From: Amycolatopsis sp. WQ 127309 | Lineage (GTDB): Bacteria; Actinomycetota; Actinomycetes; Mycobacteriales; Pseudonocardiaceae | NCBI RefSeq assembly: GCF_023023025.1 | Contig: NZ_CP095481.1 | Location: 6,709,001-6,773,000 of the forward strand | Direction of reading: 5' to 3' | Length of the DNA stretch: 64,000 nt | Shown: positions 1 through 64,000 of the stretch, one piece after another | Numbering within the stretch: position 1 is the stretch's first letter | Layout of the letters: each line of letters begins with the position of its first letter | The notes under the pieces: generated by a model | Seen by the model: only the letters and a program-made list of their open reading frames with translations | Database searches by the model: none | Told to the model about the DNA's origin: nothing | Program-made: the position numbers and the translations under genes

Positions 1-197
1 AGAACACCCGCGCGATCTTCGGCCGCTCGTACGCCGCCGAGCCGGACGAGCTGATCCGCGAGCTGAAGGAGGACGAAGCCGTCCAGGCCGCGGACACGCT
101 GCTGCTGACCATCCCGAACCAGCTCGGCGTCGACTACAACGCCCACGTGCTGGAAAGCATCCTGACCCACGTGGCCCCGGCGCTCGGCTGGCGCTGA
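1..197 (+). CDS. LLM-class flavin-dependent oxidoreductase, C-terminal end (partial)
   Basis: Only the last 64 codons are in the window, read in the frame starting at base 3 and ending in TGA at 195-197. The tail contains AADTLLLTIPNQLG and ends HVAPALGWR, which resembles the end of luciferase-like (F420- or FMN-dependent) monooxygenases. The substrate cannot be judged from this fragment. The last 60 bases, stop codon included, are repeated at 2188-2247. The 3' end now attached to this gene may therefore have arrived with the inserted AIPR gene and replaced the original end without changing the protein sequence. Confidence 0.7.
   Translation, partial: NTRAIFGRSYAAEPDELIRELKEDEAVQAADTLLLTIPNQLGVDYNAHVLESILTHVAPALGWR
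138..197 (+). repeat. 60-bp direct repeat, copy 1 (3' end of LLM oxidoreductase gene)
   Basis: This 60-base segment, from an AAC codon to the TGA stop, matches 2188-2247 at 57 of 60 positions. The three differences (155/2205, 164/2214, 167/2217) are third-codon-position changes and leave the encoded peptide unchanged. Similarity stops sharply on both sides. This is the pattern expected of a left attachment site in which an incoming element supplies a replacement gene end. Confidence 0.85.
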
Positions 198-353
198 GCA
201 CGCGCTGCAGGTTGGACGGCGCCGGTGGCGTTCATCGATTGATGTACCTCTAACCGGTTGCGGTCACGGTAGGGTCAAGGTCGGGTGCACCTTGGCCCTG
301 CCGAGTGGTTCGAGCTGAACCGCTTCCCCGCCGGCCTTTGAGGAAGAGAGTAG

Positions 354-2135
354 ATGCACACCCTCACAAGCAAGCGCGTCGTGAAGTTCTCGCGAAACTT
401 CGGCTTCGGCGGAACCGAGGCTGAGCAGTTCGAACGATACGTCGCGGCAAACTACCTGTTCCAGTACGTGGGCGACGACGTGGAACTGATTGAGCGTTCA
501 GTTCTCGGCGGTGGTAGCGATGAGGGTATCGACATCGCCGCGGTAGTTGTCAACGGCAGGATCGTCTTTGAGCCAGAAGAGATTGACGAACTCATCGCGG
601 AGCAGGGGGCGAACTCCGCGAAAGTGATCTTCATCCAAGCGAAGACGAGTGAGTCATATGATTCGAAACTGATCGCGAAGTTCCTGCATGGCGTCGAGGC
701 CGTGACAAAGTATGCGATGAAGCCCAAGAGTTTAAAACTTCCTCCGCGATTGGTTGACGTGGCAATCCTGATTGACCGAATCGCCGAGAGTGGTGACAAG
801 TTTCAGGATAGTCGAATTCCATGCGAGCTTTACTATGTCACGACCAGTTCCAACGACGGTAGGAGTGCACAAGCTGAACTTCAGGTCACGGAGGCGATAG
901 GGCGTATTCGAGAGATTGGGGCCTACTCTGAAGATTTCAAGCTCCGCACTCATGGGTACGAGGAACTCGCCGCCAAACAAAAGGAACGCCACGGGCCTCA
1001 GAACGTTCAATTCAACTTCGAGAAGCGTCAAACAATCCCGGCAACGGACAGGGTGAGTGAAGCTTATATAGGGTTGGTGTCCGCAAGTGAACTCTTGAAA
1101 CTTCTCAAGGATGACTCCGGCGATGTCCGTTCTGGCATATTCGACGACAATGTTCGCCTCGATCTCGGTGCTCAAAACTCAGTCAATAGTCGAATTATGG
1201 GGACTCTGCGGTCGGCGGAGCGTGAGCACTTTCCCTTTTTGAACAATGGTTTGACGATCATTGCGACCGAACTCCGTGGACTCGGGGACAGATTTTTCAT
1301 CTCGGGCTATCAGATTGTCAACGGCGGGCAGACGAGCCATCAGCTTATCCGGTGGGCTGAAACTGAAGAGGTGAAGAATTTCCCTCAGTTGATGTTGGAT
1401 CTGTGGGTTCCCGTCAAGATTGTGAGTTCGAACGATTCGGGTGTTCGAACGAGCGTTTCGATTGCGACTAACCTTCAGACCGCGATCGGGTCTTCGGATA
1501 TACAGGCCAGCTCGCAGGTGGCGAAGAATGTTGAAGAGTACTTTGCTCAGTCGGGCGCGGACGGGCTGCGTTATGAACGTCAGAATCGTGGTGCGGCACT
1601 TGAATTCGCTCGAACGCGTGTGGTGACAACACCTGAATTGAATCGCGCTGTCGCGGCTACGCTTTTCGGGGAGTCGTCACGTGCTATCGGATCGCCGAAG
1701 GATCTTGAGGTTGAGGACGCATTTGTATGGGGGGAGCGTCCTGAAGAGACCTACTATTATGCAGCATGGATCATCTATCGTATTGATAGGTACTTTGCTC
1801 GAACTCCGGAGTCGACGACGTTGAAGGCTGCCAAGTATCATCTTTCGATGATGGCTTCGGCGCTCGTAAACCCGGAACTTATTCCGCTATTTGAGGCGGG
1901 AGACATCGATGCTGTGGCCAGTAGGCTGGCGAGGCCGAAGAGGCTTAGCTTTCGAGTGGTCGAGAAGAAGTTTTCTGATGAGATCGAAGGTGCGATTGCA
2001 TTGGCTGCGGAGCTTACGGCCGATCTGTTCCGGACCGTGCTCTCCGAAGGTCGGAGCCTCCGGAAAGACGACGTGCGGAGCAGGAAGAGCCAGGAAGCTC
2101 TCTTGCAGAAGGTGAAGGCGCTTAACAAGAACTAA
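354..2135 (+). CDS. AIPR-family (abortive infection phage resistance) protein
   Basis: This 593-residue protein matches the AIPR family (PF10592 type), which is linked to abortive-infection phage defence and often found near restriction systems. Two core family blocks are clear: FLNNGLTII at about residues 295-303 and QIVNGGQTS at about 320-328. The N-terminal part has GSDEGID (55-60) followed by IFIQAKTS (92-99), a D...(E/Q)xK arrangement like that of PD-(D/E)XK nucleases (inference). The start is supported by GAGGAA upstream of the ATG. The gene is A/T-richer than its neighbours: bases 661-720 contain 31 G/C of 60. It stands alone, with no methyltransferase or helicase nearby, and is flanked by 60-bp repeats of the preceding gene's end. 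It was probably acquired horizontally as a stand-alone defence gene. Confidence 0.85.
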   Translation: MHTLTSKRVVKFSRNFGFGGTEAEQFERYVAANYLFQYVGDDVELIERSVLGGGSDEGIDIAAVVVNGRIVFEPEEIDELIAEQGANSAKVIFIQAKTSESYDSKLIAKFLHGVEAVTKYAMKPKSLKLPPRLVDVAILIDRIAESGDKFQDSRIPCELYYVTTSSNDGRSAQAELQVTEAIGRIREIGAYSEDFKLRTHGYEELAAKQKERHGPQNVQFNFEKRQTIPATDRVSEAYIGLVSASELLKLLKDDSGDVRSGIFDDNVRLDLGAQNSVNSRIMGTLRSAEREHFPFLNNGLTIIATELRGLGDRFFISGYQIVNGGQTSHQLIRWAETEEVKNFPQLMLDLWVPVKIVSSNDSGVRTSVSIATNLQTAIGSSDIQASSQVAKNVEEYFAQSGADGLRYERQNRGAALEFARTRVVTTPELNRAVAATLFGESSRAIGSPKDLEVEDAFVWGERPEETYYYAAWIIYRIDRYFARTPESTTLKAAKYHLSMMASALVNPELIPLFEAGDIDAVASRLARPKRLSFRVVEKKFSDEIEGAIALAAELTADLFRTVLSEGRSLRKDDVRSRKSQEALLQKVKALNKN

Positions 2136-2187
2136 CTGCTGCCGGGTAGGTTGGAGAGAGGTGTTGCTGCTGCTTAGTGCGCAGTGC

Positions 2188-2247
2188 AACGCCCACGTGC
2201 TGGAGAGCATCCTCACTCACGTGGCCCCGGCGCTCGGCTGGCGCTGA
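2188..2247 (+). repeat. 60-bp direct repeat, copy 2 (displaced original gene end)
   Basis: This is the partner of 138-197. It has no reading frame upstream to belong to, but it runs directly into the hairpin at 2257-2302. That makes it the likely original 3' end of the oxidoreductase gene, still beside its own terminator. Upstream sequence (2136-2187) shows no similarity to the sequence before copy 1. Confidence 0.85.
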
Positions 2248-2256
2248 CCCAGACCC

Positions 2257-2302
2257 GTCGTGAGTGTTCAGGGCGGTTAGAACCGCCCTGAACACTCACG
2301 AC
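2257..2302. terminator. Perfect 22-bp hairpin between convergent genes
   Basis: Bases 2257-2278 are the exact reverse complement of 2281-2302, with two bases between them. The hairpin lies two bases past the 3' end of the leftward MmgE/PrpD gene and ten bases past repeat copy 2. It probably acts as a bidirectional terminator, originally shared with the oxidoreductase gene now separated from it by the AIPR insertion. There is no clear U-tract. Confidence 0.75.
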
Positions 2303-2304
2303 CG

Positions 2305-3708
2305 TCAGGTGCGCAGGAGTGCGGTCAGCTCGCCGAGGTCGGCCAGCTCGGCCAGGCCGTACGTCAGTTCGGTGACGCGCGTGCTGACCTCTGTGGGGAG
2401 CACTCGGGCCGCGTTCAGGCGGAACTTCGTGGCCAGCTCTTCCGCCGACAGCGGGTTTTGCGGGCCGCCGCGGTTGGCGTCGACCCGCTCCTCCAGCTCA
2501 CGGCCGTCGCGCAGGCGTACCCGGAGGACCGCCGGGAACTGGTGGGGGAAGATCTCGTCGCACCTCGCGTCCGGGACGCACGTCACCTTCGCCGCCAGGG
2601 CCAGGCGCGCCGGATCCGCCGCGGCCTCGTCGGTGAAGTCGTCGTGGAAGACGCCCAGGCCGCCGCCGCCCAGCAGGCCCGCCGCGACCGTGTACGGGCC
2701 CGAGAACGCCGCGTGGTAACCCGACTTCGGGCGGATCTTGTCCGCGCGCGGCTCGGCGATCGTGCGCAGCACCGACGTCGGCGCGCCCAGCTCCAGAGCG
2801 ACGATCTCCGCCGGGTCGACACCCAGCGAACGCAGGCGCCGGGCCGCGTCGATGCCCGCGTGGGTGAAGTGGTTGCAGGGGTACGGCTTGAAGAAGATCC
2901 CCGGCAGCTCCCAGCGCTCGCCGAGGCCGTCGACGATCGCGTCCACATCGGACTGGTCGCCGCAGAACGCCTGCAGCAGGCCGAACCGTCCTTCGAGGAC
3001 GGTCGGCGGGCCGGTGATGCCGTGACGGGCCATGCCGGCCGCCGTCACGGCGCCGTGGGCGGCCCAGCCGCAGTGGATGCGTTTCACCGTGCCGCCCGTG
3101 CGGTTCGCCTCCAGCAGGCCCGAGCCCATGCTGGCCGCGATGCCAAGCGCGTCGGCAATGCCAGAAGCGTCCACATCGGACAGCATCGCCGCGGCCGCCG
3201 CCGCGCCGAGGGCACCGCAGATCGCCGTCGCGTGCAGGCCGCGTTCGAAGAAGACGGAGTTGCCCAGTTCCTCGTCGTAGCCCGCCATCCCGAGCCGGAC
3301 CGTGATCTCGACGCCGACGCCGATCGCGTCGAGCAGCTGGGCTCCGGTCGCCCCGCGGGACTCCGCGACGGCCAGCGCGGCCGGCACCACCGTCGCCGAC
3401 GGGTGCAGCACCGACGGCAGGTGCGTGTCGTCGAAGTCGAGCGAGTGCGCGAGGGTGCCGTTCAGCAGCGCCGCGCTCGGTTCCGGCAGCCGGTCGCCGG
3501 TGCCGATCGCCGTCGCCCGGCCGGTGCCGCCCCACTCCCTGACCAGCGCGCCGACGGCCGCCGCGGGACGCTCCGACGTCGCGGCCAGGCTGTTGCCGAG
3601 GACGTCGAGGACGCGCCGCGCGGCGTCGTCCCGCAGCTCCGGCGGCAGGCCCTTGGCCCGCACCGACGTCGCGAACGCGGCCAGCTGCTGGACGATCGTC
3701 GCGCTCAC
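2305..3708 (-). CDS. MmgE/PrpD family protein (2-methylcitrate dehydratase-like)
   Basis: A 467-residue protein, close to the usual length of the MmgE/PrpD family, which includes 2-methylcitrate dehydratase and cis-aconitate decarboxylase. Recognisable family segments are HSLDFDDTHLPSVLHPSA near residue 85 and KPYPCNHFTHAG near 300. The chosen GTG start at 3708 overlaps the TGA of the upstream gene (GTGA), so it is translationally coupled. It is the last gene of the leftward four-gene operon with a cyclase-family hydrolase, a CitE-like lyase and a CoA-transferase. In that setting it may hydrate, dehydrate or decarboxylate a di- or tricarboxylic intermediate (inference). A second, divergent family member lies at 11473-12822. 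Confidence 0.88.
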   Translation of the reverse strand: MSATIVQQLAAFATSVRAKGLPPELRDDAARRVLDVLGNSLAATSERPAAAVGALVREWGGTGRATAIGTGDRLPEPSAALLNGTLAHSLDFDDTHLPSVLHPSATVVPAALAVAESRGATGAQLLDAIGVGVEITVRLGMAGYDEELGNSVFFERGLHATAICGALGAAAAAAMLSDVDASGIADALGIAASMGSGLLEANRTGGTVKRIHCGWAAHGAVTAAGMARHGITGPPTVLEGRFGLLQAFCGDQSDVDAIVDGLGERWELPGIFFKPYPCNHFTHAGIDAARRLRSLGVDPAEIVALELGAPTSVLRTIAEPRADKIRPKSGYHAAFSGPYTVAAGLLGGGGLGVFHDDFTDEAAADPARLALAAKVTCVPDARCDEIFPHQFPAVLRVRLRDGRELEERVDANRGGPQNPLSAEELATKFRLNAARVLPTEVSTRVTELTYGLAELADLGELTALLRT

Positions 3709-4526
3709 GCCGTCACCGCCGCGAGGGGACGCACGGGGGAGCCGGTGCCGCCGACGATCCGCAGCGGCGCCAGCACGAACACGAACTCGTGAAGGCCTTC
3801 GGCCGCGACGGCCTCCAGGTTCAGGTGCTCCAGGATGAAGATGCCCGACTCCACGAGCAGGATCCGGTGCACCGGCAGCACGGCGTGCCCGGCCCCGGCC
3901 GGGATCTGCTCGTAGGCGGTCGTGTCCGCGCCGGTCGCGACGACACCGCGTGCCGCCAGCCACTCCGCCGCCGACGTCGTCGCGCCGGGGACACCGGTCT
4001 CCTTGCCCAGGTACGTCGTCGCGTCGTCGAAGTTCCGCGCCCAGCCGGTGCGGATCAGCGCGACGTCGCCGGCGCCGGGTTCGGTGCCGGCCAGCTTCGC
4101 GGCCGCGTCCAGGTCGTCGGCCGTGACGCCGTACCCCGGTTCCAGCGTGGGGACGTCGTGCACCGCGGCGACGTCCAGCAGCACCGCGCGCCGCAGCAGG
4201 CCGGGCAGGTTCTCCGCGCCGTGCGTGCGGAACACGCCGCCTTGCTGGGCTTCGGCCGCATCGACGTCGCCGTGGAGCTTGCCGTCGTGGCTGACGTGCG
4301 AGAGCGCGTCGATGTGGGTGCCGACGTGCCCGCCGGTCACGATGATCTCGTTGGCGGCCGACCCGCCGTCCGGGCGGCGCATGTCGCCGTGACGGCGGAT
4401 CAGCGTCATCCGGAACCCGGGGTGGTTCGGCGAGCAGGGCATGCCGGTGAAGAACGGCTGCCCGAGCTCGATCAGCCGGACCCCGCCGGCGATCGCCGAC
4501 AGCAGCGGATCCTGGGGTCGTGTCAT
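3705..4526 (-). CDS. Cyclase-family metal-dependent hydrolase (kynurenine formamidase-like)
   Basis: A 273-residue member of the bacterial cyclase/kynurenine formamidase family. The metal-binding signature HVGTHIDALSH is present near residue 67. Family members are usually Zn or Mn amidohydrolases acting on N-formyl or other amide bonds, so hydrolysis of an acyclic amide released by ring opening is plausible here (inference). The ATG at 4526 overlaps the upstream TGA (ATGA), and its own stop overlaps the next start (GTGA). Although the family name suggests cyclisation, hydrolysis is the usual reaction. Confidence 0.85.
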   Translation of the reverse strand: MTRPQDPLLSAIAGGVRLIELGQPFFTGMPCSPNHPGFRMTLIRRHGDMRRPDGGSAANEIIVTGGHVGTHIDALSHVSHDGKLHGDVDAAEAQQGGVFRTHGAENLPGLLRRAVLLDVAAVHDVPTLEPGYGVTADDLDAAAKLAGTEPGAGDVALIRTGWARNFDDATTYLGKETGVPGATTSAAEWLAARGVVATGADTTAYEQIPAGAGHAVLPVHRILLVESGIFILEHLNLEAVAAEGLHEFVFVLAPLRIVGGTGSPVRPLAAVTA

Positions 4527-5332
4527 GAGTGCTGGCCTTCCTTTTCTTCCGCCTCCGCGAGCGCGAGCACCCACCGGGCGCGCGCCACGATCGCGGCGTC
4601 GACGAACTGTCCGTTGTGGTCGATCCAGGCGGCCGAGCCGGCCGACGAGAGCAACTCGCGTGCCCACGCCGTCTCGGCCGGATCGGGCGCGAAAGCCTGG
4701 TGCACCACGGGAATCTGGGTTGGGTGGATCACCGAGCGTCCGAAGAACCCGGCCCGCCGCCCGGCTTCGGTGCTCGCGCGCAGGCCGTCGAGGTCGCGCA
4801 CAGCGGTCCAGACGCTCTGCACCGGGCTCGGCAGCCCGGCCGCCCGCGCGGCGACGACCACCCGGGACCGCGGCCAGGTCAGCGCGTCCCCGCCGGCGAC
4901 GCGCAGGTCCGCGGCCAGGTCGGCCTCACCGAGGGAGATCCCGGCGACGAGCGGGTGCGCGGTGGCGATGACCAGCGCGTTCTCGACGCCCAGCGCCGAT
5001 TCCAGCACCGGGTACACCGGCACGCCGAGCGCGTCGGCGACGCGGCGCAGCTCGCCCGGGTCCTCGCACTTGGGCACCCGCACCCCGGCCGGGGCCAGCG
5101 GAGCCAGCGCCGCGATGTCGGCCTCGCCGGCGTCGGTGCCCGGCGCGTTGATCCGGACGAACGCGGTCGCGCCGTCGCCCAGCGCGGCCAGCGCGTTCCG
5201 CCGGGCGCCGTCCTTCGCGGCCGCGGCGACGGCGTCCTCGATGTCGATGATGACGGCGTCCGCCGGGCCGGCCAGAGCCTTCGTGATCCGGTCCGGCCGG
5301 TCGCCCGGGACGTAGAGCCAGCTGCGGATCAC
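4523..5332 (-). CDS. HpcH/HpaI aldolase / CitE-like CoA ester lyase
   Basis: A 269-residue protein of the citrate lyase beta-subunit (CitE) type. Visible family segments are YVPGDRPDRITKAL at the N terminus, IIDIEDAV (acidic metal-binding loop), RINAPGTD, VPKCEDP and GRSVIHPTQIPVV. Stand-alone CitE-like proteins cleave or form C-C bonds in malyl-CoA, citramalyl-CoA and related thioesters. With a CaiB-type CoA-transferase directly upstream, the simplest reading is activation of a hydroxy-diacid to its CoA thioester and retro-aldol cleavage here. The GTG start at 5332 overlaps the CoA-transferase stop (GTGA). Confidence 0.87.
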   Translation of the reverse strand: MIRSWLYVPGDRPDRITKALAGPADAVIIDIEDAVAAAAKDGARRNALAALGDGATAFVRINAPGTDAGEADIAALAPLAPAGVRVPKCEDPGELRRVADALGVPVYPVLESALGVENALVIATAHPLVAGISLGEADLAADLRVAGGDALTWPRSRVVVAARAAGLPSPVQSVWTAVRDLDGLRASTEAGRRAGFFGRSVIHPTQIPVVHQAFAPDPAETAWARELLSSAGSAAWIDHNGQFVDAAIVARARWVLALAEAEEKEGQHS

Positions 5333-6516
5333 TTGATGACGCCTTTTTCGCGCAGGGCGGCCAGTTCCGGCTCGCCCAGGCCGTAGCGCCCGAGGACTTC
5401 GGCGGTGTGCGCGCCGAGCGGCGCCCCGGCCGTGGTGAGGTGCCCGGGTGTCTCCGACAGCCGGAACAGCACGTTCTGCATCTTCACCGGCCCCAGCTCG
5501 TCGTCCTCGACGGTGGCGATGCTGTTCAGCGCGGCGAACTGCGGGTCGGCCATGACGTCGGCGGCGGTGTAGATCGGCGCGACGGCGGCCTGGGCCTGTT
5601 CGAACGCCTGGACGACGTCGTCGCGGTCGCGGTCGGCGATCCACGAGCCGACGGCGTCGTCGAGCAGGTCGGCGTGCTGCGCGCGCTCCGAGCCGCTGGC
5701 GAACCACGGCTCGTCGATCAGCTCCGGGCGCCCGACCAGCCGCATCACGCGCTCGGCGATCGACTGGGCGCTGGTGGAGATGGCCACCCAGCTGCCGTCG
5801 CGGGTGCGGTAGGTGTTGCGCGGCGCGTTGTTCGTGGACCGGTTGCCGGTGCGCGGCTGCAGCGTGCCGAGCTGGTCGTAGGCGATGATCTGCGGCCCGA
5901 GCAGGGTGAGGATGGGCTCGATGATGGCGAGGTCGACGACCTGCCCGCGGCCCGTCTGATCCCGGGCCCGCAGCGCGGTCAGCACGGCGTAGGCGGTGGT
6001 CAGCGCGGCGATGCCGTCGGCCAGGCCGAACGGCGGCAGGGTCGGCGGGCCGTCGGGCTCGCCGGTGATCGCGGCGAACCCGCTCATCGCCTCGGCGAGC
6101 GTGCCGAAGCCGGGGCGCTTCGCGTACGGGCCGACCTGGCCGAACCCGGTCACGCGCGTGAGCACCAGGCCGGGGTTGATCTCGCGCAGCACGTCGTACC
6201 CGAGGCCCCAGCGCTCCAGCGTGCCCGGGCGGAAGTTCTCCACGACGACGTCGGCGTCGGCGACCAGTTTCTTGAAGATCTCCTGGCCCTCGGGGGAGCC
6301 GAGGTAGAGGGTGATCGCCTTCTTGCCGCGGCCGAGCATCTTCCACCAGAGGCCGACGCCGTCGCGCTGCGCGCCGTGGCTGCGGACCGGGTCGCCCTTC
6401 GGGTGCTCGATCTTGATCACCTCGGCGCCGAAGTCGCCCAGCAGCGTCGCGGCCAGCGGGCCGGCGAACAGGGTGGCGGTGTCGAGCACCCGGATCCCTG
6501 ACAAAGCGCCCGTCAT
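5329..6516 (-). CDS. CaiB/BaiF (type III) CoA-transferase
   Basis: A 395-residue type III CoA-transferase and first gene of the leftward operon. Typical segments are LLGDFGAEVIKIEHPKGDPV at the N terminus, ENFRPGTLERWGLGY, GFGQVGPYAKRPGFG and FGLADGIAAL, the last probably holding the catalytic Asp. The family moves CoA between carboxylic acids through an aspartyl-CoA intermediate. The substrate is unknown, but the neighbouring CitE-like lyase suggests a hydroxy-dicarboxylate. The upstream region shared with the ABC importer contains two IclR-type operator-like sites, one at 6563-6579, which points to joint induction. Confidence 0.88.
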   Translation of the reverse strand: MTGALSGIRVLDTATLFAGPLAATLLGDFGAEVIKIEHPKGDPVRSHGAQRDGVGLWWKMLGRGKKAITLYLGSPEGQEIFKKLVADADVVVENFRPGTLERWGLGYDVLREINPGLVLTRVTGFGQVGPYAKRPGFGTLAEAMSGFAAITGEPDGPPTLPPFGLADGIAALTTAYAVLTALRARDQTGRGQVVDLAIIEPILTLLGPQIIAYDQLGTLQPRTGNRSTNNAPRNTYRTRDGSWVAISTSAQSIAERVMRLVGRPELIDEPWFASGSERAQHADLLDDAVGSWIADRDRDDVVQAFEQAQAAVAPIYTAADVMADPQFAALNSIATVEDDELGPVKMQNVLFRLSETPGHLTTAGAPLGAHTAEVLGRYGLGEPELAALREKGVIK

Positions 6517-6562
6517 GGGGCGTACCTGCCTTTCTCGTCCGACGGCCCGGGAGTGGGTGCCC

Positions 6563-6579
6563 GTTTCGCCGGGGGGAAC
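6563..6579. promoter_or_regulatory. IclR-type operator-like site 1 (CaiB operon side)
   Basis: The sequence gtttcgccggggggaac fits GTTTC-N7-GGAAC, the pattern also found at 6718-6734 and 17178-17194. Here it lies 47-63 bases before the CoA-transferase start. Because one site sits beside the IclR gene itself, that regulator is the likely binder (inference). Confidence 0.55.
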
Positions 6580-6668
6580 AACTGTGAACGTCGTGTTTCG
6601 TGGTGACGTCTCTCCGTGTTCCCCAAGTTCGCACTGATCATGCGCGTACGTCAAGTTATGCGCAGATG

Positions 6669-6698
6669 TTGACCTGACGTCGGGCCGGGTGTCACGAT
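6669..6698 (+). promoter_or_regulatory. Candidate promoter of ABC importer operon
   Basis: TTGACC (6669-6674) is followed after 18 bases by CACGAT (6693-6698). The -35 is good and the -10 is weak. The operator-like site at 6718-6734 would lie just downstream of the transcription start, where a bound repressor could block elongation. Confidence 0.35.
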
Positions 6699-6717
6699 GA
6701 CCGATAACAAATCTGGC

Positions 6718-6734
6718 GTTTCGCTTAGCGGAAC
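6718..6734. promoter_or_regulatory. IclR-type operator-like site 2 (importer operon side)
   Basis: The sequence gtttcgcttagcggaac is an imperfect 17-bp palindrome with 14 positions symmetric about its centre. It shares GTTTCGCT and GGAAC with the site upstream of the IclR gene. It lies 29 bases before the importer's first start codon. Confidence 0.65.
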
Positions 6735-6762
6735 GGCAGCCCTTCCAGTGGGAAGAGGTGAC

Positions 6763-8007
6763 ATGTCCGCACGAAAACTCGTCGCGACGCTCGGCGCGTG
6801 CGCCCTGCTCGCGACCGGGTGCGGGGGCTCGGCGCCGATGGGGGCCGGCGGCGCGGCCGCGGGGCGGGACGAGGGCCCGGTGAAGATCGGCGCGCTGCAC
6901 CCGGTCAGCGGCTCGAACGCGGTCGACGGCCTGCAGATGCGCCGCGGCGCGCAGCTGGCGGTCGACGCGATCAACGCCGCCGGCGGCATCTCCTCGCTCG
7001 GCGGCCGCAAGGTCGAGCTGGTCACCGGCGACACCCAGGGCAAGGCCGACATCGGCCAGAGTGAGGCGCAGCGGCTGATCTCGGCCGGCGCGGTGAGCCT
7101 GGTCGGCACCTACCAGAGCGCCGTGAGCACCAACGTCGCCGTCGTGGCCGAACGCAACCGGGTGCCGTTCGTGATGGACGTGACCGCGTCCGACGCGATC
7201 TTCGCCCACGGCTACCAGTACTCGTTCCGCGTCCAGCCGGGCAGCAACGCGATCGCGACGGCCGCCGCGCAGTACCTGAAAGCGGTTTCGGAGCAGGCCG
7301 GGAAGCCCGTCCGCAAGGTCGCGTTCCTGCACGAGCAGAGCGACTTCGGCACCGGCGCGGCCGACGCCTTCACCGCGGCCGCGAAGCAGCTCGGCATCGG
7401 CGTCGGGCCGAACATCAGTTACGACGCCACCACCGTCAGCGACCTGACCGCGCAGATCACCCAGGTCAAGGCGTCCGGCGCGGACGTGCTGGCCGTCGCC
7501 GGCTACTACCGCGACAGCCTGCTGGCGGCCAAGGCGATCGCCTCGGTGAAACCGGATCTCAACGCGGTCTGGGGCGTCTCGAACGGCGCGTACGACCAGC
7601 CGAAGTTCGTCGCCGACGCGGCCGCGCTCGGCAACCTCTACTTCAGCGCCAACTACCACTACGACGCGACCAATCCCGAGACCGTCGCGCTGCGCGAGAA
7701 GTACCAGCAGCAGTACGGCGACCCGATGCGCACCGGCGCGGTCCTGTCCTACGACGCCGTCCAGGTCATCGCGCACGGCGTCGAGCAGGCCGGCAGCACC
7801 GACCCGGAGAAGGTCCGGGACGCGATCGCCGCCGCCCAGGTCGCGCCGCTGACCGTCGGTCGCGGGCAGATCGAGTTCGCCCCCAACGGTGACAACCGCA
7901 ACGCCTTCCCGGTGCTGATGCAGGTCCGGGACGGGCGCGTCCAGCAGGTCTATCCCCCCGAAAAAGCCGAATCCCGGCCCGACTACAGGGTGGCGTGGCG
8001 CCCATGA
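6763..8007 (+). CDS. Branched-chain amino-acid-type ABC importer, substrate-binding lipoprotein
   Basis: A 414-residue periplasmic-binding-fold lipoprotein of the LivK/Leu-Ile-Val-binding family. The N terminus is a lipoprotein signal peptide ending in the lipobox LATGC, with the lipidated cysteine at residue 20. The mature part opens with VKIGALHPVSGSNAVDG, typical of the family. The ATG at 6763 is preferred because GGAAGAGG lies just upstream; in-frame starts further 5' lack a ribosome site. It is the first gene of the rightward operon and presumably captures the substrate degraded by the enzymes encoded on both sides. Its ligand cannot be told from sequence, and the family takes many non-amino-acid ligands. 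Confidence 0.9.
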   Translation: MSARKLVATLGACALLATGCGGSAPMGAGGAAAGRDEGPVKIGALHPVSGSNAVDGLQMRRGAQLAVDAINAAGGISSLGGRKVELVTGDTQGKADIGQSEAQRLISAGAVSLVGTYQSAVSTNVAVVAERNRVPFVMDVTASDAIFAHGYQYSFRVQPGSNAIATAAAQYLKAVSEQAGKPVRKVAFLHEQSDFGTGAADAFTAAAKQLGIGVGPNISYDATTVSDLTAQITQVKASGADVLAVAGYYRDSLLAAKAIASVKPDLNAVWGVSNGAYDQPKFVADAAALGNLYFSANYHYDATNPETVALREKYQQQYGDPMRTGAVLSYDAVQVIAHGVEQAGSTDPEKVRDAIAAAQVAPLTVGRGQIEFAPNGDNRNAFPVLMQVRDGRVQQVYPPEKAESRPDYRVAWRP

Positions 8008-9017
8008 CCGAACTCGACACCGGGGCGCCCGTCGTCCCCGAAACCGCACCTCCCGACCGGAAATCGAAGGAGCGCAAGGGTTTCCTCCGCCGCGCCGGCA
8101 TCGTCGCCGCGATCCTCGTGCTCGCGGTCGTCGTCGCGCTGCTGCAGTCCGGCAGCGGCCTGGTCGTCTGGCAGTCGGTGGTCACCGGCATCCTGACCGG
8201 CGGGCTCTACGGCCTGATCGCGATGGGGCTTACGCTGATCTTCGGCGTGCTCGACATCGTGAACTTCGCCCACGGCGCGTTCCTCGCGGTCGCGATGTTC
8301 ATCTCCTTCGGCATGGTGCAAGCGACCGGACTGCACCCGTACCTCACGATCGTCGTGGCCGTCCCGGTGCTGTTCCTGCTCGGCGCGGCCGTGCACCGCG
8401 GGCTGCTGTCCGGGGCGGGCGGCCGGTCGCTGGAGAACCAGCTGCTGATCACGCTCGGCCTGTCGCTGCTGCTGGAGAACGGGCTGCAGATGTTCTTCGG
8501 CGCCGAGCCCAAGACCATCACGCTGCCCGGCGACTTCCAGTTCCCGTTGCTGGGCGCGGTGGTCGCGGGCTCGCGGCTGTACGCGTTCCTCGGCGCCGTC
8601 GTGCTCGGCGGGCTGTTGTACTGGCTCCTGCGGCGCACCCGGCTGGGCACGGCGATCCGCGCGGTCGCCGCGAACGCGCCGGGCGCGGCACTGGTCGGCA
8701 TCAACGTCCGCCGGATGCACACGCTGACCTTCGCGATCGGCACGGCGTGCGCGGGTGCCGCGGCCGTGCTCGCCGGCCCGCTCGTGACCGTGACGCCGAC
8801 GCTGGGGGACCAGTTCACCATCACGGCGTTCGTCGTCGTGGTGCTCGGCGGCATGGGCAACGTCGCGGGCGCGCTCGTCGGCGGCCTGCTGATCGGGCTG
8901 GTCGAGCAGCTCACGACGATCTACCTCGGTGGCCAGAGCTCCCTGCTCGGCGTGTTCGTGGTCTTCGTGCTGGTGCTCTTCCTCCGCCCGCAAGGTTTGT
9001 TCGGGAGGCGAGCATGA
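8004..9017 (+). CDS. LivH-type ABC importer permease
   Basis: A 337-residue, strongly hydrophobic inner-membrane permease of the LivH family. The family block GLYGLIAMGLTLIFGVLDIV, followed by NFAHG, lies near residue 70, and GGMGNVAGALVGGLLIGL near the C terminus. An N-terminal extension of about 30 hydrophilic residues precedes the first membrane span. The ATG at 8004 overlaps the lipoprotein's TGA (ATGA), and the 3' end overlaps livM-type translation in the same way. It forms the transport channel together with the next gene product. Confidence 0.92.
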   Translation: MTELDTGAPVVPETAPPDRKSKERKGFLRRAGIVAAILVLAVVVALLQSGSGLVVWQSVVTGILTGGLYGLIAMGLTLIFGVLDIVNFAHGAFLAVAMFISFGMVQATGLHPYLTIVVAVPVLFLLGAAVHRGLLSGAGGRSLENQLLITLGLSLLLENGLQMFFGAEPKTITLPGDFQFPLLGAVVAGSRLYAFLGAVVLGGLLYWLLRRTRLGTAIRAVAANAPGAALVGINVRRMHTLTFAIGTACAGAAAVLAGPLVTVTPTLGDQFTITAFVVVVLGGMGNVAGALVGGLLIGLVEQLTTIYLGGQSSLLGVFVVFVLVLFLRPQGLFGRRA

Positions 9018-10057
9018 CCATCACGATCGCCCCACCGAGCAACGCGGACGTCGTCAAAGCACCGCCGTTGCGGCCGCAGAACCGGCAGTTCGCGATCCTC
9101 GCCGTCCTCGTGGTGGTCGCGATCCCGCTGCCGCTGATCCTGCCCGCCGCGCAGGGCGCCGTCGCCGTGCGGATCCTGATCTTCCTGCTGATGGCCGTCG
9201 GCTGGAACATCATGAGCGGCTTCGGCGGGATGTTCAGCTTCGGCCACGCCGCCTACTTCGGCCTGGGCGCTTACACCAGCGCGTACCTGCTGGTGAAGCA
9301 CAACGTGTCGCCGTGGATCGGGATGCTGGCCGGGATGGCGGTGGCCGCCGCGGTCGCGGTGGTCATCGGCTACTTCTCCTTCCGCTACAAGCTGCAAGGC
9401 GCGTACTTCGCGCTGGCCACCTTCGCATTCGCGGAGATGCTGCGGCTGATCGTCACGAGCAGCGCGTTCGCCAACAAGTCCGTCGGCTACAGCGTGCCGC
9501 TGATCCAGGGCTCGTCGTTGTGGCAGATCCAGTTCCCGGCCGACTCGCCCGCCTACTTCTGGGTGGCGCTCTTCCTGGCCGGGGCGGCGGTCGCGATCAG
9601 CATCGGCTTCCTGCACTCCCGCGCCGGCCGGTACGTCACGGCGATCCGCGACGACGAGCTGGCGGCGGCGTCCCTGGGCGCCCCGGTGTTGCGGCACAAG
9701 CTGATGACGGTCGCGCTGTCGGCCGCGATCACCGCCGTGGCGGGCGCGTTCTACACGCAGTACTACCTGTTCGTGAACCCCGATCTCGGGTTCGGCTCGG
9801 CCATCTCGATCCAGGCGATCGTGCCCGTCGTCATCGGCGGCATCGGCACGGTGTGGGGCCCGGTGGTCGGCGCGATCATCATCGGCTCGCTCACCGACGT
9901 CACCGCGACCCTGCTGCGCACGCCACCGGGGTTCCTGGACTTCCTGCAGGGCCGCAGCGGCCTGGACGTCGTGCTGTACGCCGTGCTCGTGATCCTCATC
10001 GTGCGGCTGCTGCCCAAGGGGATCGTCGGAACTCTCGCTGCGAGGTGGCGACGATGA
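9014..10057 (+). CDS. LivM-type ABC importer permease
   Basis: A 347-residue permease of the LivM family with about ten hydrophobic segments. Family signatures include GWNIMSGFGGMFSFGHAAYF near residue 70 and GGIGTVWGPVVGA near 280. The ATG at 9014 overlaps the preceding stop codon (ATGA). It pairs with the LivH-type protein to make the heterodimeric membrane channel. Nothing in the sequence is unusual for the family. Confidence 0.92.
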   Translation: MTITIAPPSNADVVKAPPLRPQNRQFAILAVLVVVAIPLPLILPAAQGAVAVRILIFLLMAVGWNIMSGFGGMFSFGHAAYFGLGAYTSAYLLVKHNVSPWIGMLAGMAVAAAVAVVIGYFSFRYKLQGAYFALATFAFAEMLRLIVTSSAFANKSVGYSVPLIQGSSLWQIQFPADSPAYFWVALFLAGAAVAISIGFLHSRAGRYVTAIRDDELAAASLGAPVLRHKLMTVALSAAITAVAGAFYTQYYLFVNPDLGFGSAISIQAIVPVVIGGIGTVWGPVVGAIIIGSLTDVTATLLRTPPGFLDFLQGRSGLDVVLYAVLVILIVRLLPKGIVGTLAARWRR

Positions 10058-10788
10058 GCATCGTCGAGGTGAGCGGCGTCGGCAAGGCGTTCCGCGGGGT
10101 GCACGCACTGTCCGATGTGGACGTCGACGTCGCCGAGGGCGAGATCCTCGGCGTCATCGGGCCCAACGGCGCGGGCAAGACCACGCTGTTCAACGTGATC
10201 TCCGGAGCGCTGCCGCCGGACACCGGGCGGGTGCGGCTGGCGGGCGACGACGTCACCGGCCACGCGCCCGACCGGATCGCCCGCGCCGGGATGGTCCGCA
10301 CGTTCCAGCTGATGCGGCCGTTCGCGAGCATGACGGTGGCGCAGAACGTCAGCCTCGCCGCGCAGCACCACCGGCTGAGCGCCAAGGCGCTGCGGGAGCA
10401 CTCCCTGGACGTCGTCGAGCGGGTGGGGCTCGGGCCGTGGGCCCACCGCGCCGCGACCGACCTGCCGACCGCCGGGCTCAAGCGCCTCGAACTGGCTCGT
10501 GCGCTGGCGACCCGGCCGAAGGTCCTGCTGCTCGACGAGGTGCTCGCCGGGCTGGTCCCGGCCGAGCGCGAACCGGTGCTCGACCTGCTCGCCGGCCTGC
10601 GTGAGCAGGAGGGCGTCACGCTGGTGTTCATCGAGCACATCATGGCCGCGGTGATGCGGCTGGCCGACCGGGTGCTCGTGCTCGACCAGGGCCGCGTGCT
10701 GGCCGTCGGCTCGCCCGCCGAGGTCACCAGCGACCCCCGGGTCATCGACGCCTACCTGGGTGAGGAGCCGACCCATGCTGACGCTTGA
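10054..10788 (+). CDS. LivG-type ABC importer ATPase
   Basis: A 244-residue ABC ATPase. The Walker A motif GPNGAGKTT lies near residue 37, the signature region reads LPTAGLKRLELARAL, and Walker B is VLLLDEVLAGL. The signature loop departs from LSGGQ, as is common in LivG proteins. The C-terminal EHIMAAVM and ADRVLVLDQG are also LivG-like. Its start overlaps the LivM-type stop by four bases (ATGA). Confidence 0.92.
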   Translation: MSIVEVSGVGKAFRGVHALSDVDVDVAEGEILGVIGPNGAGKTTLFNVISGALPPDTGRVRLAGDDVTGHAPDRIARAGMVRTFQLMRPFASMTVAQNVSLAAQHHRLSAKALREHSLDVVERVGLGPWAHRAATDLPTAGLKRLELARALATRPKVLLLDEVLAGLVPAEREPVLDLLAGLREQEGVTLVFIEHIMAAVMRLADRVLVLDQGRVLAVGSPAEVTSDPRVIDAYLGEEPTHADA

Positions 10789-11476
10789 GAAGGTGTGCGC
10801 CGGGTACGGCCGGATGCGGATCCTGCACGACGTCGACCTGCGCCTCGACGCCGGCGAGATCGTCGCGCTCGTCGGCGCGAACGGCGCCGGCAAGACCACG
10901 ACCCTGCGCAGCATCTGCGGCCAGCTCAAGCCGCTGTCGGGCACGATCACGCTCGACGGCACGCCGACCGCCGGGCGCCGTCCGGACCAGCTGGTGCGCG
11001 ACGGCCTGGTGCACGTGCCCGAGGACCGGGCGCTGTTCGGCACGCTGACCGTCGAGGAGAACCTGCGGATGGGCGCGTGGACCCGCACGCCCGCGCAGGC
11101 CGCGACCTCGCTGGCCGAGGTCTACGAGCTGTTCCCGGTGCTCGCCGAGCGCCGGACGCAGACCGCGCAGACGTTCAGCGGCGGGCAGCAGCAGATGCTC
11201 GCGATCGGCCGCGCGCTGATGGCTGGGCCGCGGCTGCTGATGCTCGACGAGCCGTCGACCGGGCTTTCGCCGAAACTGACCTGGACCGTACTGGAGGCGG
11301 TACGGCGGATCCGGGACAGCGGGGTGGCGGTGCTGCTGGTCGAGCAGAACGCGAAGCAGGCGCTGGCCATCGCCGATCGGGCGTACGTGCTGGAGAGCGG
11401 ATCGACGGTGCTGGAGGGCACCGGCGCCGCGCTCGCCGGCGACAACCGGGTCAGGAAGGCGTACCTGGGACTGTGA
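10775..11476 (+). CDS. LivF-type ABC importer ATPase
   Basis: A 233-residue ABC ATPase with Walker A GANGAGKTTT, signature FSGGQQQMLAIGRAL and Walker B LLMLDEPSTGLSP. LivF features are VPEDRALFGTLTVEENL and LLVEQNAKQAL. The ATG at 10775 lies inside the end of the LivG-type gene, giving a 14-base overlap. This completes a full five-component importer encoded in the order lipoprotein, LivH, LivM, LivG, LivF. Confidence 0.92.
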   Translation: MLTLEKVCAGYGRMRILHDVDLRLDAGEIVALVGANGAGKTTTLRSICGQLKPLSGTITLDGTPTAGRRPDQLVRDGLVHVPEDRALFGTLTVEENLRMGAWTRTPAQAATSLAEVYELFPVLAERRTQTAQTFSGGQQQMLAIGRALMAGPRLLMLDEPSTGLSPKLTWTVLEAVRRIRDSGVAVLLVEQNAKQALAIADRAYVLESGSTVLEGTGAALAGDNRVRKAYLGL

Positions 11477-12822
11477 AACGTGAACGAGCGGCTTCCGCCA
11501 CCGCGGACCTCGGCGCGTGGGTGTCCGAACTGGACGTCACGGGCGTCCCGGCCGCGGTGCTGGACCGGCTTTCCCTCGTCCTGTTCGACGTCGTCGGCGT
11601 CACCGCATTGGGTGCTTCTCTGCCGGAACAGCGGGCGCTGGCCGGCGCCTGGAACGCGCCTCCCGGACCGGCGCCGCTGATCGGCGGCGGCCGGCTGGTG
11701 ACGACGGACGCGGCGGCCTGGCTCAACGCCGTGGCGCTCGTCTCGCTGGAGCTGGACGAGGGCCACAAGTACGCCAAGGGCCATCCCGCCGCCCACGGCT
11801 TCCCCGCGGTGCTGGCACTGGCGGCCGAACTGGACAGCACCGGCGCGGACACGGCGGCGGCGCTGCTGGCCGCCTACGAGGTCGCCGCGCGGTTCGGCCG
11901 CGCGACCACCTTGCGCGCGGGCGCGCACCCGCACGGCAGCTGGGGCGTCCCCGGCGCGGCGGCCGGGTGTGCCCGGCTGCTCGGCCTCCCGCCCGGCGCG
12001 GTCGCGGCCGCGATCGACACCGCGGCCGGAATGGGCATCGCCGGGCACTTCGACTCGGCGACGCAGGGCAACCCGGTGCGCAACGCGTGGCTCGGCGCCT
12101 CGGCGACGTCCGGGCTCGCCGCCGTACGGATGGCCGTGGCCGGGATGGCCCGCACCACCGGCACGGCCGCGCTCTCGCTCGGCACGGTGCTCGGCGAGTT
12201 CGAACCGGCCGAGCTGACCGCGGACCTCGGCACGCGCTGGGACATCTCGCGCGGTTACTTCAAGCGCCACGCGTCGTGCTCGTTCACCCACCCCGCCGCC
12301 GACGCCGTGCTCGACCTGCGCGCGCATCCGGCGTTCCGGGCCGACGGGATCACGCACGTCCTGGTGGAGACCTACGTCCTGGGCGTCGGACTGTCCGATG
12401 TGGATTGGTCCAACCGGCTCTCGGCGATGTTCTCCACGCCGTTCGTGGTCGCGACCGCGGCACTGACCGGCGAGGTCGGGCCGACCAGCCCGCTGGACGA
12501 CGCCGACGTGCGGGCCCTGGCGAGCCGCGTACGCCTGGTCGAGGCGGCCGACCTCACCGCACGGCTCCCGGACGAGCGCGCCGCCCGCGTGACCATCGCC
12601 TTCGACGACGGCGCCTCGCTCACCCGCGAGGTGCCCAACCCGGTCGGCGACGCCGACCACCACCCGCTGACCGAGCCCGACCTGGCCGATCTGCTCGAGT
12701 CCTGGCTGCCCGCGCACGTCGTGGAACAGGCCGCGGCGCTGGGGCGCGACCTGCCCGGCCTGCCCCGCGTCGGCGCGGCGCTGCGCGAGCTGGCCGGGAC
12801 CGACGAGAAGGAGCTGAGCTGA
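11473..12822 (+). CDS. Second MmgE/PrpD family protein
   Basis: A 449-residue MmgE/PrpD-family protein only distantly similar to the one at 2305-3708. Family-like stretches are LVSLELDEGHKYAKGHPAAH near residue 95, HGSWGVPGAAAGCARLLGL and FKRHASCSFTHPAADAVL near 265. The GTG at 11473 overlaps the LivF stop (GTGA), so enzyme and transporter genes form one transcription unit. Family members dehydrate, isomerise or decarboxylate polycarboxylic acids. Two of them in one regulon suggests two separate steps or two isomers of an intermediate (inference). Confidence 0.87.
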   Translation: MKRERAASATADLGAWVSELDVTGVPAAVLDRLSLVLFDVVGVTALGASLPEQRALAGAWNAPPGPAPLIGGGRLVTTDAAAWLNAVALVSLELDEGHKYAKGHPAAHGFPAVLALAAELDSTGADTAAALLAAYEVAARFGRATTLRAGAHPHGSWGVPGAAAGCARLLGLPPGAVAAAIDTAAGMGIAGHFDSATQGNPVRNAWLGASATSGLAAVRMAVAGMARTTGTAALSLGTVLGEFEPAELTADLGTRWDISRGYFKRHASCSFTHPAADAVLDLRAHPAFRADGITHVLVETYVLGVGLSDVDWSNRLSAMFSTPFVVATAALTGEVGPTSPLDDADVRALASRVRLVEAADLTARLPDERAARVTIAFDDGASLTREVPNPVGDADHHPLTEPDLADLLESWLPAHVVEQAAALGRDLPGLPRVGAALRELAGTDEKELS

Positions 12823-13457
12823 TGCGTGCCCTCGCGGTGACGCCCATCCACCTGCCGCCCGAGGAGATCCGGCGGCGCCAGGAGCGGTACGACCGGCTCG
12901 CACCGCCGGGCCTGGAGATCGAGCTGCGGGACGTCGGCCCGGCAGCGCCGAAGACCCTGGACACGGACGCGTCCATGCGCGTCTCGGAGAACGCCGTCGC
13001 CGCCGTGCTCGCGACCGCCGGTGACGGCTGGGACCTGGCCTTCCCGGACTGCGTGCTGGACCCCGCGGTACCCGACGCCGTCGCCGAACCCGCGTTGCCG
13101 GTGCACGGCCTGCTCAAGCTGTCGGCCACCTACCTCGCCGCGAAGGGCGTGCGGTTCGGCGCGGTCGTGCGCAACGAAGCGATCGCCGGGGAGTTCTCGA
13201 AGCGCATCGCCGCCTACCGGCTGACCGAGTACCTCGCCGGGATCCGCGTGCTGGACCTGCCGTTCTCCGCGATCGCCGAGACCGAGACGTGGAACGCGGC
13301 GCTCGGGACGGCCGTGCGCGAGCTGGCCGGCCTGGGGGCGACGGCGGTGATCAACGGCTGCTCGGCCGTCGACGTCGAGCCCGCCGACCTGCCCGCGCGG
13401 ATCGTCGACCCGACGGCGCTGGCGATGCGGCTGCTGGCCGTCGAGGAGCAGCCGTGA
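12822..13457 (+). CDS. Asp/Glu/hydantoin racemase-superfamily protein
   Basis: A 211-residue protein with the layout of the aspartate/glutamate/hydantoin racemase superfamily, which also contains maleate cis-trans isomerase and arylmalonate decarboxylase. Two cysteines sit where the catalytic pair is expected: C77 in FPDCVLDP and C180 in VINGCSAVD. Beside an amidohydrolase of the hydantoinase type, a racemase for a cyclic amide or an isomerase of an unsaturated acid are both possible. I cannot choose between them. The start overlaps the preceding TGA (TGATG), and the 3' end overlaps the next GTG. Confidence 0.75.
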   Translation: MRALAVTPIHLPPEEIRRRQERYDRLAPPGLEIELRDVGPAAPKTLDTDASMRVSENAVAAVLATAGDGWDLAFPDCVLDPAVPDAVAEPALPVHGLLKLSATYLAAKGVRFGAVVRNEAIAGEFSKRIAAYRLTEYLAGIRVLDLPFSAIAETETWNAALGTAVRELAGLGATAVINGCSAVDVEPADLPARIVDPTALAMRLLAVEEQP

Positions 13458-14832
13458 CCGACGGACCCGACCTCGTCGTCGCCGGTGCGGGCGGCGGGCT
13501 CGCCGGGGCCCTGCGCGCGGCCGAACTCGGGCTCTCCGTCCTCGTGGTCGAGGCGAGTGAGCACTTCCGGCGGGGCAACAACACCTCGATGTCCACGGCG
13601 ATGTTCCCCGGCGCCGGGTCCCGCTGGCAAGCGTCGGAGGGCGTGGACGACTCACCCGAGAAGTTCGTCGCCGACATCATGGCCAAGACGCACGGGCAGG
13701 CCGACCCACGGCTGGCCCGGACGCTGGCCGAGGTGAGCGCCCCGCTGGTCGAGTGGCTCGCGGACTCCGCCGGGCTGCCGTTGTCGCTGGTCACGGACTT
13801 CAACTACCCCGGCCACGCCGTACCCCGTTGCCACTCGATCCCGGGCCGGCACGGCTCCGGCGTCATCGACCACCTCGCCCGGCGCGCGACCGAGCACGAG
13901 AACGTCGAGCTGCTCGCGCCCGCCCGGCTGACCGACGTCCTGTCCGATGTGGACGGTGTGCGCGCGGTCGTCGTCCGGTACCCGGACGGGACCGAGGAGG
14001 AGATCCCGACCCGGGCGGTGTTGCTGGCCACCAACGGCTTCGGCGCCGACGCGGACCTCGTCGAACGGCACCTGCCGGAGATCGCGGGGGCGCTGTACCA
14101 GGGGAGTGACCAGTCGCTCGGCGACGCGTTGCGCATCGGCGAAAAACTGGGCGCCGCCAACGGGTTCCTCGACGCGTACCAGGGCCACGGCGCCGTCGCG
14201 GCCAACGCGGGCACGCTCGTCGGCTGGGCGACGATCATCCACGGCGCGATCCTGGTCGACCTCGAAGGCCGCCGCTTCGGCAACGAGACCCGCGGCTACT
14301 CCGAGTACGCCGCCGAGCTGGCCGCGCGTCCGGGCTCGACCGGCTGGATCGTGCTCGACGAGACGATCTTCGAGCAGTGCCAGCCGTTCCAGGACTTCCG
14401 GGACACGGTCGCCTCCGGCGCGCTGGTCTGGGCCGACGACGTCGCCGGGCTGGCGAAGCAACCGGTCTGCCGCCGGACGCGCTGGCCGAAGAACTCACCA
14501 CCGCGGCCGCGATCGCCCGCGGCGAACGCGACGACGAGCACGGCCGCACGAACTGGGAGCGTCCGCTGTCGGGCCGCTACGCCGCGGTGCGCGTCGTGCC
14601 CGCGCTGTTCCACACCCAGGGCGGGCTGCTGGTCGACGAGCACGCCACCGTCGTCGACCCCCAGGACCGCCCGATCCCCGGGCTGTACGCCGCCGGCGGC
14701 GCCGCGGCGAGCATCTCCGGCCACGGCGCCGCCGGCTACCTGCCTGGCAACGGCCTGCTGCCCGCCTTCGGGCTGGCCTACCTGGCCGCCGGCGACGTCG
14801 CCCGGCGCCGAACCAACGACCCCGCAAGCTGA
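13454..14832 (+). pseudogene. FAD-binding oxidoreductase (fumarate reductase/KSTD-like), frameshifted
   Basis: The product would be a flavoprotein of the fumarate reductase/3-ketosteroid dehydrogenase family. An FAD-binding GAGGGLAGALRAAELG lies near the N terminus, NNTSMS and RRFGNETRG follow, and GLYAAGGAAASISGHGAAGY lies near the C terminus. The N-terminal part is read from the GTG at 13454. After codons for VAGLAK (about 14455) the family match moves to the -1 frame, continuing ATGLPPDALAEEL to the TGA at 14832. Total length plus one base gives 460 codons, normal for the family, so a single base is missing near 14453-14455 (a C would restore LAEATG). This is either a real inactivating deletion or a sequencing error. 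Family members act as ene-reductases or dehydrogenases. Confidence 0.8.
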
Positions 14833-14840
14833 GGAGAGAC

Positions 14841-16310
14841 ATGGCAACGACGGAACTGCTCGTGAAGAACGTCCGGGTCGTGCGGCCCGACGACGCCGAC
14901 GGGGCCGAGCCGGAACTGCTGGACATCGCCGTGAACGACGGCACGATCACGCGCGTGGCGCCGGACCAGCCCGCGGCCGACGCCGCCCAGGTCGTCGACG
15001 GCCGCGGGCTGCTGGCCTTCCCCGGCGTCGTCGACGCGCACCAGCACTGGGGCATCTACAACGAGCTGGCCACCGACACGCGCCCCGAGAGCCGCGCGAG
15101 CGCGCAGGGCGGCGTCACGACGTCGCTGACGTACATGCGCACCGGCCAGTACTACCTGAACAAGGGCGGCAGCTACCGCGACTTCTTCCCCGAGGTGCTC
15201 AGCGCGTCCGAGGGCAACGCCTACGTCGACTACGCCTTCCACCTCGCGCCGATGAGCTCGCAGCACATCTCCGAGATCCCTTACCTGGTCGAGGAATTCG
15301 GCGTCACGTCGTTCAAGATCTTCATGTTCTACGGCAGCCACGGCCTGCACGGGCGCTCCACCAGCCAGAGCGACTTCCTGATGATCCCGCCGGACGAGCG
15401 CTACGACATCGCGCACTTCGAGTTCGTGATGCGCGGGGTCCAGCAGGCGCGCGAAGTGCTGACGGAGTACGCGCCGCACCTGTCGCTCTCGCTACACTGC
15501 GAGACGGCGGAGATCATGACGGCCTACACGAAACTGGTGGAGCAGGACGGTTCCCTGTCGGGCCTGCGGGCCTACAGCGCGTCGCGGCCGCCGCACTCCG
15601 AAGGCCTGGCCGTCACCATTGCGTCCTACCTGGCGCACGAGACCGGGCTGCCCAACATCAACCTGCTGCACCTGTCGTCGGAGAAGGCGTTGTCGGCCGC
15701 GCTGACGATGGGGAAGGCGTTCCCGCACATCGACTTCCGGCGCGAGGTGACGATCGGGCACCTGCTGGCCGACGTCGACACCGCGTCGGGCATCGGCGGC
15801 AAGGTCAACCCACCGCTGCGCGAGCGCGACGACGTCGAGGCACTGTGGCGGCACGTGCTGGCCGGCGACGTCGACTGGGTGGTCAGCGACCACGCGTGCT
15901 GCCGCGACGAGCTGAAGTTCGGTTCGGACCGTGAGGACGTCTTCCTGGCGAAGTCCGGTTTCGGCGGTGCCGAGTACCTGCTGCCCGGCCTGGTCGGGGA
16001 GGGCACGAAGCGGGGCCTTTCGCTGCAGCGGATCGCGCAGCTGACGTCGCAGAACCCCGCACGCCGCTACGGCCTGCTGAACAAGGGCACGATCGCCGAG
16101 GGCTTCGACGCCGACTTCGCGCTGGTCGACCCGGACGTCCGCTGGACGGTGCGCGCGGCGGAGTCGGAGTCGACGCAGGAGTACACGCCGTTCGAGGGCT
16201 TCGACATGACGGCGAAGGTGACCGACACGTTCGTCCGGGGAAACCACGTGTTCGCCGACGGCAAGATCACCGGCGACCCGGTGGGCCGCTACCTCAAGCG
16301 CGGCAGGTGA
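14841..16310 (+). CDS. Dihydroorotase/hydantoinase-family cyclic amidohydrolase
   Basis: A 489-residue amidohydrolase related to dihydroorotase, allantoinase, dihydropyrimidinase and hydantoinase. The binuclear metal ligands can be traced: DAHQH near residue 64, a lysine in SFKIFMF (probable carboxylated bridging Lys) near 157, SLHCE near 219, LLHLSS near 274 and VVSDHACC near 352. The ATG follows GAGGAGAG by six bases. It is not a close match to any one named subfamily, so a cyclic amide, imide or ureide is the safest substrate class. Its place at the end of an importer operon suggests it performs the ring-opening step. Confidence 0.85.
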   Translation: MATTELLVKNVRVVRPDDADGAEPELLDIAVNDGTITRVAPDQPAADAAQVVDGRGLLAFPGVVDAHQHWGIYNELATDTRPESRASAQGGVTTSLTYMRTGQYYLNKGGSYRDFFPEVLSASEGNAYVDYAFHLAPMSSQHISEIPYLVEEFGVTSFKIFMFYGSHGLHGRSTSQSDFLMIPPDERYDIAHFEFVMRGVQQAREVLTEYAPHLSLSLHCETAEIMTAYTKLVEQDGSLSGLRAYSASRPPHSEGLAVTIASYLAHETGLPNINLLHLSSEKALSAALTMGKAFPHIDFRREVTIGHLLADVDTASGIGGKVNPPLRERDDVEALWRHVLAGDVDWVVSDHACCRDELKFGSDREDVFLAKSGFGGAEYLLPGLVGEGTKRGLSLQRIAQLTSQNPARRYGLLNKGTIAEGFDADFALVDPDVRWTVRAAESESTQEYTPFEGFDMTAKVTDTFVRGNHVFADGKITGDPVGRYLKRGR

Positions 16311-16315
16311 TCGGG

Positions 16316-16345
16316 GGCGGCCGGTGGGTTTCCCTACCGGCCGCC
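16316..16345. terminator. Hairpin between convergent amidohydrolase and IclR genes
   Basis: ggcggccggt (16316-16325) pairs exactly with accggccgcc (16336-16345) across a ten-base loop. It lies just after the amidohydrolase stop and overlaps the 3' end of the leftward IclR gene, so it could terminate both. Confidence 0.65.
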
Positions 16346-17152
16346 GGACTCCTGCAGCCAGGCCCAGCTCTGCCGGATCTCCGCCGCGGCTTCGCGCACG
16401 AGGTCGCGGTAGCGGCTCACGGCGTCGGGGGTGAAGCGGTACTGCGGGCCGCAGATGCTGATGGAGCCGTGCACCTCACCGTCCGGCCCGAACAGGGGAG
16501 CGGCGACGGACCCCGCGCCGGGCTGCCGTTCGCCGAGCGACACGGCGACGCCGTCACGGGCCACCTCGGCGAGGGCTTCGCGCAGCTGCTCGGCGGTGGT
16601 GATCGTGTGCTCGGTCAGCGCGGGAAGTTCCCGGTGCAGCAACGCTTCCCGGCGGTCTTCGGCCAGCGACGCGAGGATCACCTTGCCGGAAGAACCGGCG
16701 TGCAGCGGGAACCGCCGGCCCAGTTCCACGGTCATCTTGATCTCACGCGGGCTCTCGAACTGGTCGAGGTACACCCGTTCGTCACCGACCAGTCCGGACA
16801 ACGTGGTGGTTTCCCCGGTCTCCTCACGCAGCCGCCGCAGCACGGGTGTGGCGGCAACACGCGCGTCGAACCGGCGCAGAGCACTCGCCCCAAGAGCGAC
16901 GGCCGCGGGCCCGAGCCGGTAACCGGCGACGCCGGGATCGGTGGCGAGCATCTCGCGCGAGACGAGCGACTGCAGGATCCGGTAGACGACGGCCTTGGAG
17001 AGGTCCAGCTCGCGGCTGATAGCGCTGACGCCCAGGTACCGGGGCCCACCGGTGAAGAGCAGCAACACATCGGCCACCCGCGCGGCGGCCTCGGTACCAG
17101 TGTTGTCCGACGCGGCGGCGGGCTTGCGCCCGGCGGTACTGTTGACGGCCAA
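16334..17152 (-). CDS. IclR-family transcriptional regulator
   Basis: A 272-residue regulator. The N-terminal winged helix-turn-helix (about residues 22-85) includes LGVSAISRELDLSKAVVYRI. The C-terminal IclR effector domain contains GSSGKVILASL and ISICGPQYRF. The TTG start at 17152 is chosen because GAGGT lies eight bases upstream and no nearer ATG or GTG keeps the whole DNA-binding domain. It is convergent with the amidohydrolase gene. A site of the same design as two in the divergent catabolic promoter lies 26-42 bases upstream of its start, so it probably controls both operons and itself. Confidence 0.9.
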   Translation of the reverse strand: MAVNSTAGRKPAAASDNTGTEAAARVADVLLLFTGGPRYLGVSAISRELDLSKAVVYRILQSLVSREMLATDPGVAGYRLGPAAVALGASALRRFDARVAATPVLRRLREETGETTTLSGLVGDERVYLDQFESPREIKMTVELGRRFPLHAGSSGKVILASLAEDRREALLHRELPALTEHTITTAEQLREALAEVARDGVAVSLGERQPGAGSVAAPLFGPDGEVHGSISICGPQYRFTPDAVSRYRDLVREAAAEIRQSWAWLQESGGR

Positions 17153-17177
17153 GCCGAGAGACCTCGAATTCCGGATC

Positions 17178-17194
17178 GTTTCGCTGACAGGAAC
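17178..17194. promoter_or_regulatory. IclR-type operator-like site 3 (upstream of IclR gene)
   Basis: gtttcgctgacaggaac matches site 2 at 14 of 17 positions and keeps the CGTTTC-N7-GGAACG half-site arrangement when one base is added on each side. Its position upstream of the regulator's own start suggests autoregulation. Confidence 0.6.
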
Positions 17195-17282
17195 GATTTC
17201 GGGCGTAATCGTAGCACTTTCGCGCGCAAGCCGGAGTTCGTTCCGTCCAGCGATACAACTCTGTCGCCGCGGTGTCCGGGCG

Positions 17283-17735
17283 CTACTCGGGTGCGTCGAC
17301 GACCGGGGTCGTTCCCGCGGTGAGCCGGGTCAGGTGCGCTTCGAGGGCCGCCAGCTCGGCCGGGCCGATCTCCGCCGCCCAGCGGTTGCGGACCTCGTCC
17401 AACAGGGTGCCGCCGATGCGCATCATCTCGTGGCCGTGGGGCGTGACCCGCAGGCGCTTGCGGCGGGCGTCGGCCTGGTCGGCTTCGCGCTCGACGTAGC
17501 CCAGGTCCTCCAGGATGGCGATCCGCTGGGCCGCCGCCTGCTTGGTGACCGACAGGTGCCGGGCCAGCTCCGACGCCGTGTCGGCGCCGTTGTCGACCGC
17601 GCGCAGGGCGAACTCGTCGGCGGGGCGGACCTTCGGGTGCCCGTGGTCGGCCAGCTCCATCGAGACGTCGTCCACCATCGACCGGAACCCGCGCAGCAGC
17701 AGGAGCGCCAGCTCGGCACCCGAGGATCGCTCCAT
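17283..17735 (-). CDS. MarR-family transcriptional regulator
   Basis: A 150-residue winged-helix protein. The recognition region reads SELARHLSVTKQAAAQRI and the wing EREADQADARRKRLRVT, as in MarR proteins. The ATG at 17735 is preferred over a further-upstream ATG because the earlier one falls in the operator region. It is divergent from the alpha/beta hydrolase at 17825, and two palindromes lie between the genes. It is probably an autorepressor that also controls the hydrolase. Confidence 0.88.
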   Translation of the reverse strand: MERSSGAELALLLLRGFRSMVDDVSMELADHGHPKVRPADEFALRAVDNGADTASELARHLSVTKQAAAQRIAILEDLGYVEREADQADARRKRLRVTPHGHEMMRIGGTLLDEVRNRWAAEIGPAELAALEAHLTRLTAGTTPVVDAPE

Positions 17736-17761
17736 GGGCAGAGCATAGACAGCCGGCACCA

Positions 17762-17808
17762 TGGACAAGCGCCTTGTCTATCGGTAGCTTGGACAAGCAG
17801 CTTGTCCA
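17762..17808. promoter_or_regulatory. Pair of MarR operator palindromes
   Basis: tggacaagcgccttgtcta (17762-17780) and tggacaagcagcttgtcca, the latter at 17790-17808, repeat the same half-site TGGACAAGC. The second is a perfect 9-1-9 palindrome. Their centres are 28 bases apart. They fill the gap between the divergent MarR and hydrolase genes. Confidence 0.75.
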
Positions 17809-17824
17809 TCAATGAAGGAGTCCC

Positions 17825-18685
17825 ATGAACCTCCCCGGCGTCGACCACCACCGCGTGAACGTCAACGGCACCGAACTGCACTACGTCACCGCGGGGGCGA
17901 CCGGTTCGCCCGTCCTCCTGGTGCACGGCTTCCCCGAGTCCTGGTGGGTCTTCCACAAACTGATCCCGCTGCTCGCCGCGCACCATCGGGTGTTCGCGGT
18001 CGACCTGCGCGGCTTCGGCGACTCCGACGTCGCGGGCGACGACCACGACAGCGTCACCGCCGCGAACGACCTGGCCGCCCTGATCACGGAACTGGACCTC
18101 GGCCCCGTCCACCTGACCGGGCAGGACGTCAGTGGCGGCACGACGTTCCGGCTCGCTGCCACGCGTCCGGAGCTGGTGCGCAGCTACGCGGCCATCGAGA
18201 CCGGCCTGCCCGGGTTCGGCGTCGAGGCGCTGGCCGACGTCACCCACGGCGGTGCCTGGCACATCGGCGTGCTCGTCGCGCCCGGGATCCCCGAGCTGCT
18301 GCTGGCCGGGCGCGAACGGGAATTCCTCGCCGGGTACGCCATTCCCGCGCTCAACGCCACGCCGGACGCGTTCACCGACGCCGACATCGACGAGCTCGCC
18401 CGCACCTACAAGCGGCCCGGCGCGTTCCGGGGCGCGAGCGGCCTCTACCGGTCGATGCTCCGCGAAGGCGACGAGATCCGTGAGCTGGCGAAAGAGAAGC
18501 TCGGGATCCCGGTGCTCACCGTCAGCGGCCGGCCGGGCGAGTTCCTGCCGTCGACGATGCGTCAGGTCGCCACGGACGTGACGACCGTGACGCTCGACGG
18601 TGTCGGGCACTACGTGGCCATGGCGGCACCCGGGCGGCTCGCGGACGCGATGCTGCGCTTCTACCGCGACGTCGAGCTTCCTTGA
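17825..18685 (+). CDS. Alpha/beta-fold hydrolase, epoxide hydrolase/haloalkane dehalogenase-like
   Basis: A 286-residue cytosolic alpha/beta hydrolase. HGFPESWW at residues 34-41 supplies the oxyanion region. The nucleophile position in GQDVSGG is Asp101, as in epoxide hydrolases and haloalkane or fluoroacetate dehalogenases rather than serine esterases. GVGHYVAM near residue 265 supplies the catalytic His. The ATG at 17825 follows GAAGGAG. It is divergent from a MarR regulator with operator palindromes between them, suggesting induction by its substrate or a related toxic compound. Confidence 0.85.
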
Positions 18686-18736
18686 CACGCACCCGGCGTC
18701 ATTCATACATTCGACGTCCATCTGTATGAATGACGC
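18682..18736 (+). promoter_or_regulatory. Promoter with 14-bp inverted-repeat operator
   Basis: TTGACA (18682-18687), then 18 bases, then TACATT (18706-18711) form a good promoter. The arms gcgtcattcataca (18696-18709) and tgtatgaatgacgc (18723-18736) are exact reverse complements separated by 13 bases. They cover the -10 and the likely start point. The TetR gene three positions downstream is the best candidate repressor. The -35 overlaps the stop codon of the preceding hydrolase gene. Confidence 0.7.
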
Positions 18737-18751
18737 TGGGAGTTGATCCGC

Positions 18752-20206
18752 ATGCGGCTCGGCAAGACGGCCGTCGTCCTCGGCGGCAGCGCCGCCGGTC
18801 TGTGCAGCGCCGGGGCGCTCGCCCCCTACTTCGACCAGGTGCTGGTGCTGGAACGCGACGAGCTGCCCGCCGAGGCCGAGCACCGCCGGGGCGTGCCGCA
18901 GAGCAAGCACCCGCACTTCCTGCTGAACTCGGGCCGGCGCGCGATCGGGGCACTGTTCCCCGGCTTCGAGGACGACCTCGTCGCCGCTGGGGGACTGCAC
19001 CTGATGCCGTCCCTGGACGCCGCCTACCTCGACGGCGCGGGCTGGTCGGCCCGCAAGCGCAGCGCGATGACGATGATCTACAGCTCGCGGATCCTCATCG
19101 AACGCGTGCTGCGCGACAAGGTGCGCGGCCTGGCCAACGTCGTCGTCCGCGAAGGCGTCACCGTGAGCGGCCTGACCACCCGCGACGGTGCGATCACCGG
19201 TGTCGTCACCGCCGATGGCGGCGAGGAGCCCGCCGACCTCGTGGTCGACGCGCTCGGCCGCGGCTCCTCGGTCAGCGCGTGGCTGGTGGCGGCGGGCTGG
19301 CCCGAGGTCGAGGCGCGGACGCTCGACGCCAAGGTCACCTACACCTCACGCTGGTACGACCTGCCCACCGAACGGCCCGCGTCGTGGTGGTGGCAGCACC
19401 TGGTGATCATGCCGACGCCGGACCAGGGCGAACACCCCGCCGAGCACGACTTCCTGGTCAACTTCTTCCCGATCGAAGGCGACCGCGTCATCGCGTGCAT
19501 GGGTTCGTGGGGGCTCGAGATGCCGCGCACCACCGACGCCTTCGTCGAGACGGCGCGCCGCGTGCGGACGCCGTTGTTCGCCGCCGCGATGGACCGGTGC
19601 GCACCCACCTCGGAAGTGCACCTGACGCGCTCGACGGGCAACAAGTGGCGCCGTTACGACCGGCTGCCCGGTCCGCCGCGGGGGCTGGTGTCCGTCGGGG
19701 ACTCGATCTGCGCGTTCAACCCGTTCTACGCGCAGGGCATCAGCTCCGCGGCGGGCTCGGCTTTGCTGCTGCGCGAGCACCTTTCCCGCGCCGGAGCGCT
19801 CGACGCCGGGTTCGTGCCGAGGTTCCTGGCCGCGCAGCGCAAGCTGCTCGGCGTGCCGTGGTCCCTGGCCATGGCGCGGGACCAGGGTTACGCGTGCGCG
19901 GCCGGCACGGAGAAACCGCCGGAGTGGCGGCGGCGCATCGTCGCGGCGTTGTCCGCGCCCGCGTTCAGCCTCATCGTCGGGGCCGCCCGGGAGTACGAAG
20001 TGGTCGACGAGCACTTCGCCAAGGTGTTCAACCTCGACGAGTCGCTGGGGGAGATGCTGCGGAACCCGCGGGTGCTCGCCGGGCTCGTGCGCTACCGCCT
20101 CCGCGCCGCGCTGGGGCGGCACCGGGTGCCCTTCGGGTTCGACCCCCAGGCCGAGCCGCCGGCCACGGACTACTCGCCGGCCGCGGCACCGGCCGGCGCC
20201 CGGTGA
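18752..20206 (+). CDS. FAD-dependent oxidoreductase
   Basis: A 484-residue flavoprotein of the group-A monooxygenase/geranylgeranyl reductase fold. The N-terminal dinucleotide-binding stretch AVVLGGSAAGLCSAGAL is followed by an acidic LVLERDELP. The second FAD contact reads LVSVGDSICAFNPFYAQG near residue 320. The ATG at 18752 has GGGAG upstream. It starts a three-gene set with an integral membrane protein and a TetR regulator, under a promoter with a clear operator. Substrate and reaction are unknown; hydroxylation or reduction of a lipophilic compound would fit the membrane-protein partner (inference). Confidence 0.8.
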   Translation: MRLGKTAVVLGGSAAGLCSAGALAPYFDQVLVLERDELPAEAEHRRGVPQSKHPHFLLNSGRRAIGALFPGFEDDLVAAGGLHLMPSLDAAYLDGAGWSARKRSAMTMIYSSRILIERVLRDKVRGLANVVVREGVTVSGLTTRDGAITGVVTADGGEEPADLVVDALGRGSSVSAWLVAAGWPEVEARTLDAKVTYTSRWYDLPTERPASWWWQHLVIMPTPDQGEHPAEHDFLVNFFPIEGDRVIACMGSWGLEMPRTTDAFVETARRVRTPLFAAAMDRCAPTSEVHLTRSTGNKWRRYDRLPGPPRGLVSVGDSICAFNPFYAQGISSAAGSALLLREHLSRAGALDAGFVPRFLAAQRKLLGVPWSLAMARDQGYACAAGTEKPPEWRRRIVAALSAPAFSLIVGAAREYEVVDEHFAKVFNLDESLGEMLRNPRVLAGLVRYRLRAALGRHRVPFGFDPQAEPPATDYSPAAAPAGAR

Positions 20207-21273
20207 GCGACGGCTGCGGACCGGACGCCGAGGCCGTCACCCGCACCCTCGGTTTCGACTGCCACGACGTCGCCCCGGTGGTCTCGGTCCGCGCGCCCTG
20301 GGACCTCGCCGATCCGACGATGCCGCTGCTGGAGGTGCTCATCGTCGGCGGCGCCGTGTTCGCGCTGGTGCACGCGCTGCGCCGGTACCGCGCCGGCGAC
20401 CCGGTCAACCTGGCGCTGTGGTGGGCTTCGCTGGTCTACCTCTTCGTGACGGAACCGCCGCTGTACTTCCCGGAGTGGTTCGGCCTCGATGAGGTGTACG
20501 GCTTCATCTTCGCCCACAACCTGTTCACCGTGCAGCTCATGGGGGACCGGCTGCCGCTCTACATCGTCGCGTTCTACCCGGTGATCAGCCAGCTCGCCTA
20601 CGAAGTGGTGCGCTCGCTCGGCGTCTTCCGGCGCCGCGGCCCGCTGCTCGCGTCGGTGGCCGTCGCGTTCGTGTGCCAGCTGTTCTACGAGGTCTTCGAC
20701 CAGCTCGGCCCGCAGCTGAGGTGGTGGGCGTGGAACCCGGGCAACGACCTCGTCAACCACCCCGCGCTGGCGTCGGTGCCGATGACCAGCATGCTGCTGT
20801 TCGCCTCGGTCTCGATGGGCGGCCTGACCTACCTCGTCGTCCGGCTGGCCGGCACCGGCCCGCGACGCGGGTGGCCGCTGGCGTGGCGGGTGCTGGTGGC
20901 CGGTGTCCTGACGCCGTTGACGATGGCGCTCGGCGGCCTCCCGTCGAGCCTGTTCACCGGGAACGTCACCGCGCAGGCCTGGGTGCTCGGCGTCGAGCTG
21001 GCCCTGCTCTGGGCGGCGGGCGCCTGGATCGTCTTCAGAAGCCGGGGGAAGCCCGAGCCCCTGTCCGCCTTCGTCCGGATCTACCCCGCCGTCTACCTGG
21101 GCGGCCTGGCCGTGTGCTGGATCCGCGCGCTGCCGGCGTACTTCGCCGCGACCGGCGGCGTCACCGGCGACGGCACCCCGATCGGCAGCGGGCTCTACGC
21201 GCTCGGCTGCTTCGCCGCGGCCGGCCTGCTGCTGACCGCGCTCCACCGCGCCCGCCGACCTGCTCCCGGCTGA
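20203..21273 (+). CDS. Polytopic membrane protein of unknown function
   Basis: A 356-residue protein with about eight hydrophobic segments and short charged loops. I do not recognise the family with confidence. The size, topology and pairing with an FAD oxidoreductase recall AveC-type membrane proteins, but I see no decisive motif. Conserved-looking polar residues lie in TEPPLYFPEWFGLDEVYG and YEVFDQLGPQLRWWAWNP. The GTG start overlaps the oxidoreductase stop (GTGA), so the two are translated together and may work together. Confidence 0.6.
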   Translation: MSDGCGPDAEAVTRTLGFDCHDVAPVVSVRAPWDLADPTMPLLEVLIVGGAVFALVHALRRYRAGDPVNLALWWASLVYLFVTEPPLYFPEWFGLDEVYGFIFAHNLFTVQLMGDRLPLYIVAFYPVISQLAYEVVRSLGVFRRRGPLLASVAVAFVCQLFYEVFDQLGPQLRWWAWNPGNDLVNHPALASVPMTSMLLFASVSMGGLTYLVVRLAGTGPRRGWPLAWRVLVAGVLTPLTMALGGLPSSLFTGNVTAQAWVLGVELALLWAAGAWIVFRSRGKPEPLSAFVRIYPAVYLGGLAVCWIRALPAYFAATGGVTGDGTPIGSGLYALGCFAAAGLLLTALHRARRPAPG

Positions 21274-21301
21274 GGCTTCCGGCTCGGGGAAGATGGACCG
21301 C

Positions 21302-21901
21302 ATGGGGTACCACGGCTGGCGGGGCAACCCGCCCGGCACCGAAGACGAGGCACGCCGCCGCATCGTCGAAGCGGCGACGGCGTGCCTCGACCGGGCCGGG
21401 CTCGCCAAGACCAGCCTCTCCGACGTCGCCGCCGAGGCCGGGGTGACGAGGCAGACCGTCTACCGCTACTTCCCGGGCCTGAAGGACATCCTCCGCGCCG
21501 TGGGCCTGGCCGGCGTCGAGGAGTTCGCCGGGCGGATGGCGCGGCACCTGGCCTCGTTCGGGACCGCCGCCGAAGCCGCCGTGGAGGCGGTGGTGTTCGC
21601 CGTCCGGACGGTCCCGGGCGAGCCCTACCTCGGCCTGCTCCTGCAGGCGGGCGAAGGCGAGTACTTCACCGCCGGCGTCACCTCGCAGCTCGCCTTCTCG
21701 GCCGGGGCGGGGATCCTGCGCAACGTCCCGGTCGACTGGGCCGCGGCCGGCGTCGAAACCGACGACGACCTCCAGGGCCTGGCCGAGATCCTGATGCGGT
21801 TGTTCCTGTCGTTCCTGCAGTACCCCTCGACCCCCGCCCCCACCGACGACGAGCTGCGTGCGCTCGTCCGCCGCTGGCTCGGCCCGGCGCTGGGCGGCTG
21901 A
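21302..21901 (+). CDS. TetR-family transcriptional regulator
   Basis: A 199-residue TetR protein. The helix-turn-helix reads TSLSDVAAEAGVTRQTVYRY near residues 38-57. The rest is a helical ligand-binding domain. ATG 21302 is preferred because GGGGAAG lies about nine bases upstream; ATG 21293 is immediately next to that motif. It is the third gene of the oxidoreductase-membrane protein set and probably binds the inverted repeat at 18696-18736. Confidence 0.85.
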   Translation: MGYHGWRGNPPGTEDEARRRIVEAATACLDRAGLAKTSLSDVAAEAGVTRQTVYRYFPGLKDILRAVGLAGVEEFAGRMARHLASFGTAAEAAVEAVVFAVRTVPGEPYLGLLLQAGEGEYFTAGVTSQLAFSAGAGILRNVPVDWAAAGVETDDDLQGLAEILMRLFLSFLQYPSTPAPTDDELRALVRRWLGPALGG

Positions 21902-21909
21902 GCTCCGCC

Positions 21910-21946
21910 AGGGCCGGCCCCGGCCCCCAGGCCCGGGGCCGGCCCT
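21910..21946. terminator. GC-rich hairpin between convergent genes
   Basis: Bases 21910-21923 pair perfectly with 21933-21946 (14 bp) around a nine-base loop. The hairpin lies between the TetR stop and the stop of the leftward secreted hydrolase, so it can serve both. There is no U-tract. Confidence 0.65.
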
Positions 21947-21955
21947 CGCTCCCCG

Positions 21956-23074
21956 TCAGCGGATGAAACTCACCTCCGGGTAGGCGGGCGACGGCGCGGC
22001 CAGCAGGGGCTGGGGCCGGCAGCGCAGGTGCTGCTCGAAGAACGCCCCGGCGTAGGCCCGCGTGATCGCCAGCGCGCGGGTCCCCTCGATCGACGCGCCG
22101 ATGTCGACGCCCAGCTGATCGGCCAGCACGCCGAGGTCGGTGAACGAGCTGTGCACCGTGCCCGACACCATGAGCCAGCGCTTCCAGCCGGTCAGGTGCG
22201 GCCAGTCGGTTTCCCAGTCGTCGTACGGGTTCGGCGTGCCCGGGGTGTAGTCGTCCATGCTGCCCAGGAACAGGACCGGCCGGGACAGCCCGGACGCGGG
22301 CAGCGGGACGTGGGTCGAGCCGTCGATGTCGATCCCGGCCCGGACGCGCGGGTCGGCGAGCATCGCCTGCAGGGTGTTGGCGCCGCCGGCGGAGTGCCCG
22401 GCCATGCCGACCCGCTGCGGGTCGATCAGCGCGCTGCCACGCCACTTCGGGTGCGGGCCGATCAGCGCGTCCAGCACGAACGACGTGTCGGCCGACCGTG
22501 TCGCCGCCACCTTCTCCCAGATCCCCGGCTGGTCGTCGACGTCGCAGGCGGCGCAGCCGGTGACGTGGCCGTCGGGGAAGGTGGTGGCGCGGTTCTCGTA
22601 GGTGTGGTCGATGACGGTGACGACGTAGCCGTGGCTCGCCAGGTCCTCGGCCAGGCCGCTGAGCACGGCCCGGGGCTGGGTCCAGCCCGGTGACAGCACG
22701 ACCATCGGCAGGCTGTGGCGCCGCCCGGCCGCCGGCGCGTCGACGACGGCGTTGGTCCGCACGGTGCTCAGGGCGTCCAGCGGCAGGCCGGGAATGCCCT
22801 CCCGTTCGAGGTTGCGTTCGGACTCCAGCGGCGTCATGTACGGCTTCGCCGGCCCGTGCGCCGAGGCCGCCGGGTAGAAGACGGAGACCATCAGCTCCCG
22901 GTAGGGCACCGACGGCACCCAGGGATCCGGCCGTGAAGTGTCCACAAGCGACAGTGAGGCGACACCGACCGGTTGCGACCCGGTCGGTCTGGGCAGGTGC
23001 GGTGTCGTGCTCGCCGCGGCGGGTGTCGCGGACAACGCGAGACCCAACGCGGTGGCGACAACGAGTGTGCGCAT
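21956..23074 (-). CDS. Secreted alpha/beta hydrolase, PAF-acetylhydrolase/cutinase-like
   Basis: A 372-residue exported serine hydrolase. A signal peptide (MRTLVVATALGLALSATPAA) is cleaved near residue 21. The nucleophile elbow is GHSAGG with Ser228. The segment MVSVFYPA and the overall length resemble platelet-activating-factor acetylhydrolase type II and related polyester hydrolases. MDDYTPGT and VHSSFTD may provide the acid and His of the triad. The true substrate is unknown. It is followed downstream by a bidirectional hairpin. Confidence 0.82.
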   Translation of the reverse strand: MRTLVVATALGLALSATPAAASTTPHLPRPTGSQPVGVASLSLVDTSRPDPWVPSVPYRELMVSVFYPAASAHGPAKPYMTPLESERNLEREGIPGLPLDALSTVRTNAVVDAPAAGRRHSLPMVVLSPGWTQPRAVLSGLAEDLASHGYVVTVIDHTYENRATTFPDGHVTGCAACDVDDQPGIWEKVAATRSADTSFVLDALIGPHPKWRGSALIDPQRVGMAGHSAGGANTLQAMLADPRVRAGIDIDGSTHVPLPASGLSRPVLFLGSMDDYTPGTPNPYDDWETDWPHLTGWKRWLMVSGTVHSSFTDLGVLADQLGVDIGASIEGTRALAITRAYAGAFFEQHLRCRPQPLLAAPSPAYPEVSFIR

Positions 23075-23095
23075 GGTTCCCCCAGCGGGATCGGA

Positions 23096-24085
23096 TCAGG
23101 ACAGGTGGCGGATGCGCCGGTAGCAGAACCAGGTGAGCAACGCCGACACGGCGAGGAGCAACGCCAGTTCGAGCCACTGCAGCGGCCAGAACCGGGAGCC
23201 CGGCTGGTAGGTCAGGCGCTGGTGGTAGCCCCGGGTGTCCAGCTGGGCCATGCAGGCGTCGACGCCGCGCGGGTCCGGTGGGCCGCCCCGGTCGCCCGGC
23301 TTCGGCACGCAGTTCTGCACGAAGTCGGGCAGCGGCGTGACGACGTTCCCGGCCGGGTCCACGGTTTCGTCGGCCAGCAGCCAGACGCCGGCCGGGGTCT
23401 CCACCCCGATCTCCTCGATCACCCCGTCGCCGTTCCCGCTGATGTTCCTGATGGCCGAGTTCCCGATCGAGACGTCCTGCTGCACCGCGGGCAGGAGGTA
23501 CGGGCGCACGTACAGGGGGACGGCGAGCAGCACGGCGGCGAGCACGACGAGGGTGACGGCCATGGCCGCGACGGTCCGCCGCAGCACCATCCCGACGGCG
23601 ACACCGAGGACGAGTGCGAAGACCGCGTACCCGACCGGGACGACGCCGCGCGCGGCGAACACCACCGGCGAGATGCGGGACAGCGTTTCGCCGTTGGTCG
23701 CCGAGCTCGCGAGCGCGTCGATCGGGGACGCCCACCACGTGACCGCCAGGCTCAGCACCCCGGCCGCCACCATCGCGGCCGGCACCCCGACCAGCAGCTT
23801 GGTCGTGAGCCACCGCTTGCGGGTGATCGTCTGGTTCCAGACCAGGTTGTGCGTGCCGTGCTCCAGCTCGCGGGTGATCATCGGCGCGCCCCAGAACAGG
23901 CCGATGACCGCGGGCAGCAGGTACAGCGCGAGGATCGTGCCGCCGAACAGCGTGTCCTGGTCCGAGAAGTTCGTGCGGCCCACCAGGTCCGGGCCGGTGA
24001 TCGCGAGGATCACGGCGATCAGGAGCAGCGCGGCGAACACCGCCAGCGCGGGGACGCGGATCTGGCGCCAGGCCAACCAGGTCAT
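23096..24085 (-). CDS. ABC exporter membrane subunit
   Basis: A 329-residue membrane protein with about six spans. N-terminal WLAWRQIRVPALAVF and REL-EHGTHNLVWNQTITR, after the second span, are typical of ABC-2 permeases encoded beside YtrA-type GntR regulators in actinomycetes. A large extracytoplasmic loop lies between the fifth and last spans. The ATG overlaps the ATPase stop (ATGA). It probably exports a peptide, lipid or drug that stresses the envelope (inference from the regulator family). Confidence 0.83.
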   Translation of the reverse strand: MTWLAWRQIRVPALAVFAALLLIAVILAITGPDLVGRTNFSDQDTLFGGTILALYLLPAVIGLFWGAPMITRELEHGTHNLVWNQTITRKRWLTTKLLVGVPAAMVAAGVLSLAVTWWASPIDALASSATNGETLSRISPVVFAARGVVPVGYAVFALVLGVAVGMVLRRTVAAMAVTLVVLAAVLLAVPLYVRPYLLPAVQQDVSIGNSAIRNISGNGDGVIEEIGVETPAGVWLLADETVDPAGNVVTPLPDFVQNCVPKPGDRGGPPDPRGVDACMAQLDTRGYHQRLTYQPGSRFWPLQWLELALLLAVSALLTWFCYRRIRHLS

Positions 24086-24963
24086 CGGAGCACCTCCAGG
24101 GCGGGACGGGCGGCGGCCGGGTTGCTCATGTACTCGAGGACGAGGTCCTCCAGGCTGAGCTGCCCGACCGTCCACACGGGATCGAGAATGGGCGCTTCGG
24201 TGCGGACGAGCACCGTGGTCTGGCGGTCGGTGTGCGTCGCGGAGACGACGTGCTGGTCCGCGGGCAGGGTCTCGACGTCGCGCAGCGGCCCGGACAGGCG
24301 GTGGTGCGTGGCGAGCAGCTCGTCGACGTCACCCATCACCCGGACCTGGGACGCCACCAGCACGACGAGGTGGTCGCAGACCCGTTCGAGGTCGTTGACC
24401 AGGTGCGAGGACATCACGACCGACAGCCCGTCCTCCGCGACCGCCTCCATCAGGACCTGCAGGAACTCCCGGCGCGCCAACGGGTCGAGCGCCGCGACCG
24501 GCTCGTCGAGCAACAGCAGTTCGGGACGCTTCGCGAGGCCGAGGGTGAGCGCCAGCTGGGCGCGCTGGCCGCCGGACAGCTTGCCCGCGGGCTGTTTCGG
24601 GTCCAGGCCGAGCCGTTCGATCCGCTTCGTCGCGAGCGCGGCGTCCCAGCGCGGGTTGAGGTGGGCGCCGAACCGCAGGTGCTCGTCGATCGACAGGCCC
24701 GGGTAGACGGGCGTGTTCTGGGCGACGTACCCGACCTTGGCCAGCTGGTCGGGCCCGCTACCGGGCACCCCGCCGCACACCTCGATCGTGCCGGTGGTCG
24801 GCTCGAGCATGCCGGCGGCGATGTTCAGCAGGGTCGACTTGCCGGCGCCGTTGGGGCCGACGAGCCCGGTGACGTGGCCGGCCTCGATCTCGAGCGTGCA
24901 GCCGGTCAACGCCCACTCGCGCTTGTACTTCTTGCCCAGTCCCTGGGCGCGCAGGACGGTCAC
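24082..24963 (-). CDS. ABC exporter ATPase
   Basis: A 293-residue ATPase. Walker A is GPNGAGKST near residue 36, the signature LSGGQRAQLAL and Walker B LLLLDEPVAALDP. The domain order and the C-terminal extension of about 70 residues fit exporter ATPases partnered with ABC-2 membrane subunits. The GTG start overlaps the GntR stop (GTGA), and its own stop overlaps the permease start. The three genes thus form one coupled operon. Confidence 0.9.
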   Translation of the reverse strand: MTVLRAQGLGKKYKREWALTGCTLEIEAGHVTGLVGPNGAGKSTLLNIAAGMLEPTTGTIEVCGGVPGSGPDQLAKVGYVAQNTPVYPGLSIDEHLRFGAHLNPRWDAALATKRIERLGLDPKQPAGKLSGGQRAQLALTLGLAKRPELLLLDEPVAALDPLARREFLQVLMEAVAEDGLSVVMSSHLVNDLERVCDHLVVLVASQVRVMGDVDELLATHHRLSGPLRDVETLPADQHVVSATHTDRQTTVLVRTEAPILDPVWTVGQLSLEDLVLEYMSNPAAARPALEVLR

Positions 24964-25355
24964 GCTATGTCCTCTCTTGCGGAGTCGCGAAACGTGGACA
25001 TCAACAGGGCCTCGATGCTCTCTTCGTCGAGACCGGCCTTGCGGGCCTGGGAGAGCCAGCGGTTGAGGTCGCGGCGCAGCGGCCCGATCGCCGCGAACGA
25101 CACGCCGTTGCCGAGCGTCGCCGTCACGAACGTGCCGACGCCGGGCCGCGCCGAGACGAGGCCGTCGTGCTCCAGCTCCCGGTAGGCCTTCAGCACGGTG
25201 TTGGGGTTGATCGCGAGGCCCGCGACCACGTCCTTGACCTTCGGGAGCTGGTCTCCCTCGTTCAGCAGGCCCAGGCGCAGCGCGTGCCGCACCTGCTGGA
25301 CCAGCTGCTGGTAGGGGGACAGGCCCGACCGGGCGTCCAGGTGGAATTCGATCAT
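24960..25355 (-). CDS. GntR-family (YtrA-type) regulator
   Basis: A 131-residue YtrA-subfamily GntR protein: a DNA-binding domain with only a short C-terminal dimerisation tail. The winged helix contains LPKVKDVVAGLAINPNTVLK (about residues 38-57) and YRELEHDGLVSARPGVGTFV. ATG 25355 has GGAG six bases upstream and is preferred to ATG 25367. YtrA regulators usually repress the ABC operon they start, as expected here. Confidence 0.9.
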   Translation of the reverse strand: MIEFHLDARSGLSPYQQLVQQVRHALRLGLLNEGDQLPKVKDVVAGLAINPNTVLKAYRELEHDGLVSARPGVGTFVTATLGNGVSFAAIGPLRRDLNRWLSQARKAGLDEESIEALLMSTFRDSAREDIA

Positions 25356-25366
25356 CGGCAACTCCA

Positions 25367-25396
25367 TTTAACTAGGTGACTAGCACTATAGCTAAA
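25367..25396 (-). promoter_or_regulatory. Promoter/operator region of the GntR-ABC operon
   Basis: On the minus strand TATAGT (25385-25390) is a good -10 element. It lies inside an imperfect A/T-rich palindrome bounded by ttta (25367-25370) and taaa (25393-25396), with ctag-gtga-ctag at its centre. I found no convincing -35. Confidence 0.45.
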
Positions 25397-25503
25397 CAGG
25401 CGACGCCGGCGCCAGTACCCCCTGTCTCATAGTGAGACCCGGGCGCTACGGTGCTCTGTGCTGTGATCGGAAGGCCTTGCCGGGCAACGAAAAGGGGTGC
25501 CGG

Positions 25504-25653
25504 ATGCCGGAGGTCGTGAACGGGTCTCGCCGAGCCGGCGCCGCGGACGACGCACCGCGGGCCGAGGCCGAGCCGCACCTGGAGTGCCTGGAACGCGCCC
25601 GCCGTGACCTGGCCCCGGCCGGCTGGCAGATCGACGGCCTCGCCGACGAGTGA
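25504..25653 (+). CDS. Small hypothetical protein (49 residues)
   Basis: A short open frame with ATG at 25504 after AAAGGGGT. The product is charged and soluble, contains one cysteine (HLECLERARRDL) and has no recognised domain. It precedes the hypothetical gene at 25703 in the same direction, and the two may be cotranscribed. Confidence rests only on codon usage and the ribosome site. Confidence 0.4.
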   Translation: MPEVVNGSRRAGAADDAPRAEAEPHLECLERARRDLAPAGWQIDGLADE

Positions 25654-25702
25654 GGCCCGGCCGGCGTGCCTCCGCCCGGTGGACCGGCCGTAGGGTGACC
25701 GT

Positions 25703-26482
25703 GTGCCCGAGGACGCGAACCCATGGCCGCTCGCCCCGTCCGGCACCACCGACTGGTTGCGGGAGAGGTGCGGCGACGGCCTGACCGGGTTCATGCCGCC
25801 GGCGATGCCCGACGCGGCGTGGGTGCTCAACGCGATGTACGAGCACGAGCGAGGGCCGGGCGAGACGTCGTACGACGAGTACCGCCAAGCGCGGCTCGCG
25901 GACGGCACTGCCCGGCCGCGCGTGATCGGCGGCGTCGACATCGAAACCGGGAGCGTGGCCACCGGCGGCGGACTGGGTCGCGCCGAGCACCCCGGCGCCG
26001 GCTGGCGACGGCTGCGCTGGGCGGAACTCGCGCAGCGCACCGGCGACCCCGTCGTCCCCGAGGGGCTGCTGCCGTCGTACCGCTGTTTCCCCTCGGTCAG
26101 GAAGGCCGGCAGCTGGCCGCTCGGCATCATCCCGCCTGCCGAGGGCAGCCTGGACCGCGAGACCTGGACGCGGCTGATCGGCATCCTCGCCGAACACGGT
26201 CCCGCGGGCCCGAACACCCGCTGCCTGGCCTACTACAGCCCGCTGACGCTCGGGGCGACCGACTTCGAGCATCGTCACGTGCGGGCGGGGACGCTGGGTG
26301 ACGCCGAGAGCTTGTACGACGATTCCGAGGTCGGCTTCAGCCCGTCCAACCTCTGGGCCGAGGACCGCTCGTGGTGCCTCTGCACCGACTACGACCTGTG
26401 GGCCACCAAGGTCGCCGGCCCGCCGTCCCTGGTCGGAGCACTGCTGAGCGACGCCGAGATCGAAGCCTTGCGGGTGCCCTGA
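25703..26482 (+). CDS. Hypothetical protein (259 residues)
   Basis: A soluble protein with no signal peptide or membrane span and no motif I recognise. It is rich in tryptophan and proline, for example SWPLGIIPPAEGS and WAEDRSWCLCTDYDLWATKV. Codon usage matches the chromosome. The GTG at 25703 is the most upstream start; no strong ribosome site is visible. Its function is unknown. The downstream MarR gene has its own operator, so it is probably a separate unit. Confidence 0.6.
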   Translation: MPEDANPWPLAPSGTTDWLRERCGDGLTGFMPPAMPDAAWVLNAMYEHERGPGETSYDEYRQARLADGTARPRVIGGVDIETGSVATGGGLGRAEHPGAGWRRLRWAELAQRTGDPVVPEGLLPSYRCFPSVRKAGSWPLGIIPPAEGSLDRETWTRLIGILAEHGPAGPNTRCLAYYSPLTLGATDFEHRHVRAGTLGDAESLYDDSEVGFSPSNLWAEDRSWCLCTDYDLWATKVAGPPSLVGALLSDAEIEALRVP

Positions 26483-26532
26483 AGCGTTGACGAAAGATCA
26501 GGGTCATCCCTGAACTTCTCGCGAACCACTTG

Positions 26533-26547
26533 TTTGCGTGGCGCAAA
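26533..26547. promoter_or_regulatory. MarR-type operator
   Basis: TTTGCG-TGG-CGCAAA is a perfect 6-3-6 palindrome, 18 bases before the MarR start at 26565. Its form (TTGC...GCAA) is common for MarR proteins, so autoregulation is likely. Confidence 0.6.
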
Positions 26548-26564
26548 TAGTGCACGGTGGGGTC

Positions 26565-27044
26565 ATGCCCCACGACTACGAGGACCTCGAGCAGGTCGTC
26601 TACCCGCTGATGCGGATCGGCCAGGCGGTGCGCCGCGCGCAGAACAAGGCCGTCGATCCGACCCGGCAGGCGATCCTGCAGCAGGCGGCCGTCAAGCAGC
26701 AGGTGCGGCCGTCCGAGCTGGCCGCCGAGCTCGATCTGTACCCGTCGTCGATCACCCGGCAGACGCGGTCGCTGGAGGACGACGGCCTCATCGCGGTCGA
26801 GGCCGATCCGGCCGACCGGCGCTCCTGCCTGATCTCGCTCACCGAGGCCGGCTGGGACGAGGTCCGCGCGTTGACCCGGATCGGGCTGGACCGGTTCGCC
26901 GACTTCATGGCCGGGTGGGACGCCGAAGACGTGCGGACGCTCGGGCGCCTGCTCACCCGGCTCGAGACCTCGGTCGACGAGGCCAAGCGCCGCACCCAGC
27001 GGCCCGGTGGCCGGCCGTGGCAGCAGCGGACCGGGGGCGAGTGA
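26565..27044 (+). CDS. MarR-family transcriptional regulator
   Basis: A 159-residue MarR protein. The recognition helix region is SELAAELDLYPSSITRQTRS and the wing contains VEADPADRRSCLISLT. ATG 26565 has GGTGGGG upstream. It is followed within a few bases by an FAD monooxygenase gene and a membrane protein, suggesting an operon in which the regulator controls its own enzyme genes. Confidence 0.9.
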   Translation: MPHDYEDLEQVVYPLMRIGQAVRRAQNKAVDPTRQAILQQAAVKQQVRPSELAAELDLYPSSITRQTRSLEDDGLIAVEADPADRRSCLISLTEAGWDEVRALTRIGLDRFADFMAGWDAEDVRTLGRLLTRLETSVDEAKRRTQRPGGRPWQQRTGGE

Positions 27045-27045
27045 C

Positions 27046-28143
27046 GTGCGCGTGCTGATCGCCGGGGCCGGCGTCGGCGGCCTGTGCCTCGCCCAGGGAC
27101 TGCGCGCGGCGGGGGTGCGGGTGAGCGTCTTCGAGCGCGACCCGGACCTCGGCGAACGCGACCAGGGCTACCGGATCCACATCGACGGCCACGGCGGCGA
27201 AGCGCTGCGCCGCTGCCTGCCCGAGCACCTGTACCGGCGTTACCTGGCGACGTCGTCGGTGCCGGGCGCGGGCCGGATCAGCACGCTCGGCACCGACCTG
27301 ACCGTGCTCTCGACGTTCGACGTCGGCAGCGGCGGCGAGCACAGTGCCGTCAACCGCCGGACCCTGCGCCAGATCCTGTTCACCGGACTCGAGCAGGACG
27401 TCCACTTCGGACACAAGGTGACCGGGGCGGACCAGGACGAGCACGGCGTGCGCGTCCGGTTCGCCGACGGCGGTGAGGTCCGCGGCGACGTGCTGGTCGG
27501 CGCCGACGGCGTGCACTCCGCGGTCCGGGTGGCGGTCGCCCCCGGCAGCGCGCCGATCGACACCGGGCTGCGCTGCGTCTACGGCCGGACGCCCCTGGCC
27601 GCGTTGCCGGACCTGCCCGCCCGGTTCTTCGACGGCTTCACCGCGGTGGCCGGCGGCCGGGCGACGCTGGCCCTCGCCACGTTCCGGGCGCGCACCCCGG
27701 TCTTCCCGCCGGAGCTGACCCCGGTGGCCGACTACCTGATGTGGGCGGTGGTCGGCGCGGCGCCGCAGGAGCGGGAACCCGCTGCGCTGCACCGGTTCGC
27801 GCAGGACGTCGTCCGGGGCTGGCACCCGGAGCTGGTGCGGATCGTGGATCACGCCGACGTGCCCGCGACGTTCCGCACGCCGATCCGGACGTCGCCACCG
27901 GTCCCCGAATGGCCGGCCGGGCGGATCACCGTGCTCGGCGACGCGATCCACGTGATGCCACCGTCGGGCGGGGTCGGCGCGAACACGGCGCTGCGGGACG
28001 CGGCGTTGCTGGCGGCGGCGCTGGCGGGCGATGATCCGCTGGCCGCGATCGCCGCGTACGAAACGGAAATGCGGGAGTACGCCACGGCCGTGGTGCGCCG
28101 CAGCAACCAGGCCGCCGGAGTGAAAACGGGGGAGAACCGATGA
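27046..28143 (+). CDS. FAD-dependent monooxygenase (group A, TetX/PHBH-like)
   Basis: A 365-residue flavin monooxygenase. The N terminus VRVLIAGAGVGGLCLAQGLR binds FAD. LVGADGVHSAVR is the DG motif near residue 150. The second FAD site reads ITVLGDAIHVMPPSGGVGAN near 300. The GTG at 27046 starts two bases after the MarR stop, so expression is coupled to the regulator. Relatives hydroxylate aromatic compounds or inactivate antibiotics; the substrate here is unknown. Its 3' end overlaps the next gene (ATGA). Confidence 0.87.
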   Translation: MRVLIAGAGVGGLCLAQGLRAAGVRVSVFERDPDLGERDQGYRIHIDGHGGEALRRCLPEHLYRRYLATSSVPGAGRISTLGTDLTVLSTFDVGSGGEHSAVNRRTLRQILFTGLEQDVHFGHKVTGADQDEHGVRVRFADGGEVRGDVLVGADGVHSAVRVAVAPGSAPIDTGLRCVYGRTPLAALPDLPARFFDGFTAVAGGRATLALATFRARTPVFPPELTPVADYLMWAVVGAAPQEREPAALHRFAQDVVRGWHPELVRIVDHADVPATFRTPIRTSPPVPEWPAGRITVLGDAIHVMPPSGGVGANTALRDAALLAAALAGDDPLAAIAAYETEMREYATAVVRRSNQAAGVKTGENR

Positions 28144-28799
28144 AGGGGAGAATCCGCGTACTGGCACCGTTCGCGCTGGACCTGGTGCTGCCGATAGTGG
28201 CCTACTGGCTGCTGCACACGGTGGCCGGGCTCAGCCCGTTCTGGGCGCTGGGCATCGGCGGCCTGGCCACGATGGTGAACGCGATCATCACGACCGTGCG
28301 CCGGGGCAAGCTCGACGGCTTCGGCATCCTGGTGGTGATCGAGGTGGCGCTGTCGGTGGTCCTGCTGTTCGTCAGCGACGACCCGCGGGTGCTGCTGCTG
28401 AAGCCGGCGTTCTACGTCGGCGTGGCCGGGGTGTACGCGCTGGGCAGCCTGTTCGTGGGCCGCCCGCTGGTGTTCGAGGCCGGAAAGCCGTTCGCCACCC
28501 GGGGCGACCCGCGAGTGGCCGAGGCCTACGACCGCAGCTGGGCGGTGTCCGAGCCCTTCCGTACGGCGATCCGCGCCGTGACGCTGGTGTGGGGCGCAGG
28601 CTTCCTGCTGGACGCGGTGCTGCGGGTGATCATCGTCTACAGCTTCGCACCGGCGGAGATCACGGACTCGCTGCTGCTGTCGCAGGTGCCGTTGATCGCG
28701 GTGCTGGTGGCGATGATCGCCTACACGCGCCTGCGGATGCGCAAGGTCCGCCCGATCCTGCTGGCCGAACGCGACCGCCAGCCGGCCGATCGGCACTGA
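28140..28799 (+). CDS. VC0807-family integral membrane protein
   Basis: A 219-residue protein with five or six hydrophobic segments, resembling VC0807-type membrane proteins. The order of features is a short N-terminal hydrophobic pair, then WALGIGGLATMVNAI, then a cytoplasmic stretch EAGKPFATRGDPRVAEAYDR, then further spans. Such proteins are common beside actinobacterial regulators and flavoenzymes, but their function is unknown. Its ATG overlaps the monooxygenase stop, making it the third gene of the MarR operon. Confidence 0.75.
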   Translation: MKGRIRVLAPFALDLVLPIVAYWLLHTVAGLSPFWALGIGGLATMVNAIITTVRRGKLDGFGILVVIEVALSVVLLFVSDDPRVLLLKPAFYVGVAGVYALGSLFVGRPLVFEAGKPFATRGDPRVAEAYDRSWAVSEPFRTAIRAVTLVWGAGFLLDAVLRVIIVYSFAPAEITDSLLLSQVPLIAVLVAMIAYTRLRMRKVRPILLAERDRQPADRH

Positions 28800-28811
28800 C
28801 CTCCCCGCGCA

Positions 28812-29168
28812 TCACAGCCACCGCAGCGCGGCGTCGACGCAGTCCTCGGGGGTGCTGTCGAAGGCGATGGCCGCGCCGGGTGTGTGCCGCCGGACCAGGT
28901 TGATCACCCTCTCGAAGAACCCGAGCAACGGTTCGTGGGTGCGGATGCCGCCCCCGATCACCACGCAGCCGTAGTCTGCGGCGGTCAGCGCGGTCACGAG
29001 CGTTTCTTCGGCGTCGCCGTCGAGCGTCAGCAGGCACCAGTCGGCCTCGACACCGTGCTCTACGAAGCGCGCCCGGCCGCGGGCGATCGCCGCCTGGACC
29101 GGCGCCGGGTCCCAGCCGTCGAGCTTGGCCGGATCGAGTCCGACCACCAGCACACGTCCCGTTGTCAC
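28812..29168 (-). CDS. Hypothetical protein with Rossmann-like layout (118 residues)
   Basis: The GTG at 29168 follows GAGGAGGA by five bases, an unusually strong ribosome site. The protein alternates hydrophobic strands and helices: RVLVVGLDP, ADWCLLTLDG, YGCVVIGGGIRTHEPLLGFF. This resembles small Rossmann-type proteins of unknown role in actinomycetes and proteobacteria. No catalytic residues are evident. It is divergent from the mycothiol-dependent enzyme gene at 29253. Confidence 0.65.
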   Translation of the reverse strand: MTTGRVLVVGLDPAKLDGWDPAPVQAAIARGRARFVEHGVEADWCLLTLDGDAEETLVTALTAADYGCVVIGGGIRTHEPLLGFFERVINLVRRHTPGAAIAFDSTPEDCVDAALRWL

Positions 29169-29252
29169 GCGTCCTCCTCGGGCGAGCGGCGCTTCCTCAC
29201 CGGAAACGGTGATCAGTGGAACACACACGTCCCCTCGGGAGTTGAGCGTGGC

Positions 29253-30026
29253 ATGAGTCAACTCGTGGACCGCACCATCGCCGCCCTCCGCTCCGAGCAC
29301 GACACGCTCGCCGGCCTCGTCGGCGGCCTCACCGACGACCAGCTCGCCACCACCAGCGGTGCCTCCGAGTGGACCGTCGCCCAGGCGCTGTCCCACCTCG
29401 GCAGCGGCGCGGAGATCGGCCGCGCACCCATCGCCCGCGCCGCCGGGGAGACCGTGGCGGCCGAAGACAACCAGACGATCTGGGCCCGCTGGGACGCGTC
29501 CGCGCCGCGCGCGCAGGCCGAGGGCTTCCTGGAGCACAACGCCCGCTGGCTCGACACGGTCGAGGCGCTCACGCCCGAGCAGCGCTCGTCGCTGACCGTC
29601 GACCTCGGCTTCTGGCCGGAGCCGGTCCCGCTGCTGACCGCGCTGGGCATGCGGTTCAACGAGGTGGCCAACCACTCGTGGGACGTGCGCGTCGCCTTCG
29701 AGCCGGACACCGGCGTGGACCCCGGCTCGGCCGAGGTGCTCGTCGAGCTCCTGTCCGGGCCGGTGGGCTTCCTGCTGGGCTTCCTCGCGAAGCCGGCCGA
29801 GCTCGCGGACCCGGTGTCGGTCGCGGTCCCCGGCGGCGCGCTGGTGATCGACGACGCCGTCACCCTGGTGGATCACCTGGAGGCGCCGACCGCGACGTTC
29901 GACGGGCCGGCGGAGGCGTTCGTCCGGCTGATCAACGGCCGGCTCAAGGCGCCCTACGACAAGGGCGTCACCGTCGAGGGCGGCGTCACGCTCGACGACC
30001 TGCGCCGCGTGTTCCCCGGCTTCTGA
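29253..30026 (+). CDS. Maleylpyruvate isomerase-family mycothiol-dependent (DinB-like) protein
   Basis: A 257-residue protein of the DinB/MDMPI superfamily. The N-terminal four-helix region contains WTVAQALSHLGSGAEIG, with a metal-ligand His, and GMRFNEVANHSWDVRVAF, with a second His. These are the divalent-metal positions of the family. The C-terminal domain resembles the MDMPI C-terminal region. Relatives are mycothiol-dependent transferases or isomerases, which fits an actinomycete. The substrate is unknown. Confidence 0.8.
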   Translation: MSQLVDRTIAALRSEHDTLAGLVGGLTDDQLATTSGASEWTVAQALSHLGSGAEIGRAPIARAAGETVAAEDNQTIWARWDASAPRAQAEGFLEHNARWLDTVEALTPEQRSSLTVDLGFWPEPVPLLTALGMRFNEVANHSWDVRVAFEPDTGVDPGSAEVLVELLSGPVGFLLGFLAKPAELADPVSVAVPGGALVIDDAVTLVDHLEAPTATFDGPAEAFVRLINGRLKAPYDKGVTVEGGVTLDDLRRVFPGF

Positions 30027-30036
30027 CCGGCCCGGT

Positions 30037-30918
30037 TCACCGGGTCAAGGCGAGCAGCTCGTCGATCACCGGCTCCGGACCGTCGTGGGTGAGGTGCGCG
30101 ATCGCGAACATCGGCGCGACCACGCGGCTCCACGCGTAGAGCCGGTCGCCGTCGAGCCCGCACGCGGCCGCCACCCGCCGGCACCGGGTCTCGACCCCCT
30201 CGAGCCCGGCGCCGGCGACCACGTAGTCCACGGCGTCGAAGCACGGATCGCCGAGGCACGCCTTCGGGTCGATCGCGACCAGACCCCGCGACGGGCCGCC
30301 GTCCAGGGCGTTGCCGAGGTGCAGGTCGCCGTGCAGCAACACGACGGTGTCCTGCGTGTCCAGCAGTGCCTCGCAACGCCGGATCGCGCGGTGCCAGGTG
30401 GCCTGGCCGATCCGGGCGCCGATCGCCGGGTCGGCCAGTTTCCGGCCGATCCGGGCGAAGGACTCGTCGAACCGGCCGCGCAGGTCCCACGGCCAGTCCG
30501 CGGGCGGGGCCACGGCGTGCAGCGCGGCGAGCAACTCGCCCCACAACCGGGGCAGTGCCGTCTGCGGCAGGTCTTCGGCCTCGGTGCCGGGCCGGATCTC
30601 CTCCAGCACCATGGCCCCGGCCCGCGGGTCGGTGGCCAGCACGGCCGGCACCCGGCCCGAGGCCGCGAACACGCGCAGCATCTCCGCCTGCTTGGTCAGC
30701 AGTGTCCGATCCGGACTGAGCTTGAGCACCGCGGGTGTCCCGTCCGGCCGGCGGCAGCGCAGGACGACGGACGCGGCGCCGCTCGCGAACACCTCACCGA
30801 GCTCGAGGCCCCACCGGGCGGCCAGCCGGGCCGCGAGGGCGGGGACGTCGGCGAGCCACCCCGCGGCCCCGGGACCGAACCGGTCCACCAGCCCTACGCG
30901 CACTTCGTCCAGGTCCAC
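30037..30918 (-). CDS. Aminoglycoside/hydroxyurea phosphotransferase (APH(6)-like kinase)
   Basis: A 293-residue kinase of the streptomycin 6-kinase/hydroxyurea phosphotransferase family. PAVLKLSPDR carries the ATP-binding Lys, VVLLHGDLHLGNAL is the catalytic loop and AIDPKACLGDPCFDAVDY the metal-binding loop. The length is normal for the family. The GTG at 30918 is the best start. Chromosomal members are common in soil actinomycetes, and resistance cannot be assumed without testing. It is convergent with the mycothiol-dependent enzyme gene and divergent from the hydrolase at 30989. Confidence 0.82.
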   Translation of the reverse strand: MDLDEVRVGLVDRFGPGAAGWLADVPALAARLAARWGLELGEVFASGAASVVLRCRRPDGTPAVLKLSPDRTLLTKQAEMLRVFAASGRVPAVLATDPRAGAMVLEEIRPGTEAEDLPQTALPRLWGELLAALHAVAPPADWPWDLRGRFDESFARIGRKLADPAIGARIGQATWHRAIRRCEALLDTQDTVVLLHGDLHLGNALDGGPSRGLVAIDPKACLGDPCFDAVDYVVAGAGLEGVETRCRRVAAACGLDGDRLYAWSRVVAPMFAIAHLTHDGPEPVIDELLALTR

Positions 30919-30988
30919 CCCGGCAGTTTGCCACCGCCGACGGGTGTCGCTTCTCGCGCCGGCCGGGGACATCTGGCAAAGTGGCCCG

Positions 30989-31750
30989 ATGCTGAAGCAG
31001 GTGGCCGACGGGGTCTGGGTCCGGCAGAGCGAGTGGGTCTGGAGCAACGCCGTCGTCGTGCGCGGGGACACCGGGCTGGTCCTGGTCGATCCGGGCATCG
31101 ACGGCGCCGACCTGAACCAGCTCGCCGACGACGTGGACGCGCTCGGCGTGCCGGTGGTCGCCGGGTTCTCGACCCACCCCCACTGGGACCACCTGCTCTG
31201 GCACTCCCGCTTCGGCGATGTCCCGCGCTACGCCACCGCCGCCGGCGCCCAGGTCGCGGGTGAAGCGCGCGAGCGGGCGCAGAAGATGGCGGAGGAGAGC
31301 GCCACGGGCATCCCGCTCGAGCTGATCGGGCTCCTCACCCCGCTGCCCGCGGACGGCGGCCCGGTGCCGGGCGAGATCCTCGAGCACCAGGCGCACACCA
31401 TCGGCCACGCCGCGATCCTGCTCGCCGACCGCGGCGTCCTGCTCGCCGGCGACATGCTCTCCGACGTGCTGATCCCGCTGCTCGACCCCCGCCGCCCCGA
31501 CCAGCTGAACGCCTACGAGGCGGGCCTCGACCGGCTGGCCGAGGCGTCCCGGCGGGTCGACGTCGTGGTCCCCGGGCACGGCGCCGTCGCCGAGGGCGCC
31601 GAGGTGGCGGGCCGCCTCGCCGCCGACCGCGCCTACATCGAAGCCCTGCGGCGCGGAGAAGAACCGGTCGACGCGCGCCTCGAACAGCACGACTGGCTTT
31701 CCGCCCCGCACCAGATGAACCAGAAGCAGGCCGGCCACACCTCCGGCTGA
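30989..31750 (+). CDS. Metallo-beta-lactamase-fold hydrolase
   Basis: A 253-residue MBL-fold protein. The Zn ligand motif is THPHWDH, giving H63, H65, D67 and H68. Further ligands lie in HTIGHAA, LLAGDMLSD and VVPGHGA. No signal peptide is present, so it is cytosolic and more like glyoxalase II-type or lactonase-type hydrolases than secreted beta-lactamases. The substrate is unknown. Confidence 0.85.
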   Translation: MLKQVADGVWVRQSEWVWSNAVVVRGDTGLVLVDPGIDGADLNQLADDVDALGVPVVAGFSTHPHWDHLLWHSRFGDVPRYATAAGAQVAGEARERAQKMAEESATGIPLELIGLLTPLPADGGPVPGEILEHQAHTIGHAAILLADRGVLLAGDMLSDVLIPLLDPRRPDQLNAYEAGLDRLAEASRRVDVVVPGHGAVAEGAEVAGRLAADRAYIEALRRGEEPVDARLEQHDWLSAPHQMNQKQAGHTSG

Positions 31751-31760
31751 CGGACGTTTC

Positions 31761-32324
31761 CTAGTTCGCGCCGAACCGGTGTGCACCGGCCGCGGACGCC
31801 ATGAGGGTCATCGGCCAGCGGACGTCGCCGGGCTCGTCCCGGGTCCGGCGGCGCAGCACGGTGTCCAGCTGCTCGCCGGTGAGGCGGCCGCCGGTGGCGA
31901 CGCTCTGGCGCACCAGGGAACGCGTCTCCTCGTCCGCCGAGGCGTGGTCCTGCTCCCACAGCTTCAGCGCGTGCACGGCCGCGCGGCGTGACAGGTCCGG
32001 GGTCGCCGCGTACCAGTGGCCGGTCTTGCCCGGCGGCGAATCGGTGGGCACCCGGCGGCCGAGCCGTTTCTGCTTCACGCGCGAGTCCGCATAGGCGGCA
32101 CCGGCGCTACGCCACTGCGCCCGGCCGGCTTCCAGCGCCGCCAGCGCATCCAGGAGGGCCCGCTCGTGCCGCTGGTACGGGCCGGCGAGCTCGGCGAGGA
32201 AGCTCAACGTCGCCCGGTGGCCGATCGGGTGGTAGAGGCGCACGCACGAACACAGTGCCGCGACGCGCTGACCGTGGGCCAGCCGGCCGTCCCGCACTCT
32301 GCGTGCTCGCTCGCCGAACCCCAT
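31761..32324 (-). CDS. Hypothetical protein (187 residues)
   Basis: A basic, helical, soluble protein without recognised domains. A notable central stretch is SRVKQKRLGRRVPTDSPPGK. Codon usage matches neighbours. It is convergent with the MBL-fold gene, with only ten bases between the stops. I cannot assign a function. Confidence 0.55.
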   Translation of the reverse strand: MGFGERARRVRDGRLAHGQRVAALCSCVRLYHPIGHRATLSFLAELAGPYQRHERALLDALAALEAGRAQWRSAGAAYADSRVKQKRLGRRVPTDSPPGKTGHWYAATPDLSRRAAVHALKLWEQDHASADEETRSLVRQSVATGGRLTGEQLDTVLRRRTRDEPGDVRWPMTLMASAAGAHRFGAN

Positions 32325-32561
32325 TCCGGCAGCCTACCGAGCGGCATCCACCGGATTACGCCCATTGGTGCCGCCCGGGCGCTACAGAAAGACGCATTCA
32401 AGAATTGCAACCACTGAATCGAGTGAATCCGCAGCGTTCGCAGTCACGGACGGCTGGCGGCCACGTACGGTTGTTGTTTCCACACCTCTGATCCGAGCTG
32501 TCAAGCACGGACGGACGGTGTGCGTTCCGGGCTCTACCAAGACAAGGCGGCGAGCTACGGC

Positions 32562-33335
32562 ATGCAAGCGGACAGCCCGCTCGACTGGGAACTGTCCGAG
32601 TGGCAAGGGACGACGATCATTCGCCCGTCCGGGGTACTGGACGTCAGCACCTACGGGGTGCTGCGTGACGCGCTGCTCAAGTGCGCGGCCGACCAGCCCC
32701 GTGCGGTGATCGTCGACCTCGAGGCACTCGTGATCACCAAGGATCACCTGACCAGTGTCTTCGTCGCCGTGTGGCTGCGGATCTCGCAGTGGTCGACGGT
32801 GGCGCTGGTGGTCGTCCCGGGCTCGGCGCACGCGGCCCTGGCGCGGCACGGCCCGATGCGGCGCTTCGTGACGGTCCGGCCCACCGTGCTCGACGCCCTG
32901 GCCGGGCTGGGTGACCCGCCGCCGCGTCGCCGCACGGAACTGTGGTTGCCGTCCTCACCGCGCAGTGTGGGCGCGGCGGCGCCGTTCGTCACCGACACCT
33001 GCGGCAACTGGGACATCGACGCACTGGGGGAGCCGGCGGTCACGGTGGCGGGGGAGCTCGTGGCGAACGCCGCCGAACACGCGCATTCGCCGGCGCGGTT
33101 GCGGTTGGAGCTGCGGCTGGGCCGGCTCACCGTCGCGGTCGCCGACGACGACGTGCGTCCGGTGTCGCTGCCCCGGGCCGGCAAGAGGTCGCCGGAGCCG
33201 CGCAGCGGGCTTCCGCTCGTCGCGCACCTCGCGCACGCCGCGGGCTGGTCACCCCGGCAGTCCGGCGGGAAGATCGTCTGGGCCGTCCTCCGGCCGCCGC
33301 ACGCGCAGCCGGTACCGGTGCCCGACGGCGACTGA
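32562..33335 (+). CDS. STAS domain-HATPase (RsbW-like) fusion
   Basis: A 257-residue protein with two signalling domains. Residues about 10-105 form a STAS (anti-sigma antagonist) domain, including TTIIRPSGVLDVSTYGVLRD and, at the usual phosphosite position, KDHLTSVFVAV. Residues about 140-245 form a GHKL ATPase of the anti-sigma kinase type, with the N-box AGELVANAAEHAHSP and GLPLVAHLAHAAGW. Antagonist and kinase are normally separate partner proteins, so the fusion suggests self-contained control of a sigma factor. No sigma gene is adjacent. ATG 32562 is chosen; a GTG at 32520 would add 14 residues. Confidence 0.75.
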   Translation: MQADSPLDWELSEWQGTTIIRPSGVLDVSTYGVLRDALLKCAADQPRAVIVDLEALVITKDHLTSVFVAVWLRISQWSTVALVVVPGSAHAALARHGPMRRFVTVRPTVLDALAGLGDPPPRRRTELWLPSSPRSVGAAAPFVTDTCGNWDIDALGEPAVTVAGELVANAAEHAHSPARLRLELRLGRLTVAVADDDVRPVSLPRAGKRSPEPRSGLPLVAHLAHAAGWSPRQSGGKIVWAVLRPPHAQPVPVPDGD

Positions 33336-33347
33336 GCCGGCCCCGGT

Positions 33348-35201
33348 TCAGGAGCGGCAGAGCAGCGCGTCCGGCGTCCGGTTCGAGCCGACGCGGCCGG
33401 TGTAGGCCACCCCGGCGACGTACTCGCCCGGGGCGCACTGGCCCTTGTAGCTGCCCGAGGCGAAGTCGCCCCCGAGGTCGCCGGCCGGGCGGTTGTCGCC
33501 GCGGTCGAACCAGACCGTGCGGCCGGTGCGGCCCAGCGGGGTCGCCGACTTGCCGCACAGCACGGCCGAGACCGCCGCACCCTGCACGCTGTAGCCGACC
33601 ACCGCGTGGACGGCCGGGCACTGCAGCTTGGTGTAACCGGACGCCCAGTCCGTGTCCACAAAGGACTCGTCGCGGACTGCCGCGTACCCGGACGGCACCG
33701 GGAGCGTGCCCGCGCACAGGCCGCGGTTGCCGGTGTGGGCGAGACCGGTGAGGCGCTGGCCGTCGGGGCAGACGCCCTTGCGCGCGCCGGGATTCCAGTC
33801 CGGCAGCGCGCGGACCGCGCGGGACTCCTGGAAGTCGCCGTAGTCCAGGTTCAGCATCGACCAGCGGCCGGCCTGCGGGATCGGGCCGGTGCGCGACGGC
33901 GCGCCCACCAGCCGCTGCCACGCCGGGCCGCGCCAGTCCCGGCCGTCGAGCACGTCGATGCGGTTCCCGGCGCTGTCCCACGCGAGCAGCGACCAGCCGT
34001 CGCCCGTGCCACCGGTCTGGAAGCCGACCGCGGGCCAGTAGGCGAAGTCCGTGTCGGTCTCGGCGAGGTAGTTCACGAAGGTCTCGAAGAACGCGCGGGA
34101 CGCCGGGTCGGTGGTGTTGCGGCCCTCGCCGAACTCGCTGATCCACAGCGGCGCGGTGTAGTGCTTGCCGGTGTCCTGCTCGACGAAGAACGCCTGCCGG
34201 TACAGGGTGTCGCGCAGCTCCTGGGGTGACAGGTCGCGGTAACGCGGGTCGTGGGTTTCGCCGATGCCGGTCGCGCCGGAGTGGTTCGGCCCGGTGTAGC
34301 CGTAGAAGTGCGCCGAATAGACCAGCTTCCCGGAGTCCACGAGCGTGTGCGACAGCGTCCGGGCGGGTTCGAGGGTGGGCCGGCCGTGCGCGAAGCCGTC
34401 GATCGGCAGGCCGGTCCAGTTGATGCCCTCGACGATCATCAGCAGGTCCGGGTTCGCCTCGGTCAGGATGCGGTCGGCGACCTGCTGGCTCGCGCGCTGC
34501 CAGTCCTTGTCGTTGCCCCAGCCCCAGTTGGGGTCGTCGAAGGTGTTGCGGCGGACCTCGTTGTACAGGTCGGCGCCGGCCACCCGCTTGTTCGCGGCGT
34601 AGCGCCGCGCCATGAACAGCCAGTCGTCCTGCCACTGCTGCTCGGTCTGCGCGGTGTTCCAGCGCTCGTTGCCGTCGAGACCGCAGCACCAGCGCGACGT
34701 CGTGGTGTGGTTGTTGAGGATCACGGCGAACCCGCGCGCGGTCAGCCGCTCGACGACGCGGTCGTAGACCTGCAGTGGCGTCTTGCCGCGCAGGTCCGGG
34801 TTGGCCGGCAGGTCGGGCACCGGCGTCGCGTCGTGGATCATCGCGTTGGAGAACTGCAGCCGCACGCTGGTGAGGCCCAGCTGCGCGAGCCCGTCGATGA
34901 CGGTGTCGATCGACGCGCGGTCGAGCCCGAGCGGCGTCTGGTAGGCGATCTCGCCGGCGTGGTGGTTGGCCGGATCGCCGACGTCGCCCGACCCGGTCCA
35001 GGTGCCGCTCGCGCCGTGCCAGTTGGCGGCCTTCAGCTTGAACCGGTTGCCCGCCGCGTCGACGATGTAGCGGCCGCGGGTGCTGAGCGGGCCGGCCCAG
35101 GGCGCCGGATCCGCGTGGGCGGGATCCGGCGCCGCCGCGGAGATCGGGGCGACGACGCCGGTGGCCAGCAACGCGGTGAGCAGCGCACTCATGATCCTCA
35201 C
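33348..35201 (-). CDS. Secreted GH5-family glycosidase with C-terminal Cys-rich repeats
   Basis: A 617-residue exported protein with a signal peptide (SALLTALLATGVVAPISAAA). The catalytic domain (about 40-440) is glycoside hydrolase family 5: the acid/base Glu215 lies in DLYNEVRR and the nucleophile Glu356 in WISEFGEG. Endoglucanase- or mannanase-type activity is possible. Residues about 455-617 hold three short modules, each bounded by a CP- or CAP-type cysteine and a terminal LC, with V-x-G and TG motifs between. These modules may bind carbohydrate or stabilise the protein (inference). The GTG at 35201 and ATG at 35192 are alternative starts. Confidence 0.85.
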   Translation of the reverse strand: MRIMSALLTALLATGVVAPISAAAPDPAHADPAPWAGPLSTRGRYIVDAAGNRFKLKAANWHGASGTWTGSGDVGDPANHHAGEIAYQTPLGLDRASIDTVIDGLAQLGLTSVRLQFSNAMIHDATPVPDLPANPDLRGKTPLQVYDRVVERLTARGFAVILNNHTTTSRWCCGLDGNERWNTAQTEQQWQDDWLFMARRYAANKRVAGADLYNEVRRNTFDDPNWGWGNDKDWQRASQQVADRILTEANPDLLMIVEGINWTGLPIDGFAHGRPTLEPARTLSHTLVDSGKLVYSAHFYGYTGPNHSGATGIGETHDPRYRDLSPQELRDTLYRQAFFVEQDTGKHYTAPLWISEFGEGRNTTDPASRAFFETFVNYLAETDTDFAYWPAVGFQTGGTGDGWSLLAWDSAGNRIDVLDGRDWRGPAWQRLVGAPSRTGPIPQAGRWSMLNLDYGDFQESRAVRALPDWNPGARKGVCPDGQRLTGLAHTGNRGLCAGTLPVPSGYAAVRDESFVDTDWASGYTKLQCPAVHAVVGYSVQGAAVSAVLCGKSATPLGRTGRTVWFDRGDNRPAGDLGGDFASGSYKGQCAPGEYVAGVAYTGRVGSNRTPDALLCRS

Positions 35202-35271
35202 GCGCGGAGGCTAACGGGTGTTTCGCCCGGTTGTATACCGGCAGCCGGGTGCGGGCCCGCCGTTCGTCGGG

Positions 35272-36006
35272 TCAGCTCTCGAGCGGGGTCAGGCTGGGGG
35301 TTTCGCCCGGCCCGACGGGGAAGCAGGCCAGGAAGGTGACGCCGTCCCCCTGCGCGTCGAAGCGCGCGATGCGGGCCGCTTCGGGCTCGTAGAAGACGTC
35401 CCCGGGCGTGAGCACCGATTCCGGCTCGCCGTCGATCTGGTAGACGGCCGAACCGGTTTCGATGCTGCCGAAGACGGGTCCATTGTGGACGTGCAGCCCG
35501 GTGCCGAAGTCCGGCGCGATGGTGATGCGGCGCAGCTCGACGTAGTCGACCACGCGCGGTTCGGGGAGCCGCTGCTCCAGCACGAGCGTGCGCGTGACGG
35601 GCTCGGCCGGGACGGCCACGGGTTCGGCGGCGCTCACCGGTTCGGCGAACTCCGCCGTGGTCCCGTCTTCGGGGAGTTCCTCGATGGCGAGGTGCGTCAT
35701 CGACGTGGTGTCGGTGGCACCGTGCCAGTGCCATTCGCCAGGAGCGACGCGGACGGTGTCGCCGGGCCGGATCAGCTGGGCCGGACCGCCCCGGCGCTGG
35801 ACGTAGCCGGTGCCTTCGGTGACGACGAGCACCTGGCCGAGCGGGTGCCGGTGCCAGCGCGTACGCGCACCGGGGGCGAACTGCACGCGGTCGACCTGGG
35901 TGCGAGACGGCCCTTCGGGGACGGCGAGCGAGGTGACCCAAGCACTGCCGGTGATGACGTCGGCGGGCGCGGCGGCGGTGGCGGACGGAACGTGACGGAC
36001 GTGCAC
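35272..36006 (-). CDS. Two-domain cupin protein
   Basis: A 244-residue bicupin. The first cupin has RWHRHPLGQVLVVTEG (about 50-65) and WHWHGATDT. The second has GLHVHNGPVFGSIETG near 170. Both keep His metal ligands, so a metal-dependent dioxygenase, isomerase or sensor role is possible. It is the first gene downstream of a TetR gene read in the same direction, with 15 bases between them, and is probably controlled from the palindrome at 36594-36615. Confidence 0.8.
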   Translation of the reverse strand: MHVRHVPSATAAAPADVITGSAWVTSLAVPEGPSRTQVDRVQFAPGARTRWHRHPLGQVLVVTEGTGYVQRRGGPAQLIRPGDTVRVAPGEWHWHGATDTTSMTHLAIEELPEDGTTAEFAEPVSAAEPVAVPAEPVTRTLVLEQRLPEPRVVDYVELRRITIAPDFGTGLHVHNGPVFGSIETGSAVYQIDGEPESVLTPGDVFYEPEAARIARFDAQGDGVTFLACFPVGPGETPSLTPLES

Positions 36007-36021
36007 GGGAACTCCCCAGGT

Positions 36022-36585
36022 TCAACGGGTGTGGGCGGCGAGCAGCGAAAGGACGCCGGAGACGGCTTGGTCGAACGGTCCGGGTGCGGCGGCGGCGCGA
36101 GCCAGCACGTACCCGCCCTGCAGCACGGCGACGATGGTGGCGGCGAGCGCGGCGGTGTCCAGCGCGGCAGGCAGTTCTTGCGCGGCCCGGCCTTCGTCGA
36201 GGACCGCGGCGAGTTTGGCTTGCAGGAGAGTGAGGGTTTCGTCGACCGGAGCCCGCAGCTGCGGGTCGGCCACGATGTCGGGATCCTGCGTGAGCCGGCC
36301 GATGGGGCAGCCCCGCAGCACTTCGCGCTCACGACGCAGGTACGCGGTGACCCGTTCGACGGCGGTCCCGGGCCCGCGCAGCTGAGCGTCGGCCGCGGCG
36401 AGCAGCTCATCGGCACTACGCCGCACGGCGGCCAGCGCCAGCTCCCGCTTGCCGGCGAAGTGGTGGTACATGCTGCCCTGCCCGGCACCCGCGCGCTGCT
36501 GGATGGCTTTGGGGCTGGTGCCCACGTAACCGCGTTCCCACAACAGTTCCCGGGTGCTGTCGATCAGCTGGTCTCTCGTCCCCAT
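36022..36585 (-). CDS. TetR-family transcriptional regulator
   Basis: A 187-residue TetR protein. The helix-turn-helix is TSPKAIQQRAGAGQGSMYHH near residues 23-42. The C-terminal segment resembles the TetR_C subfamily of LmrA/YxaF regulators, with GCPIGRLTQDPDIV. ATG 36585 is chosen because the upstream extension would cross the operator palindrome. It is followed by the bicupin gene and very likely autorepresses both. Confidence 0.87.
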   Translation of the reverse strand: MGTRDQLIDSTRELLWERGYVGTSPKAIQQRAGAGQGSMYHHFAGKRELALAAVRRSADELLAAADAQLRGPGTAVERVTAYLRREREVLRGCPIGRLTQDPDIVADPQLRAPVDETLTLLQAKLAAVLDEGRAAQELPAALDTAALAATIVAVLQGGYVLARAAAAPGPFDQAVSGVLSLLAAHTR

Positions 36586-36593
36586 AGGTCGCA

Positions 36594-36615
36594 CTGTACA
36601 TACTAGTAGGTACAG
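36594..36615. promoter_or_regulatory. TetR operator palindrome
   Basis: CTGTACA-TACTAGTA-GGTACAG is a 22-bp palindrome with one mismatched pair, starting nine bases before the TetR start codon. Its length and position are typical of TetR operators. Confidence 0.75.
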
Positions 36616-36742
36616 AATCAATAGAGTGGGCCTGCGCCCGGGCTCGCCGTTGGTCGTGTTGGCCGCTCCGGTCAGCGTGTTTGCTGTTGGCGGTAGGGCC
36701 GTCGGCTGCGAACAGCCACCTCGGCCGCAGATGGCAACTCGG

Positions 36743-37001
36743 TCGCCGGGGTGGTCAACGCGGCATCCGAAGCGGCCGACACGGCGACCGGAAGGGCCGA
36801 CACGGCAACCGGAGCGGCCGACACGGTGACAGAAGGGCTAACACGGTGACCCGCGCGGCCGACACGGCAACCGGAGTGGCCAACACGGCAACCGGAGCGG
36901 CCAAGCGGCCAAGACGGCGTCCGGAGTGGCCAACTCGGCGACTGGAGCGGCCAACTCGGCAACCGGAGCGGCCAACTTCGCGTCCGGAGTGGCCAACACC
37001 G
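36743..37001. repeat. Degenerate 21-bp tandem repeat array (about 12 units)
   Basis: Units follow the consensus CAACCGGAGCGGCCAACACGG with variation. Most are exactly 21 bases, one is 20 and one pair is shortened to 17 and 12. The array fills most of the 450-base gap between the TetR (36585) and PadR (37036) 3'/5' ends. Because 21 is a multiple of three, all six frames stay open and encode low-complexity peptides, but none has a ribosome site or a family match. No promoter is visible in it. Confidence 0.85.
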
Positions 37002-37035
37002 CGGCTGGAAGGCGCGCAACGAAACCGTCGTGTGG

Positions 37036-37611
37036 TCAGGGTTTTGTCGGTTGCCTCACCTGCGTGCGGAGGTCCAGGGTGCGGAGGGCCTGCCGGCACC
37101 AGCGGAGGTTCTCGTGCTCGAATGACAAGCCGCGCATCAGCGTCAGGTACGGTCCGATCCGCTCCGCCTCCACCAGGTAGTCGTCTTCGAAGCGGCCGTC
37201 CAGCAGGCGTGTGCGGAGCTTCTCGTAGCGGGCGATCTTCGCCTCCGCCGCGGTCGCCCGCTCCTCGAGTGCGGTTCGGACGGCCGGTTCGTCGCCCGCA
37301 TCCACGGCCTGGACCTGCACCATCAGCTCGTCGCGGATCGTGCCGGGGCGGGGTGGAGCGGCCGTGAACTCGTGCAACGCCTCCCGGCCGGCTTCGGTCA
37401 GCGAGAACAGGCGCTTGTCGGGGCGTCGTTCCTGGTGGACGACCCGGGCGTGCACCAGGCCGGCGGCCGCCATCCGGTCCAGTTCGCGGTAGAGCTGCTG
37501 CGGGGTGGCCATCCAGAAGTTCGCCACGGACGCGTCGAACACCTTCGCGAGGTCGTAGCCCGACGCCTCGCCTTCGAGCAGCGCGGCCATCAGCGCGTTC
37601 CGCAGTGCCAC
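37036..37611 (-). CDS. PadR-family transcriptional regulator
   Basis: A 191-residue PadR protein. The N-terminal winged helix contains LLEGEASGYDLAKVFD and QQLYRELDRMAAAGLV. The C-terminal PadR dimerisation helices (Vir_act_alpha_C type) include AKIARYEKLRTRLLDGRFED. The GTG at 37611 is preceded by GGAGGGG six bases upstream. A palindrome at 37630-37649 covers the region just before it, and a related one precedes the SnoaL-like gene, so it probably regulates itself and that gene. Confidence 0.9.
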   Translation of the reverse strand: MALRNALMAALLEGEASGYDLAKVFDASVANFWMATPQQLYRELDRMAAAGLVHARVVHQERRPDKRLFSLTEAGREALHEFTAAPPRPGTIRDELMVQVQAVDAGDEPAVRTALEERATAAEAKIARYEKLRTRLLDGRFEDDYLVEAERIGPYLTLMRGLSFEHENLRWCRQALRTLDLRTQVRQPTKP

Positions 37612-37629
37612 CGGGTTCCCCTCCGTGAG

Positions 37630-37649
37630 CTAGTCAACGAATTGACTAG
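37630..37649. promoter_or_regulatory. PadR operator 1
   Basis: CTAGTCAA-CGAA-TTGACTAG is a perfect 8-4-8 palindrome between the PadR start and the SnoaL-like stop. It overlaps the last codons of the upstream gene. Confidence 0.7.
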
Positions 37650-38041
37650 GCGCCGACGGCCTCGCGCTGGATCTGCTCGAACTGTGCGGCCATCGCGGCC
37701 GAGAGCGCCTGGGCGGCCGAGAGCGGGCGCACCATCACCGTGAACTCGTCGATCAGGCCGTTCTCGTCCAGGTGCAGGAAATCGCAGCCCTCGACCGCGG
37801 TGTCGCCGATCCGGGCCTCGAAGACGAGGGCGTGGTCCCGGCCCCCGCCACCGTCGAGCTCCCGGACGTACCGGAAGTCCTCGAACACCCGGAGCACGCC
37901 GCGCAGGATCGCGGCGGTGATCGCCTTGCCCGGGTACGGCCGGAACGCCACCGGGCTCCGGAACACCACCTCCGGCGCCAGCGCGGCCGCCATGGCCTCG
38001 GGATCACGTGCCTCGACGGCCTGCCGGAAGCTGCTGCTCAC
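37646..38041 (-). CDS. SnoaL-like/NTF2-fold protein
   Basis: A 131-residue protein with the cone-shaped NTF2 fold pattern: an N-terminal helix pair (FRQAVEARDPEAMAAALAPE), VVFRSPVAFRPYPG and a C-terminal GLIDEFTVMVRPL. The GTG at 38041 follows GAGG. Such proteins may be small isomerases, hydrolases or ligand binders, and no catalytic residue can be named. It lies directly upstream of the PadR gene and shares its operator design. Confidence 0.78.
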   Translation of the reverse strand: MSSSFRQAVEARDPEAMAAALAPEVVFRSPVAFRPYPGKAITAAILRGVLRVFEDFRYVRELDGGGGRDHALVFEARIGDTAVEGCDFLHLDENGLIDEFTVMVRPLSAAQALSAAMAAQFEQIQREAVGA

Positions 38042-38051
38042 ATCGCACCTC

Positions 38052-38075
38052 GGGTAGTCAAAAAGTTGAGTACCC
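38052..38075. promoter_or_regulatory. PadR operator 2
   Basis: GGGTAGTCAA-AAAG-TTGAGTACCC is a 10-4-10 palindrome with one mismatched pair. It shares TAGTCAA-N4-TTGA(C/G)TA with operator 1 and lies 11 bases before the SnoaL-like start. Confidence 0.7.
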
Positions 38076-38092
38076 GTCCAGCTTAGAGGGTG

Positions 38093-38353
38093 CTACTCCG
38101 GCATGGTCACCGGATCGCGTTCGGACTCGGTCGTCCACAGCCAGGCGTCGTGCAGCGCGGCGATGAGCCGCTCGTCGTCCTCTTCGCTGGGCTCGTCGCC
38201 GACCGGCAGCCAGGTCTCCTCGGCCGGTGCGCCGTCCAGCTCGCGCCGGAGCACGATCCCGGTGTACTCGAACTCCGCGTCCGGGTCCGGATCGAGACTG
38301 ACATGACGTGGCTGAGCGGCCACATCGACCCGCCGAGCTCGACGTTCGCTCAT
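38093..38353 (-). CDS. Small acidic hypothetical protein (86 residues)
   Basis: A short soluble protein with a basic N terminus (MSERRARRV) and an acidic middle (DEPSEEDDERLIAALHDAWL). It has no recognised domain. Codon usage fits the genome. It stands alone between the PadR module and the SDR gene. Confidence 0.5.
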   Translation of the reverse strand: MSERRARRVDVAAQPRHVSLDPDPDAEFEYTGIVLRRELDGAPAEETWLPVGDEPSEEDDERLIAALHDAWLWTTESERDPVTMPE

Positions 38354-38463
38354 CGGCACCCCAGCCTTCCCGCGCGATACTGGACAGTCGCTGCGGCACC
38401 GGGACTCGTTACAACCGTGAGGGTAGAAATACCCTCGTGCGAGATGAATTCACCGGGTAGGGG

Positions 38464-39372
38464 TCACCCGACGGGGTACTCGACGGCCGTGAGCTCCTCC
38501 GAAACCTGCCACAGACGCCGCTGAAGCGCCAGGTCGTGGGACTGCGGGCTCGAGGCGACGACCTCCGGGTCGCCGCGGTAGCCGCCCAGCCCGTCGGGTC
38601 CGTAGTACTGGCCGCCGAGGGCGCCGGGGTCGGTGGCGGCACGCAGGATCGGCAGCGAGCCCCGCGCCGAGTCCTGGGTGAACAGGGGCGCGACCGCGGC
38701 GAAGACCCCGCGGAGGGCGGCGGGGGAGTTGCGCATCAGCTCGGTGCGGGCGACGCCCGGGTGGGCGGCGAGGGCGGCCGTGGTGCCGTGCGGCGCGAGC
38801 CGGCGCTGCAGCTCGTACCCGAACAGCAGGTTGGCGAGCTTGGACTGGCCGTAGGCCGCGACGCGGTCGTAGGAGTTCTCCCACTGCAGGTCGTCGAAGT
38901 GGATCGCGGCGCGGAGGCGGTGGGCGATGCTGGCGACCGCCACGACCCGCGAACCGGGGACCGGCAGCAGGAGGTCCAGCAGCAGGCCGGTGAGCGCGAA
39001 GTGCCCGAGGTGGTTCGTGCCGAACTGCAGCTCGAAGCCTTCGCGGGTGGTCTGCCGCGGCGGGTACATCACGCCGGCGTTGTTGATCAGCAGGTCGATC
39101 TTCGGCAACGCCGTGTGCAGCTCGGCCGCGGCGGTGCGCACCGACTCCAGTGACGCCAGGTCCAGCTCCTGCACGGTGACGTCGGCGCCGGCGCCGAAGC
39201 GGGCCGCCGCCTGCTTGCCCTTTTCGACGTCGCGGACGGCCAGCACCACCGACGCGCCGCGCTCGGCGAGCACCTGGGCGGTCTCGAAGCCGAGGCCGGT
39301 GTTGGCGCCGGTCACGACGGCCACGCGGCCCGTCTGGTCCGGGACGTCGCGGGCGGTCCAGTGTTCGGCCAT
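38464..39372 (-). CDS. Short-chain dehydrogenase/reductase (retinol dehydrogenase-like)
   Basis: A 302-residue SDR. TGANTGLG at residues 21-28 binds NAD(P), NNAGVMYPP is the structural motif, VASIA holds the catalytic Ser and YGQSK the Tyr-Lys pair. It is close to the WW-domain/retinol dehydrogenase-like SDR group common in actinomycetes. It is divergent from a TetR gene. A strong promoter (TTGACA-N17-TAACGT) with repeated operator half-sites drives it. Confidence 0.9.
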   Translation of the reverse strand: MAEHWTARDVPDQTGRVAVVTGANTGLGFETAQVLAERGASVVLAVRDVEKGKQAAARFGAGADVTVQELDLASLESVRTAAAELHTALPKIDLLINNAGVMYPPRQTTREGFELQFGTNHLGHFALTGLLLDLLLPVPGSRVVAVASIAHRLRAAIHFDDLQWENSYDRVAAYGQSKLANLLFGYELQRRLAPHGTTAALAAHPGVARTELMRNSPAALRGVFAAVAPLFTQDSARGSLPILRAATDPGALGGQYYGPDGLGGYRGDPEVVASSPQSHDLALQRRLWQVSEELTAVEYPVG

Positions 39373-39404
39373 GTCGGTCGCTCCTTCGGGTTCGGCCCTT
39401 GCGG

Positions 39405-39468
39405 ACCGGCGGTCTGTTATGTCTCCGACGTTAAAGAACCGTCGGTCTATTGTCAAGAGACTGCCGGT
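39405..39468 (-). promoter_or_regulatory. SDR promoter with three TetR half-sites
   Basis: On the minus strand TTGACA (39451-39456) and TAACGT (39428-39433) are 17 bases apart. The half-site ACCGNCNGTCT occurs at 39405-39415 and 39438-39448 and inverted at 39458-39468. The last two flank the -35. The divergent TetR is the likely repressor. Confidence 0.7.
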
Positions 39469-39505
39469 CTTTAACTCCGGGTGCAAGACGGTTACCCTGT
39501 GTCGC

Positions 39506-40171
39506 ATGACGTTCCAGCGGGCGCGCAGCGCGGAGCAGCGGGAGGAACGGCGCCGCAAGATCCTCGACACGGCGCTGGTGATGCTCGACGAGATGCCGGT
39601 GGCCGAGGTGAGCCTCAACGAGCTCAGCCGCCGGGTCGGGCTGGCCAAGTCGAACGTGCTGCGGTACTTCGAATCCCGCGAGGCCGTGCTGTTCGAGCTG
39701 CTGGACCAGGCACTGGGGGACTGGCTGCCCGACGTGGCGGCCGAGCTGGCCGCCGGCGTCGATCCCGGCCGGTCCGTGCGGGAGCGCGGTGACCGGCTGG
39801 CGGCGATCGTGGCGAATTCGCTGGCCGGGCGCACCGTGCTGTGCGACCTCATCAGCGCGCAGGCCGGTGTCCTGGAGCACAACGTCTCCGTCGACGTCGT
39901 CGTGCGCTACAAGCGATCCGCGCTCGCGAGCCTCGACGCCATGGTCGAGCTCTTCGCCCGGCACGTGCCGGAGGTCGGGGCCGCGGCGAAGCAGGTGTGC
40001 CTGCTGGCCATGATCCTGGCCGGTGGCCTCTCGACGCACTGCCGGCCCTCGGCCAGCACGCTCGCCGCGTACGCGACGGACCCGGCGCTCGCCGAGCTGC
40101 GGATCGACCTGGCCGCCTCCCTGGAACACGGCCTCGCCCTGCTGATCTCGGGGGCCGTGGCGCGGGGTTAG
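39506..40171 (+). CDS. TetR-family transcriptional regulator
   Basis: A 221-residue TetR protein with the helix-turn-helix VSLNELSRRVGLAKSNVLRY near residues 37-56 and the typical start of helix 4, FESREAVLFELL. It is divergent from the SDR gene, and the operator half-sites lie between them. It ends in a four-base overlap with the convergent TetR gene at 40168. Confidence 0.88.
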   Translation: MTFQRARSAEQREERRRKILDTALVMLDEMPVAEVSLNELSRRVGLAKSNVLRYFESREAVLFELLDQALGDWLPDVAAELAAGVDPGRSVRERGDRLAAIVANSLAGRTVLCDLISAQAGVLEHNVSVDVVVRYKRSALASLDAMVELFARHVPEVGAAAKQVCLLAMILAGGLSTHCRPSASTLAAYATDPALAELRIDLAASLEHGLALLISGAVARG

Positions 40172-40752
40172 CCCGCCGGCGTGGGGCTCGCGCTGGTCAG
40201 GGCGCGCAGTTCGGCCAAGACGTCGTCGGCGATGTCGGCCAGCGACCGCTCCTCGCCGTCGCGGATCCACTGCGTGAACGCGATCCCGAACACCGCGGTG
40301 ACCGACTGCCCGGCCAGCGAGGCCGCCGGATCGGCGACGCCCCGCGCGCGGAAGGCGTCGGCGAGCGTGGTGGCGAGGACGGCCATCTTGTGCAGTTCCC
40401 GTTCCTGCAGCGCGGGATTCCGGTCGATGACGGACTGGCGGGTGCGGGAGTGCGGCCGGCGCTCGTCCGGGAAGAAGGTGGACGCGGACTGCAGTGCGCC
40501 GGCGACGACCTCGATCGGCGACGCGTCCGGCGGCGCGGCCTCCATGCCGCTGAGGAACGCCTGCGCGAACAGCTCCTGCCCGTGGAAGAGCGCCTCGCGC
40601 TTGTCGGCGAAGTGGCGGAAGAACGTGCGCTCGGTCAGGCCGACGGACTGGGCGATCTCCGCCGCCGTCGTCTCTTCGAACCCGCGGGTGGCGAACAGCT
40701 CGAGCGCGGCCCGCTGCAGCCGCTCCGGGGTTCCCGGTTCCCAACGCACCAT
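40168..40752 (-). CDS. TetR-family transcriptional regulator
   Basis: A 194-residue TetR protein. The helix-turn-helix is TTAAEIAQSVGLTERTFFRH near residues 28-47, followed by FADKREALFHG. It is divergent from the epimerase-like gene at 40860, with a dense cluster of inverted repeats between them, so it is the probable regulator of that gene. Confidence 0.88.
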   Translation of the reverse strand: MVRWEPGTPERLQRAALELFATRGFEETTAAEIAQSVGLTERTFFRHFADKREALFHGQELFAQAFLSGMEAAPPDASPIEVVAGALQSASTFFPDERRPHSRTRQSVIDRNPALQERELHKMAVLATTLADAFRARGVADPAASLAGQSVTAVFGIAFTQWIRDGEERSLADIADDVLAELRALTSASPTPAG

Positions 40753-40770
40753 GCCGTCGAGTCTAGGTGA

Positions 40771-40830
40771 TGACAGCGACTGACTTCGGGAGTACGTTGA
40801 TGTCAGTCACCGACGTCAGTCGCTGACATC
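40771..40830. promoter_or_regulatory. Clustered inverted repeats (TetR operator region)
   Basis: tgacagcgactgac (40771-40784) and gtcagtcgctgaca (40815-40828) are exact reverse complements 30 bases apart. A second, overlapping pair, gatgtcag (40799-40806) and ctgacatc (40823-40830), shares the GTCAG core. Several GTCAGTC elements thus repeat on both strands in the divergent promoter. Confidence 0.65.
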
Positions 40831-40859
40831 GAGTTCGACCACAGAGGGAGTTACACCTC

Positions 40860-41756
40860 ATGCGCGTTTTCGTCACCGGAGCCTCCGGCTGGATCGGCTC
40901 CGCCGTCGTCGACGAACTGCTCGCCACCGGCCACGAGGTCACCGGGCTCGCCCGGTCCGACGCCTCCGCCGCGGCCCTCGAAGCCAAGGGCGTCCGGGTC
41001 CGCCGCGGCGACCTCGACGACCTCGACGGCATCCGGGCCGGCGCCGAGGCCGCCGAAGCCGTCATCCACCTGGCCAACAAGCACGACTTCGCGAACCCGG
41101 CCGTGTCGAGCGCGGCCGAACGGGGCGCCGTCCAGACCATCGGCGACGCGCTCGCCGGCACCGGCCGCCCGTTCCTGCTGGCGTCGGGGATCGCCGCGCT
41201 CACCCAGGGCCGGCCCGCCACCGAGGCCGACGCGTCCCCGTTCCACGGCCTGGAAAGCCCGCGCGGCGGCAGTGAGAACCTCGCGCTCGAGTTCGCCGGC
41301 CGCGGCGTGCACCCGGTGAGCCTGCGGTTCTCGCCGACCGTCCACGGCACCGCCGACCACGGGTTCATCGCGGTCCTCACCGCGATCGCCCGGGAGAAGG
41401 GCGTTTCCGGCTACCCCGGCGACGGGACCAACCGCTGGGCCGCCGTGCACGTGACCGACGCCGCCCGGATGACCGTCCTCGGCCTGGAGAAGGCGCCCGC
41501 GGGCAGCCGCCTGCACGCCGTCGCCGAAGAAGGCGTGCCGACGCGCGAGATCGCGGAGGCCATCGGCCGCGCGTACGACCTGCCCGTCGCCTCCATCGCG
41601 GCCGGGGACGTCCAGGACCACTACGGCTGGATCGGCGGCTTCTTCGCCATGGACCTCGCCGCGACCAGCACGCAGACGCGCGAGCTGCTCGGCTGGACGC
41701 CCACCGGGCCGACCCTCGTCGAGGACCTGGACGCCGGCGCGTACGGCACCAAGTAG
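40860..41756 (+). CDS. NAD(P)-dependent epimerase/dehydratase-like SDR
   Basis: A 298-residue extended or atypical SDR. The N terminus MRVFVTGASGWIGSAVVDEL has the TGxxGxxG nucleotide motif. The usual YxxxK is not evident where expected, so it may act as a reductase with altered chemistry or as a binding protein. It is preceded by a promoter packed with inverted repeats shared with the divergent TetR gene. Four bases separate its stop from the convergent AraC gene. Confidence 0.85.
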   Translation: MRVFVTGASGWIGSAVVDELLATGHEVTGLARSDASAAALEAKGVRVRRGDLDDLDGIRAGAEAAEAVIHLANKHDFANPAVSSAAERGAVQTIGDALAGTGRPFLLASGIAALTQGRPATEADASPFHGLESPRGGSENLALEFAGRGVHPVSLRFSPTVHGTADHGFIAVLTAIAREKGVSGYPGDGTNRWAAVHVTDAARMTVLGLEKAPAGSRLHAVAEEGVPTREIAEAIGRAYDLPVASIAAGDVQDHYGWIGGFFAMDLAATSTQTRELLGWTPTGPTLVEDLDAGAYGTK

Positions 41757-41759
41757 CCG

Positions 41760-42485
41760 CTAACCGCCGGCGGCCGCGGCGCGGTAGGTGCCGGGGGTCT
41801 GGCCCATGGTCCGGGTGAAGGTGTCGACGAAGGCGCTGGTGGTGGCCCAGCCGCAGCGGTGCGCGGTCTCCGTGACGGTGCTTCCCGCGGTGAGCTCGAG
41901 CATGGCCTGGAAGACCCGGGTGGTGGTGCGCCACTGGGGGTACGTCGTGCCGAACTCGCCGCGGAAGAGCCGCGCGAGGTGACGGTCGCTCGCGCCGACC
42001 TGACGGGCGAGCCAGGTGATGGTCCGCGGGCTCGCGAGGTCGTCGGTCACCAGCCGGCAGGCGTGGGCCAGCCGGGGGTCGCGGGCGCGGGGGAGCGTCA
42101 GCGGGGCGACGTGGGCGCGGCGGACGCGGTCGTGGATCACGGCCCGCAGCCGGCGTGCCTCGCCCGGCGCCAGGCCGGGTTCGGTGGCGGCGATCAGCAG
42201 TTCGCGCAGCAGCCCGGAAACGGCGATGACCGTGGGCGAATCGCCGGGGAGCAGCGCTTCCTGCGTCGCGAAGGCGAGGGTGTGGACCTCGGCGTGCCCG
42301 TGGACGCGGTGCTCGTGCCAGGTGCGGGCGGGAATCCAGGCGGCGCGGTGGGCGCCGGCGGCCCACGTCCCGTGGTCGGTGTGGACGGCGAGGACCCCGC
42401 TGCTCACGTAGATGAGCTGGTGCTCCTCGTGCCGGTGCCGGGTGATGACCTCACCCGGGTGGTGCCGATGGCGGGTTTGCGACAC
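41760..42485 (-). CDS. AraC-family transcriptional regulator
   Basis: A 241-residue regulator with an N-terminal cupin-like sensor (RHRHEEHQLIYVSSGVLAV) and a C-terminal double helix-turn-helix, containing RTITWLARQVGASDRHLARL and CGWATTSAFVDTFTRTMGQT. The GTG at 42485 is the only good start. It is divergent from the MFS gene at 42539, which it may control. Confidence 0.88.
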   Translation of the reverse strand: MSQTRHRHHPGEVITRHRHEEHQLIYVSSGVLAVHTDHGTWAAGAHRAAWIPARTWHEHRVHGHAEVHTLAFATQEALLPGDSPTVIAVSGLLRELLIAATEPGLAPGEARRLRAVIHDRVRRAHVAPLTLPRARDPRLAHACRLVTDDLASPRTITWLARQVGASDRHLARLFRGEFGTTYPQWRTTTRVFQAMLELTAGSTVTETAHRCGWATTSAFVDTFTRTMGQTPGTYRAAAAGG

Positions 42486-42538
42486 GAGGTGGCAGTTTAT
42501 CGGAAGTCTGCCGGGTGGATGCCGACCATCGTGGAGGG

Positions 42539-43810
42539 ATGACCCCTGTCGTGCCGCCCCGGTTCCGGGACCGCCTGCGCAGCGTCGTCGCGGACACCCG
42601 GCCGCTGGCCGTGCCCGCGTTCCGGCGGACGTTCCTCGGGCAGAGCACCGCCGTCATCGGCATGACCGTCACCGCGGTCGCCGTCCCGGTGCAGCTGTAC
42701 GCGCTGACGCGGTCGTCGCTGGTCGTCGGGCTCGGCGGCCTGGTCGGGTTCGTCCCGATCGTCGTGTTCGGCCTCTACGGCGGCGCGGTCGCCGACGCCG
42801 TCGACCGGCGGAAGCTGTACCTGCTGACGTCACTCGTCACGTGGGTCGTGACGCTCGCGCTGCTGGCCCAGAGCGTCCTGGGGGTGCGGTCGCCGGCGCT
42901 GATCCTCGCGCTGGTCGCCGTCCAGTCGGGCGGGTTCGCCGTCTCCGCGTCCGTCCGCAGCGCGATGGTGCCGCTGCTGGTGCCCGCCGAGTACATCCCC
43001 GCGGCCAACGCGCTGAACTACACGGCCGGCAGCGTCGGTCAGGTGGTGGGGCCGCTCGTCGCGGGTGTCCTCATCGGACTTCCGGGCGGCTTCGGCTGGG
43101 CTTACGGCGCCGACGCCGTGCTGTTCGCGGCGGCGTTGTACGCGGCCTTCCGCCTGCCGTCCTTCCCGTCGGCGGCCCCGGCCGGGCGTCCCGGCCTGCG
43201 ATCGGTGCTCGAAGGCCTGCGGTTCCTCGGCGGGAACCCGGTCCTGCTGATGTCGTTCGCCGTCGACATCGCCGCGATGGCGCTGGCGATGCCGGAGGCG
43301 CTGTTCCCGCAGGCCGCCGCCACCCGGTTCCACGGCGGCGTCGGCCCGCTGTATTCGGCGATCGCCGTCGGCTCGATCCTGGCCGGCTCGCTGAGCGGGT
43401 GGATCGGCCGGGTGCGCCGGCAAGGCGTCGCGCTGACGTGCGCCGTCGCCTGCTGGGCGGCCGCCGTTGCCGCCGCGGGGTTCGTGCACAGCCTCTGGGC
43501 CGCCGTCGCGCTGCTGGTCCTCGCCGGGGCGGCCGACCTGGTCAGCGTCGTCTACCGGCAGACGATCCTGCAGACCTACGTGCCGGACCGGATGCGCGGC
43601 CGGCTCCAGGGCGTCTACACGGTCGTGGTCTCGGGCGGCCCGCGCCTGGGCGACGTCCGGGCGGGCGCCATGGCCGCCGCGACGACGTTGACGATCGCCT
43701 GGTCGGGGGCGGCGCTGCTCTGCGTCGTCGTGGTCGTCGCCGGGGCGCTGAGCGTGCGGCCGTTCTGGCGCTACGACAGCCGGGACCATGCCGGGGAAGT
43801 CAGAACCTGA
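42539..43810 (+). CDS. MFS transporter, EntS-like
   Basis: A 423-residue permease with about 11-12 hydrophobic spans, resembling the enterobactin exporter (EntS) type of MFS proteins. Between spans 2 and 3 lies GGAVADAVDRRKLYLL, the family's signature loop. The substrate could be a siderophore or drug. ATG 42539 lies immediately after GGAGGG, which is closer than usual. A GTG at 42515 is an alternative start. Confidence 0.85.
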   Translation: MTPVVPPRFRDRLRSVVADTRPLAVPAFRRTFLGQSTAVIGMTVTAVAVPVQLYALTRSSLVVGLGGLVGFVPIVVFGLYGGAVADAVDRRKLYLLTSLVTWVVTLALLAQSVLGVRSPALILALVAVQSGGFAVSASVRSAMVPLLVPAEYIPAANALNYTAGSVGQVVGPLVAGVLIGLPGGFGWAYGADAVLFAAALYAAFRLPSFPSAAPAGRPGLRSVLEGLRFLGGNPVLLMSFAVDIAAMALAMPEALFPQAAATRFHGGVGPLYSAIAVGSILAGSLSGWIGRVRRQGVALTCAVACWAAAVAAAGFVHSLWAAVALLVLAGAADLVSVVYRQTILQTYVPDRMRGRLQGVYTVVVSGGPRLGDVRAGAMAAATTLTIAWSGAALLCVVVVVAGALSVRPFWRYDSRDHAGEVRT

Positions 43811-44139
43811 CCTGGCCGAGGAGCTCGCCGGCGACGGTGTGCAAGGTGTCGTCACGCTCTTCGGACACCCCGACGTCGACGGCGTCCGGCGTGACCGGGC
43901 GGCCGACCCCGGCGGTCCGCAGGGCGCCGGGCACGTGGCCCCGGCGAGCAGGGCCAGGCAGAGCAGAGAGCGCACCATGAAGGGAAGTCAGCGCGCCGGC
44001 CCGGTCCGAGAGGCGGAATGGATCAACCTCACGGCGTGGTGGACGCCCTCGTCGTGGACGTGCGCGAGCCGTGGTCCGGCCGATCGCGCCCCACCAGGGG
44101 CCCGGGGGGACATTGCGCGTCGTGGGCGAACGCTATACG
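43811..44139. other. Intergenic stretch without a confident gene; possible gene relic
   Basis: No open frame here has both a ribosome site and a family match. On the minus strand a signal-peptide-like start (MVRSLLCLALLAGA, from 43978) shifts frame into a well-biased frame ending ELLGQVRF with TGA at 43800-43802. This could be a broken small secreted protein. The complementary plus frame is also open, so the evidence is weak. Confidence 0.3.
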
Positions 44140-44168
44140 GTGACGCCAGAACTAGAACAGGTTATAGT
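44140..44168 (+). promoter_or_regulatory. KstR-type box overlapping a promoter
   Basis: TAGAACAGGTTATA (44153-44166) fits the KstR consensus TnnAACnnGTTnnA. It lies in a wider palindrome, agaactagaac/gttatagtttct. GTGACG (44140-44145) and TATAGT (44163-44168), 17 bases apart, form a promoter that the box would cover. The GMC oxidoreductase starts 33 bases downstream. Confidence 0.65.
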
Positions 44169-44200
44169 TTCTGGGTGGCGGGCCGGACCGAGGAGCGGAC

Positions 44201-45829
44201 ATGGCGAACAAGGCGCCGCGCGGCGACGAAGCCGACTACGTGGTCGTCGGGTCGGGGAGTTCGGGGGCCGCGATCGCTGGGCGGCTGGCGGCGTCGGGCG
44301 CGAGCGTGATCGTGCTCGAAGCCGGCAAGACCGACGAGAAGCTGCTGCTCAAGAAACCGGGCCTCGTCGGACCCCTGCATGCCGTGCCCCAGCTCAAGAA
44401 ACCCTTCGACTGGGGCTACTACTCGGTGCCGCAGAAGCACGCCCTCGACCGCCGGATGCCGGTGCCGCGGGGCAAGGTCGTCGGCGGCTCCAGCTCCATC
44501 AACGGCATGGTCTACGTCCGCGGCAACCGCGCCAACTTCGACTCCTGGGCCGCCGAGGGCAACACCGGCTGGGACGCCGACAGCGTCAACGCCGCGTACA
44601 AGCGGATGGAAGACTTCGAAGACGGCGAGAACGCGTTCCGGGGCGCGGGCGGGCCGATCCGGGTCACCCGCAACAAGAGTCCCGAAGAGGGCGCCCTGCA
44701 GTTCATCCAGGCCACCGCCGACACCGTCGGCTGCAAGATCCTCGACGACTACAACGGCGAGTCGCAGGAAGGCGTCAGCCGGATGCAGCAGAACGCCGCC
44801 GACGGCCTGCGCTACAGCGCCTCGCGCGGCTACCTCCACCACCTCGCGGCCCCGACGCTGCAGCTGCAGTCCGGCGTGCTGGCCAAGAAGGTCGTCATCG
44901 AGAACGGCCGCGCGACCGGCGTCGAGGTCGTCGACGCCGACGGCACCCAGCGCACGATCCGCGCCGGCAAGGAGGTCGTCCTCTCCGCCGGGTTCGTCGG
45001 GTCCGCGCAGCTCCTCATGCTGTCGGGCGTCGGCCACGCCGAGCACCTCCGGGAGCACGGCATCGACGTCGTCGCGGACCTGCCGGTCGGCGACAACCTG
45101 CACGACCACATGTTCCACGCGCTGACCTTCCACGTGACGTCGAGCCGCAACTCCGGCACGCCGGCCTACTTCGCGCGCGGCCTGGTCAAGGAGCTGCTCC
45201 GGCCCGGGACGACCTTCCTCGCGAACTCGGTGTTCGAGGCGGTCGCGTTCCTCAAGACGTCCCAGGCCGACGCGGTGCCCGACCTCCAGCTGCACCTGCT
45301 GCCGTGGGCGTACGTCTCGCCGAACCAGGACGCGCCGATCCGGCACGACGTCGACAAGCGCACCGCGCTCACCGTGCTCACGACGCTGATCTACCCGAAG
45401 AGCCGCGGCACGCTGCGGCTGGCGTCGGCGGATCCTGCCGCCGCCCCGCTGATCGACCCCCAGTACCTCGCCGACCCGGCCGACCTCGAGGTGCTCGGCG
45501 AGGGTTCGGAGCTGGCGCGCGAGATCTTCGCGTCGAAGGCGTTCAACGGCGCGGTCAAGGAAGAGATCCACCCGGGCCCGGCGCTGACGGGCCAGGCCCT
45601 GCGCGACGCCATCCTCAACCGCGCGACGTCGGTCTACCACGGCGTCGGCACCTGCCGGATGGGCGTCGACGAGCTCGCGGTCGTCGGCCCCGACCTCAAG
45701 GTCCGCGGCGTCGAGGCGCTGCGGGTCTGCGACGCCTCGATCATGCCGTCGATCACCGGCGGCAACACGAACGCCCCCAGCATCATGATCGGCGAGATGG
45801 GCGCGCACCTCGTCCTCTCCGGCAACTGA
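44201..45829 (+). CDS. GMC-family FAD oxidoreductase (choline dehydrogenase-like)
   Basis: A 542-residue GMC oxidoreductase. The FAD-binding VVVGSGSSGAAIAGRL lies at residues 14-29. The GMC signatures RGKVVGGSSSINGMVYVRGN (near 90) and GFVGSAQLLMLSGVG (near 265) are present, and the active-site His lies in YHGVGTCRMG. The ATG follows AGGAGCGG. It is followed after 14 bases by an aldehyde dehydrogenase, giving an alcohol to aldehyde to acid route. The KstR-type box suggests membership of a steroid or lipid regulon; the alcohol oxidised is not known. Confidence 0.92.
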   Translation: MANKAPRGDEADYVVVGSGSSGAAIAGRLAASGASVIVLEAGKTDEKLLLKKPGLVGPLHAVPQLKKPFDWGYYSVPQKHALDRRMPVPRGKVVGGSSSINGMVYVRGNRANFDSWAAEGNTGWDADSVNAAYKRMEDFEDGENAFRGAGGPIRVTRNKSPEEGALQFIQATADTVGCKILDDYNGESQEGVSRMQQNAADGLRYSASRGYLHHLAAPTLQLQSGVLAKKVVIENGRATGVEVVDADGTQRTIRAGKEVVLSAGFVGSAQLLMLSGVGHAEHLREHGIDVVADLPVGDNLHDHMFHALTFHVTSSRNSGTPAYFARGLVKELLRPGTTFLANSVFEAVAFLKTSQADAVPDLQLHLLPWAYVSPNQDAPIRHDVDKRTALTVLTTLIYPKSRGTLRLASADPAAAPLIDPQYLADPADLEVLGEGSELAREIFASKAFNGAVKEEIHPGPALTGQALRDAILNRATSVYHGVGTCRMGVDELAVVGPDLKVRGVEALRVCDASIMPSITGGNTNAPSIMIGEMGAHLVLSGN

Positions 45830-45843
45830 CGGGAAGTGCGACC

Positions 45844-47418
45844 ATGACCCTCACCCCGCTCGGGATCACCCGGCCGGCGTCGGCGACGGACGCGTTCCTG
45901 AAGGGGCTCGTGGCCCGCGTGCCGGGCACCTCCGGCGCGACTTGGAAGCTGACCGAGGTCTACACCGGCGAGACGCTCGTCGAGCTGCCGCAGTCGGCGC
46001 CGGCCGACATCGAACGGGCGTTCGCCGTCGCGCGCGAGGCGCAGCGCAAGTGGGCCGCCACCCCGCTCAAGCAGCGGCTCGCGGTGTTCAAGCGGGCGCA
46101 CACGCTCTTCGTCGACCAGGCGCGGATCGTCACCGACCTCATCCAGGCCGAGAGCGGCAAGAACCGACGGATGGCGATCGAGGAGACCTGCGACCCGGCG
46201 ATGGTGATGAGCCACTACCTCCGGCGGGCCGCGAAGCTGCTGGCGCCGACCAAGCGCGGCGGGCCGGTGCCGCTGCTGACGACGTCGACCGAGATCCGGC
46301 AGCCCAAGGGCGTCGTCGGCATCATCGCGCCGTGGAACTTCCCGTTCGCCACCGGCATTTCCGACGCCGTGCCGGCGCTGATGGCCGGCAACGCCGTCGT
46401 GCTGAAGCCCGACAACAAGACGGCCCTTTCGCCGCTCTACGGCATCCAGCTGCTGGAGGAAGCCGGCCTGCCGAAGGGGTTGTTCCAGGTGGTGTGCGGC
46501 GAGGGCCCGGACGTCGGCCCGACACTGATCGACCACGCCGACTACGTGATGTTCACCGGCTCCACGGCCACCGGCCGGGTGATCGGCGAGCGGGCCGGGC
46601 GCAATCTCATCGGCTGTTGCCTCGAGCTCGGCGGCAAGAACCCGATGATCGTGCTCGACGACGCCGACCTCGCGGAAGCCGCGCAGGGCGCGATCTTCGG
46701 CGCGTTCGGCAACACCGGCCAGATCTGCATGCACATCGAGCGGATCTACCTGCCGGAGTCCCGCTACGCCGAGTTCACGAAGGCGTTCGTGGCCAAGACG
46801 CAGGCTCTCGACGTCCGCGCGGCCTACGACTTCGGCCCCGACATGGGCTCGCTGGTGTCCGTGGACCACATGCGCCGCGTCAAGGAGCACGTCGACGACG
46901 CCGTCTCGAAGGGCGCCACGGTGCTCTGCGGCGGCAAGCCGCGGCCCGATCTCGGCCCGGCGTTCTTCGAGCCGACGATCCTCGAAGGCGTCACGAAGGA
47001 CATGCTCTGCGGCGTCACCGAAACCTTCGGACCCGTTGTGGCGCTGCACGAGTACGGCACGGTCGACGAAGCCGTGGCGCTGGCCAACGACACCGACTAC
47101 GGCCTCAACGCCTCGGTCTGGGGCAGTGACCTCGACGCCGCCCGGGCCGTCGCCGCGCGCCTGGAATCGGGCAACGTCAACATCAACGACATCCTCGCCA
47201 CCGCGTTCGCCGCCAAGGGAACGCCGTCGGGCGGGGTGAAGAACTCCGGCGTCGGCGCCCGCCACGGCGATCAGGGCCTGCTCAAGTACACCGACGTGCA
47301 GAACCTGGCCGTGCTCAAGAAGCAGGTCATGGGGCCGAAGCCGGGCCAGGACCACGAGAAGTACGTCCAGAGCATGCTTTCCGGGCTGAAGCTGATGCGG
47401 AAGCTGCGCATCAGGTGA
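45844..47418 (+). CDS. NAD(P)-dependent aldehyde dehydrogenase (succinic semialdehyde dehydrogenase-like)
   Basis: A 524-residue ALDH. The segment GIIAPWNFPFATG binds coenzyme, the general base Glu lies in LELGGKNP and the nucleophile Cys in GNTGQICMHIERI. The N-terminal and C-terminal extensions and the VPRAxxxx region resemble GabD2-type enzymes of actinobacteria. It is cotranscribed with the GMC oxidoreductase and probably removes the aldehyde made by it. The last eight bases overlap the convergent CGNR-type gene. Confidence 0.92.
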   Translation: MTLTPLGITRPASATDAFLKGLVARVPGTSGATWKLTEVYTGETLVELPQSAPADIERAFAVAREAQRKWAATPLKQRLAVFKRAHTLFVDQARIVTDLIQAESGKNRRMAIEETCDPAMVMSHYLRRAAKLLAPTKRGGPVPLLTTSTEIRQPKGVVGIIAPWNFPFATGISDAVPALMAGNAVVLKPDNKTALSPLYGIQLLEEAGLPKGLFQVVCGEGPDVGPTLIDHADYVMFTGSTATGRVIGERAGRNLIGCCLELGGKNPMIVLDDADLAEAAQGAIFGAFGNTGQICMHIERIYLPESRYAEFTKAFVAKTQALDVRAAYDFGPDMGSLVSVDHMRRVKEHVDDAVSKGATVLCGGKPRPDLGPAFFEPTILEGVTKDMLCGVTETFGPVVALHEYGTVDEAVALANDTDYGLNASVWGSDLDAARAVAARLESGNVNINDILATAFAAKGTPSGGVKNSGVGARHGDQGLLKYTDVQNLAVLKKQVMGPKPGQDHEKYVQSMLSGLKLMRKLRIR

Positions 47419-47932
47419 CTTCCGCGCTCCTGCGACGCCGGTAGTTCGCCGACTTCGTCTTGGTCCCGCAGGTCGTCATGCCGCACCACCGGCGACGTCC
47501 CGCGTGCGACGCGTCGAGGAACAGGCGGCTGCAGTCGGGGTGCGCGCATTCGCGGATCCGGTCGGCGTGCGGGCCGGCGAGCAGGTCGATGGCGTCGCGG
47601 GCGAGCGAGGACAACGCCTGGTCCATGTCGCCGCGGTACTCGACCGCCGTCCCGGTCCACCGCGGTACCAACGGCGGCCCGGCCGCGAAGTCGTTGAGCC
47701 GGGCCCGGTCGGCGTGGTTCGCGGTGCGGCACAAGCGGTTGACGACCTCGCGGAGGTCGACGGTCCGGCGCAGCCCGGCGTCGTCGACGGCGGCGGGGGA
47801 GTAGCCCGCCTCGGCCAGCCAGCGCGTGACGTCCCCGGGGGCTGTGAGCAGCTCGCGGGGGTGCTCGTGGTGGCGGACCTGCAGGGTCGTCGTCAGGTCC
47901 AGGCTGGGCCGGCCGCTGAGGAAGGTGAACAC
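47411..47932 (-). CDS. ABATE/CGNR zinc-finger-type regulator (variant motif)
   Basis: A 173-residue protein with the N-terminal ABATE domain (LDLTTTLQVRH, ELLTAPGDVTRWL) and a C-terminal treble-clef zinc finger, RECAHPDCSRLFLDASHAG and RRRWCGMTTCGTKTK. The four zinc cysteines are kept, but the eponymous CGNR is CGTK here. Such proteins are presumed stress-responsive regulators. It is divergent from an MFS gene at 48005, a common arrangement suggesting it controls the exporter. Confidence 0.85.
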   Translation of the reverse strand: MFTFLSGRPSLDLTTTLQVRHHEHPRELLTAPGDVTRWLAEAGYSPAAVDDAGLRRTVDLREVVNRLCRTANHADRARLNDFAAGPPLVPRWTGTAVEYRGDMDQALSSLARDAIDLLAGPHADRIRECAHPDCSRLFLDASHAGRRRWCGMTTCGTKTKSANYRRRRSAEVT

Positions 47933-48004
47933 GTCACCATATTGACCGGTGACGCACCTCTCTGACAAGGTGGCGTCACCAGTCAAGGGGGTGACGGGGG
48001 TGTG

Positions 48005-49174
48005 ATGTCCGGCTTGGCGCGGTACCTGACGGCGGCGGTGCTGGTCCGCGGGGCCGACAGCGGCGCCACGGTCGGGCTGGTGCTGCTCGCCGCCGACCAG
48101 CACCAACCGGCGGCGGTGGGCGGCCTGCTCGTCGCCGCGCTCAACGCGCCGCACCTGCTCGGGCCGTGGCTGGCGGCCCGGCTGGACCGGGCCCGCGAGC
48201 CCCGGCGGCTGCTGGCGGCGTCCTACCTGGTCTACGGTCTGGCCCTGGCCGCAGGCGCGCTGGCGCTCGGCCGGACGTCGCTGGTCGTGACGGTGCCGCT
48301 GGTGGCCGTCGCCGGGTGCTGCGGGCCGCTGCTGACCGGCGGGCTGAGCAGCGTGCTCGACGACCTCGGCCCGAACCGGCGCCGGCAGGGCTGGGACGCG
48401 TTGTCCTACGGGATCGGCGGCACCCTCGGCCCCGCGGCGACGGCCGGGCTCGCCGGGGTGACCGGCCCCGTCGACGCGCTGCTCGGGCTGGCGACCGCGG
48501 CCCTGGTCGCGGCCGGCCTGGCACTGACGTTGCCGCTCGGCACCGGGCGGACGCCCCGTGAAGCCCTGGGCCTGCGCGCCGGGCTCGGGATGCTGGTGAC
48601 GCGCCCGCCGCTGCGCCGCGTCACGGTGCTGACGCTGCTGGGCGCGGTCGAGCTGGGCGCGCTGCCGGTGGTCGCCGTCGCGTTCGGCCGGGACCTGCAC
48701 GGCACGGCGACCGCGGGCGCCGCGCTGACCGTGGCCTACGGCGCGGGCAGCCTCCTGGGCTCGGCACTGGTGACGGTGTGGCCGTTGCGCGGCGAACCCG
48801 AGGTGCAGGCGGTCCGGCTGTTCGCCGCGATGGCCGTGGTGACGGCGGTGTGCGCACTGGCGCCGGGGTACGGCCTCGCGGTCGCGGGGTTCGCCGCGCT
48901 GGGCGTGGCGAACGCGACGTCCTTCACCGCGACGCTGGCCTCCCGCAGCGCTTATGCCCCGGCGGGCGCGCAGGCCCAGGTGTTCGTGACGAGCGCCGGG
49001 CTGAAGGTCGCGATGGCGGCGGTGGGAGCGGCCCTCGCCGGCACGGCGAGCGGCCTCGGCGGCCGAGCGTTGCTGCTGGGAGCGGCGGCGATCACCGGCC
49101 TGGCCGTGCTCGCGGCCCTGGCGGACCGGTGGCTCACGACCAGGCGGCTCGTCGCCGCCGGTTCGACGGACTGA
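48005..49174 (+). CDS. MFS transporter
   Basis: A 389-residue membrane protein with about 11 hydrophobic spans and short loops. It includes GGLLVAALNAPHLLGPWLAA and RLDRAREPRRLLAAS, the usual span 2-3 loop position. The substrate is unknown. ATG 48005 is used; a GTG immediately before it (48002) is equivalent. It is divergent from the CGNR-type regulator, with 72 bases between. Confidence 0.82.
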   Translation: MSGLARYLTAAVLVRGADSGATVGLVLLAADQHQPAAVGGLLVAALNAPHLLGPWLAARLDRAREPRRLLAASYLVYGLALAAGALALGRTSLVVTVPLVAVAGCCGPLLTGGLSSVLDDLGPNRRRQGWDALSYGIGGTLGPAATAGLAGVTGPVDALLGLATAALVAAGLALTLPLGTGRTPREALGLRAGLGMLVTRPPLRRVTVLTLLGAVELGALPVVAVAFGRDLHGTATAGAALTVAYGAGSLLGSALVTVWPLRGEPEVQAVRLFAAMAVVTAVCALAPGYGLAVAGFAALGVANATSFTATLASRSAYAPAGAQAQVFVTSAGLKVAMAAVGAALAGTASGLGGRALLLGAAAITGLAVLAALADRWLTTRRLVAAGSTD

Positions 49175-49381
49175 CGGTCCGTGTCGCCGGATGGCTGTTT
49201 TGCTTCCGTGGCAACGGTTTTAAATGCGCGCGAATTGGCATCCGCTTTGGTGGAGTGGCGTGCCAACGGGTTCGACTGCCGGTGAACCGGCGCGGCTTGC
49301 TCTGCGCCGCGCATCCGGCGACCGGCCCGGTTCAGGCTGATCGGCACCGGTGGGCGCGGCCCAAGCCGGTGACCGGGCGCG

Positions 49382-49413
49382 GCGTGGCCGGTAGGTGTCT
49401 CCTACGGCCACGC
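49382..49413. terminator. Hairpin downstream of MFS gene / convergent 3' end
   Basis: gcgtggccggtagg (49382-49395) pairs with cctacggccacgc (49401-49413), with one bulged base, around a five-base loop. It lies 20 bases past the 3' end of the leftward quinone-reductase-like gene. The rest of 49175-49433 holds no gene that I can support. Confidence 0.5.
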
Positions 49414-49433
49414 CCGCACCGCCGTCCAGGGGC

Positions 49434-50288
<855 letters not shown>

Positions 50289-50317
50289 GCGTAACTCCTC
50301 AGGTCGGTTGCTTACCT

Positions 50318-50337
50318 TGAGAGTGTACTAACTTTCA
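50318..50337. promoter_or_regulatory. HxlR operator-like palindrome
   Basis: tgagagtgtactaactttca is a 7-6-7 imperfect palindrome with one mismatched pair. It lies between the divergent quinone-reductase-like and HxlR genes, 30 bases upstream of the former. Confidence 0.5.
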
Positions 50338-50403
50338 GGAAGTGCAAACCGATGGTGAGTACCGTCACTGGGGATTGTGCTGTCTGCCCGGTACCGTGGG
50401 GGC

Positions 50404-50805
50404 ATGACGGAAGCGCCGGAGTGGGTCGACGAGCACGGGCAGGTGGTGTTCGACGTGTTCGCGCAGGCGTGCACGTCCCGGTCCACGCTCGAGCACATCA
50501 CCGGGCGCTGGGGGATCCTCGCGATGGCCGCGCTCTACGACGGCACGTTCCGGTTCAACGCGCTGCGCCGCCGCGTCACCGGCGTCAGCGAGAAGATGCT
50601 GGCCCAGACCCTGCAGGCCCTGGAGCGCGACGGCTTCGTGCTGCGCGAAGCCCAGCCGACCATCCCGCCGAAGGTCGAGTACAGCCTCACCCCGCGCGGC
50701 CGGCGCACCGCGACGCTGCTGGTGAACCTGATCCACGACGTCGAAGGCCAGATGCCGGACGTGATGGCGGCGAACGAGGCCTACGACGCCCGCAAGGACG
50801 GCTGA
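50404..50805 (+). CDS. HxlR-family redox-type regulator
   Basis: A 133-residue HxlR (DUF24) winged-helix protein, with TGRWGILAMAALYDGTFRFN and SEKMLAQTLQALERDGFV. It has a single cysteine, Cys23 in FAQACTSRS, at the position used by redox-sensing members such as QorR and HypR. Its divergent partner is a quinone-reductase-like gene. A thiol-based switch controlling that gene is the best inference. Confidence 0.88.
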   Translation: MTEAPEWVDEHGQVVFDVFAQACTSRSTLEHITGRWGILAMAALYDGTFRFNALRRRVTGVSEKMLAQTLQALERDGFVLREAQPTIPPKVEYSLTPRGRRTATLLVNLIHDVEGQMPDVMAANEAYDARKDG

Positions 50806-50876
50806 GTCACCCGTCCGGGTTTCTCCTCGCCCCGATCGGGTAAACCTCGCGGCGACGAGGCAGGAGCTGGTGCCGG

Positions 50877-51860
50877 GTGCGCGCAGGACGACGGAAGCAA
50901 CCGGACGGCCCGACGGAGTTGTCGCGGCGTTCGTGGTGGGAAGTGCTCAGGCGCACGGTCCGGCAGTTCGGCCGGGACAACCTCACCGACTGGGCGGCCG
51001 CGCTCACCTACTACGGCGTGCTCTCGATCTTCCCCGGCCTGGTGGTCCTGACGGCGTTGCTGGGCCTGCTCGGCCCCGGCCCGACGCAGACCGTGATCGA
51101 CAACATCAACCAGGTCGTTCCGGGCCAGGGGCGGGAAATCCTCGTCGGCGCGATCAAGGAGCTGTCCGGTTCGCGCAGCCTCGCCGGCCCGGTGGCGGTG
51201 CTCGGGCTGCTCGGCGCGCTGTGGTCGGCGTCCGGGTACGTCGGCGCGTTCATGCGGGCGGGCAACGCGATCTACGGCATGCCGGAGGGCCGTCCACTGT
51301 GGAAGGTCCTGCCGCTGCGGCTCGGGCTGACGATCGGCCTCGTGGCGCTGCTGGCCGCGTGCGCGCTGGGCGTCGTGGCGACGGGCACGATCGCGCGGCG
51401 CCTCGGCGACCTCGTCGGGCTCGGGCCGACCGGGGTGCAGGTGTGGGAGATCGCGAAGTGGCCGGTGATCGCGGTCCTGATCAGCCTGACGTTCGCGCTG
51501 CTGTACTGGGCGGGCCCCAACGTGCGGCAGCCGGGCTTCAAGTGGCTGACCCCGGGCGGGCTGCTGGCGGTCGTGCTGTGGGTGGCGGCGTCGGCCGGGT
51601 TCGCGTTGTACGTCGCGAACTTCGGTTCCTACAACAAGACCTACGGCTCACTGGCCGGGATCATCGTGTTCCTGGTGTGGTTGTGGATCTCCAACCTCGC
51701 GGTGCTGCTCGGCGCCGAGCTGGACGCCGAGCTCGCCCGCGGCCGCGGCATCGAAGGCGGCCAGGAGAGCGAGGACGAGCCGTTCCTGCCGCCGCGCGAC
51801 ACGAAGGCGATGGACGCCGACGAGGTCGAGGAAGTGACCGACGCCGAGCGGGCGCGCTAG
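50877..51860 (+). CDS. YihY/BrkB-family membrane protein
   Basis: A 327-residue inner-membrane protein with about six spans. The opening DWAAALTYYGVLSIFPGLVV is the family signature, and GSYNKTYGSLAGIIVFLVWL lies near residue 250. An acidic cytoplasmic tail ends the protein. Family members have been called ribonuclease BN in error; their function is unsettled. Its stop codon overlaps that of the convergent methyltransferase gene. Confidence 0.88.
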   Translation: MRAGRRKQPDGPTELSRRSWWEVLRRTVRQFGRDNLTDWAAALTYYGVLSIFPGLVVLTALLGLLGPGPTQTVIDNINQVVPGQGREILVGAIKELSGSRSLAGPVAVLGLLGALWSASGYVGAFMRAGNAIYGMPEGRPLWKVLPLRLGLTIGLVALLAACALGVVATGTIARRLGDLVGLGPTGVQVWEIAKWPVIAVLISLTFALLYWAGPNVRQPGFKWLTPGGLLAVVLWVAASAGFALYVANFGSYNKTYGSLAGIIVFLVWLWISNLAVLLGAELDAELARGRGIEGGQESEDEPFLPPRDTKAMDADEVEEVTDAERAR

Positions 51861-52654
51861 GGCTTGCGGCCCACGCCGGCGTAGACGTCGTCCGGTTCGG
51901 CGTCGCGGATGCCCGGTTCCGGGTGCCAGAGCGGGGCGCTCACCACGCCCGGCTCGACCAGCTCCAGCCCGTCGAACAGGGCCGCGACGTCGCTGTAGGG
52001 GCGGAAGTACATCGGGTCCCGGCTGTGGCGCATCGCGTCCGCGACCGCCGCCATCTCGCGCGGCGCGTGGTCGGCCGTCAGGTGCGACAGCGCGACGAAG
52101 CTGCCCGGCGGCAGCGCCGCGCGGTAGTCGGCGACGATCTCCGCCGGGCGCAGGTCGTCCGGGACGAAGTGGAACACCGCCACCATGAGCAGCCCGATCG
52201 GCCGGTCGAAGTCCAGCAGCGCCCGCACGTCCGGGTCGGCCAGCACGGTCCGCGGGCGGCACAGGTCCGCCTCGACCACGACGGCATCGCGGTTGCCCTC
52301 GAGGATGAGCCGGCTGTGGGCGACGGCGACCTCGTCGTAGTCCACGTAGACCACCCGGCACGCGGGGTCCAGGGCCTGTGCGACCTCGTGCACGTTGCCG
52401 ACCGTGGGGATGCCGGACCCCAGGTCGAGGAACTGCGTGATACCCCGGTCGAGCATGTACCGCACGGCGCGGCGCAGGAAGGCCCGGTTGGACGCGGCCA
52501 CCTGCCGGCCCGACGGCAGGACGGCCATCACCCGTTCGCCGACGACGCGGTCGGCGTCGAAGTTGTGGCTGCCGCCGAGCAGCCAGTCGTAGACCCGGGC
52601 CGCGCTGGGCAGCTTGATGTCGACCCCCTCCGGGATCCGCTCGCCCACGGACAC
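51857..52654 (-). CDS. SAM-dependent methyltransferase (DUF574/PF04672 family)
   Basis: A 265-residue protein of an actinobacteria-specific methyltransferase family. SAARVYDWLLGGSHNFDAD at the N terminus and FLDLGSGIPTVGNVHEVAQ (SAM motif I) near residue 75 are diagnostic. FYRPYSDV-like FRPYSDVAALFDG lies near the end. Substrates are unknown. The GTG at 52654 has GAGG upstream. It is divergent from the TerC gene. Confidence 0.88.
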   Translation of the reverse strand: MSVGERIPEGVDIKLPSAARVYDWLLGGSHNFDADRVVGERVMAVLPSGRQVAASNRAFLRRAVRYMLDRGITQFLDLGSGIPTVGNVHEVAQALDPACRVVYVDYDEVAVAHSRLILEGNRDAVVVEADLCRPRTVLADPDVRALLDFDRPIGLLMVAVFHFVPDDLRPAEIVADYRAALPPGSFVALSHLTADHAPREMAAVADAMRHSRDPMYFRPYSDVAALFDGLELVEPGVVSAPLWHPEPGIRDAEPDDVYAGVGRKP

Positions 52655-52793
52655 CGCGCACCTCGTTTCGCTCTCGTCCCCGGTGCGAAGGATACCCGGA
52701 ATCGCGCGGTCCCAGCTTCCGTCCACTGTGGACTCCACGTGCGCGGACGCGGAAATGTCCCTACTATCGGTGACAACGGAAGCGGGGGACGAA

Positions 52794-53783
52794 ATGGACA
52801 TCGGGGTCGGCACCTGGCTGGTCACCCTGGCCGTCATCCTCGGGCTGCTCGCGCTGGACCTGGTGCTCGCCGCGGTCCGGCCGCACAAGGTCGGGTTCCG
52901 CGAGGCCGTCGCGTGGTCGGTCGGCTACATCCTCGTCGCGGTCGTGTTCGGGGTGTGGGTGACCCTGGCGCACGGCGGCGAGTTCGGCACCGAGTACTTC
53001 GCCGGCTACATCGTCGAGAAGAGCCTGTCGGTCGACAACCTGTTCGTGTTCGTCATCATCATGACCACGTTCGCCGTCCCGGAGGAGCACCAGCACAAGG
53101 TGCTCACCTTCGGCATCGTGCTGGCCCTGGTGCTGCGCGGGATCTTCATCGTCGTCGGGGCGACCCTGCTGTCGCTGTTCACCTTCATGTTCCTGCTGTT
53201 CGGCCTGCTGCTGATCTACACCGCCGTGCAGCTGTTCCGCCACCGTGACGAGGACCACGACGTCGAGAACAACGTCGTGGTCCGCACCGCCCGCCGGGTG
53301 CTGCCGCTGTCGGACGACTACGACGGCGGCCGGCTGACGACCAAGGTCGCGGGCCGCCGGCTGGTGACCCCGCTCGTCGTGGTGCTCGTCGCGATCGGCG
53401 GCGTCGACCTGCTGTTCGCCCTGGACTCGATCCCGGCGGTCTTCGGCGTCACCGACGAGCCGTACCTCGTGTTCACCGCGAACGCCTTCGCGCTGCTGGG
53501 CCTGCGCGCGCTGTACTTCCTGGTCAAGGGCCTGCTCGACCGGCTCGTGTACCTCTCGACCGGGCTCTCGGTGATCCTCGCGTTCATCGGTGTGAAGCTG
53601 ATCCTGCACTGGGCGCACGTCGACATCGACGAGGGCTTCCCGGAGATCCCCACCCCGCTCAGCCTCGGCGTGATCCTCGGCATCCTCGCCGTGGTCACGG
53701 TGGCCAGCCTGCTCAAGACCCGCCGGGACCCGGATGCGAAAGCGCACCCGGGATCCCTGCGGGGGTCCGATCCGGAACCGTGA
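52794..53783 (+). CDS. TerC-family membrane protein
   Basis: A 329-residue protein with about nine spans. SLSVDNLFVFVIIMTTF near residue 76 and LLFALDSIPAVFGVT near 205 carry the family's conserved acidic residues within membranes. TerC/Alx proteins take part in manganese export and membrane protein metalation, and were first linked to tellurite resistance. A 13-bp palindrome, GTCCAC-T-GTGGAC (52721-52733), lies upstream, but its role is unclear. Confidence 0.9.
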   Translation: MDIGVGTWLVTLAVILGLLALDLVLAAVRPHKVGFREAVAWSVGYILVAVVFGVWVTLAHGGEFGTEYFAGYIVEKSLSVDNLFVFVIIMTTFAVPEEHQHKVLTFGIVLALVLRGIFIVVGATLLSLFTFMFLLFGLLLIYTAVQLFRHRDEDHDVENNVVVRTARRVLPLSDDYDGGRLTTKVAGRRLVTPLVVVLVAIGGVDLLFALDSIPAVFGVTDEPYLVFTANAFALLGLRALYFLVKGLLDRLVYLSTGLSVILAFIGVKLILHWAHVDIDEGFPEIPTPLSLGVILGILAVVTVASLLKTRRDPDAKAHPGSLRGSDPEP

Positions 53784-53845
53784 CCCTCAGCCGATCACGT
53801 GTGTGGTCCAGTTCCGCTCTCGTCACCCGGGCAACCGCAATTCCC

Positions 53846-54199
53846 TTACGGCTCCAGCCGCACCGTGACCGTCACGGCGCCTTTCGCGTCCTGGTGGGCG
53901 ATCGCGTGTCCGGTGCGGTCGGTGCCGTCCAGCTCCACCGAGATCGGGCCGCCTTCGCCGGTGAAGTTGCGCCACCAGTTCTTCCGGCCCGGGATGCGGA
54001 CGCCGATCTCGACCTCGTCGCCCGTGCGCCGGTAGCCCACCGGGATGGTGAACGTGCGGCCCGAGCGCCGTCCCGTGTACGTCACGATCGTCAGGTGCCG
54101 CCGCACCGCCGCGCCCCAGCGGCGTGACGAGCGCAGGGCCAGCACCCGGCGGTTGACCCCGCCGACCGCGCGTTCGACCAGCCGGCCGTTCGTCCTCAT
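53846..54199 (-). CDS. Nitroreductase/F420-dependent-type small oxidoreductase (DUF385-like)
   Basis: A 117-residue single-domain protein of the deazaflavin (F420)/flavin split-barrel group. HLTIVTYTGRRSGRTFTIPV and GRKNWWRNFTGEGG are family-typical. A short N-terminal helix precedes the barrel. ATG 54199 follows AGGAGG. The cofactor is inferred from family only. It is divergent from the TetR gene at 54276, which may control it. Confidence 0.78.
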   Translation of the reverse strand: MRTNGRLVERAVGGVNRRVLALRSSRRWGAAVRRHLTIVTYTGRRSGRTFTIPVGYRRTGDEVEIGVRIPGRKNWWRNFTGEGGPISVELDGTDRTGHAIAHQDAKGAVTVTVRLEP

Positions 54200-54275
54200 C
54201 GGACCTCCTTTTCCTTGTCCGCCACCGTAGCCGCGCAAGAGGAGAGACCTGTCCGCTTGGCGTAAAGTGAGAAAC

Positions 54276-54890
54276 ATGAGTGCGGACCCTTCTCACCCGG
54301 CGCTGCGGCGGGACGCCCGGCTCAACCGCGAGCGCATCGTCGAGGTGGCCCACGACCTCTTCGCGCGCCGGGGCCTCGACGTGCCGATGGCCGCCGTCGC
54401 CCGGCACGCCGGCGTCGGGATGGCCACGCTGTACCGCCGCTTCCCGACGAAGGAAGCGCTGGTCGACGAGGTGTTCTCGCACCAGTTCGACACGTGCGTC
54501 TCGGTCGTGGACGACGCGCTGGCCGACCCGGACCCGTGGCGGGGGTTCGTCACGCTCGTCGAGAAGGTCGGGGAGATGCAGGCGTGCGACCGCGGGTTCA
54601 GCGCCGCCGTCGCGACGGCGTTCCCGGCCGACGTCGCCGCGGAACGCGCGCTGGGCCGCGTCACCGAGCTGATCGACCGCGCGAAGGCGGCGGGCGAGCT
54701 GCGAGCCGACTTCGCGATCACCGACCTGGCGCTGGTGCTCATGGCCAACGACGGGGTGACGACGGACTCCCCGGCGGCCACGCGCACGGCGTCGCGGCGG
54801 CTCGTCGCCTACCTGCTGAACTCGTTCCGGGCCGAGCACGCCGGGGTGCCGTTGCCGCCGCCGGCGCCCATGAGCGTCCTGCCGGTGTGA
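54276..54890 (+). CDS. TetR-family transcriptional regulator
   Basis: A 204-residue TetR protein with the helix-turn-helix VPMAAVARHAGVGMATLYRR near residues 36-55. It is divergent from the small split-barrel oxidoreductase and is probably its regulator. It is convergent with a second TetR gene at 54897, with six bases between the stops. Confidence 0.88.
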   Translation: MSADPSHPALRRDARLNRERIVEVAHDLFARRGLDVPMAAVARHAGVGMATLYRRFPTKEALVDEVFSHQFDTCVSVVDDALADPDPWRGFVTLVEKVGEMQACDRGFSAAVATAFPADVAAERALGRVTELIDRAKAAGELRADFAITDLALVLMANDGVTTDSPAATRTASRRLVAYLLNSFRAEHAGVPLPPPAPMSVLPV

Positions 54891-54896
54891 GCGTCG

Positions 54897-55616
54897 TCAG
54901 GGCAGGTGGGCGGCGATGCCCGCGAGCACCCGCTCCAGGCCCGCCTCGAACCACCGGTCCCGGCGGTCGGCGGCGTGCGGCGTCTCGGCTTCGACCATCA
55001 CCCGGGTGAACCGCGGGTACTGCCCGCTGCTCGCGATCATCGGGCCGTACTCGCCTTCGCGCTCCATCCACTGCTCGTGGCTGAGCCCCGAGAGCCGCGC
55101 CGCCTCCTGGTCGCCCAGTTCGCTCAGCACGTGGCCCAGGACGAACGACGAGAGCGTGCCGAGGTTGGCGAGCAGCTCGTCGGTGCCGAGGTCGAGGCCG
55201 TCGAACGCCGAGAACGTCAGTTCCGTCCACCACAGGCTGTTCGGCCCGTGGTTCGGCCGGCCCGAGGCCAGCGCGGGGAACCACGGGTGCCGCAGGGCCG
55301 TCGCGCGCATCGACCGGGCGATGACGCGCAGGGCGTCCCGCCAGCCCCCGGGCAGCACGGTGCCGCGCAGCTCGCCGGTCACCTCGTCGCCCATCAGCTG
55401 CAGGATGTCGTCCTTTTTGGACACGTACCGGTAGAGCGACGTGGTCCCGGTGCCCAGCTCGGCGGCGATCCGCCGCATCGAAACGGCGTCGAGTCCTTCG
55501 GCGTCGGCGATCCTGATGCCGGCGGCGGCGACGTCGCGGCGGGTGTGGGCCGGTTTCGGCCCGCGTGTCCCGTGTTCGGGACGCAGCCAGAGCGGCGGGC
55601 GGTCGGTCGCCGGCAC
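54897..55616 (-). CDS. TetR-family regulator (tetracyclin-repressor-like C domain)
   Basis: A 239-residue TetR protein. Its N-terminal extension precedes the helix-turn-helix VSMRRIAAELGTGTTSLYRY (about 45-64). The C-terminal domain has LRHPWFPALASGRPNHGPNS, typical of the TetR_C group that includes many drug-responsive repressors. The GTG at 55616 is used. It is divergent from the FAD monooxygenase at 55706, with an inverted repeat between. Confidence 0.9.
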   Translation of the reverse strand: MPATDRPPLWLRPEHGTRGPKPAHTRRDVAAAGIRIADAEGLDAVSMRRIAAELGTGTTSLYRYVSKKDDILQLMGDEVTGELRGTVLPGGWRDALRVIARSMRATALRHPWFPALASGRPNHGPNSLWWTELTFSAFDGLDLGTDELLANLGTLSSFVLGHVLSELGDQEAARLSGLSHEQWMEREGEYGPMIASSGQYPRFTRVMVEAETPHAADRRDRWFEAGLERVLAGIAAHLP

Positions 55617-55634
55617 GAGACCTCCTCGGATATT

Positions 55635-55656
55635 GCGAACACTGTACCCAGTTCGC
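55635..55656. promoter_or_regulatory. TetR operator
   Basis: gcgaac (55635-55640) and gttcgc (55651-55656) form an inverted repeat with a ten-base spacer, within 20 bases of the TetR start. It can serve both divergent genes. Confidence 0.55.
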
Positions 55657-55705
55657 TACGGTGGCGATACCGGGAACGGTGTTGCCGGGTTCTCAAGGGG
55701 GAAAG

Positions 55706-57235
55706 ATGGACTACGACGTGGTGGTCGCGGGCGCCGGCCCGGTCGGCCTGCTGCTGGCCTGTGAGCTGCGCCTGGGCGGCGCCCGGGTGCTGGTCGTCGA
55801 GCGTGAGACGGAGCCGCCGCGCTCGCGGTTCGGGTCGATGGGGGCCCGGGCGGTCAACGCGCCGTCGGTGCACGCGCTGCACCTGCGCGGCCTGCTGCCC
55901 GAAGTCGAGCGCGCGGCCGCGATGTGGCTCGGCGGGGGCGCCGGGCTGCCCGAGGTCGAACCCGGCGACACGGGGGAGCGGCCGGACGTCTTCGTCGGCC
56001 ACTTCGCCGGGATCGGCATCCGCGTCGACCGGCTCCGCCCGCCCGGCCCCGGCGAGGAGTTCCTCGGCGCCGGGGTGATCGCCCAGGGTGACCTGGAGGC
56101 GATCTTCGAGCGGCGGGCCGCGGAACTGGGTGTCGAGGTGCAGCGCGGGGTCTCGCTGACCGCGTTCGAGTCCGATGCGGACGGTGTGACCGTCCACATC
56201 GGACGTCCGATCCGGACCGGCTGGCTGGTCGGCGCCGACGGCGGCCGCAGCACCGTGCGGCGGCTGGCGGGGATCGACTTCCCCGGCGTGGATCCGGTGT
56301 TCACCGGCCGTCAGGCCATTGTGGACCTGGACGACCCGGGCAAGCTCGTCGCGGACGGCTGGCAAGCGGGTGAGCACGGGTCCTATGTGGTCGGTGGCTG
56401 GGACGACGGCTCCGGCCCGCCGCGGGTGCACACCGTCGAGTACGAGGTCGTGCCCGACCGCGACGCGCCGGTGACGGCGGAGGAGATCCAAGCCAGCCTG
56501 CGGCGGGTGAGCGGCACCGACGTCCGGGTCACGCGGCTGCACGTCGCCACCCGTTACGCCGACACGACCCGCCAGGCCGAGACGTACCGGCGCGGCCGGG
56601 TACTGCTGTGCGGCGACGCGGCCCACGTGCACTCGCCGGCCGGCGGGCAGGGCATGAACCTGGGCCTCGGTGACGCGGTCAACCTGGGCTGGAAACTCGC
56701 GCTCGTCGCGCGCGGCGTGGCCCCGGACGCGTTGCTGGACACCTACACCGCCGAGCGGCACCCGATCGGCGAGTGGGTGCAGCGCTGGAGCATGGCGCAG
56801 ACGGCGCTGAGCACCCCACGCGGCCCGCGCGCGGACGCGTTGCGCGAAGTGCTGGCGGACCTGCTCGACACCCAGGACGGCGCCACGTACGTCGTCTCGA
56901 AGATCGGCGGCGGCTGGCAGCACTACGACCTGCCGGGCGACTTCCCGCTGATCGGCCACCGCGTGCCGGACCTGCCCCTGTCCGACGGAACGACGCTGGC
57001 CCCGCACTTCCGCTCCGGCCGCGCGGTGCTGCTGGACACCGGCACGGGCGCGGCGGAGGCGGCGGCGGGCTGGGAAAGCCGGGTCGAGCTGGTGACGGCG
57101 ACCCCGCTGGCGTTCCCGGACCAGAAGCTGGCAGCTCTGATCCGCCCGGACGGCCACATGGCCTGGGCCGCCGTCGGCCCGGATCCGGAAGGCCTCCGCG
57201 AAGCCCTGACAACCTGGCTGGGCCCACCCGCCTGA
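55706..57235 (+). CDS. FAD-dependent aromatic hydroxylase-like monooxygenase
   Basis: A 509-residue group-A flavoprotein monooxygenase resembling polyketide hydroxylases of the RdmE/PgaE type. DVVVAGAGPVGLLLACELRL at the N terminus binds FAD, GWLVGADGGRSTVRRLAG is the DG motif, and LLCGDAAHVHSPAGGQGMN (near 300) the second FAD site. A thioredoxin-like C-terminal domain is present (DTGTGAAEAAAGW). The ATG follows AAGGGGGAAAG. No polyketide genes are nearby, so with its drug-type TetR it may detoxify aromatic or antibiotic compounds (inference). Confidence 0.9.
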   Translation: MDYDVVVAGAGPVGLLLACELRLGGARVLVVERETEPPRSRFGSMGARAVNAPSVHALHLRGLLPEVERAAAMWLGGGAGLPEVEPGDTGERPDVFVGHFAGIGIRVDRLRPPGPGEEFLGAGVIAQGDLEAIFERRAAELGVEVQRGVSLTAFESDADGVTVHIGRPIRTGWLVGADGGRSTVRRLAGIDFPGVDPVFTGRQAIVDLDDPGKLVADGWQAGEHGSYVVGGWDDGSGPPRVHTVEYEVVPDRDAPVTAEEIQASLRRVSGTDVRVTRLHVATRYADTTRQAETYRRGRVLLCGDAAHVHSPAGGQGMNLGLGDAVNLGWKLALVARGVAPDALLDTYTAERHPIGEWVQRWSMAQTALSTPRGPRADALREVLADLLDTQDGATYVVSKIGGGWQHYDLPGDFPLIGHRVPDLPLSDGTTLAPHFRSGRAVLLDTGTGAAEAAAGWESRVELVTATPLAFPDQKLAALIRPDGHMAWAAVGPDPEGLREALTTWLGPPA

Positions 57236-57268
57236 CCGCCCACCCGCACTTTCGGCTCCGGTGCAAGG

Positions 57269-57327
57269 AAGTCCGTGAATGCCACATCGAGAGACCTAGT
57301 GTCCCTCAATGTGGCATTCACGGACTT
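57269..57327. terminator. Long inverted-repeat hairpin between convergent genes
   Basis: Bases 57269-57287 pair perfectly with 57309-57327 (19 bp). Within the 21-base loop a further gagagac/gtccctc pairing with one mismatch extends the stem. It lies between the monooxygenase and cyclase 3' ends and may be a terminator, or a copy of a dispersed intergenic repeat. Confidence 0.65.
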
Positions 57328-57353
57328 CGGGCGCCTCACGCGCAAGGCGGGTG

Positions 57354-58901
57354 TCAGGTGCGCGGGGTGGCCAGCGTGGTCGGCCGGGTGCGGCCGCGCA
57401 GGGTGACCTCCTCCGTCGCCTGCCAATGGTCCGACTCCGCCGAGCCCGCCGACTCCACCGCCGTCCACGAGGCCAGCAAGCGGCCGTCGACGTTCTTCGC
57501 CAGCTCCGTCAGCCGCGCCGCTTCGTTGACCGGGTCGCCGATCACCGTGTACTCGAAACGGCGTGGGTCCCCGACGTTGCCCGCCACCGCGTCGCCCGTG
57601 GCCACGCCGATGCCCGCCGGGCAGTCCGGGACCTCCGTCGCCAGCCGGGCCGCGATCGCGCGGGCCGCCGCCAGGGCGCAGGTCGCGTGGTCGGCCAAGA
57701 CCGTCGGCGCGCCGAAGATCGCCAGGACCGCGTCGCCGACGAACTTGTTCACCAGGCCGTGGTTGCGGTCCACCTCGTCGACCACCACCGCGAAGAACCG
57801 GTTGAGCAGGCCGACGACCTCCTCGGGCGGGCGGCTCGCGGCCAGCGCCGTCGACCCGACCAGGTCGACGAACAGCACCGACACCGTGCGCACCGTCCCG
57901 CCCAGCTCCGCGGGCGCCCGCATGGCCTCGACCGCGACCTCGTGCCCGACGTGCCGGCCGAACAGGTCCCGCATCCGCTCGCGTTCCCGCAGCCCGGCGG
58001 CCATCCCGTTGAACCCGGCCTGCAGCAGGCCCAGCTCGGTACCGTCGTAGACCGGGATCTCGCCGTCGAACTCGCCCGCCCGCACCCGGGCCAGCGCGTC
58101 CTGGACCGACCGGATCGGGTTGACGACCGCGCGGGCGGTGAACACCGTGACCAGCAGGCCGAAGCACAGCACGACCAGCCCCAACGCGATCACCGAGACG
58201 GCCAGCTTCGTGGTCGAGACGTCGCCGCGGACCCACGCCAGCACCGCCGTGACCACGAGCCCGGCGACCGGCACTCCGGTGCCCAGGCACCAGAACAGCA
58301 GCATCCGCAGGTTGACGCCGCCGCTGACCGGCCGCGCCGGCGTCGTGCCCGCCAGTGCGCGGGCCGCGTACGGCCGCAGCGCGAACTCGCCGAAGAGGTA
58401 CGCGATCGCGCAGACTACCACGCTCGCGAAGGCGACCACCAGGAACACGGTCAGCGCGACGTGCGGCTGAAACAGCGCGGCCAGCCCGGCGAACACCACC
58501 GTCGCGACGCCCCACAGCACCGCCTGCATCAGCGTGAGCCGCAGTGGGACGCGCAGGCTGGCGGCGCGTTCGGCGTCGGTCGGGCGGCGGCCGTCGGCGG
58601 CCCAGCGCAGCGTCCGCAGCGCGCCGCGGGTGCCCCAGAGCGCGCCGACGACCACCGCGGACACGACGTAGGCGGGCACCGCGACCGCTGTCACCCGGAC
58701 GAGGTCGCCGGACAGGCCCGGGGCGGGCATGAGCAGGGCCGCGAGGCCGACCACGACCAGCGCGCCGATGACGTTGGTGGCGATCAGCGTCCCGGTGAGC
58801 AGCAGCTGGACGCGCCGCCGCAGCGTGGGGACGTCCTGGTCGAGGGGCCCGAGCAGCCCGGAGCCGAACGGCCCGGCTGGAGAGTCAGGGTGGAGGGTCA
58901 C
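57354..58901 (-). CDS. Membrane-anchored class III adenylate/guanylate cyclase
   Basis: A 515-residue protein with six predicted membrane spans (about residues 30-250), then a HAMP linker (VNPIRSVQDALARVRAGEFD) and a class III cyclase domain. Catalytic features are SVLFVDLVGST (first metal Asp), NKFVGDAVLAIFG (second metal Asp) and EYTVIGDPVNEAARL. This architecture matches mycobacterial cyclases such as Rv1318c-Rv1320c and Rv3645. It probably makes cAMP in response to a membrane signal. The GTG at 58901 is the start. Confidence 0.9.
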   Translation of the reverse strand: MTLHPDSPAGPFGSGLLGPLDQDVPTLRRRVQLLLTGTLIATNVIGALVVVGLAALLMPAPGLSGDLVRVTAVAVPAYVVSAVVVGALWGTRGALRTLRWAADGRRPTDAERAASLRVPLRLTLMQAVLWGVATVVFAGLAALFQPHVALTVFLVVAFASVVVCAIAYLFGEFALRPYAARALAGTTPARPVSGGVNLRMLLFWCLGTGVPVAGLVVTAVLAWVRGDVSTTKLAVSVIALGLVVLCFGLLVTVFTARAVVNPIRSVQDALARVRAGEFDGEIPVYDGTELGLLQAGFNGMAAGLRERERMRDLFGRHVGHEVAVEAMRAPAELGGTVRTVSVLFVDLVGSTALAASRPPEEVVGLLNRFFAVVVDEVDRNHGLVNKFVGDAVLAIFGAPTVLADHATCALAAARAIAARLATEVPDCPAGIGVATGDAVAGNVGDPRRFEYTVIGDPVNEAARLTELAKNVDGRLLASWTAVESAGSAESDHWQATEEVTLRGRTRPTTLATPRT

Positions 58902-58980
58902 CGGTTCCTGCCGTTCGCCACACGATTGAGTGAACGACTGTACACCGGAGCGCCGCCGGGCGAGGCAAGGCGCGCCGGGC

Positions 58981-59721
58981 TCACGCCAGGACGGTGATCA
59001 GTGCCGCTCCCAGCAGCCCGAGGTAGGCCACGGCGTGCGCGTGGTCCGGGATGTCCGGGGACCACCGCCGCAGCAGCGCGATCGTCGGCAGGGACCCGGC
59101 CAGCAGGAGCGCCGCCGCGGCCGGGTCGATCGCCGCGGGCCCCGGTGCGGCCAGGTAGACGGCCGTCGCGGCCGCGGCCACCGGCAGGCTGAGCGGGTTG
59201 GCCAGCGCCGTCGCGTCGCTCATCGGCAGGCCGCGCCGTCGCAGCAGTGGCACCGTCAGGACACTGCCGCCGACGCCCAGGAACCCCGCCACCGCGCCGA
59301 TTCCGACCCCGCCGGCCGTGACGGTGGCCCGGCTCAGCGGGCGGGAAGACCCGCCGCCGAGGAACCCGCGCCGCAGGACACCGTCCAGAATGGTCAGGGC
59401 CAGGTACGCGGCGAACAGCGCGTGCAGCACGCCGTCCGGGACGCTCGTCGCGGCCAGCGCGCCGAGGCCCGCGCCGACGGCGATGAACGCGGCCAGCGGC
59501 CAGACGTACGCGCGGTGCAGCCGGCCGGCGCGCACGACCGTGATCGTCGCGCCGAGCGAGTTGACCAGCATCACCACCGCGGACGTCCCGACCGCGACGT
59601 GCATCGCGGCCGGGCCGGTCGTGGCCACGGCGTAGACCACCGGGACCGTCACGAACCCGCCGCCGAACCCGAAGAGCGCGGTGGTGACGCCGCTGAGGAC
59701 GCCCAATCCGAAGAGGAGCAC
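58981..59721 (-). CDS. TauE/SafE-family sulfite exporter-like permease
   Basis: A protein of about 246 residues with seven to eight spans. GVTTALFGFGGGFVTVPV near the N terminus and GAVAGFLGVGGSVLTVPL near the middle are the duplicated TauE/SafE motifs. The start is uncertain. GTG 59721 gives the expected family length but has no ribosome site, while GGAGGA further upstream precedes no standard in-frame start. The substrate may be sulfite, sulfonate or another anion. It is divergent from the AraC gene at 59809. Confidence 0.8.
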   Translation of the reverse strand: MLLFGLGVLSGVTTALFGFGGGFVTVPVVYAVATTGPAAMHVAVGTSAVVMLVNSLGATITVVRAGRLHRAYVWPLAAFIAVGAGLGALAATSVPDGVLHALFAAYLALTILDGVLRRGFLGGGSSRPLSRATVTAGGVGIGAVAGFLGVGGSVLTVPLLRRRGLPMSDATALANPLSLPVAAAATAVYLAAPGPAAIDPAAAALLLAGSLPTIALLRRWSPDIPDHAHAVAYLGLLGAALITVLA

Positions 59722-59808
59722 GTACCGGAACGCTAGGCCGGACGAGCCTGGCGGGCATTCGATGATCGGCCACGTTCCTCCGAGTTCCGGCCACTTAGGC
59801 TCGACGGT

Positions 59809-60573
59809 GTGCGCAACACCCACATCGACACCGTGGACGACCTCGACCGCGACGTCGTCGCCATCGGCACCGACTACCCGCCCCGGCACGTGCTCGCCGA
59901 GCACCGCCACCGCCGGGCCCAGGTGCTCTACGGCGTCACCGGCTCGATGCGCGTCGAGACGGCCGACGGTGCGTGGACCGTCCCGCCGCACCGGGCCGTG
60001 CTGATCCCCGCCGGCACGCCGCACGCGGTCCGGATGGCCGGCGTCAGCACGCGCAGCCTGTACGTCGAACCCCGTGCGGTGCCGTGGTTCCCGGCCCGCT
60101 GCCGGGTCGTCGAGGTGACGCCGTTGCTGCGCGAGCTGCTGCGGGAGGCGGTCGACGTCGAACCGCGCTACGCCGCCTGCGGGCGTGACGCCGTCCTGCT
60201 GCAGCTGGCCCTGCACGAACTGCGCCGGGCCGCGCCGCTGCCGCTCGACCTGCCGTTGCCGGCCGACCCGGAGCTGCGCCGGCTGTGCCAGGACTTCCTC
60301 GCCGCACCGCGCGTCGACGTCCGGCCGGCGGCCTGGGCGGCCCGGCTGCACGTCGCCGAGCGGACGCTGCACCGCCGGTTCCGCGCCGAGACCGGGCTCG
60401 GCCTCGCGCCGTGGCGGCGTCGCGCCTGCGTGCTGCACGCGTTGCCGCTGCTCGCGGCGGGTGCGCCGGTGGCCGAGGTGGCCGCGGACCTCGGCTACGC
60501 GGGGCCGGGCGCATTCACCACGATGTTCCACCGCCTGCTCGGCGCGCCACCCAGCGAGTTCCGCGAACGCTGA
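59809..60573 (+). CDS. AraC-family transcriptional regulator
   Basis: A 254-residue AraC protein with an N-terminal cupin sensor (LAEHRHRRAQVLYGVTGSMR) and C-terminal double helix-turn-helix, containing PAAWAARLHVAERTLHRRFR and VAADLGYAGPGAFTTMFHRL. The GTG at 59809 is the start. It is divergent from the TauE-like permease gene and upstream of the di-iron oxygenase gene; either could be its target. Confidence 0.87.
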   Translation: MRNTHIDTVDDLDRDVVAIGTDYPPRHVLAEHRHRRAQVLYGVTGSMRVETADGAWTVPPHRAVLIPAGTPHAVRMAGVSTRSLYVEPRAVPWFPARCRVVEVTPLLRELLREAVDVEPRYAACGRDAVLLQLALHELRRAAPLPLDLPLPADPELRRLCQDFLAAPRVDVRPAAWAARLHVAERTLHRRFRAETGLGLAPWRRRACVLHALPLLAAGAPVAEVAADLGYAGPGAFTTMFHRLLGAPPSEFRER

Positions 60574-60605
60574 CTCCGAGGACGGGTGTGCACTGGAACA
60601 TCTAT

Positions 60606-60640
60606 GTGTTACGGTTGGTAACAGTAAACTGCGGTAACAC
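60606..60640. promoter_or_regulatory. Nested inverted repeats upstream of di-iron oxygenase
   Basis: gtgttac (60606-60612) pairs with gtaacac (60634-60640). In addition tgttac (60607-60612) pairs with gtaaca (60618-60623). The sites share one half, so two dimers or two spacings are possible. They end 19 bases before the oxygenase start codon. Confidence 0.6.
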
Positions 60641-60659
60641 CCTGACGAGGAGGTCAGCC

Positions 60660-61568
60660 ATGACGAGCATCAGCGAACGCGAGCCGGAGGTGTCGGACCG
60701 CGAGACCATCGCGCGGCGGCTGCTGGACTCGTCGGAGCAGCTCTCGTACGACCCCGTCAAGGAGGTCGACTGGGAGACGCCGCTCGACAAGGACTTCCAC
60801 GGCGCCAGCCCCGAGTGGAGCACGCTCTACGGGACGTCCTACTGGGACGAGATGACCCCGGAGCAGCAGCGCGAGCTGACCCGCCACGAGGCGGCGTCGG
60901 TGGCGAGCACCGGGATCTGGTTCGAGATGATCCTGCAGCAGATGATCCTGCGGGACTTCTACGCCAAGGACCCGACCGATCCCGCGTTCCAGTGGGCGCT
61001 GACCGAGATCGCCGACGAGTGCCGGCACTCGATCATGTTCGCCCGCGGCGCGGCGAAGCTGGGTGCGCCCGCTTACCGACCGCGCCGGTTCGTCGTCGAG
61101 GCCGGCCGGATCTTCAAGGCGACCGCGACCGGCGAGGCCGCCTACGCGGCGATCCTCGTCGCCGAAGAGGTCCTCGACGTCATGCAGCGCGACTGGATGC
61201 GGGACGAGCGGGTCGTCCCGTTCGTCCGGACCATCAACAACATCCACGTCGTCGAAGAGTCGCGGCACATGAAGTTCGCCCGCGAAGAAACCCGTCAGCG
61301 GCTCGAAGGTGCCGGCTGGGTGCGGCGGCAGGTCAACGCGCTGGTCGTCGCGATCGCGTCGTTCTTCATCGTCACCAGCATGGTGAACCACCAGGTCTAC
61401 GAGAACGCCGGGCTGGACGGCGAGCGCGCCCGGCGCGAGGCGAAGGCCAACCAGCACCACAAGTCGATGCTGCGCTCGAGCTGCTCCGGGCTGATGGAGT
61501 TCCTCCACTCCGCCGGGCTGCTGACCAAGCCGGCGCTGTGGTTCTACAAGCGCGCGAACCTGATCTGA
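60660..61568 (+). CDS. AurF-like non-heme di-iron oxygenase
   Basis: A 302-residue protein of the AurF (p-aminobenzoate N-oxygenase) family. Di-iron ligands can be assigned in two motifs, E120-C-R-H123 (ADECRHSIMF) and E200-S-R-H203 (VVEESRHMKF). Glu89 and His196 are likely additional ligands. The ATG follows GAGGAGG. Five bases separate its stop from a ferredoxin-NADP reductase fusion gene, a ready electron source. The substrate is unknown; N-oxygenation or lipid hydroxylation or desaturation are both possible. Confidence 0.88.
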   Translation: MTSISEREPEVSDRETIARRLLDSSEQLSYDPVKEVDWETPLDKDFHGASPEWSTLYGTSYWDEMTPEQQRELTRHEAASVASTGIWFEMILQQMILRDFYAKDPTDPAFQWALTEIADECRHSIMFARGAAKLGAPAYRPRRFVVEAGRIFKATATGEAAYAAILVAEEVLDVMQRDWMRDERVVPFVRTINNIHVVEESRHMKFAREETRQRLEGAGWVRRQVNALVVAIASFFIVTSMVNHQVYENAGLDGERARREAKANQHHKSMLRSSCSGLMEFLHSAGLLTKPALWFYKRANLI

Positions 61569-61572
61569 CGAG

Positions 61573-63060
61573 ATGGCCTTCGCGATCACGCAGACCTGCT
61601 GCGCCGACGCCTCCTGCGTGTCGGTCTGCCCGGTCAACTGCATCCACCCGACACCGGACGAGCCGGACTTCGGCCGCACCGAGATGCTCTACGTCGACCC
61701 GGCCACCTGCATCGACTGCGGTGCCTGCGCCGACGCGTGCCCGGTCGACGCGATCTTCCCGGCCGGCGACCTCACCGGGCCGCTGCGGGCCTACGAGGAG
61801 ATCAACGCCGGGTACTACGCGGGCCAGGACGTGCTGGCCGGGGCGAGCGCCGCGCCCAACTTCCACCGCTGGGCGCAGCCGGCGTTCACCCGGGTGCTCC
61901 CGAGCGACTTCGCGCCGCTGGACGTCGCGGTCGTCGGCAGCGGCCCGGCCGGCATGTACGCCGTCGAGGACCTGCTGCTGCACACGAACGCCCGGGTCAC
62001 CCTGGTCGACCGCCTGCCGGTGGCCGGCGGCCTGATCCGCTTCGGCGTCGCGCCCGACCACCCGTCGACGAAGAAGATCGGCGAGACGTTCGCGCGGTTC
62101 CACGACCACCCGCGGTTGCGGCTGCGCCTCGGCACCGAGGTCGGCCGCGACGTTACCGCGGCGGAGCTGGCTTCGCGGCACGACGCGGTGGTCTACGCGG
62201 TCGGGGCCACGGCGGCCCGGGCCCTCGGCGTCCCGGGGGAGGACCTGCCCGGCAGCCTGGCCGCGGCGACCGTCGTCGGCTGGTACAACGGCCACCCGGA
62301 CATCGCCCCCGGCGCCGTCGACCTCTCGGCCGAGCGGGTGGCCGTCGTCGGCACCGGCAACGTCGCCCTCGACATCGCCCGCATCCTCACGGCCGACCCC
62401 GAGACCCTGGTGGGCACGGAGATCGCCCCGGCCGCGCTGGCCCGGCTGCGGTCGAGCAAGGTGCGCGAGGTCGTGCTGCTCGCCCGCCGCGGCCCGGAGA
62501 CCGCCGCCTACACGCGCCCCGAGCTGCTGGCCCTCGCCGAGCGCGCCGGCGTCGACCTCGTGGTCGACACGCACGACCCGCGCGTCGCGGCGGCCATCGA
62601 CCAGGGGGAGGGCAAGGCGGCCCTGCTGCGTGGCTTGCCGCGGGAGTCCGTGGACTGGTCCACGCCGCCGCCGGAGGACCGCCGCCGCATCGTCCTGCGG
62701 TTCCATTCGGCGCCAGTCGCGGTCACCGGCGACACCGAGGTCCGCGGCGTGCGCGTCACCGGCGTCGAGGGTGACGTCGAGATCGGCGCGGGCCGGGTCG
62801 TCCGGGCCGCCGGGTTCCGCGGCACCGGTGTGCCGGGCCTGCCGTTCGACGAGGCGACGGGGACCGTGCCGAACGTCGAGGGCCGCGTCGAGGGTCACCC
62901 GGGCACCTACGTCGCGGGCTGGATCAAGCGCGGGCCGTCCGGCGGCATCGGGGCGAACCGGGCGTGCGCCCGCGAGACGGTCGGCGCCCTGCTCGAGGAC
63001 GCCGTCGCGGGGCGGCTGCCGGTGCGCCGCCGGGCCCGGAAGCTCTTCAGCCGCGTCTGA
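61573..63060 (+). CDS. Ferredoxin-ferredoxin NADP reductase fusion (FprB-like)
   Basis: A 495-residue fusion. Residues 1-60 form a bacterial ferredoxin with cysteines C9/C10, C15, C19 and C23 and a 4Fe-4S motif C46-x2-C49-x2-C52-x3-C56. Residues about 115-495 are an adrenodoxin-reductase-like flavoprotein with VAVVGSGPAGMYAVEDLL (FAD), VAVVGTGNVALDIARIL (NADP) and GWIKRGPSGGIGANR. The architecture is that of mycobacterial FprB. It starts five bases after the AurF-like gene and probably delivers NADPH electrons to that oxygenase. Confidence 0.92.
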   Translation: MAFAITQTCCADASCVSVCPVNCIHPTPDEPDFGRTEMLYVDPATCIDCGACADACPVDAIFPAGDLTGPLRAYEEINAGYYAGQDVLAGASAAPNFHRWAQPAFTRVLPSDFAPLDVAVVGSGPAGMYAVEDLLLHTNARVTLVDRLPVAGGLIRFGVAPDHPSTKKIGETFARFHDHPRLRLRLGTEVGRDVTAAELASRHDAVVYAVGATAARALGVPGEDLPGSLAAATVVGWYNGHPDIAPGAVDLSAERVAVVGTGNVALDIARILTADPETLVGTEIAPAALARLRSSKVREVVLLARRGPETAAYTRPELLALAERAGVDLVVDTHDPRVAAAIDQGEGKAALLRGLPRESVDWSTPPPEDRRRIVLRFHSAPVAVTGDTEVRGVRVTGVEGDVEIGAGRVVRAAGFRGTGVPGLPFDEATGTVPNVEGRVEGHPGTYVAGWIKRGPSGGIGANRACARETVGALLEDAVAGRLPVRRRARKLFSRV

Positions 63061-63074
63061 GTGCCCGTTCGTCC

Positions 63075-63106
63075 ACCACCCCGGTCTCCGCGGAGACCGG
63101 GGTGGT
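63075..63106 (+). terminator. Strong hairpin terminator
   Basis: accaccccggtctccg (63075-63090) is followed directly by its exact reverse complement (63091-63106), then ttcgtctt. It lies 14 bases after the reductase stop and should end the two-gene oxygenase operon. Confidence 0.8.
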
Positions 63107-63607
63107 TTCGTCTTCGCGGCATCCCCCGGATGAGTGATGCGGTACCGCACCAAATCCGCTTCGGCACCGAAGAAATAAGAATGTCCACACCGGACAAGTC
63201 GCGTATTCGTACACGGCTCCGGCGCGTTTATTCCTCACCGGTGGAATGAATCCGCGACTTTAGTAGGGTTGCCCGCCCGCGCGCCGGGCGTTCGCGGGCA
63301 GACATTCGTGGCCGGAGGGGCAGCCATCCGGCGCCGCGACCGGCTTTCGGGGCCGTTCTCCTGGGTGGTGACCGCGAATGTCCGGTTCTGCCCGACCGTT
63401 CGCGCCTGTGTGTCCTTAAGGGAACCGCGTCGCGCGCCCTTCGGAAATCATCCATACGATCACCGTGCTGTCTCCGTCAGGCTTTCACGTCTTCCGGCGT
63501 CGAGAGTGCCGGGCGGGGCGATGCCGGGGCCCGCGGAACTCCTTTGTGGACGGAGGCGGCCCGACCCCGTTGAGGCAGGGCAGAACAACGGATTCGAGGA
63601 GGCGAAA
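63107..63607. other. 500-base stretch without a confident gene
   Basis: This stretch is locally A/T-richer, for example around 63160-63190. It contains short open frames only; one of 39 codons (63130-63249) has no ribosome site or family match. It probably carries the promoter and leader of the WXG100 genes, but I could not assign -35 and -10 elements. Confidence 0.4.
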
Positions 63608-63940
63608 ATGGCGGCTCAGAACGGCGCCAAGGTAGACACCGGGATCATGCGCCAAGGCGCTAGCACCATCACCGACACCGGCCAGGGCATCACGGGCGTG
63701 AACCGCCAGGTGGACTCCACGATGCAGGAGCTGCTGGGCACCTGGCGCTCGGACGCGGCCGTGGTCTTCCACGAGGCGATGGGCACGTTCGACCGCACCG
63801 TGCAGACGATCGTCGACCGGCTGAACACGCTTTCCCAGCACGTCACGACCGGCGCGAACGACTACGACCGCCAGGACGAGGACAACACCTCGAACGTGCG
63901 CCAGCAGGCCGCGACCATCGGCGGCCTCCCCGGCTTCTGA
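63608..63940 (+). CDS. WXG100-family (ESAT-6-like) secreted protein
   Basis: A 110-residue helical-hairpin protein. The turn motif between its two helices is W46-R-S (ELLGTWRSDAA), a variation on WXG. A C-terminal tail follows the second helix, ending TIGGLPGF. The ATG follows GAGGCG by five bases. A second similar start follows at 63970, giving the usual pair. Such proteins are exported by type VII (ESX) systems; no ESX machinery genes are in the window. Confidence 0.85.
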   Translation: MAAQNGAKVDTGIMRQGASTITDTGQGITGVNRQVDSTMQELLGTWRSDAAVVFHEAMGTFDRTVQTIVDRLNTLSQHVTTGANDYDRQDEDNTSNVRQQAATIGGLPGF

Positions 63941-63969
63941 CCGGACTCCCTCTTCAGGAAAGGAAACCC

Positions 63970-64000
63970 ATGGCTCTGGGTCAGTTCACCATCAGCTTCG
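63970..64000 (+). CDS. Second WXG100-like protein, N-terminal fragment
   Basis: Only the first ten codons (MALGQFTISF) are in the window. The ATG follows AGGAAAGGAAA and lies 29 bases after the first WXG100 stop. By position it is the usual partner protein of an ESX heterodimer, but the sequence is too short to confirm this. Confidence 0.5.
   Translation, partial: MALGQFTISF

Follow-up and report, generated by a model that had tools for sequence, protein, structure and literature searches.

In most descriptions, defence genes travel as cargo on phages, satellites and integrative elements. For AIPR genes, the parts of the literature cited here place them among the cargo of Streptomyces AICEs (PMC9513070), list them with other genes of a P4-like satellite hotspot (PMC9122126), and describe their linkage to R-M genes (PMC3506569). 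Insertion with a long target duplication has been described for R-M genes of Helicobacter (Nobusato et al. 2000, as quoted in PMC1643837, PMC3031569 and PMC3874152). Homology-facilitated illegitimate recombination is the subject of the cited parts of PMC5361080 and PMC3240628, the first of which proposes that in T6SS immunity arrays an orphaned old gene end lies behind the new gene. The initial annotation of the locus described below regarded it as a possibly undescribed route for moving AIPR genes; insertion with long target duplication was, according to the excerpts cited, already in print for R-M genes. Within the open-licence literature searched, we found no account of an AIPR gene inserted with a long target duplication, nor of the gene end concerned here as a target.

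Here, we have analysed a 64-kb stretch of DNA (the window) from a genome that consists of a single contig of 11.13 Mb (G000), and describe an AIPR/AbiU-type gene that lies between two copies of the end of a luciferase-like (LLM) oxidoreductase gene. The window starts inside the oxidoreductase gene, the 3' part of which is an open frame at 3-197 on the + strand (whole gene: L009 9175-10197). The whole gene matches PF00296 (E 1.6e-28), and no NCBIfam model scored above its cut-off. The last 61 bp of the gene, including the stop codon, form repeat copy 1 (137-197, + strand) and recur as copy 2, a displaced gene end, at 2187-2247 on the + strand. The initial annotation had reported a repeat of 60 bp ending at the stop codon; the repeat is real and its length is 61 bp. 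As also reported there, the copies differ at three positions (58/61 identical), all of them third codon positions, and encode the same peptide. In 20 dinucleotide shuffles of window positions 1-8000, the best pair of 61-mers reached 36-40 identities, and in the window itself the match between the copies breaks off abruptly at either edge of the 61 bp. If codon positions were equally likely to change, three out of three differences at third positions would have a chance of 1/27; between the oxidoreductase genes of the window and of its relative G066, 40 of the 50 differences are at third codon positions. Since their differences are of this kind, copy 1 and copy 2 look like two coding alleles, on the strength of three sites only.

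The insert between the copies is 1,989 bp long, low in GC, and carries a single large gene on the + strand (354-2135, 593 aa), preceded by a left spacer (198-353) and followed by a right spacer (2136-2186). That this is an AIPR gene, as first proposed, is borne out by matches to PF10592 (93.4 bits, E 2.8e-26, above the curated cut-off of 25), to PADLOC AbiU (E 4.6e-85) and to PHROG 1841 (E 7.9e-47). Assignment to MzaE of the MZA system fails, with 33 bits against an NCBIfam equivalog cut-off of 1050 bits. The gene has a GC content of 0.534 and a GC3 of 0.611, below the oxidoreductase (0.701 and 0.962) and the whole window (GC 0.717), and is therefore taken as foreign. Its family membership suggests that it may serve in phage defence. 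Residues D56, E57, D60 and Q95-A-K97 are invariant among 27 aligned proteins of the AIPR subfamily, a pattern which we take to recall a PD-(D/E)xK nuclease. In the same alignment, a C-terminal RSLRKDDVR stretch is highly conserved, with P0107 ending before it. An N-terminal HEPN domain is instead described for AIPR proteins in the cited part of PMC3506569. Our search for a relative with a solved structure found none.

Copy 2 is followed, after a gap of 9 bp, by a hairpin at 2257-2302. The initial annotation called it a hairpin terminator; the hairpin is indeed perfect, with arms of 22 bp, and the T run required by the terminator scan is missing from it. As the scan did not report it, we call it terminator-like. 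The promoter and terminator scan of the locus was otherwise uninformative. The hairpin is one member of a family of dispersed palindromes, with matches at no fewer than 18 other places in the same genome, a lower bound, since 40 of 286 candidates were scored. Similar palindromes of the GTCGTGAGTG type stand after the same gene end in G066, G031, G068 and G038.

That the AIPR segment is an insertion came from the comparison with G066, which has one oxidoreductase end, then the same hairpin and the same downstream gene, and no AIPR insert. The flanks of the insert align with G066 over 3,003 bp at 93.9% and 2,828 bp at 93.5%, and the two alignments overlap by 65 bp in G066. Because this site is empty, the AIPR segment is an insertion with target duplication, and copy 2, which is continuous with the flank in G066, and the hairpin represent the old right-hand side of the site. 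This insertion history is well supported. The initial annotation had regarded copy 2, next to the hairpin, as the likely ancestral end and had expected a strain without the AIPR gene to have a single end directly before the hairpin, and G066 agrees on both counts. Its suggestion that the AIPR gene brought copy 1 with it is harder to judge. Any two of copy 1, copy 2 and the end in G066 differ at 2-3 of the 61 positions; all three have an Ala codon which, among 61 loci, otherwise occurs only in G038, so that a donor allele of copy 1 is indistinguishable. Sliding identity also gave no resolution of a donor, the gene being too conserved, and neither a crossover point nor a homologous joint could be located.

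A second insertion was found in G042, where an AIPR gene with 86% amino acid identity to that of the window sits at the same oxidoreductase end (77% over window 1-2122 in the genus gene-end search). Its duplication is 45 bp long (45/45 identical) and runs from the last two oxidoreductase codons (CGCTGA) through the adjoining hairpin sequence, with one copy after the oxidoreductase and the other at the AIPR end. The Arg and stop codons of the G042 AIPR gene coincide with the CGCTGA at the start of the repeat, a possible 6-bp microhomology. G069, G017 and G025, which are relatives of G042, have a single copy and no insert. The 61-bp and 45-bp duplications overlap in CGCTGA only, the duplicated stretch lying to the left of CGCTGA in G000 and to its right in G042. 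In both cases the AIPR gene is codirectional with the oxidoreductase, whose frame is intact. Behind the AIPR gene stands a hairpin (in the window the original one, in G042 a second copy), where it would terminate transcription. The two species are represented by one strain each.

How often the gene end is used was surveyed in the genus and the family. The genus search covered 80 genomes and gave a match in 65; matches in G027, G054 and G058 were short and weak, which leaves 62 with the gene end. Sixty-one loci, including that of the window, were read for ∼13 kb downstream, G053 being left out (one match in the family search). Among these 61 loci, an AIPR gene at the oxidoreductase end is present in G000 and G042 only. 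The same two, G000 (E 1.3e-24) and G042 (E 3.9e-20), are also the only ones with a conspicuous repeat between the gene-end region and the 13 kb downstream; the third-best pair, in G060 (E 3.6e-9), is located 123-160 bp downstream of the stop. In the family search, which covered 327 genomes, a second match to the gene end turned up in several of them, and none except G000 appears twice among the matches listed (E ≤5e-7). Three candidates per genome were scored in the genus gene-end search and in the 390-genome AIPR search described below, and two in the 327-genome search. A general integration hotspot at the gene end was considered and rejected, as the remaining loci of the 61 have no repeat there. 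By rough arithmetic, two independent insertions within ∼100 bp in 10-Mb genomes would have a chance of ∼1e-5, and this small value, although noticed after the fact, makes a site preference or a shared anchor likely.

AIPR relatives are widespread. Among the best 120 of 198 protein matches at E ≤1e-30, relatives with at least 80% identity occur in many actinobacterial genera. At the level of genomes, close relatives are sparse: at least 80% identity in 4 of 390 family genomes (G000, G042, G181 and G171), close loci in 3 of 397 genomes at order level, with G467 the only new one, in 1 of 394 at class level (the window's own), and in 1 of 401 genomes of the family of G396, at 43% identity. Plasmids (54 records) and phages (7 records) hold relatives that are all below 60% identity, and viral contigs hold none.

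Some of these relatives sit in units with an integrase. The AIPR gene of Paractinoplanes ferrugineus (L151, G1061) shares a 3.4-kb unit with a PF00589 integrase, and this unit is bordered by two identical 44-bp tRNA-Pro ends. Four tRNA-Pro 3' ends are present on the L151 contig, and an intact tRNA-Pro is on another contig; the four ends apparently mark several integrated units in a row, and the AIPR gene and the integrase are in one of them. In G135 (L148 4743-10426), a 5.6-kb unit holds a distant AIPR gene between 55-bp tRNA-Arg ends, with an integrase recognised by PHROGs (E 1.1e-18) and not by Pfam. The tRNA-Arg(CCT) gene at this unit is of the same type as that found 5' of the AIPR gene in G171 and G181, where the AIPR gene starts ∼0.5 kb after the tRNA-Arg gene; no second tRNA-Arg end was found in these two genomes. 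In G467 and L152, the AIPR gene is beside putative transposase-like genes. The surroundings in G467 (L161 3686-16456) include a putative DNA methyltransferase, a Vsr-like gene and an IS3-type transposase, as well as three genes that may form a set resembling a Wadjet-type system. In 1.40 Mb from 83 sources, we found 8 pairs of direct repeats (38-150 bp, at least 93% identity, 0.3-9 kb apart), and 4 of the 8 flank an AIPR gene, which is not an unbiased rate because the sources were chosen around the gene end or an AIPR gene. Most AIPR loci have no such flanking repeat.

These units bear on the question of whether the repeats are attachment sites, produced by site-specific integration at the gene end with a recombinase that acted in trans or was later lost. 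Prophages integrate in icd, and islands at tRNA genes, and the initial annotation likened the present locus to phage-like integration of this type. Four observations speak for such an origin, namely that the same gene end was used twice, that CGCTGA is part of both duplications, that AIPR relatives do occur in integrase units between tRNA-end repeats (P. ferrugineus and G135), and that the gene end is conserved, with 87% identity in an alphaproteobacterial plasmid. They are outweighed by what the locus itself looks like. In line with the initial annotation, no recombinase was found: tblastn with two tyrosine-integrase queries found no integrase relative in the insert or elsewhere in the 64-kb window, and the one weak match in the 61 loci (E 2.6e-4, in G013) is upstream of the gene end. 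No other cargo lies between gene-end repeats in any of the 61 genus loci, where different cargo had been predicted, and the 326 other family genomes show no second strong copy among the matches listed. The duplications, moreover, extend to opposite sides of CGCTGA, and thus involve a different segment in G042, unlike what one fixed attachment site would leave. A search for a free element carrying the gene end, which the initial annotation had proposed as a way to find the source, gave no viral contig with the exact degenerate pattern and no phage record, and the plasmid matches span the gene-end part only, the annotated rows shown being the LLM gene. We consider a recombinase acting at CGCTGA, in trans or later lost, rather unlikely, and the main rival of the explanation preferred below. 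Over ∼100 bp, the DNA of the oxidoreductase end is highly conserved, with 93.9% identity in a plasmid of Streptomyces and 87% in one of Alloyangia, and a conserved gene end would suit as a recombination anchor as well as an attachment site.

Whether the two insertions go back to one event was addressed by comparing the two AIPR genes. Fourfold sites of the window and G042 are identical at 131 of 179 positions in the oxidoreductase (0.73) and at 106 of 249 in the AIPR gene (0.43). GC3 of the AIPR gene is 0.61 in the window and 0.85 in G042, and the left spacers give no alignment above shuffles (137 of 500 shuffles reach the score). Since the duplicated segments, the fourfold sites, GC3 and the left spacers all differ, we read the insertions, from these sequence comparisons, as probably separate acquisitions. 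The closest protein cluster to the AIPR of G042 bears the name Amycolatopsis sp. cmx-4-83, which makes Amycolatopsis the probable genus. A clade of the window, G042 and P0107 proteins was rejected (p-AU 0.006). One old insertion inherited by both lineages and lost elsewhere, with the repeats permitting exact loss, would draw on the quick tree, which groups the two genes (SH-aLRT 84), and on a test in which their clade was not rejected (p-AU 0.245). The careful tree does not join them, and they come together in 6% of 200 bootstrap trees; with the lower fourfold-site identity of the AIPR gene, the difference in GC3, the exact and clade-specific repeat in G042 and the many losses required, this history is very improbable. 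Least probable of all is that the oxidoreductase gene was duplicated in tandem and that a deletion and the capture of AIPR came afterwards. This could account for the genus-rare Ala codon common to both copies and G066. It was rejected because the identity ends sharply at 61 bp, which leaves no remnant of the more upstream part of the gene before copy 2, and it needs another event for G042.

The explanation that we prefer, and regard as probable, is that a foreign solitary AIPR/AbiU-type gene was inserted at the LLM gene end with a long target duplication, likely without an enzyme of its own. We propose that the AIPR gene, with ∼0.2 kb of flanking DNA, entered codirectionally at the 3' end of the conserved oxidoreductase gene, together with the 61-bp target duplication; the oxidoreductase retains an intact end, and the second end with the old hairpin is now found behind the AIPR gene. 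In G042, a related AIPR gene, acquired separately, would have entered the same gene end with the different duplication of 45 bp. Joining presumably took place by recombination for which the unit did not have to bring an enzyme; the likeliest routes are homology-anchored illegitimate recombination and end joining with fill-in. In the homology-anchored route, one end would pair in the conserved gene end and the other would join with little or no homology. Three matches to Ku genes are present in each of G000, G042 and G066.

The two coding alleles in G000 fit a donor-borne gene end and fit a purely local duplication poorly, on three sites only; the first terminator copy in G042 is exactly native and fits local duplication better than a donor-borne anchor, unless the donor was conspecific. 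Apart from G000 and G042 themselves, we found no possible donor in which the oxidoreductase and AIPR genes are linked. Random capture does not readily account for two insertions at a single gene end, and would have to be combined with an anchor or with a preference for the site. More tentatively, and with doubt, one could regard the solitary AIPR gene as a recombinase-free, site-directed mobile unit that repeatedly enters the gene end around CGCTGA, copies or captures a stretch of target to one side of it without disrupting the host gene, and depends on host recombination or on a recombinase in trans.

If the preferred reading, insertion of a solitary AIPR gene with long target duplication, is correct, it would extend the insertion mode of R-M genes to abortive-infection-type genes. 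The oxidoreductase gene end would offer a defined locus for testing the joining mechanism, and the repeat should be easy to follow in strain collections because, in the loci examined, it occurs only where an AIPR gene sits.

Compared with integrase elements such as L151, L148, the Streptomyces AICEs and the P4-like satellites, the present locus shares the AIPR cargo, as far as the cited parts of the literature on the latter two go, and it shares with L151 and L148 the direct repeats of a 3' gene end at the borders. It differs from them in that no integrase was found, the target is the end of a protein gene, the insert is a single-gene one of 2.0 kb, and the repeats are not the same in G000 and G042. 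Homology-facilitated illegitimate recombination, as set out in the excerpts cited, would produce a homologous joint at one end, an illegitimate one at the other, and an orphaned gene end behind the new gene; here, in contrast, a linked oxidoreductase-AIPR donor was not found and the homologous joint is not locatable. The closest likeness is to the long-target-duplication insertion of R-M genes, in so far as the sources cited describe it: comparison with a close relative shows a defence-type unit without its own recombinase to be an insertion, and the direct target duplication that goes with it is long and variable (61 bp and 45 bp here). The locus works like an R-M-type insertion without being a member of that class, because the insert gene gives AIPR/AbiU matches only. 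Set against those R-M cases, again within the cited parts of the sources, what distinguishes it is a solitary AIPR cargo, its occurrence in actinomycetes, and the use of one gene end twice with different duplicated segments.
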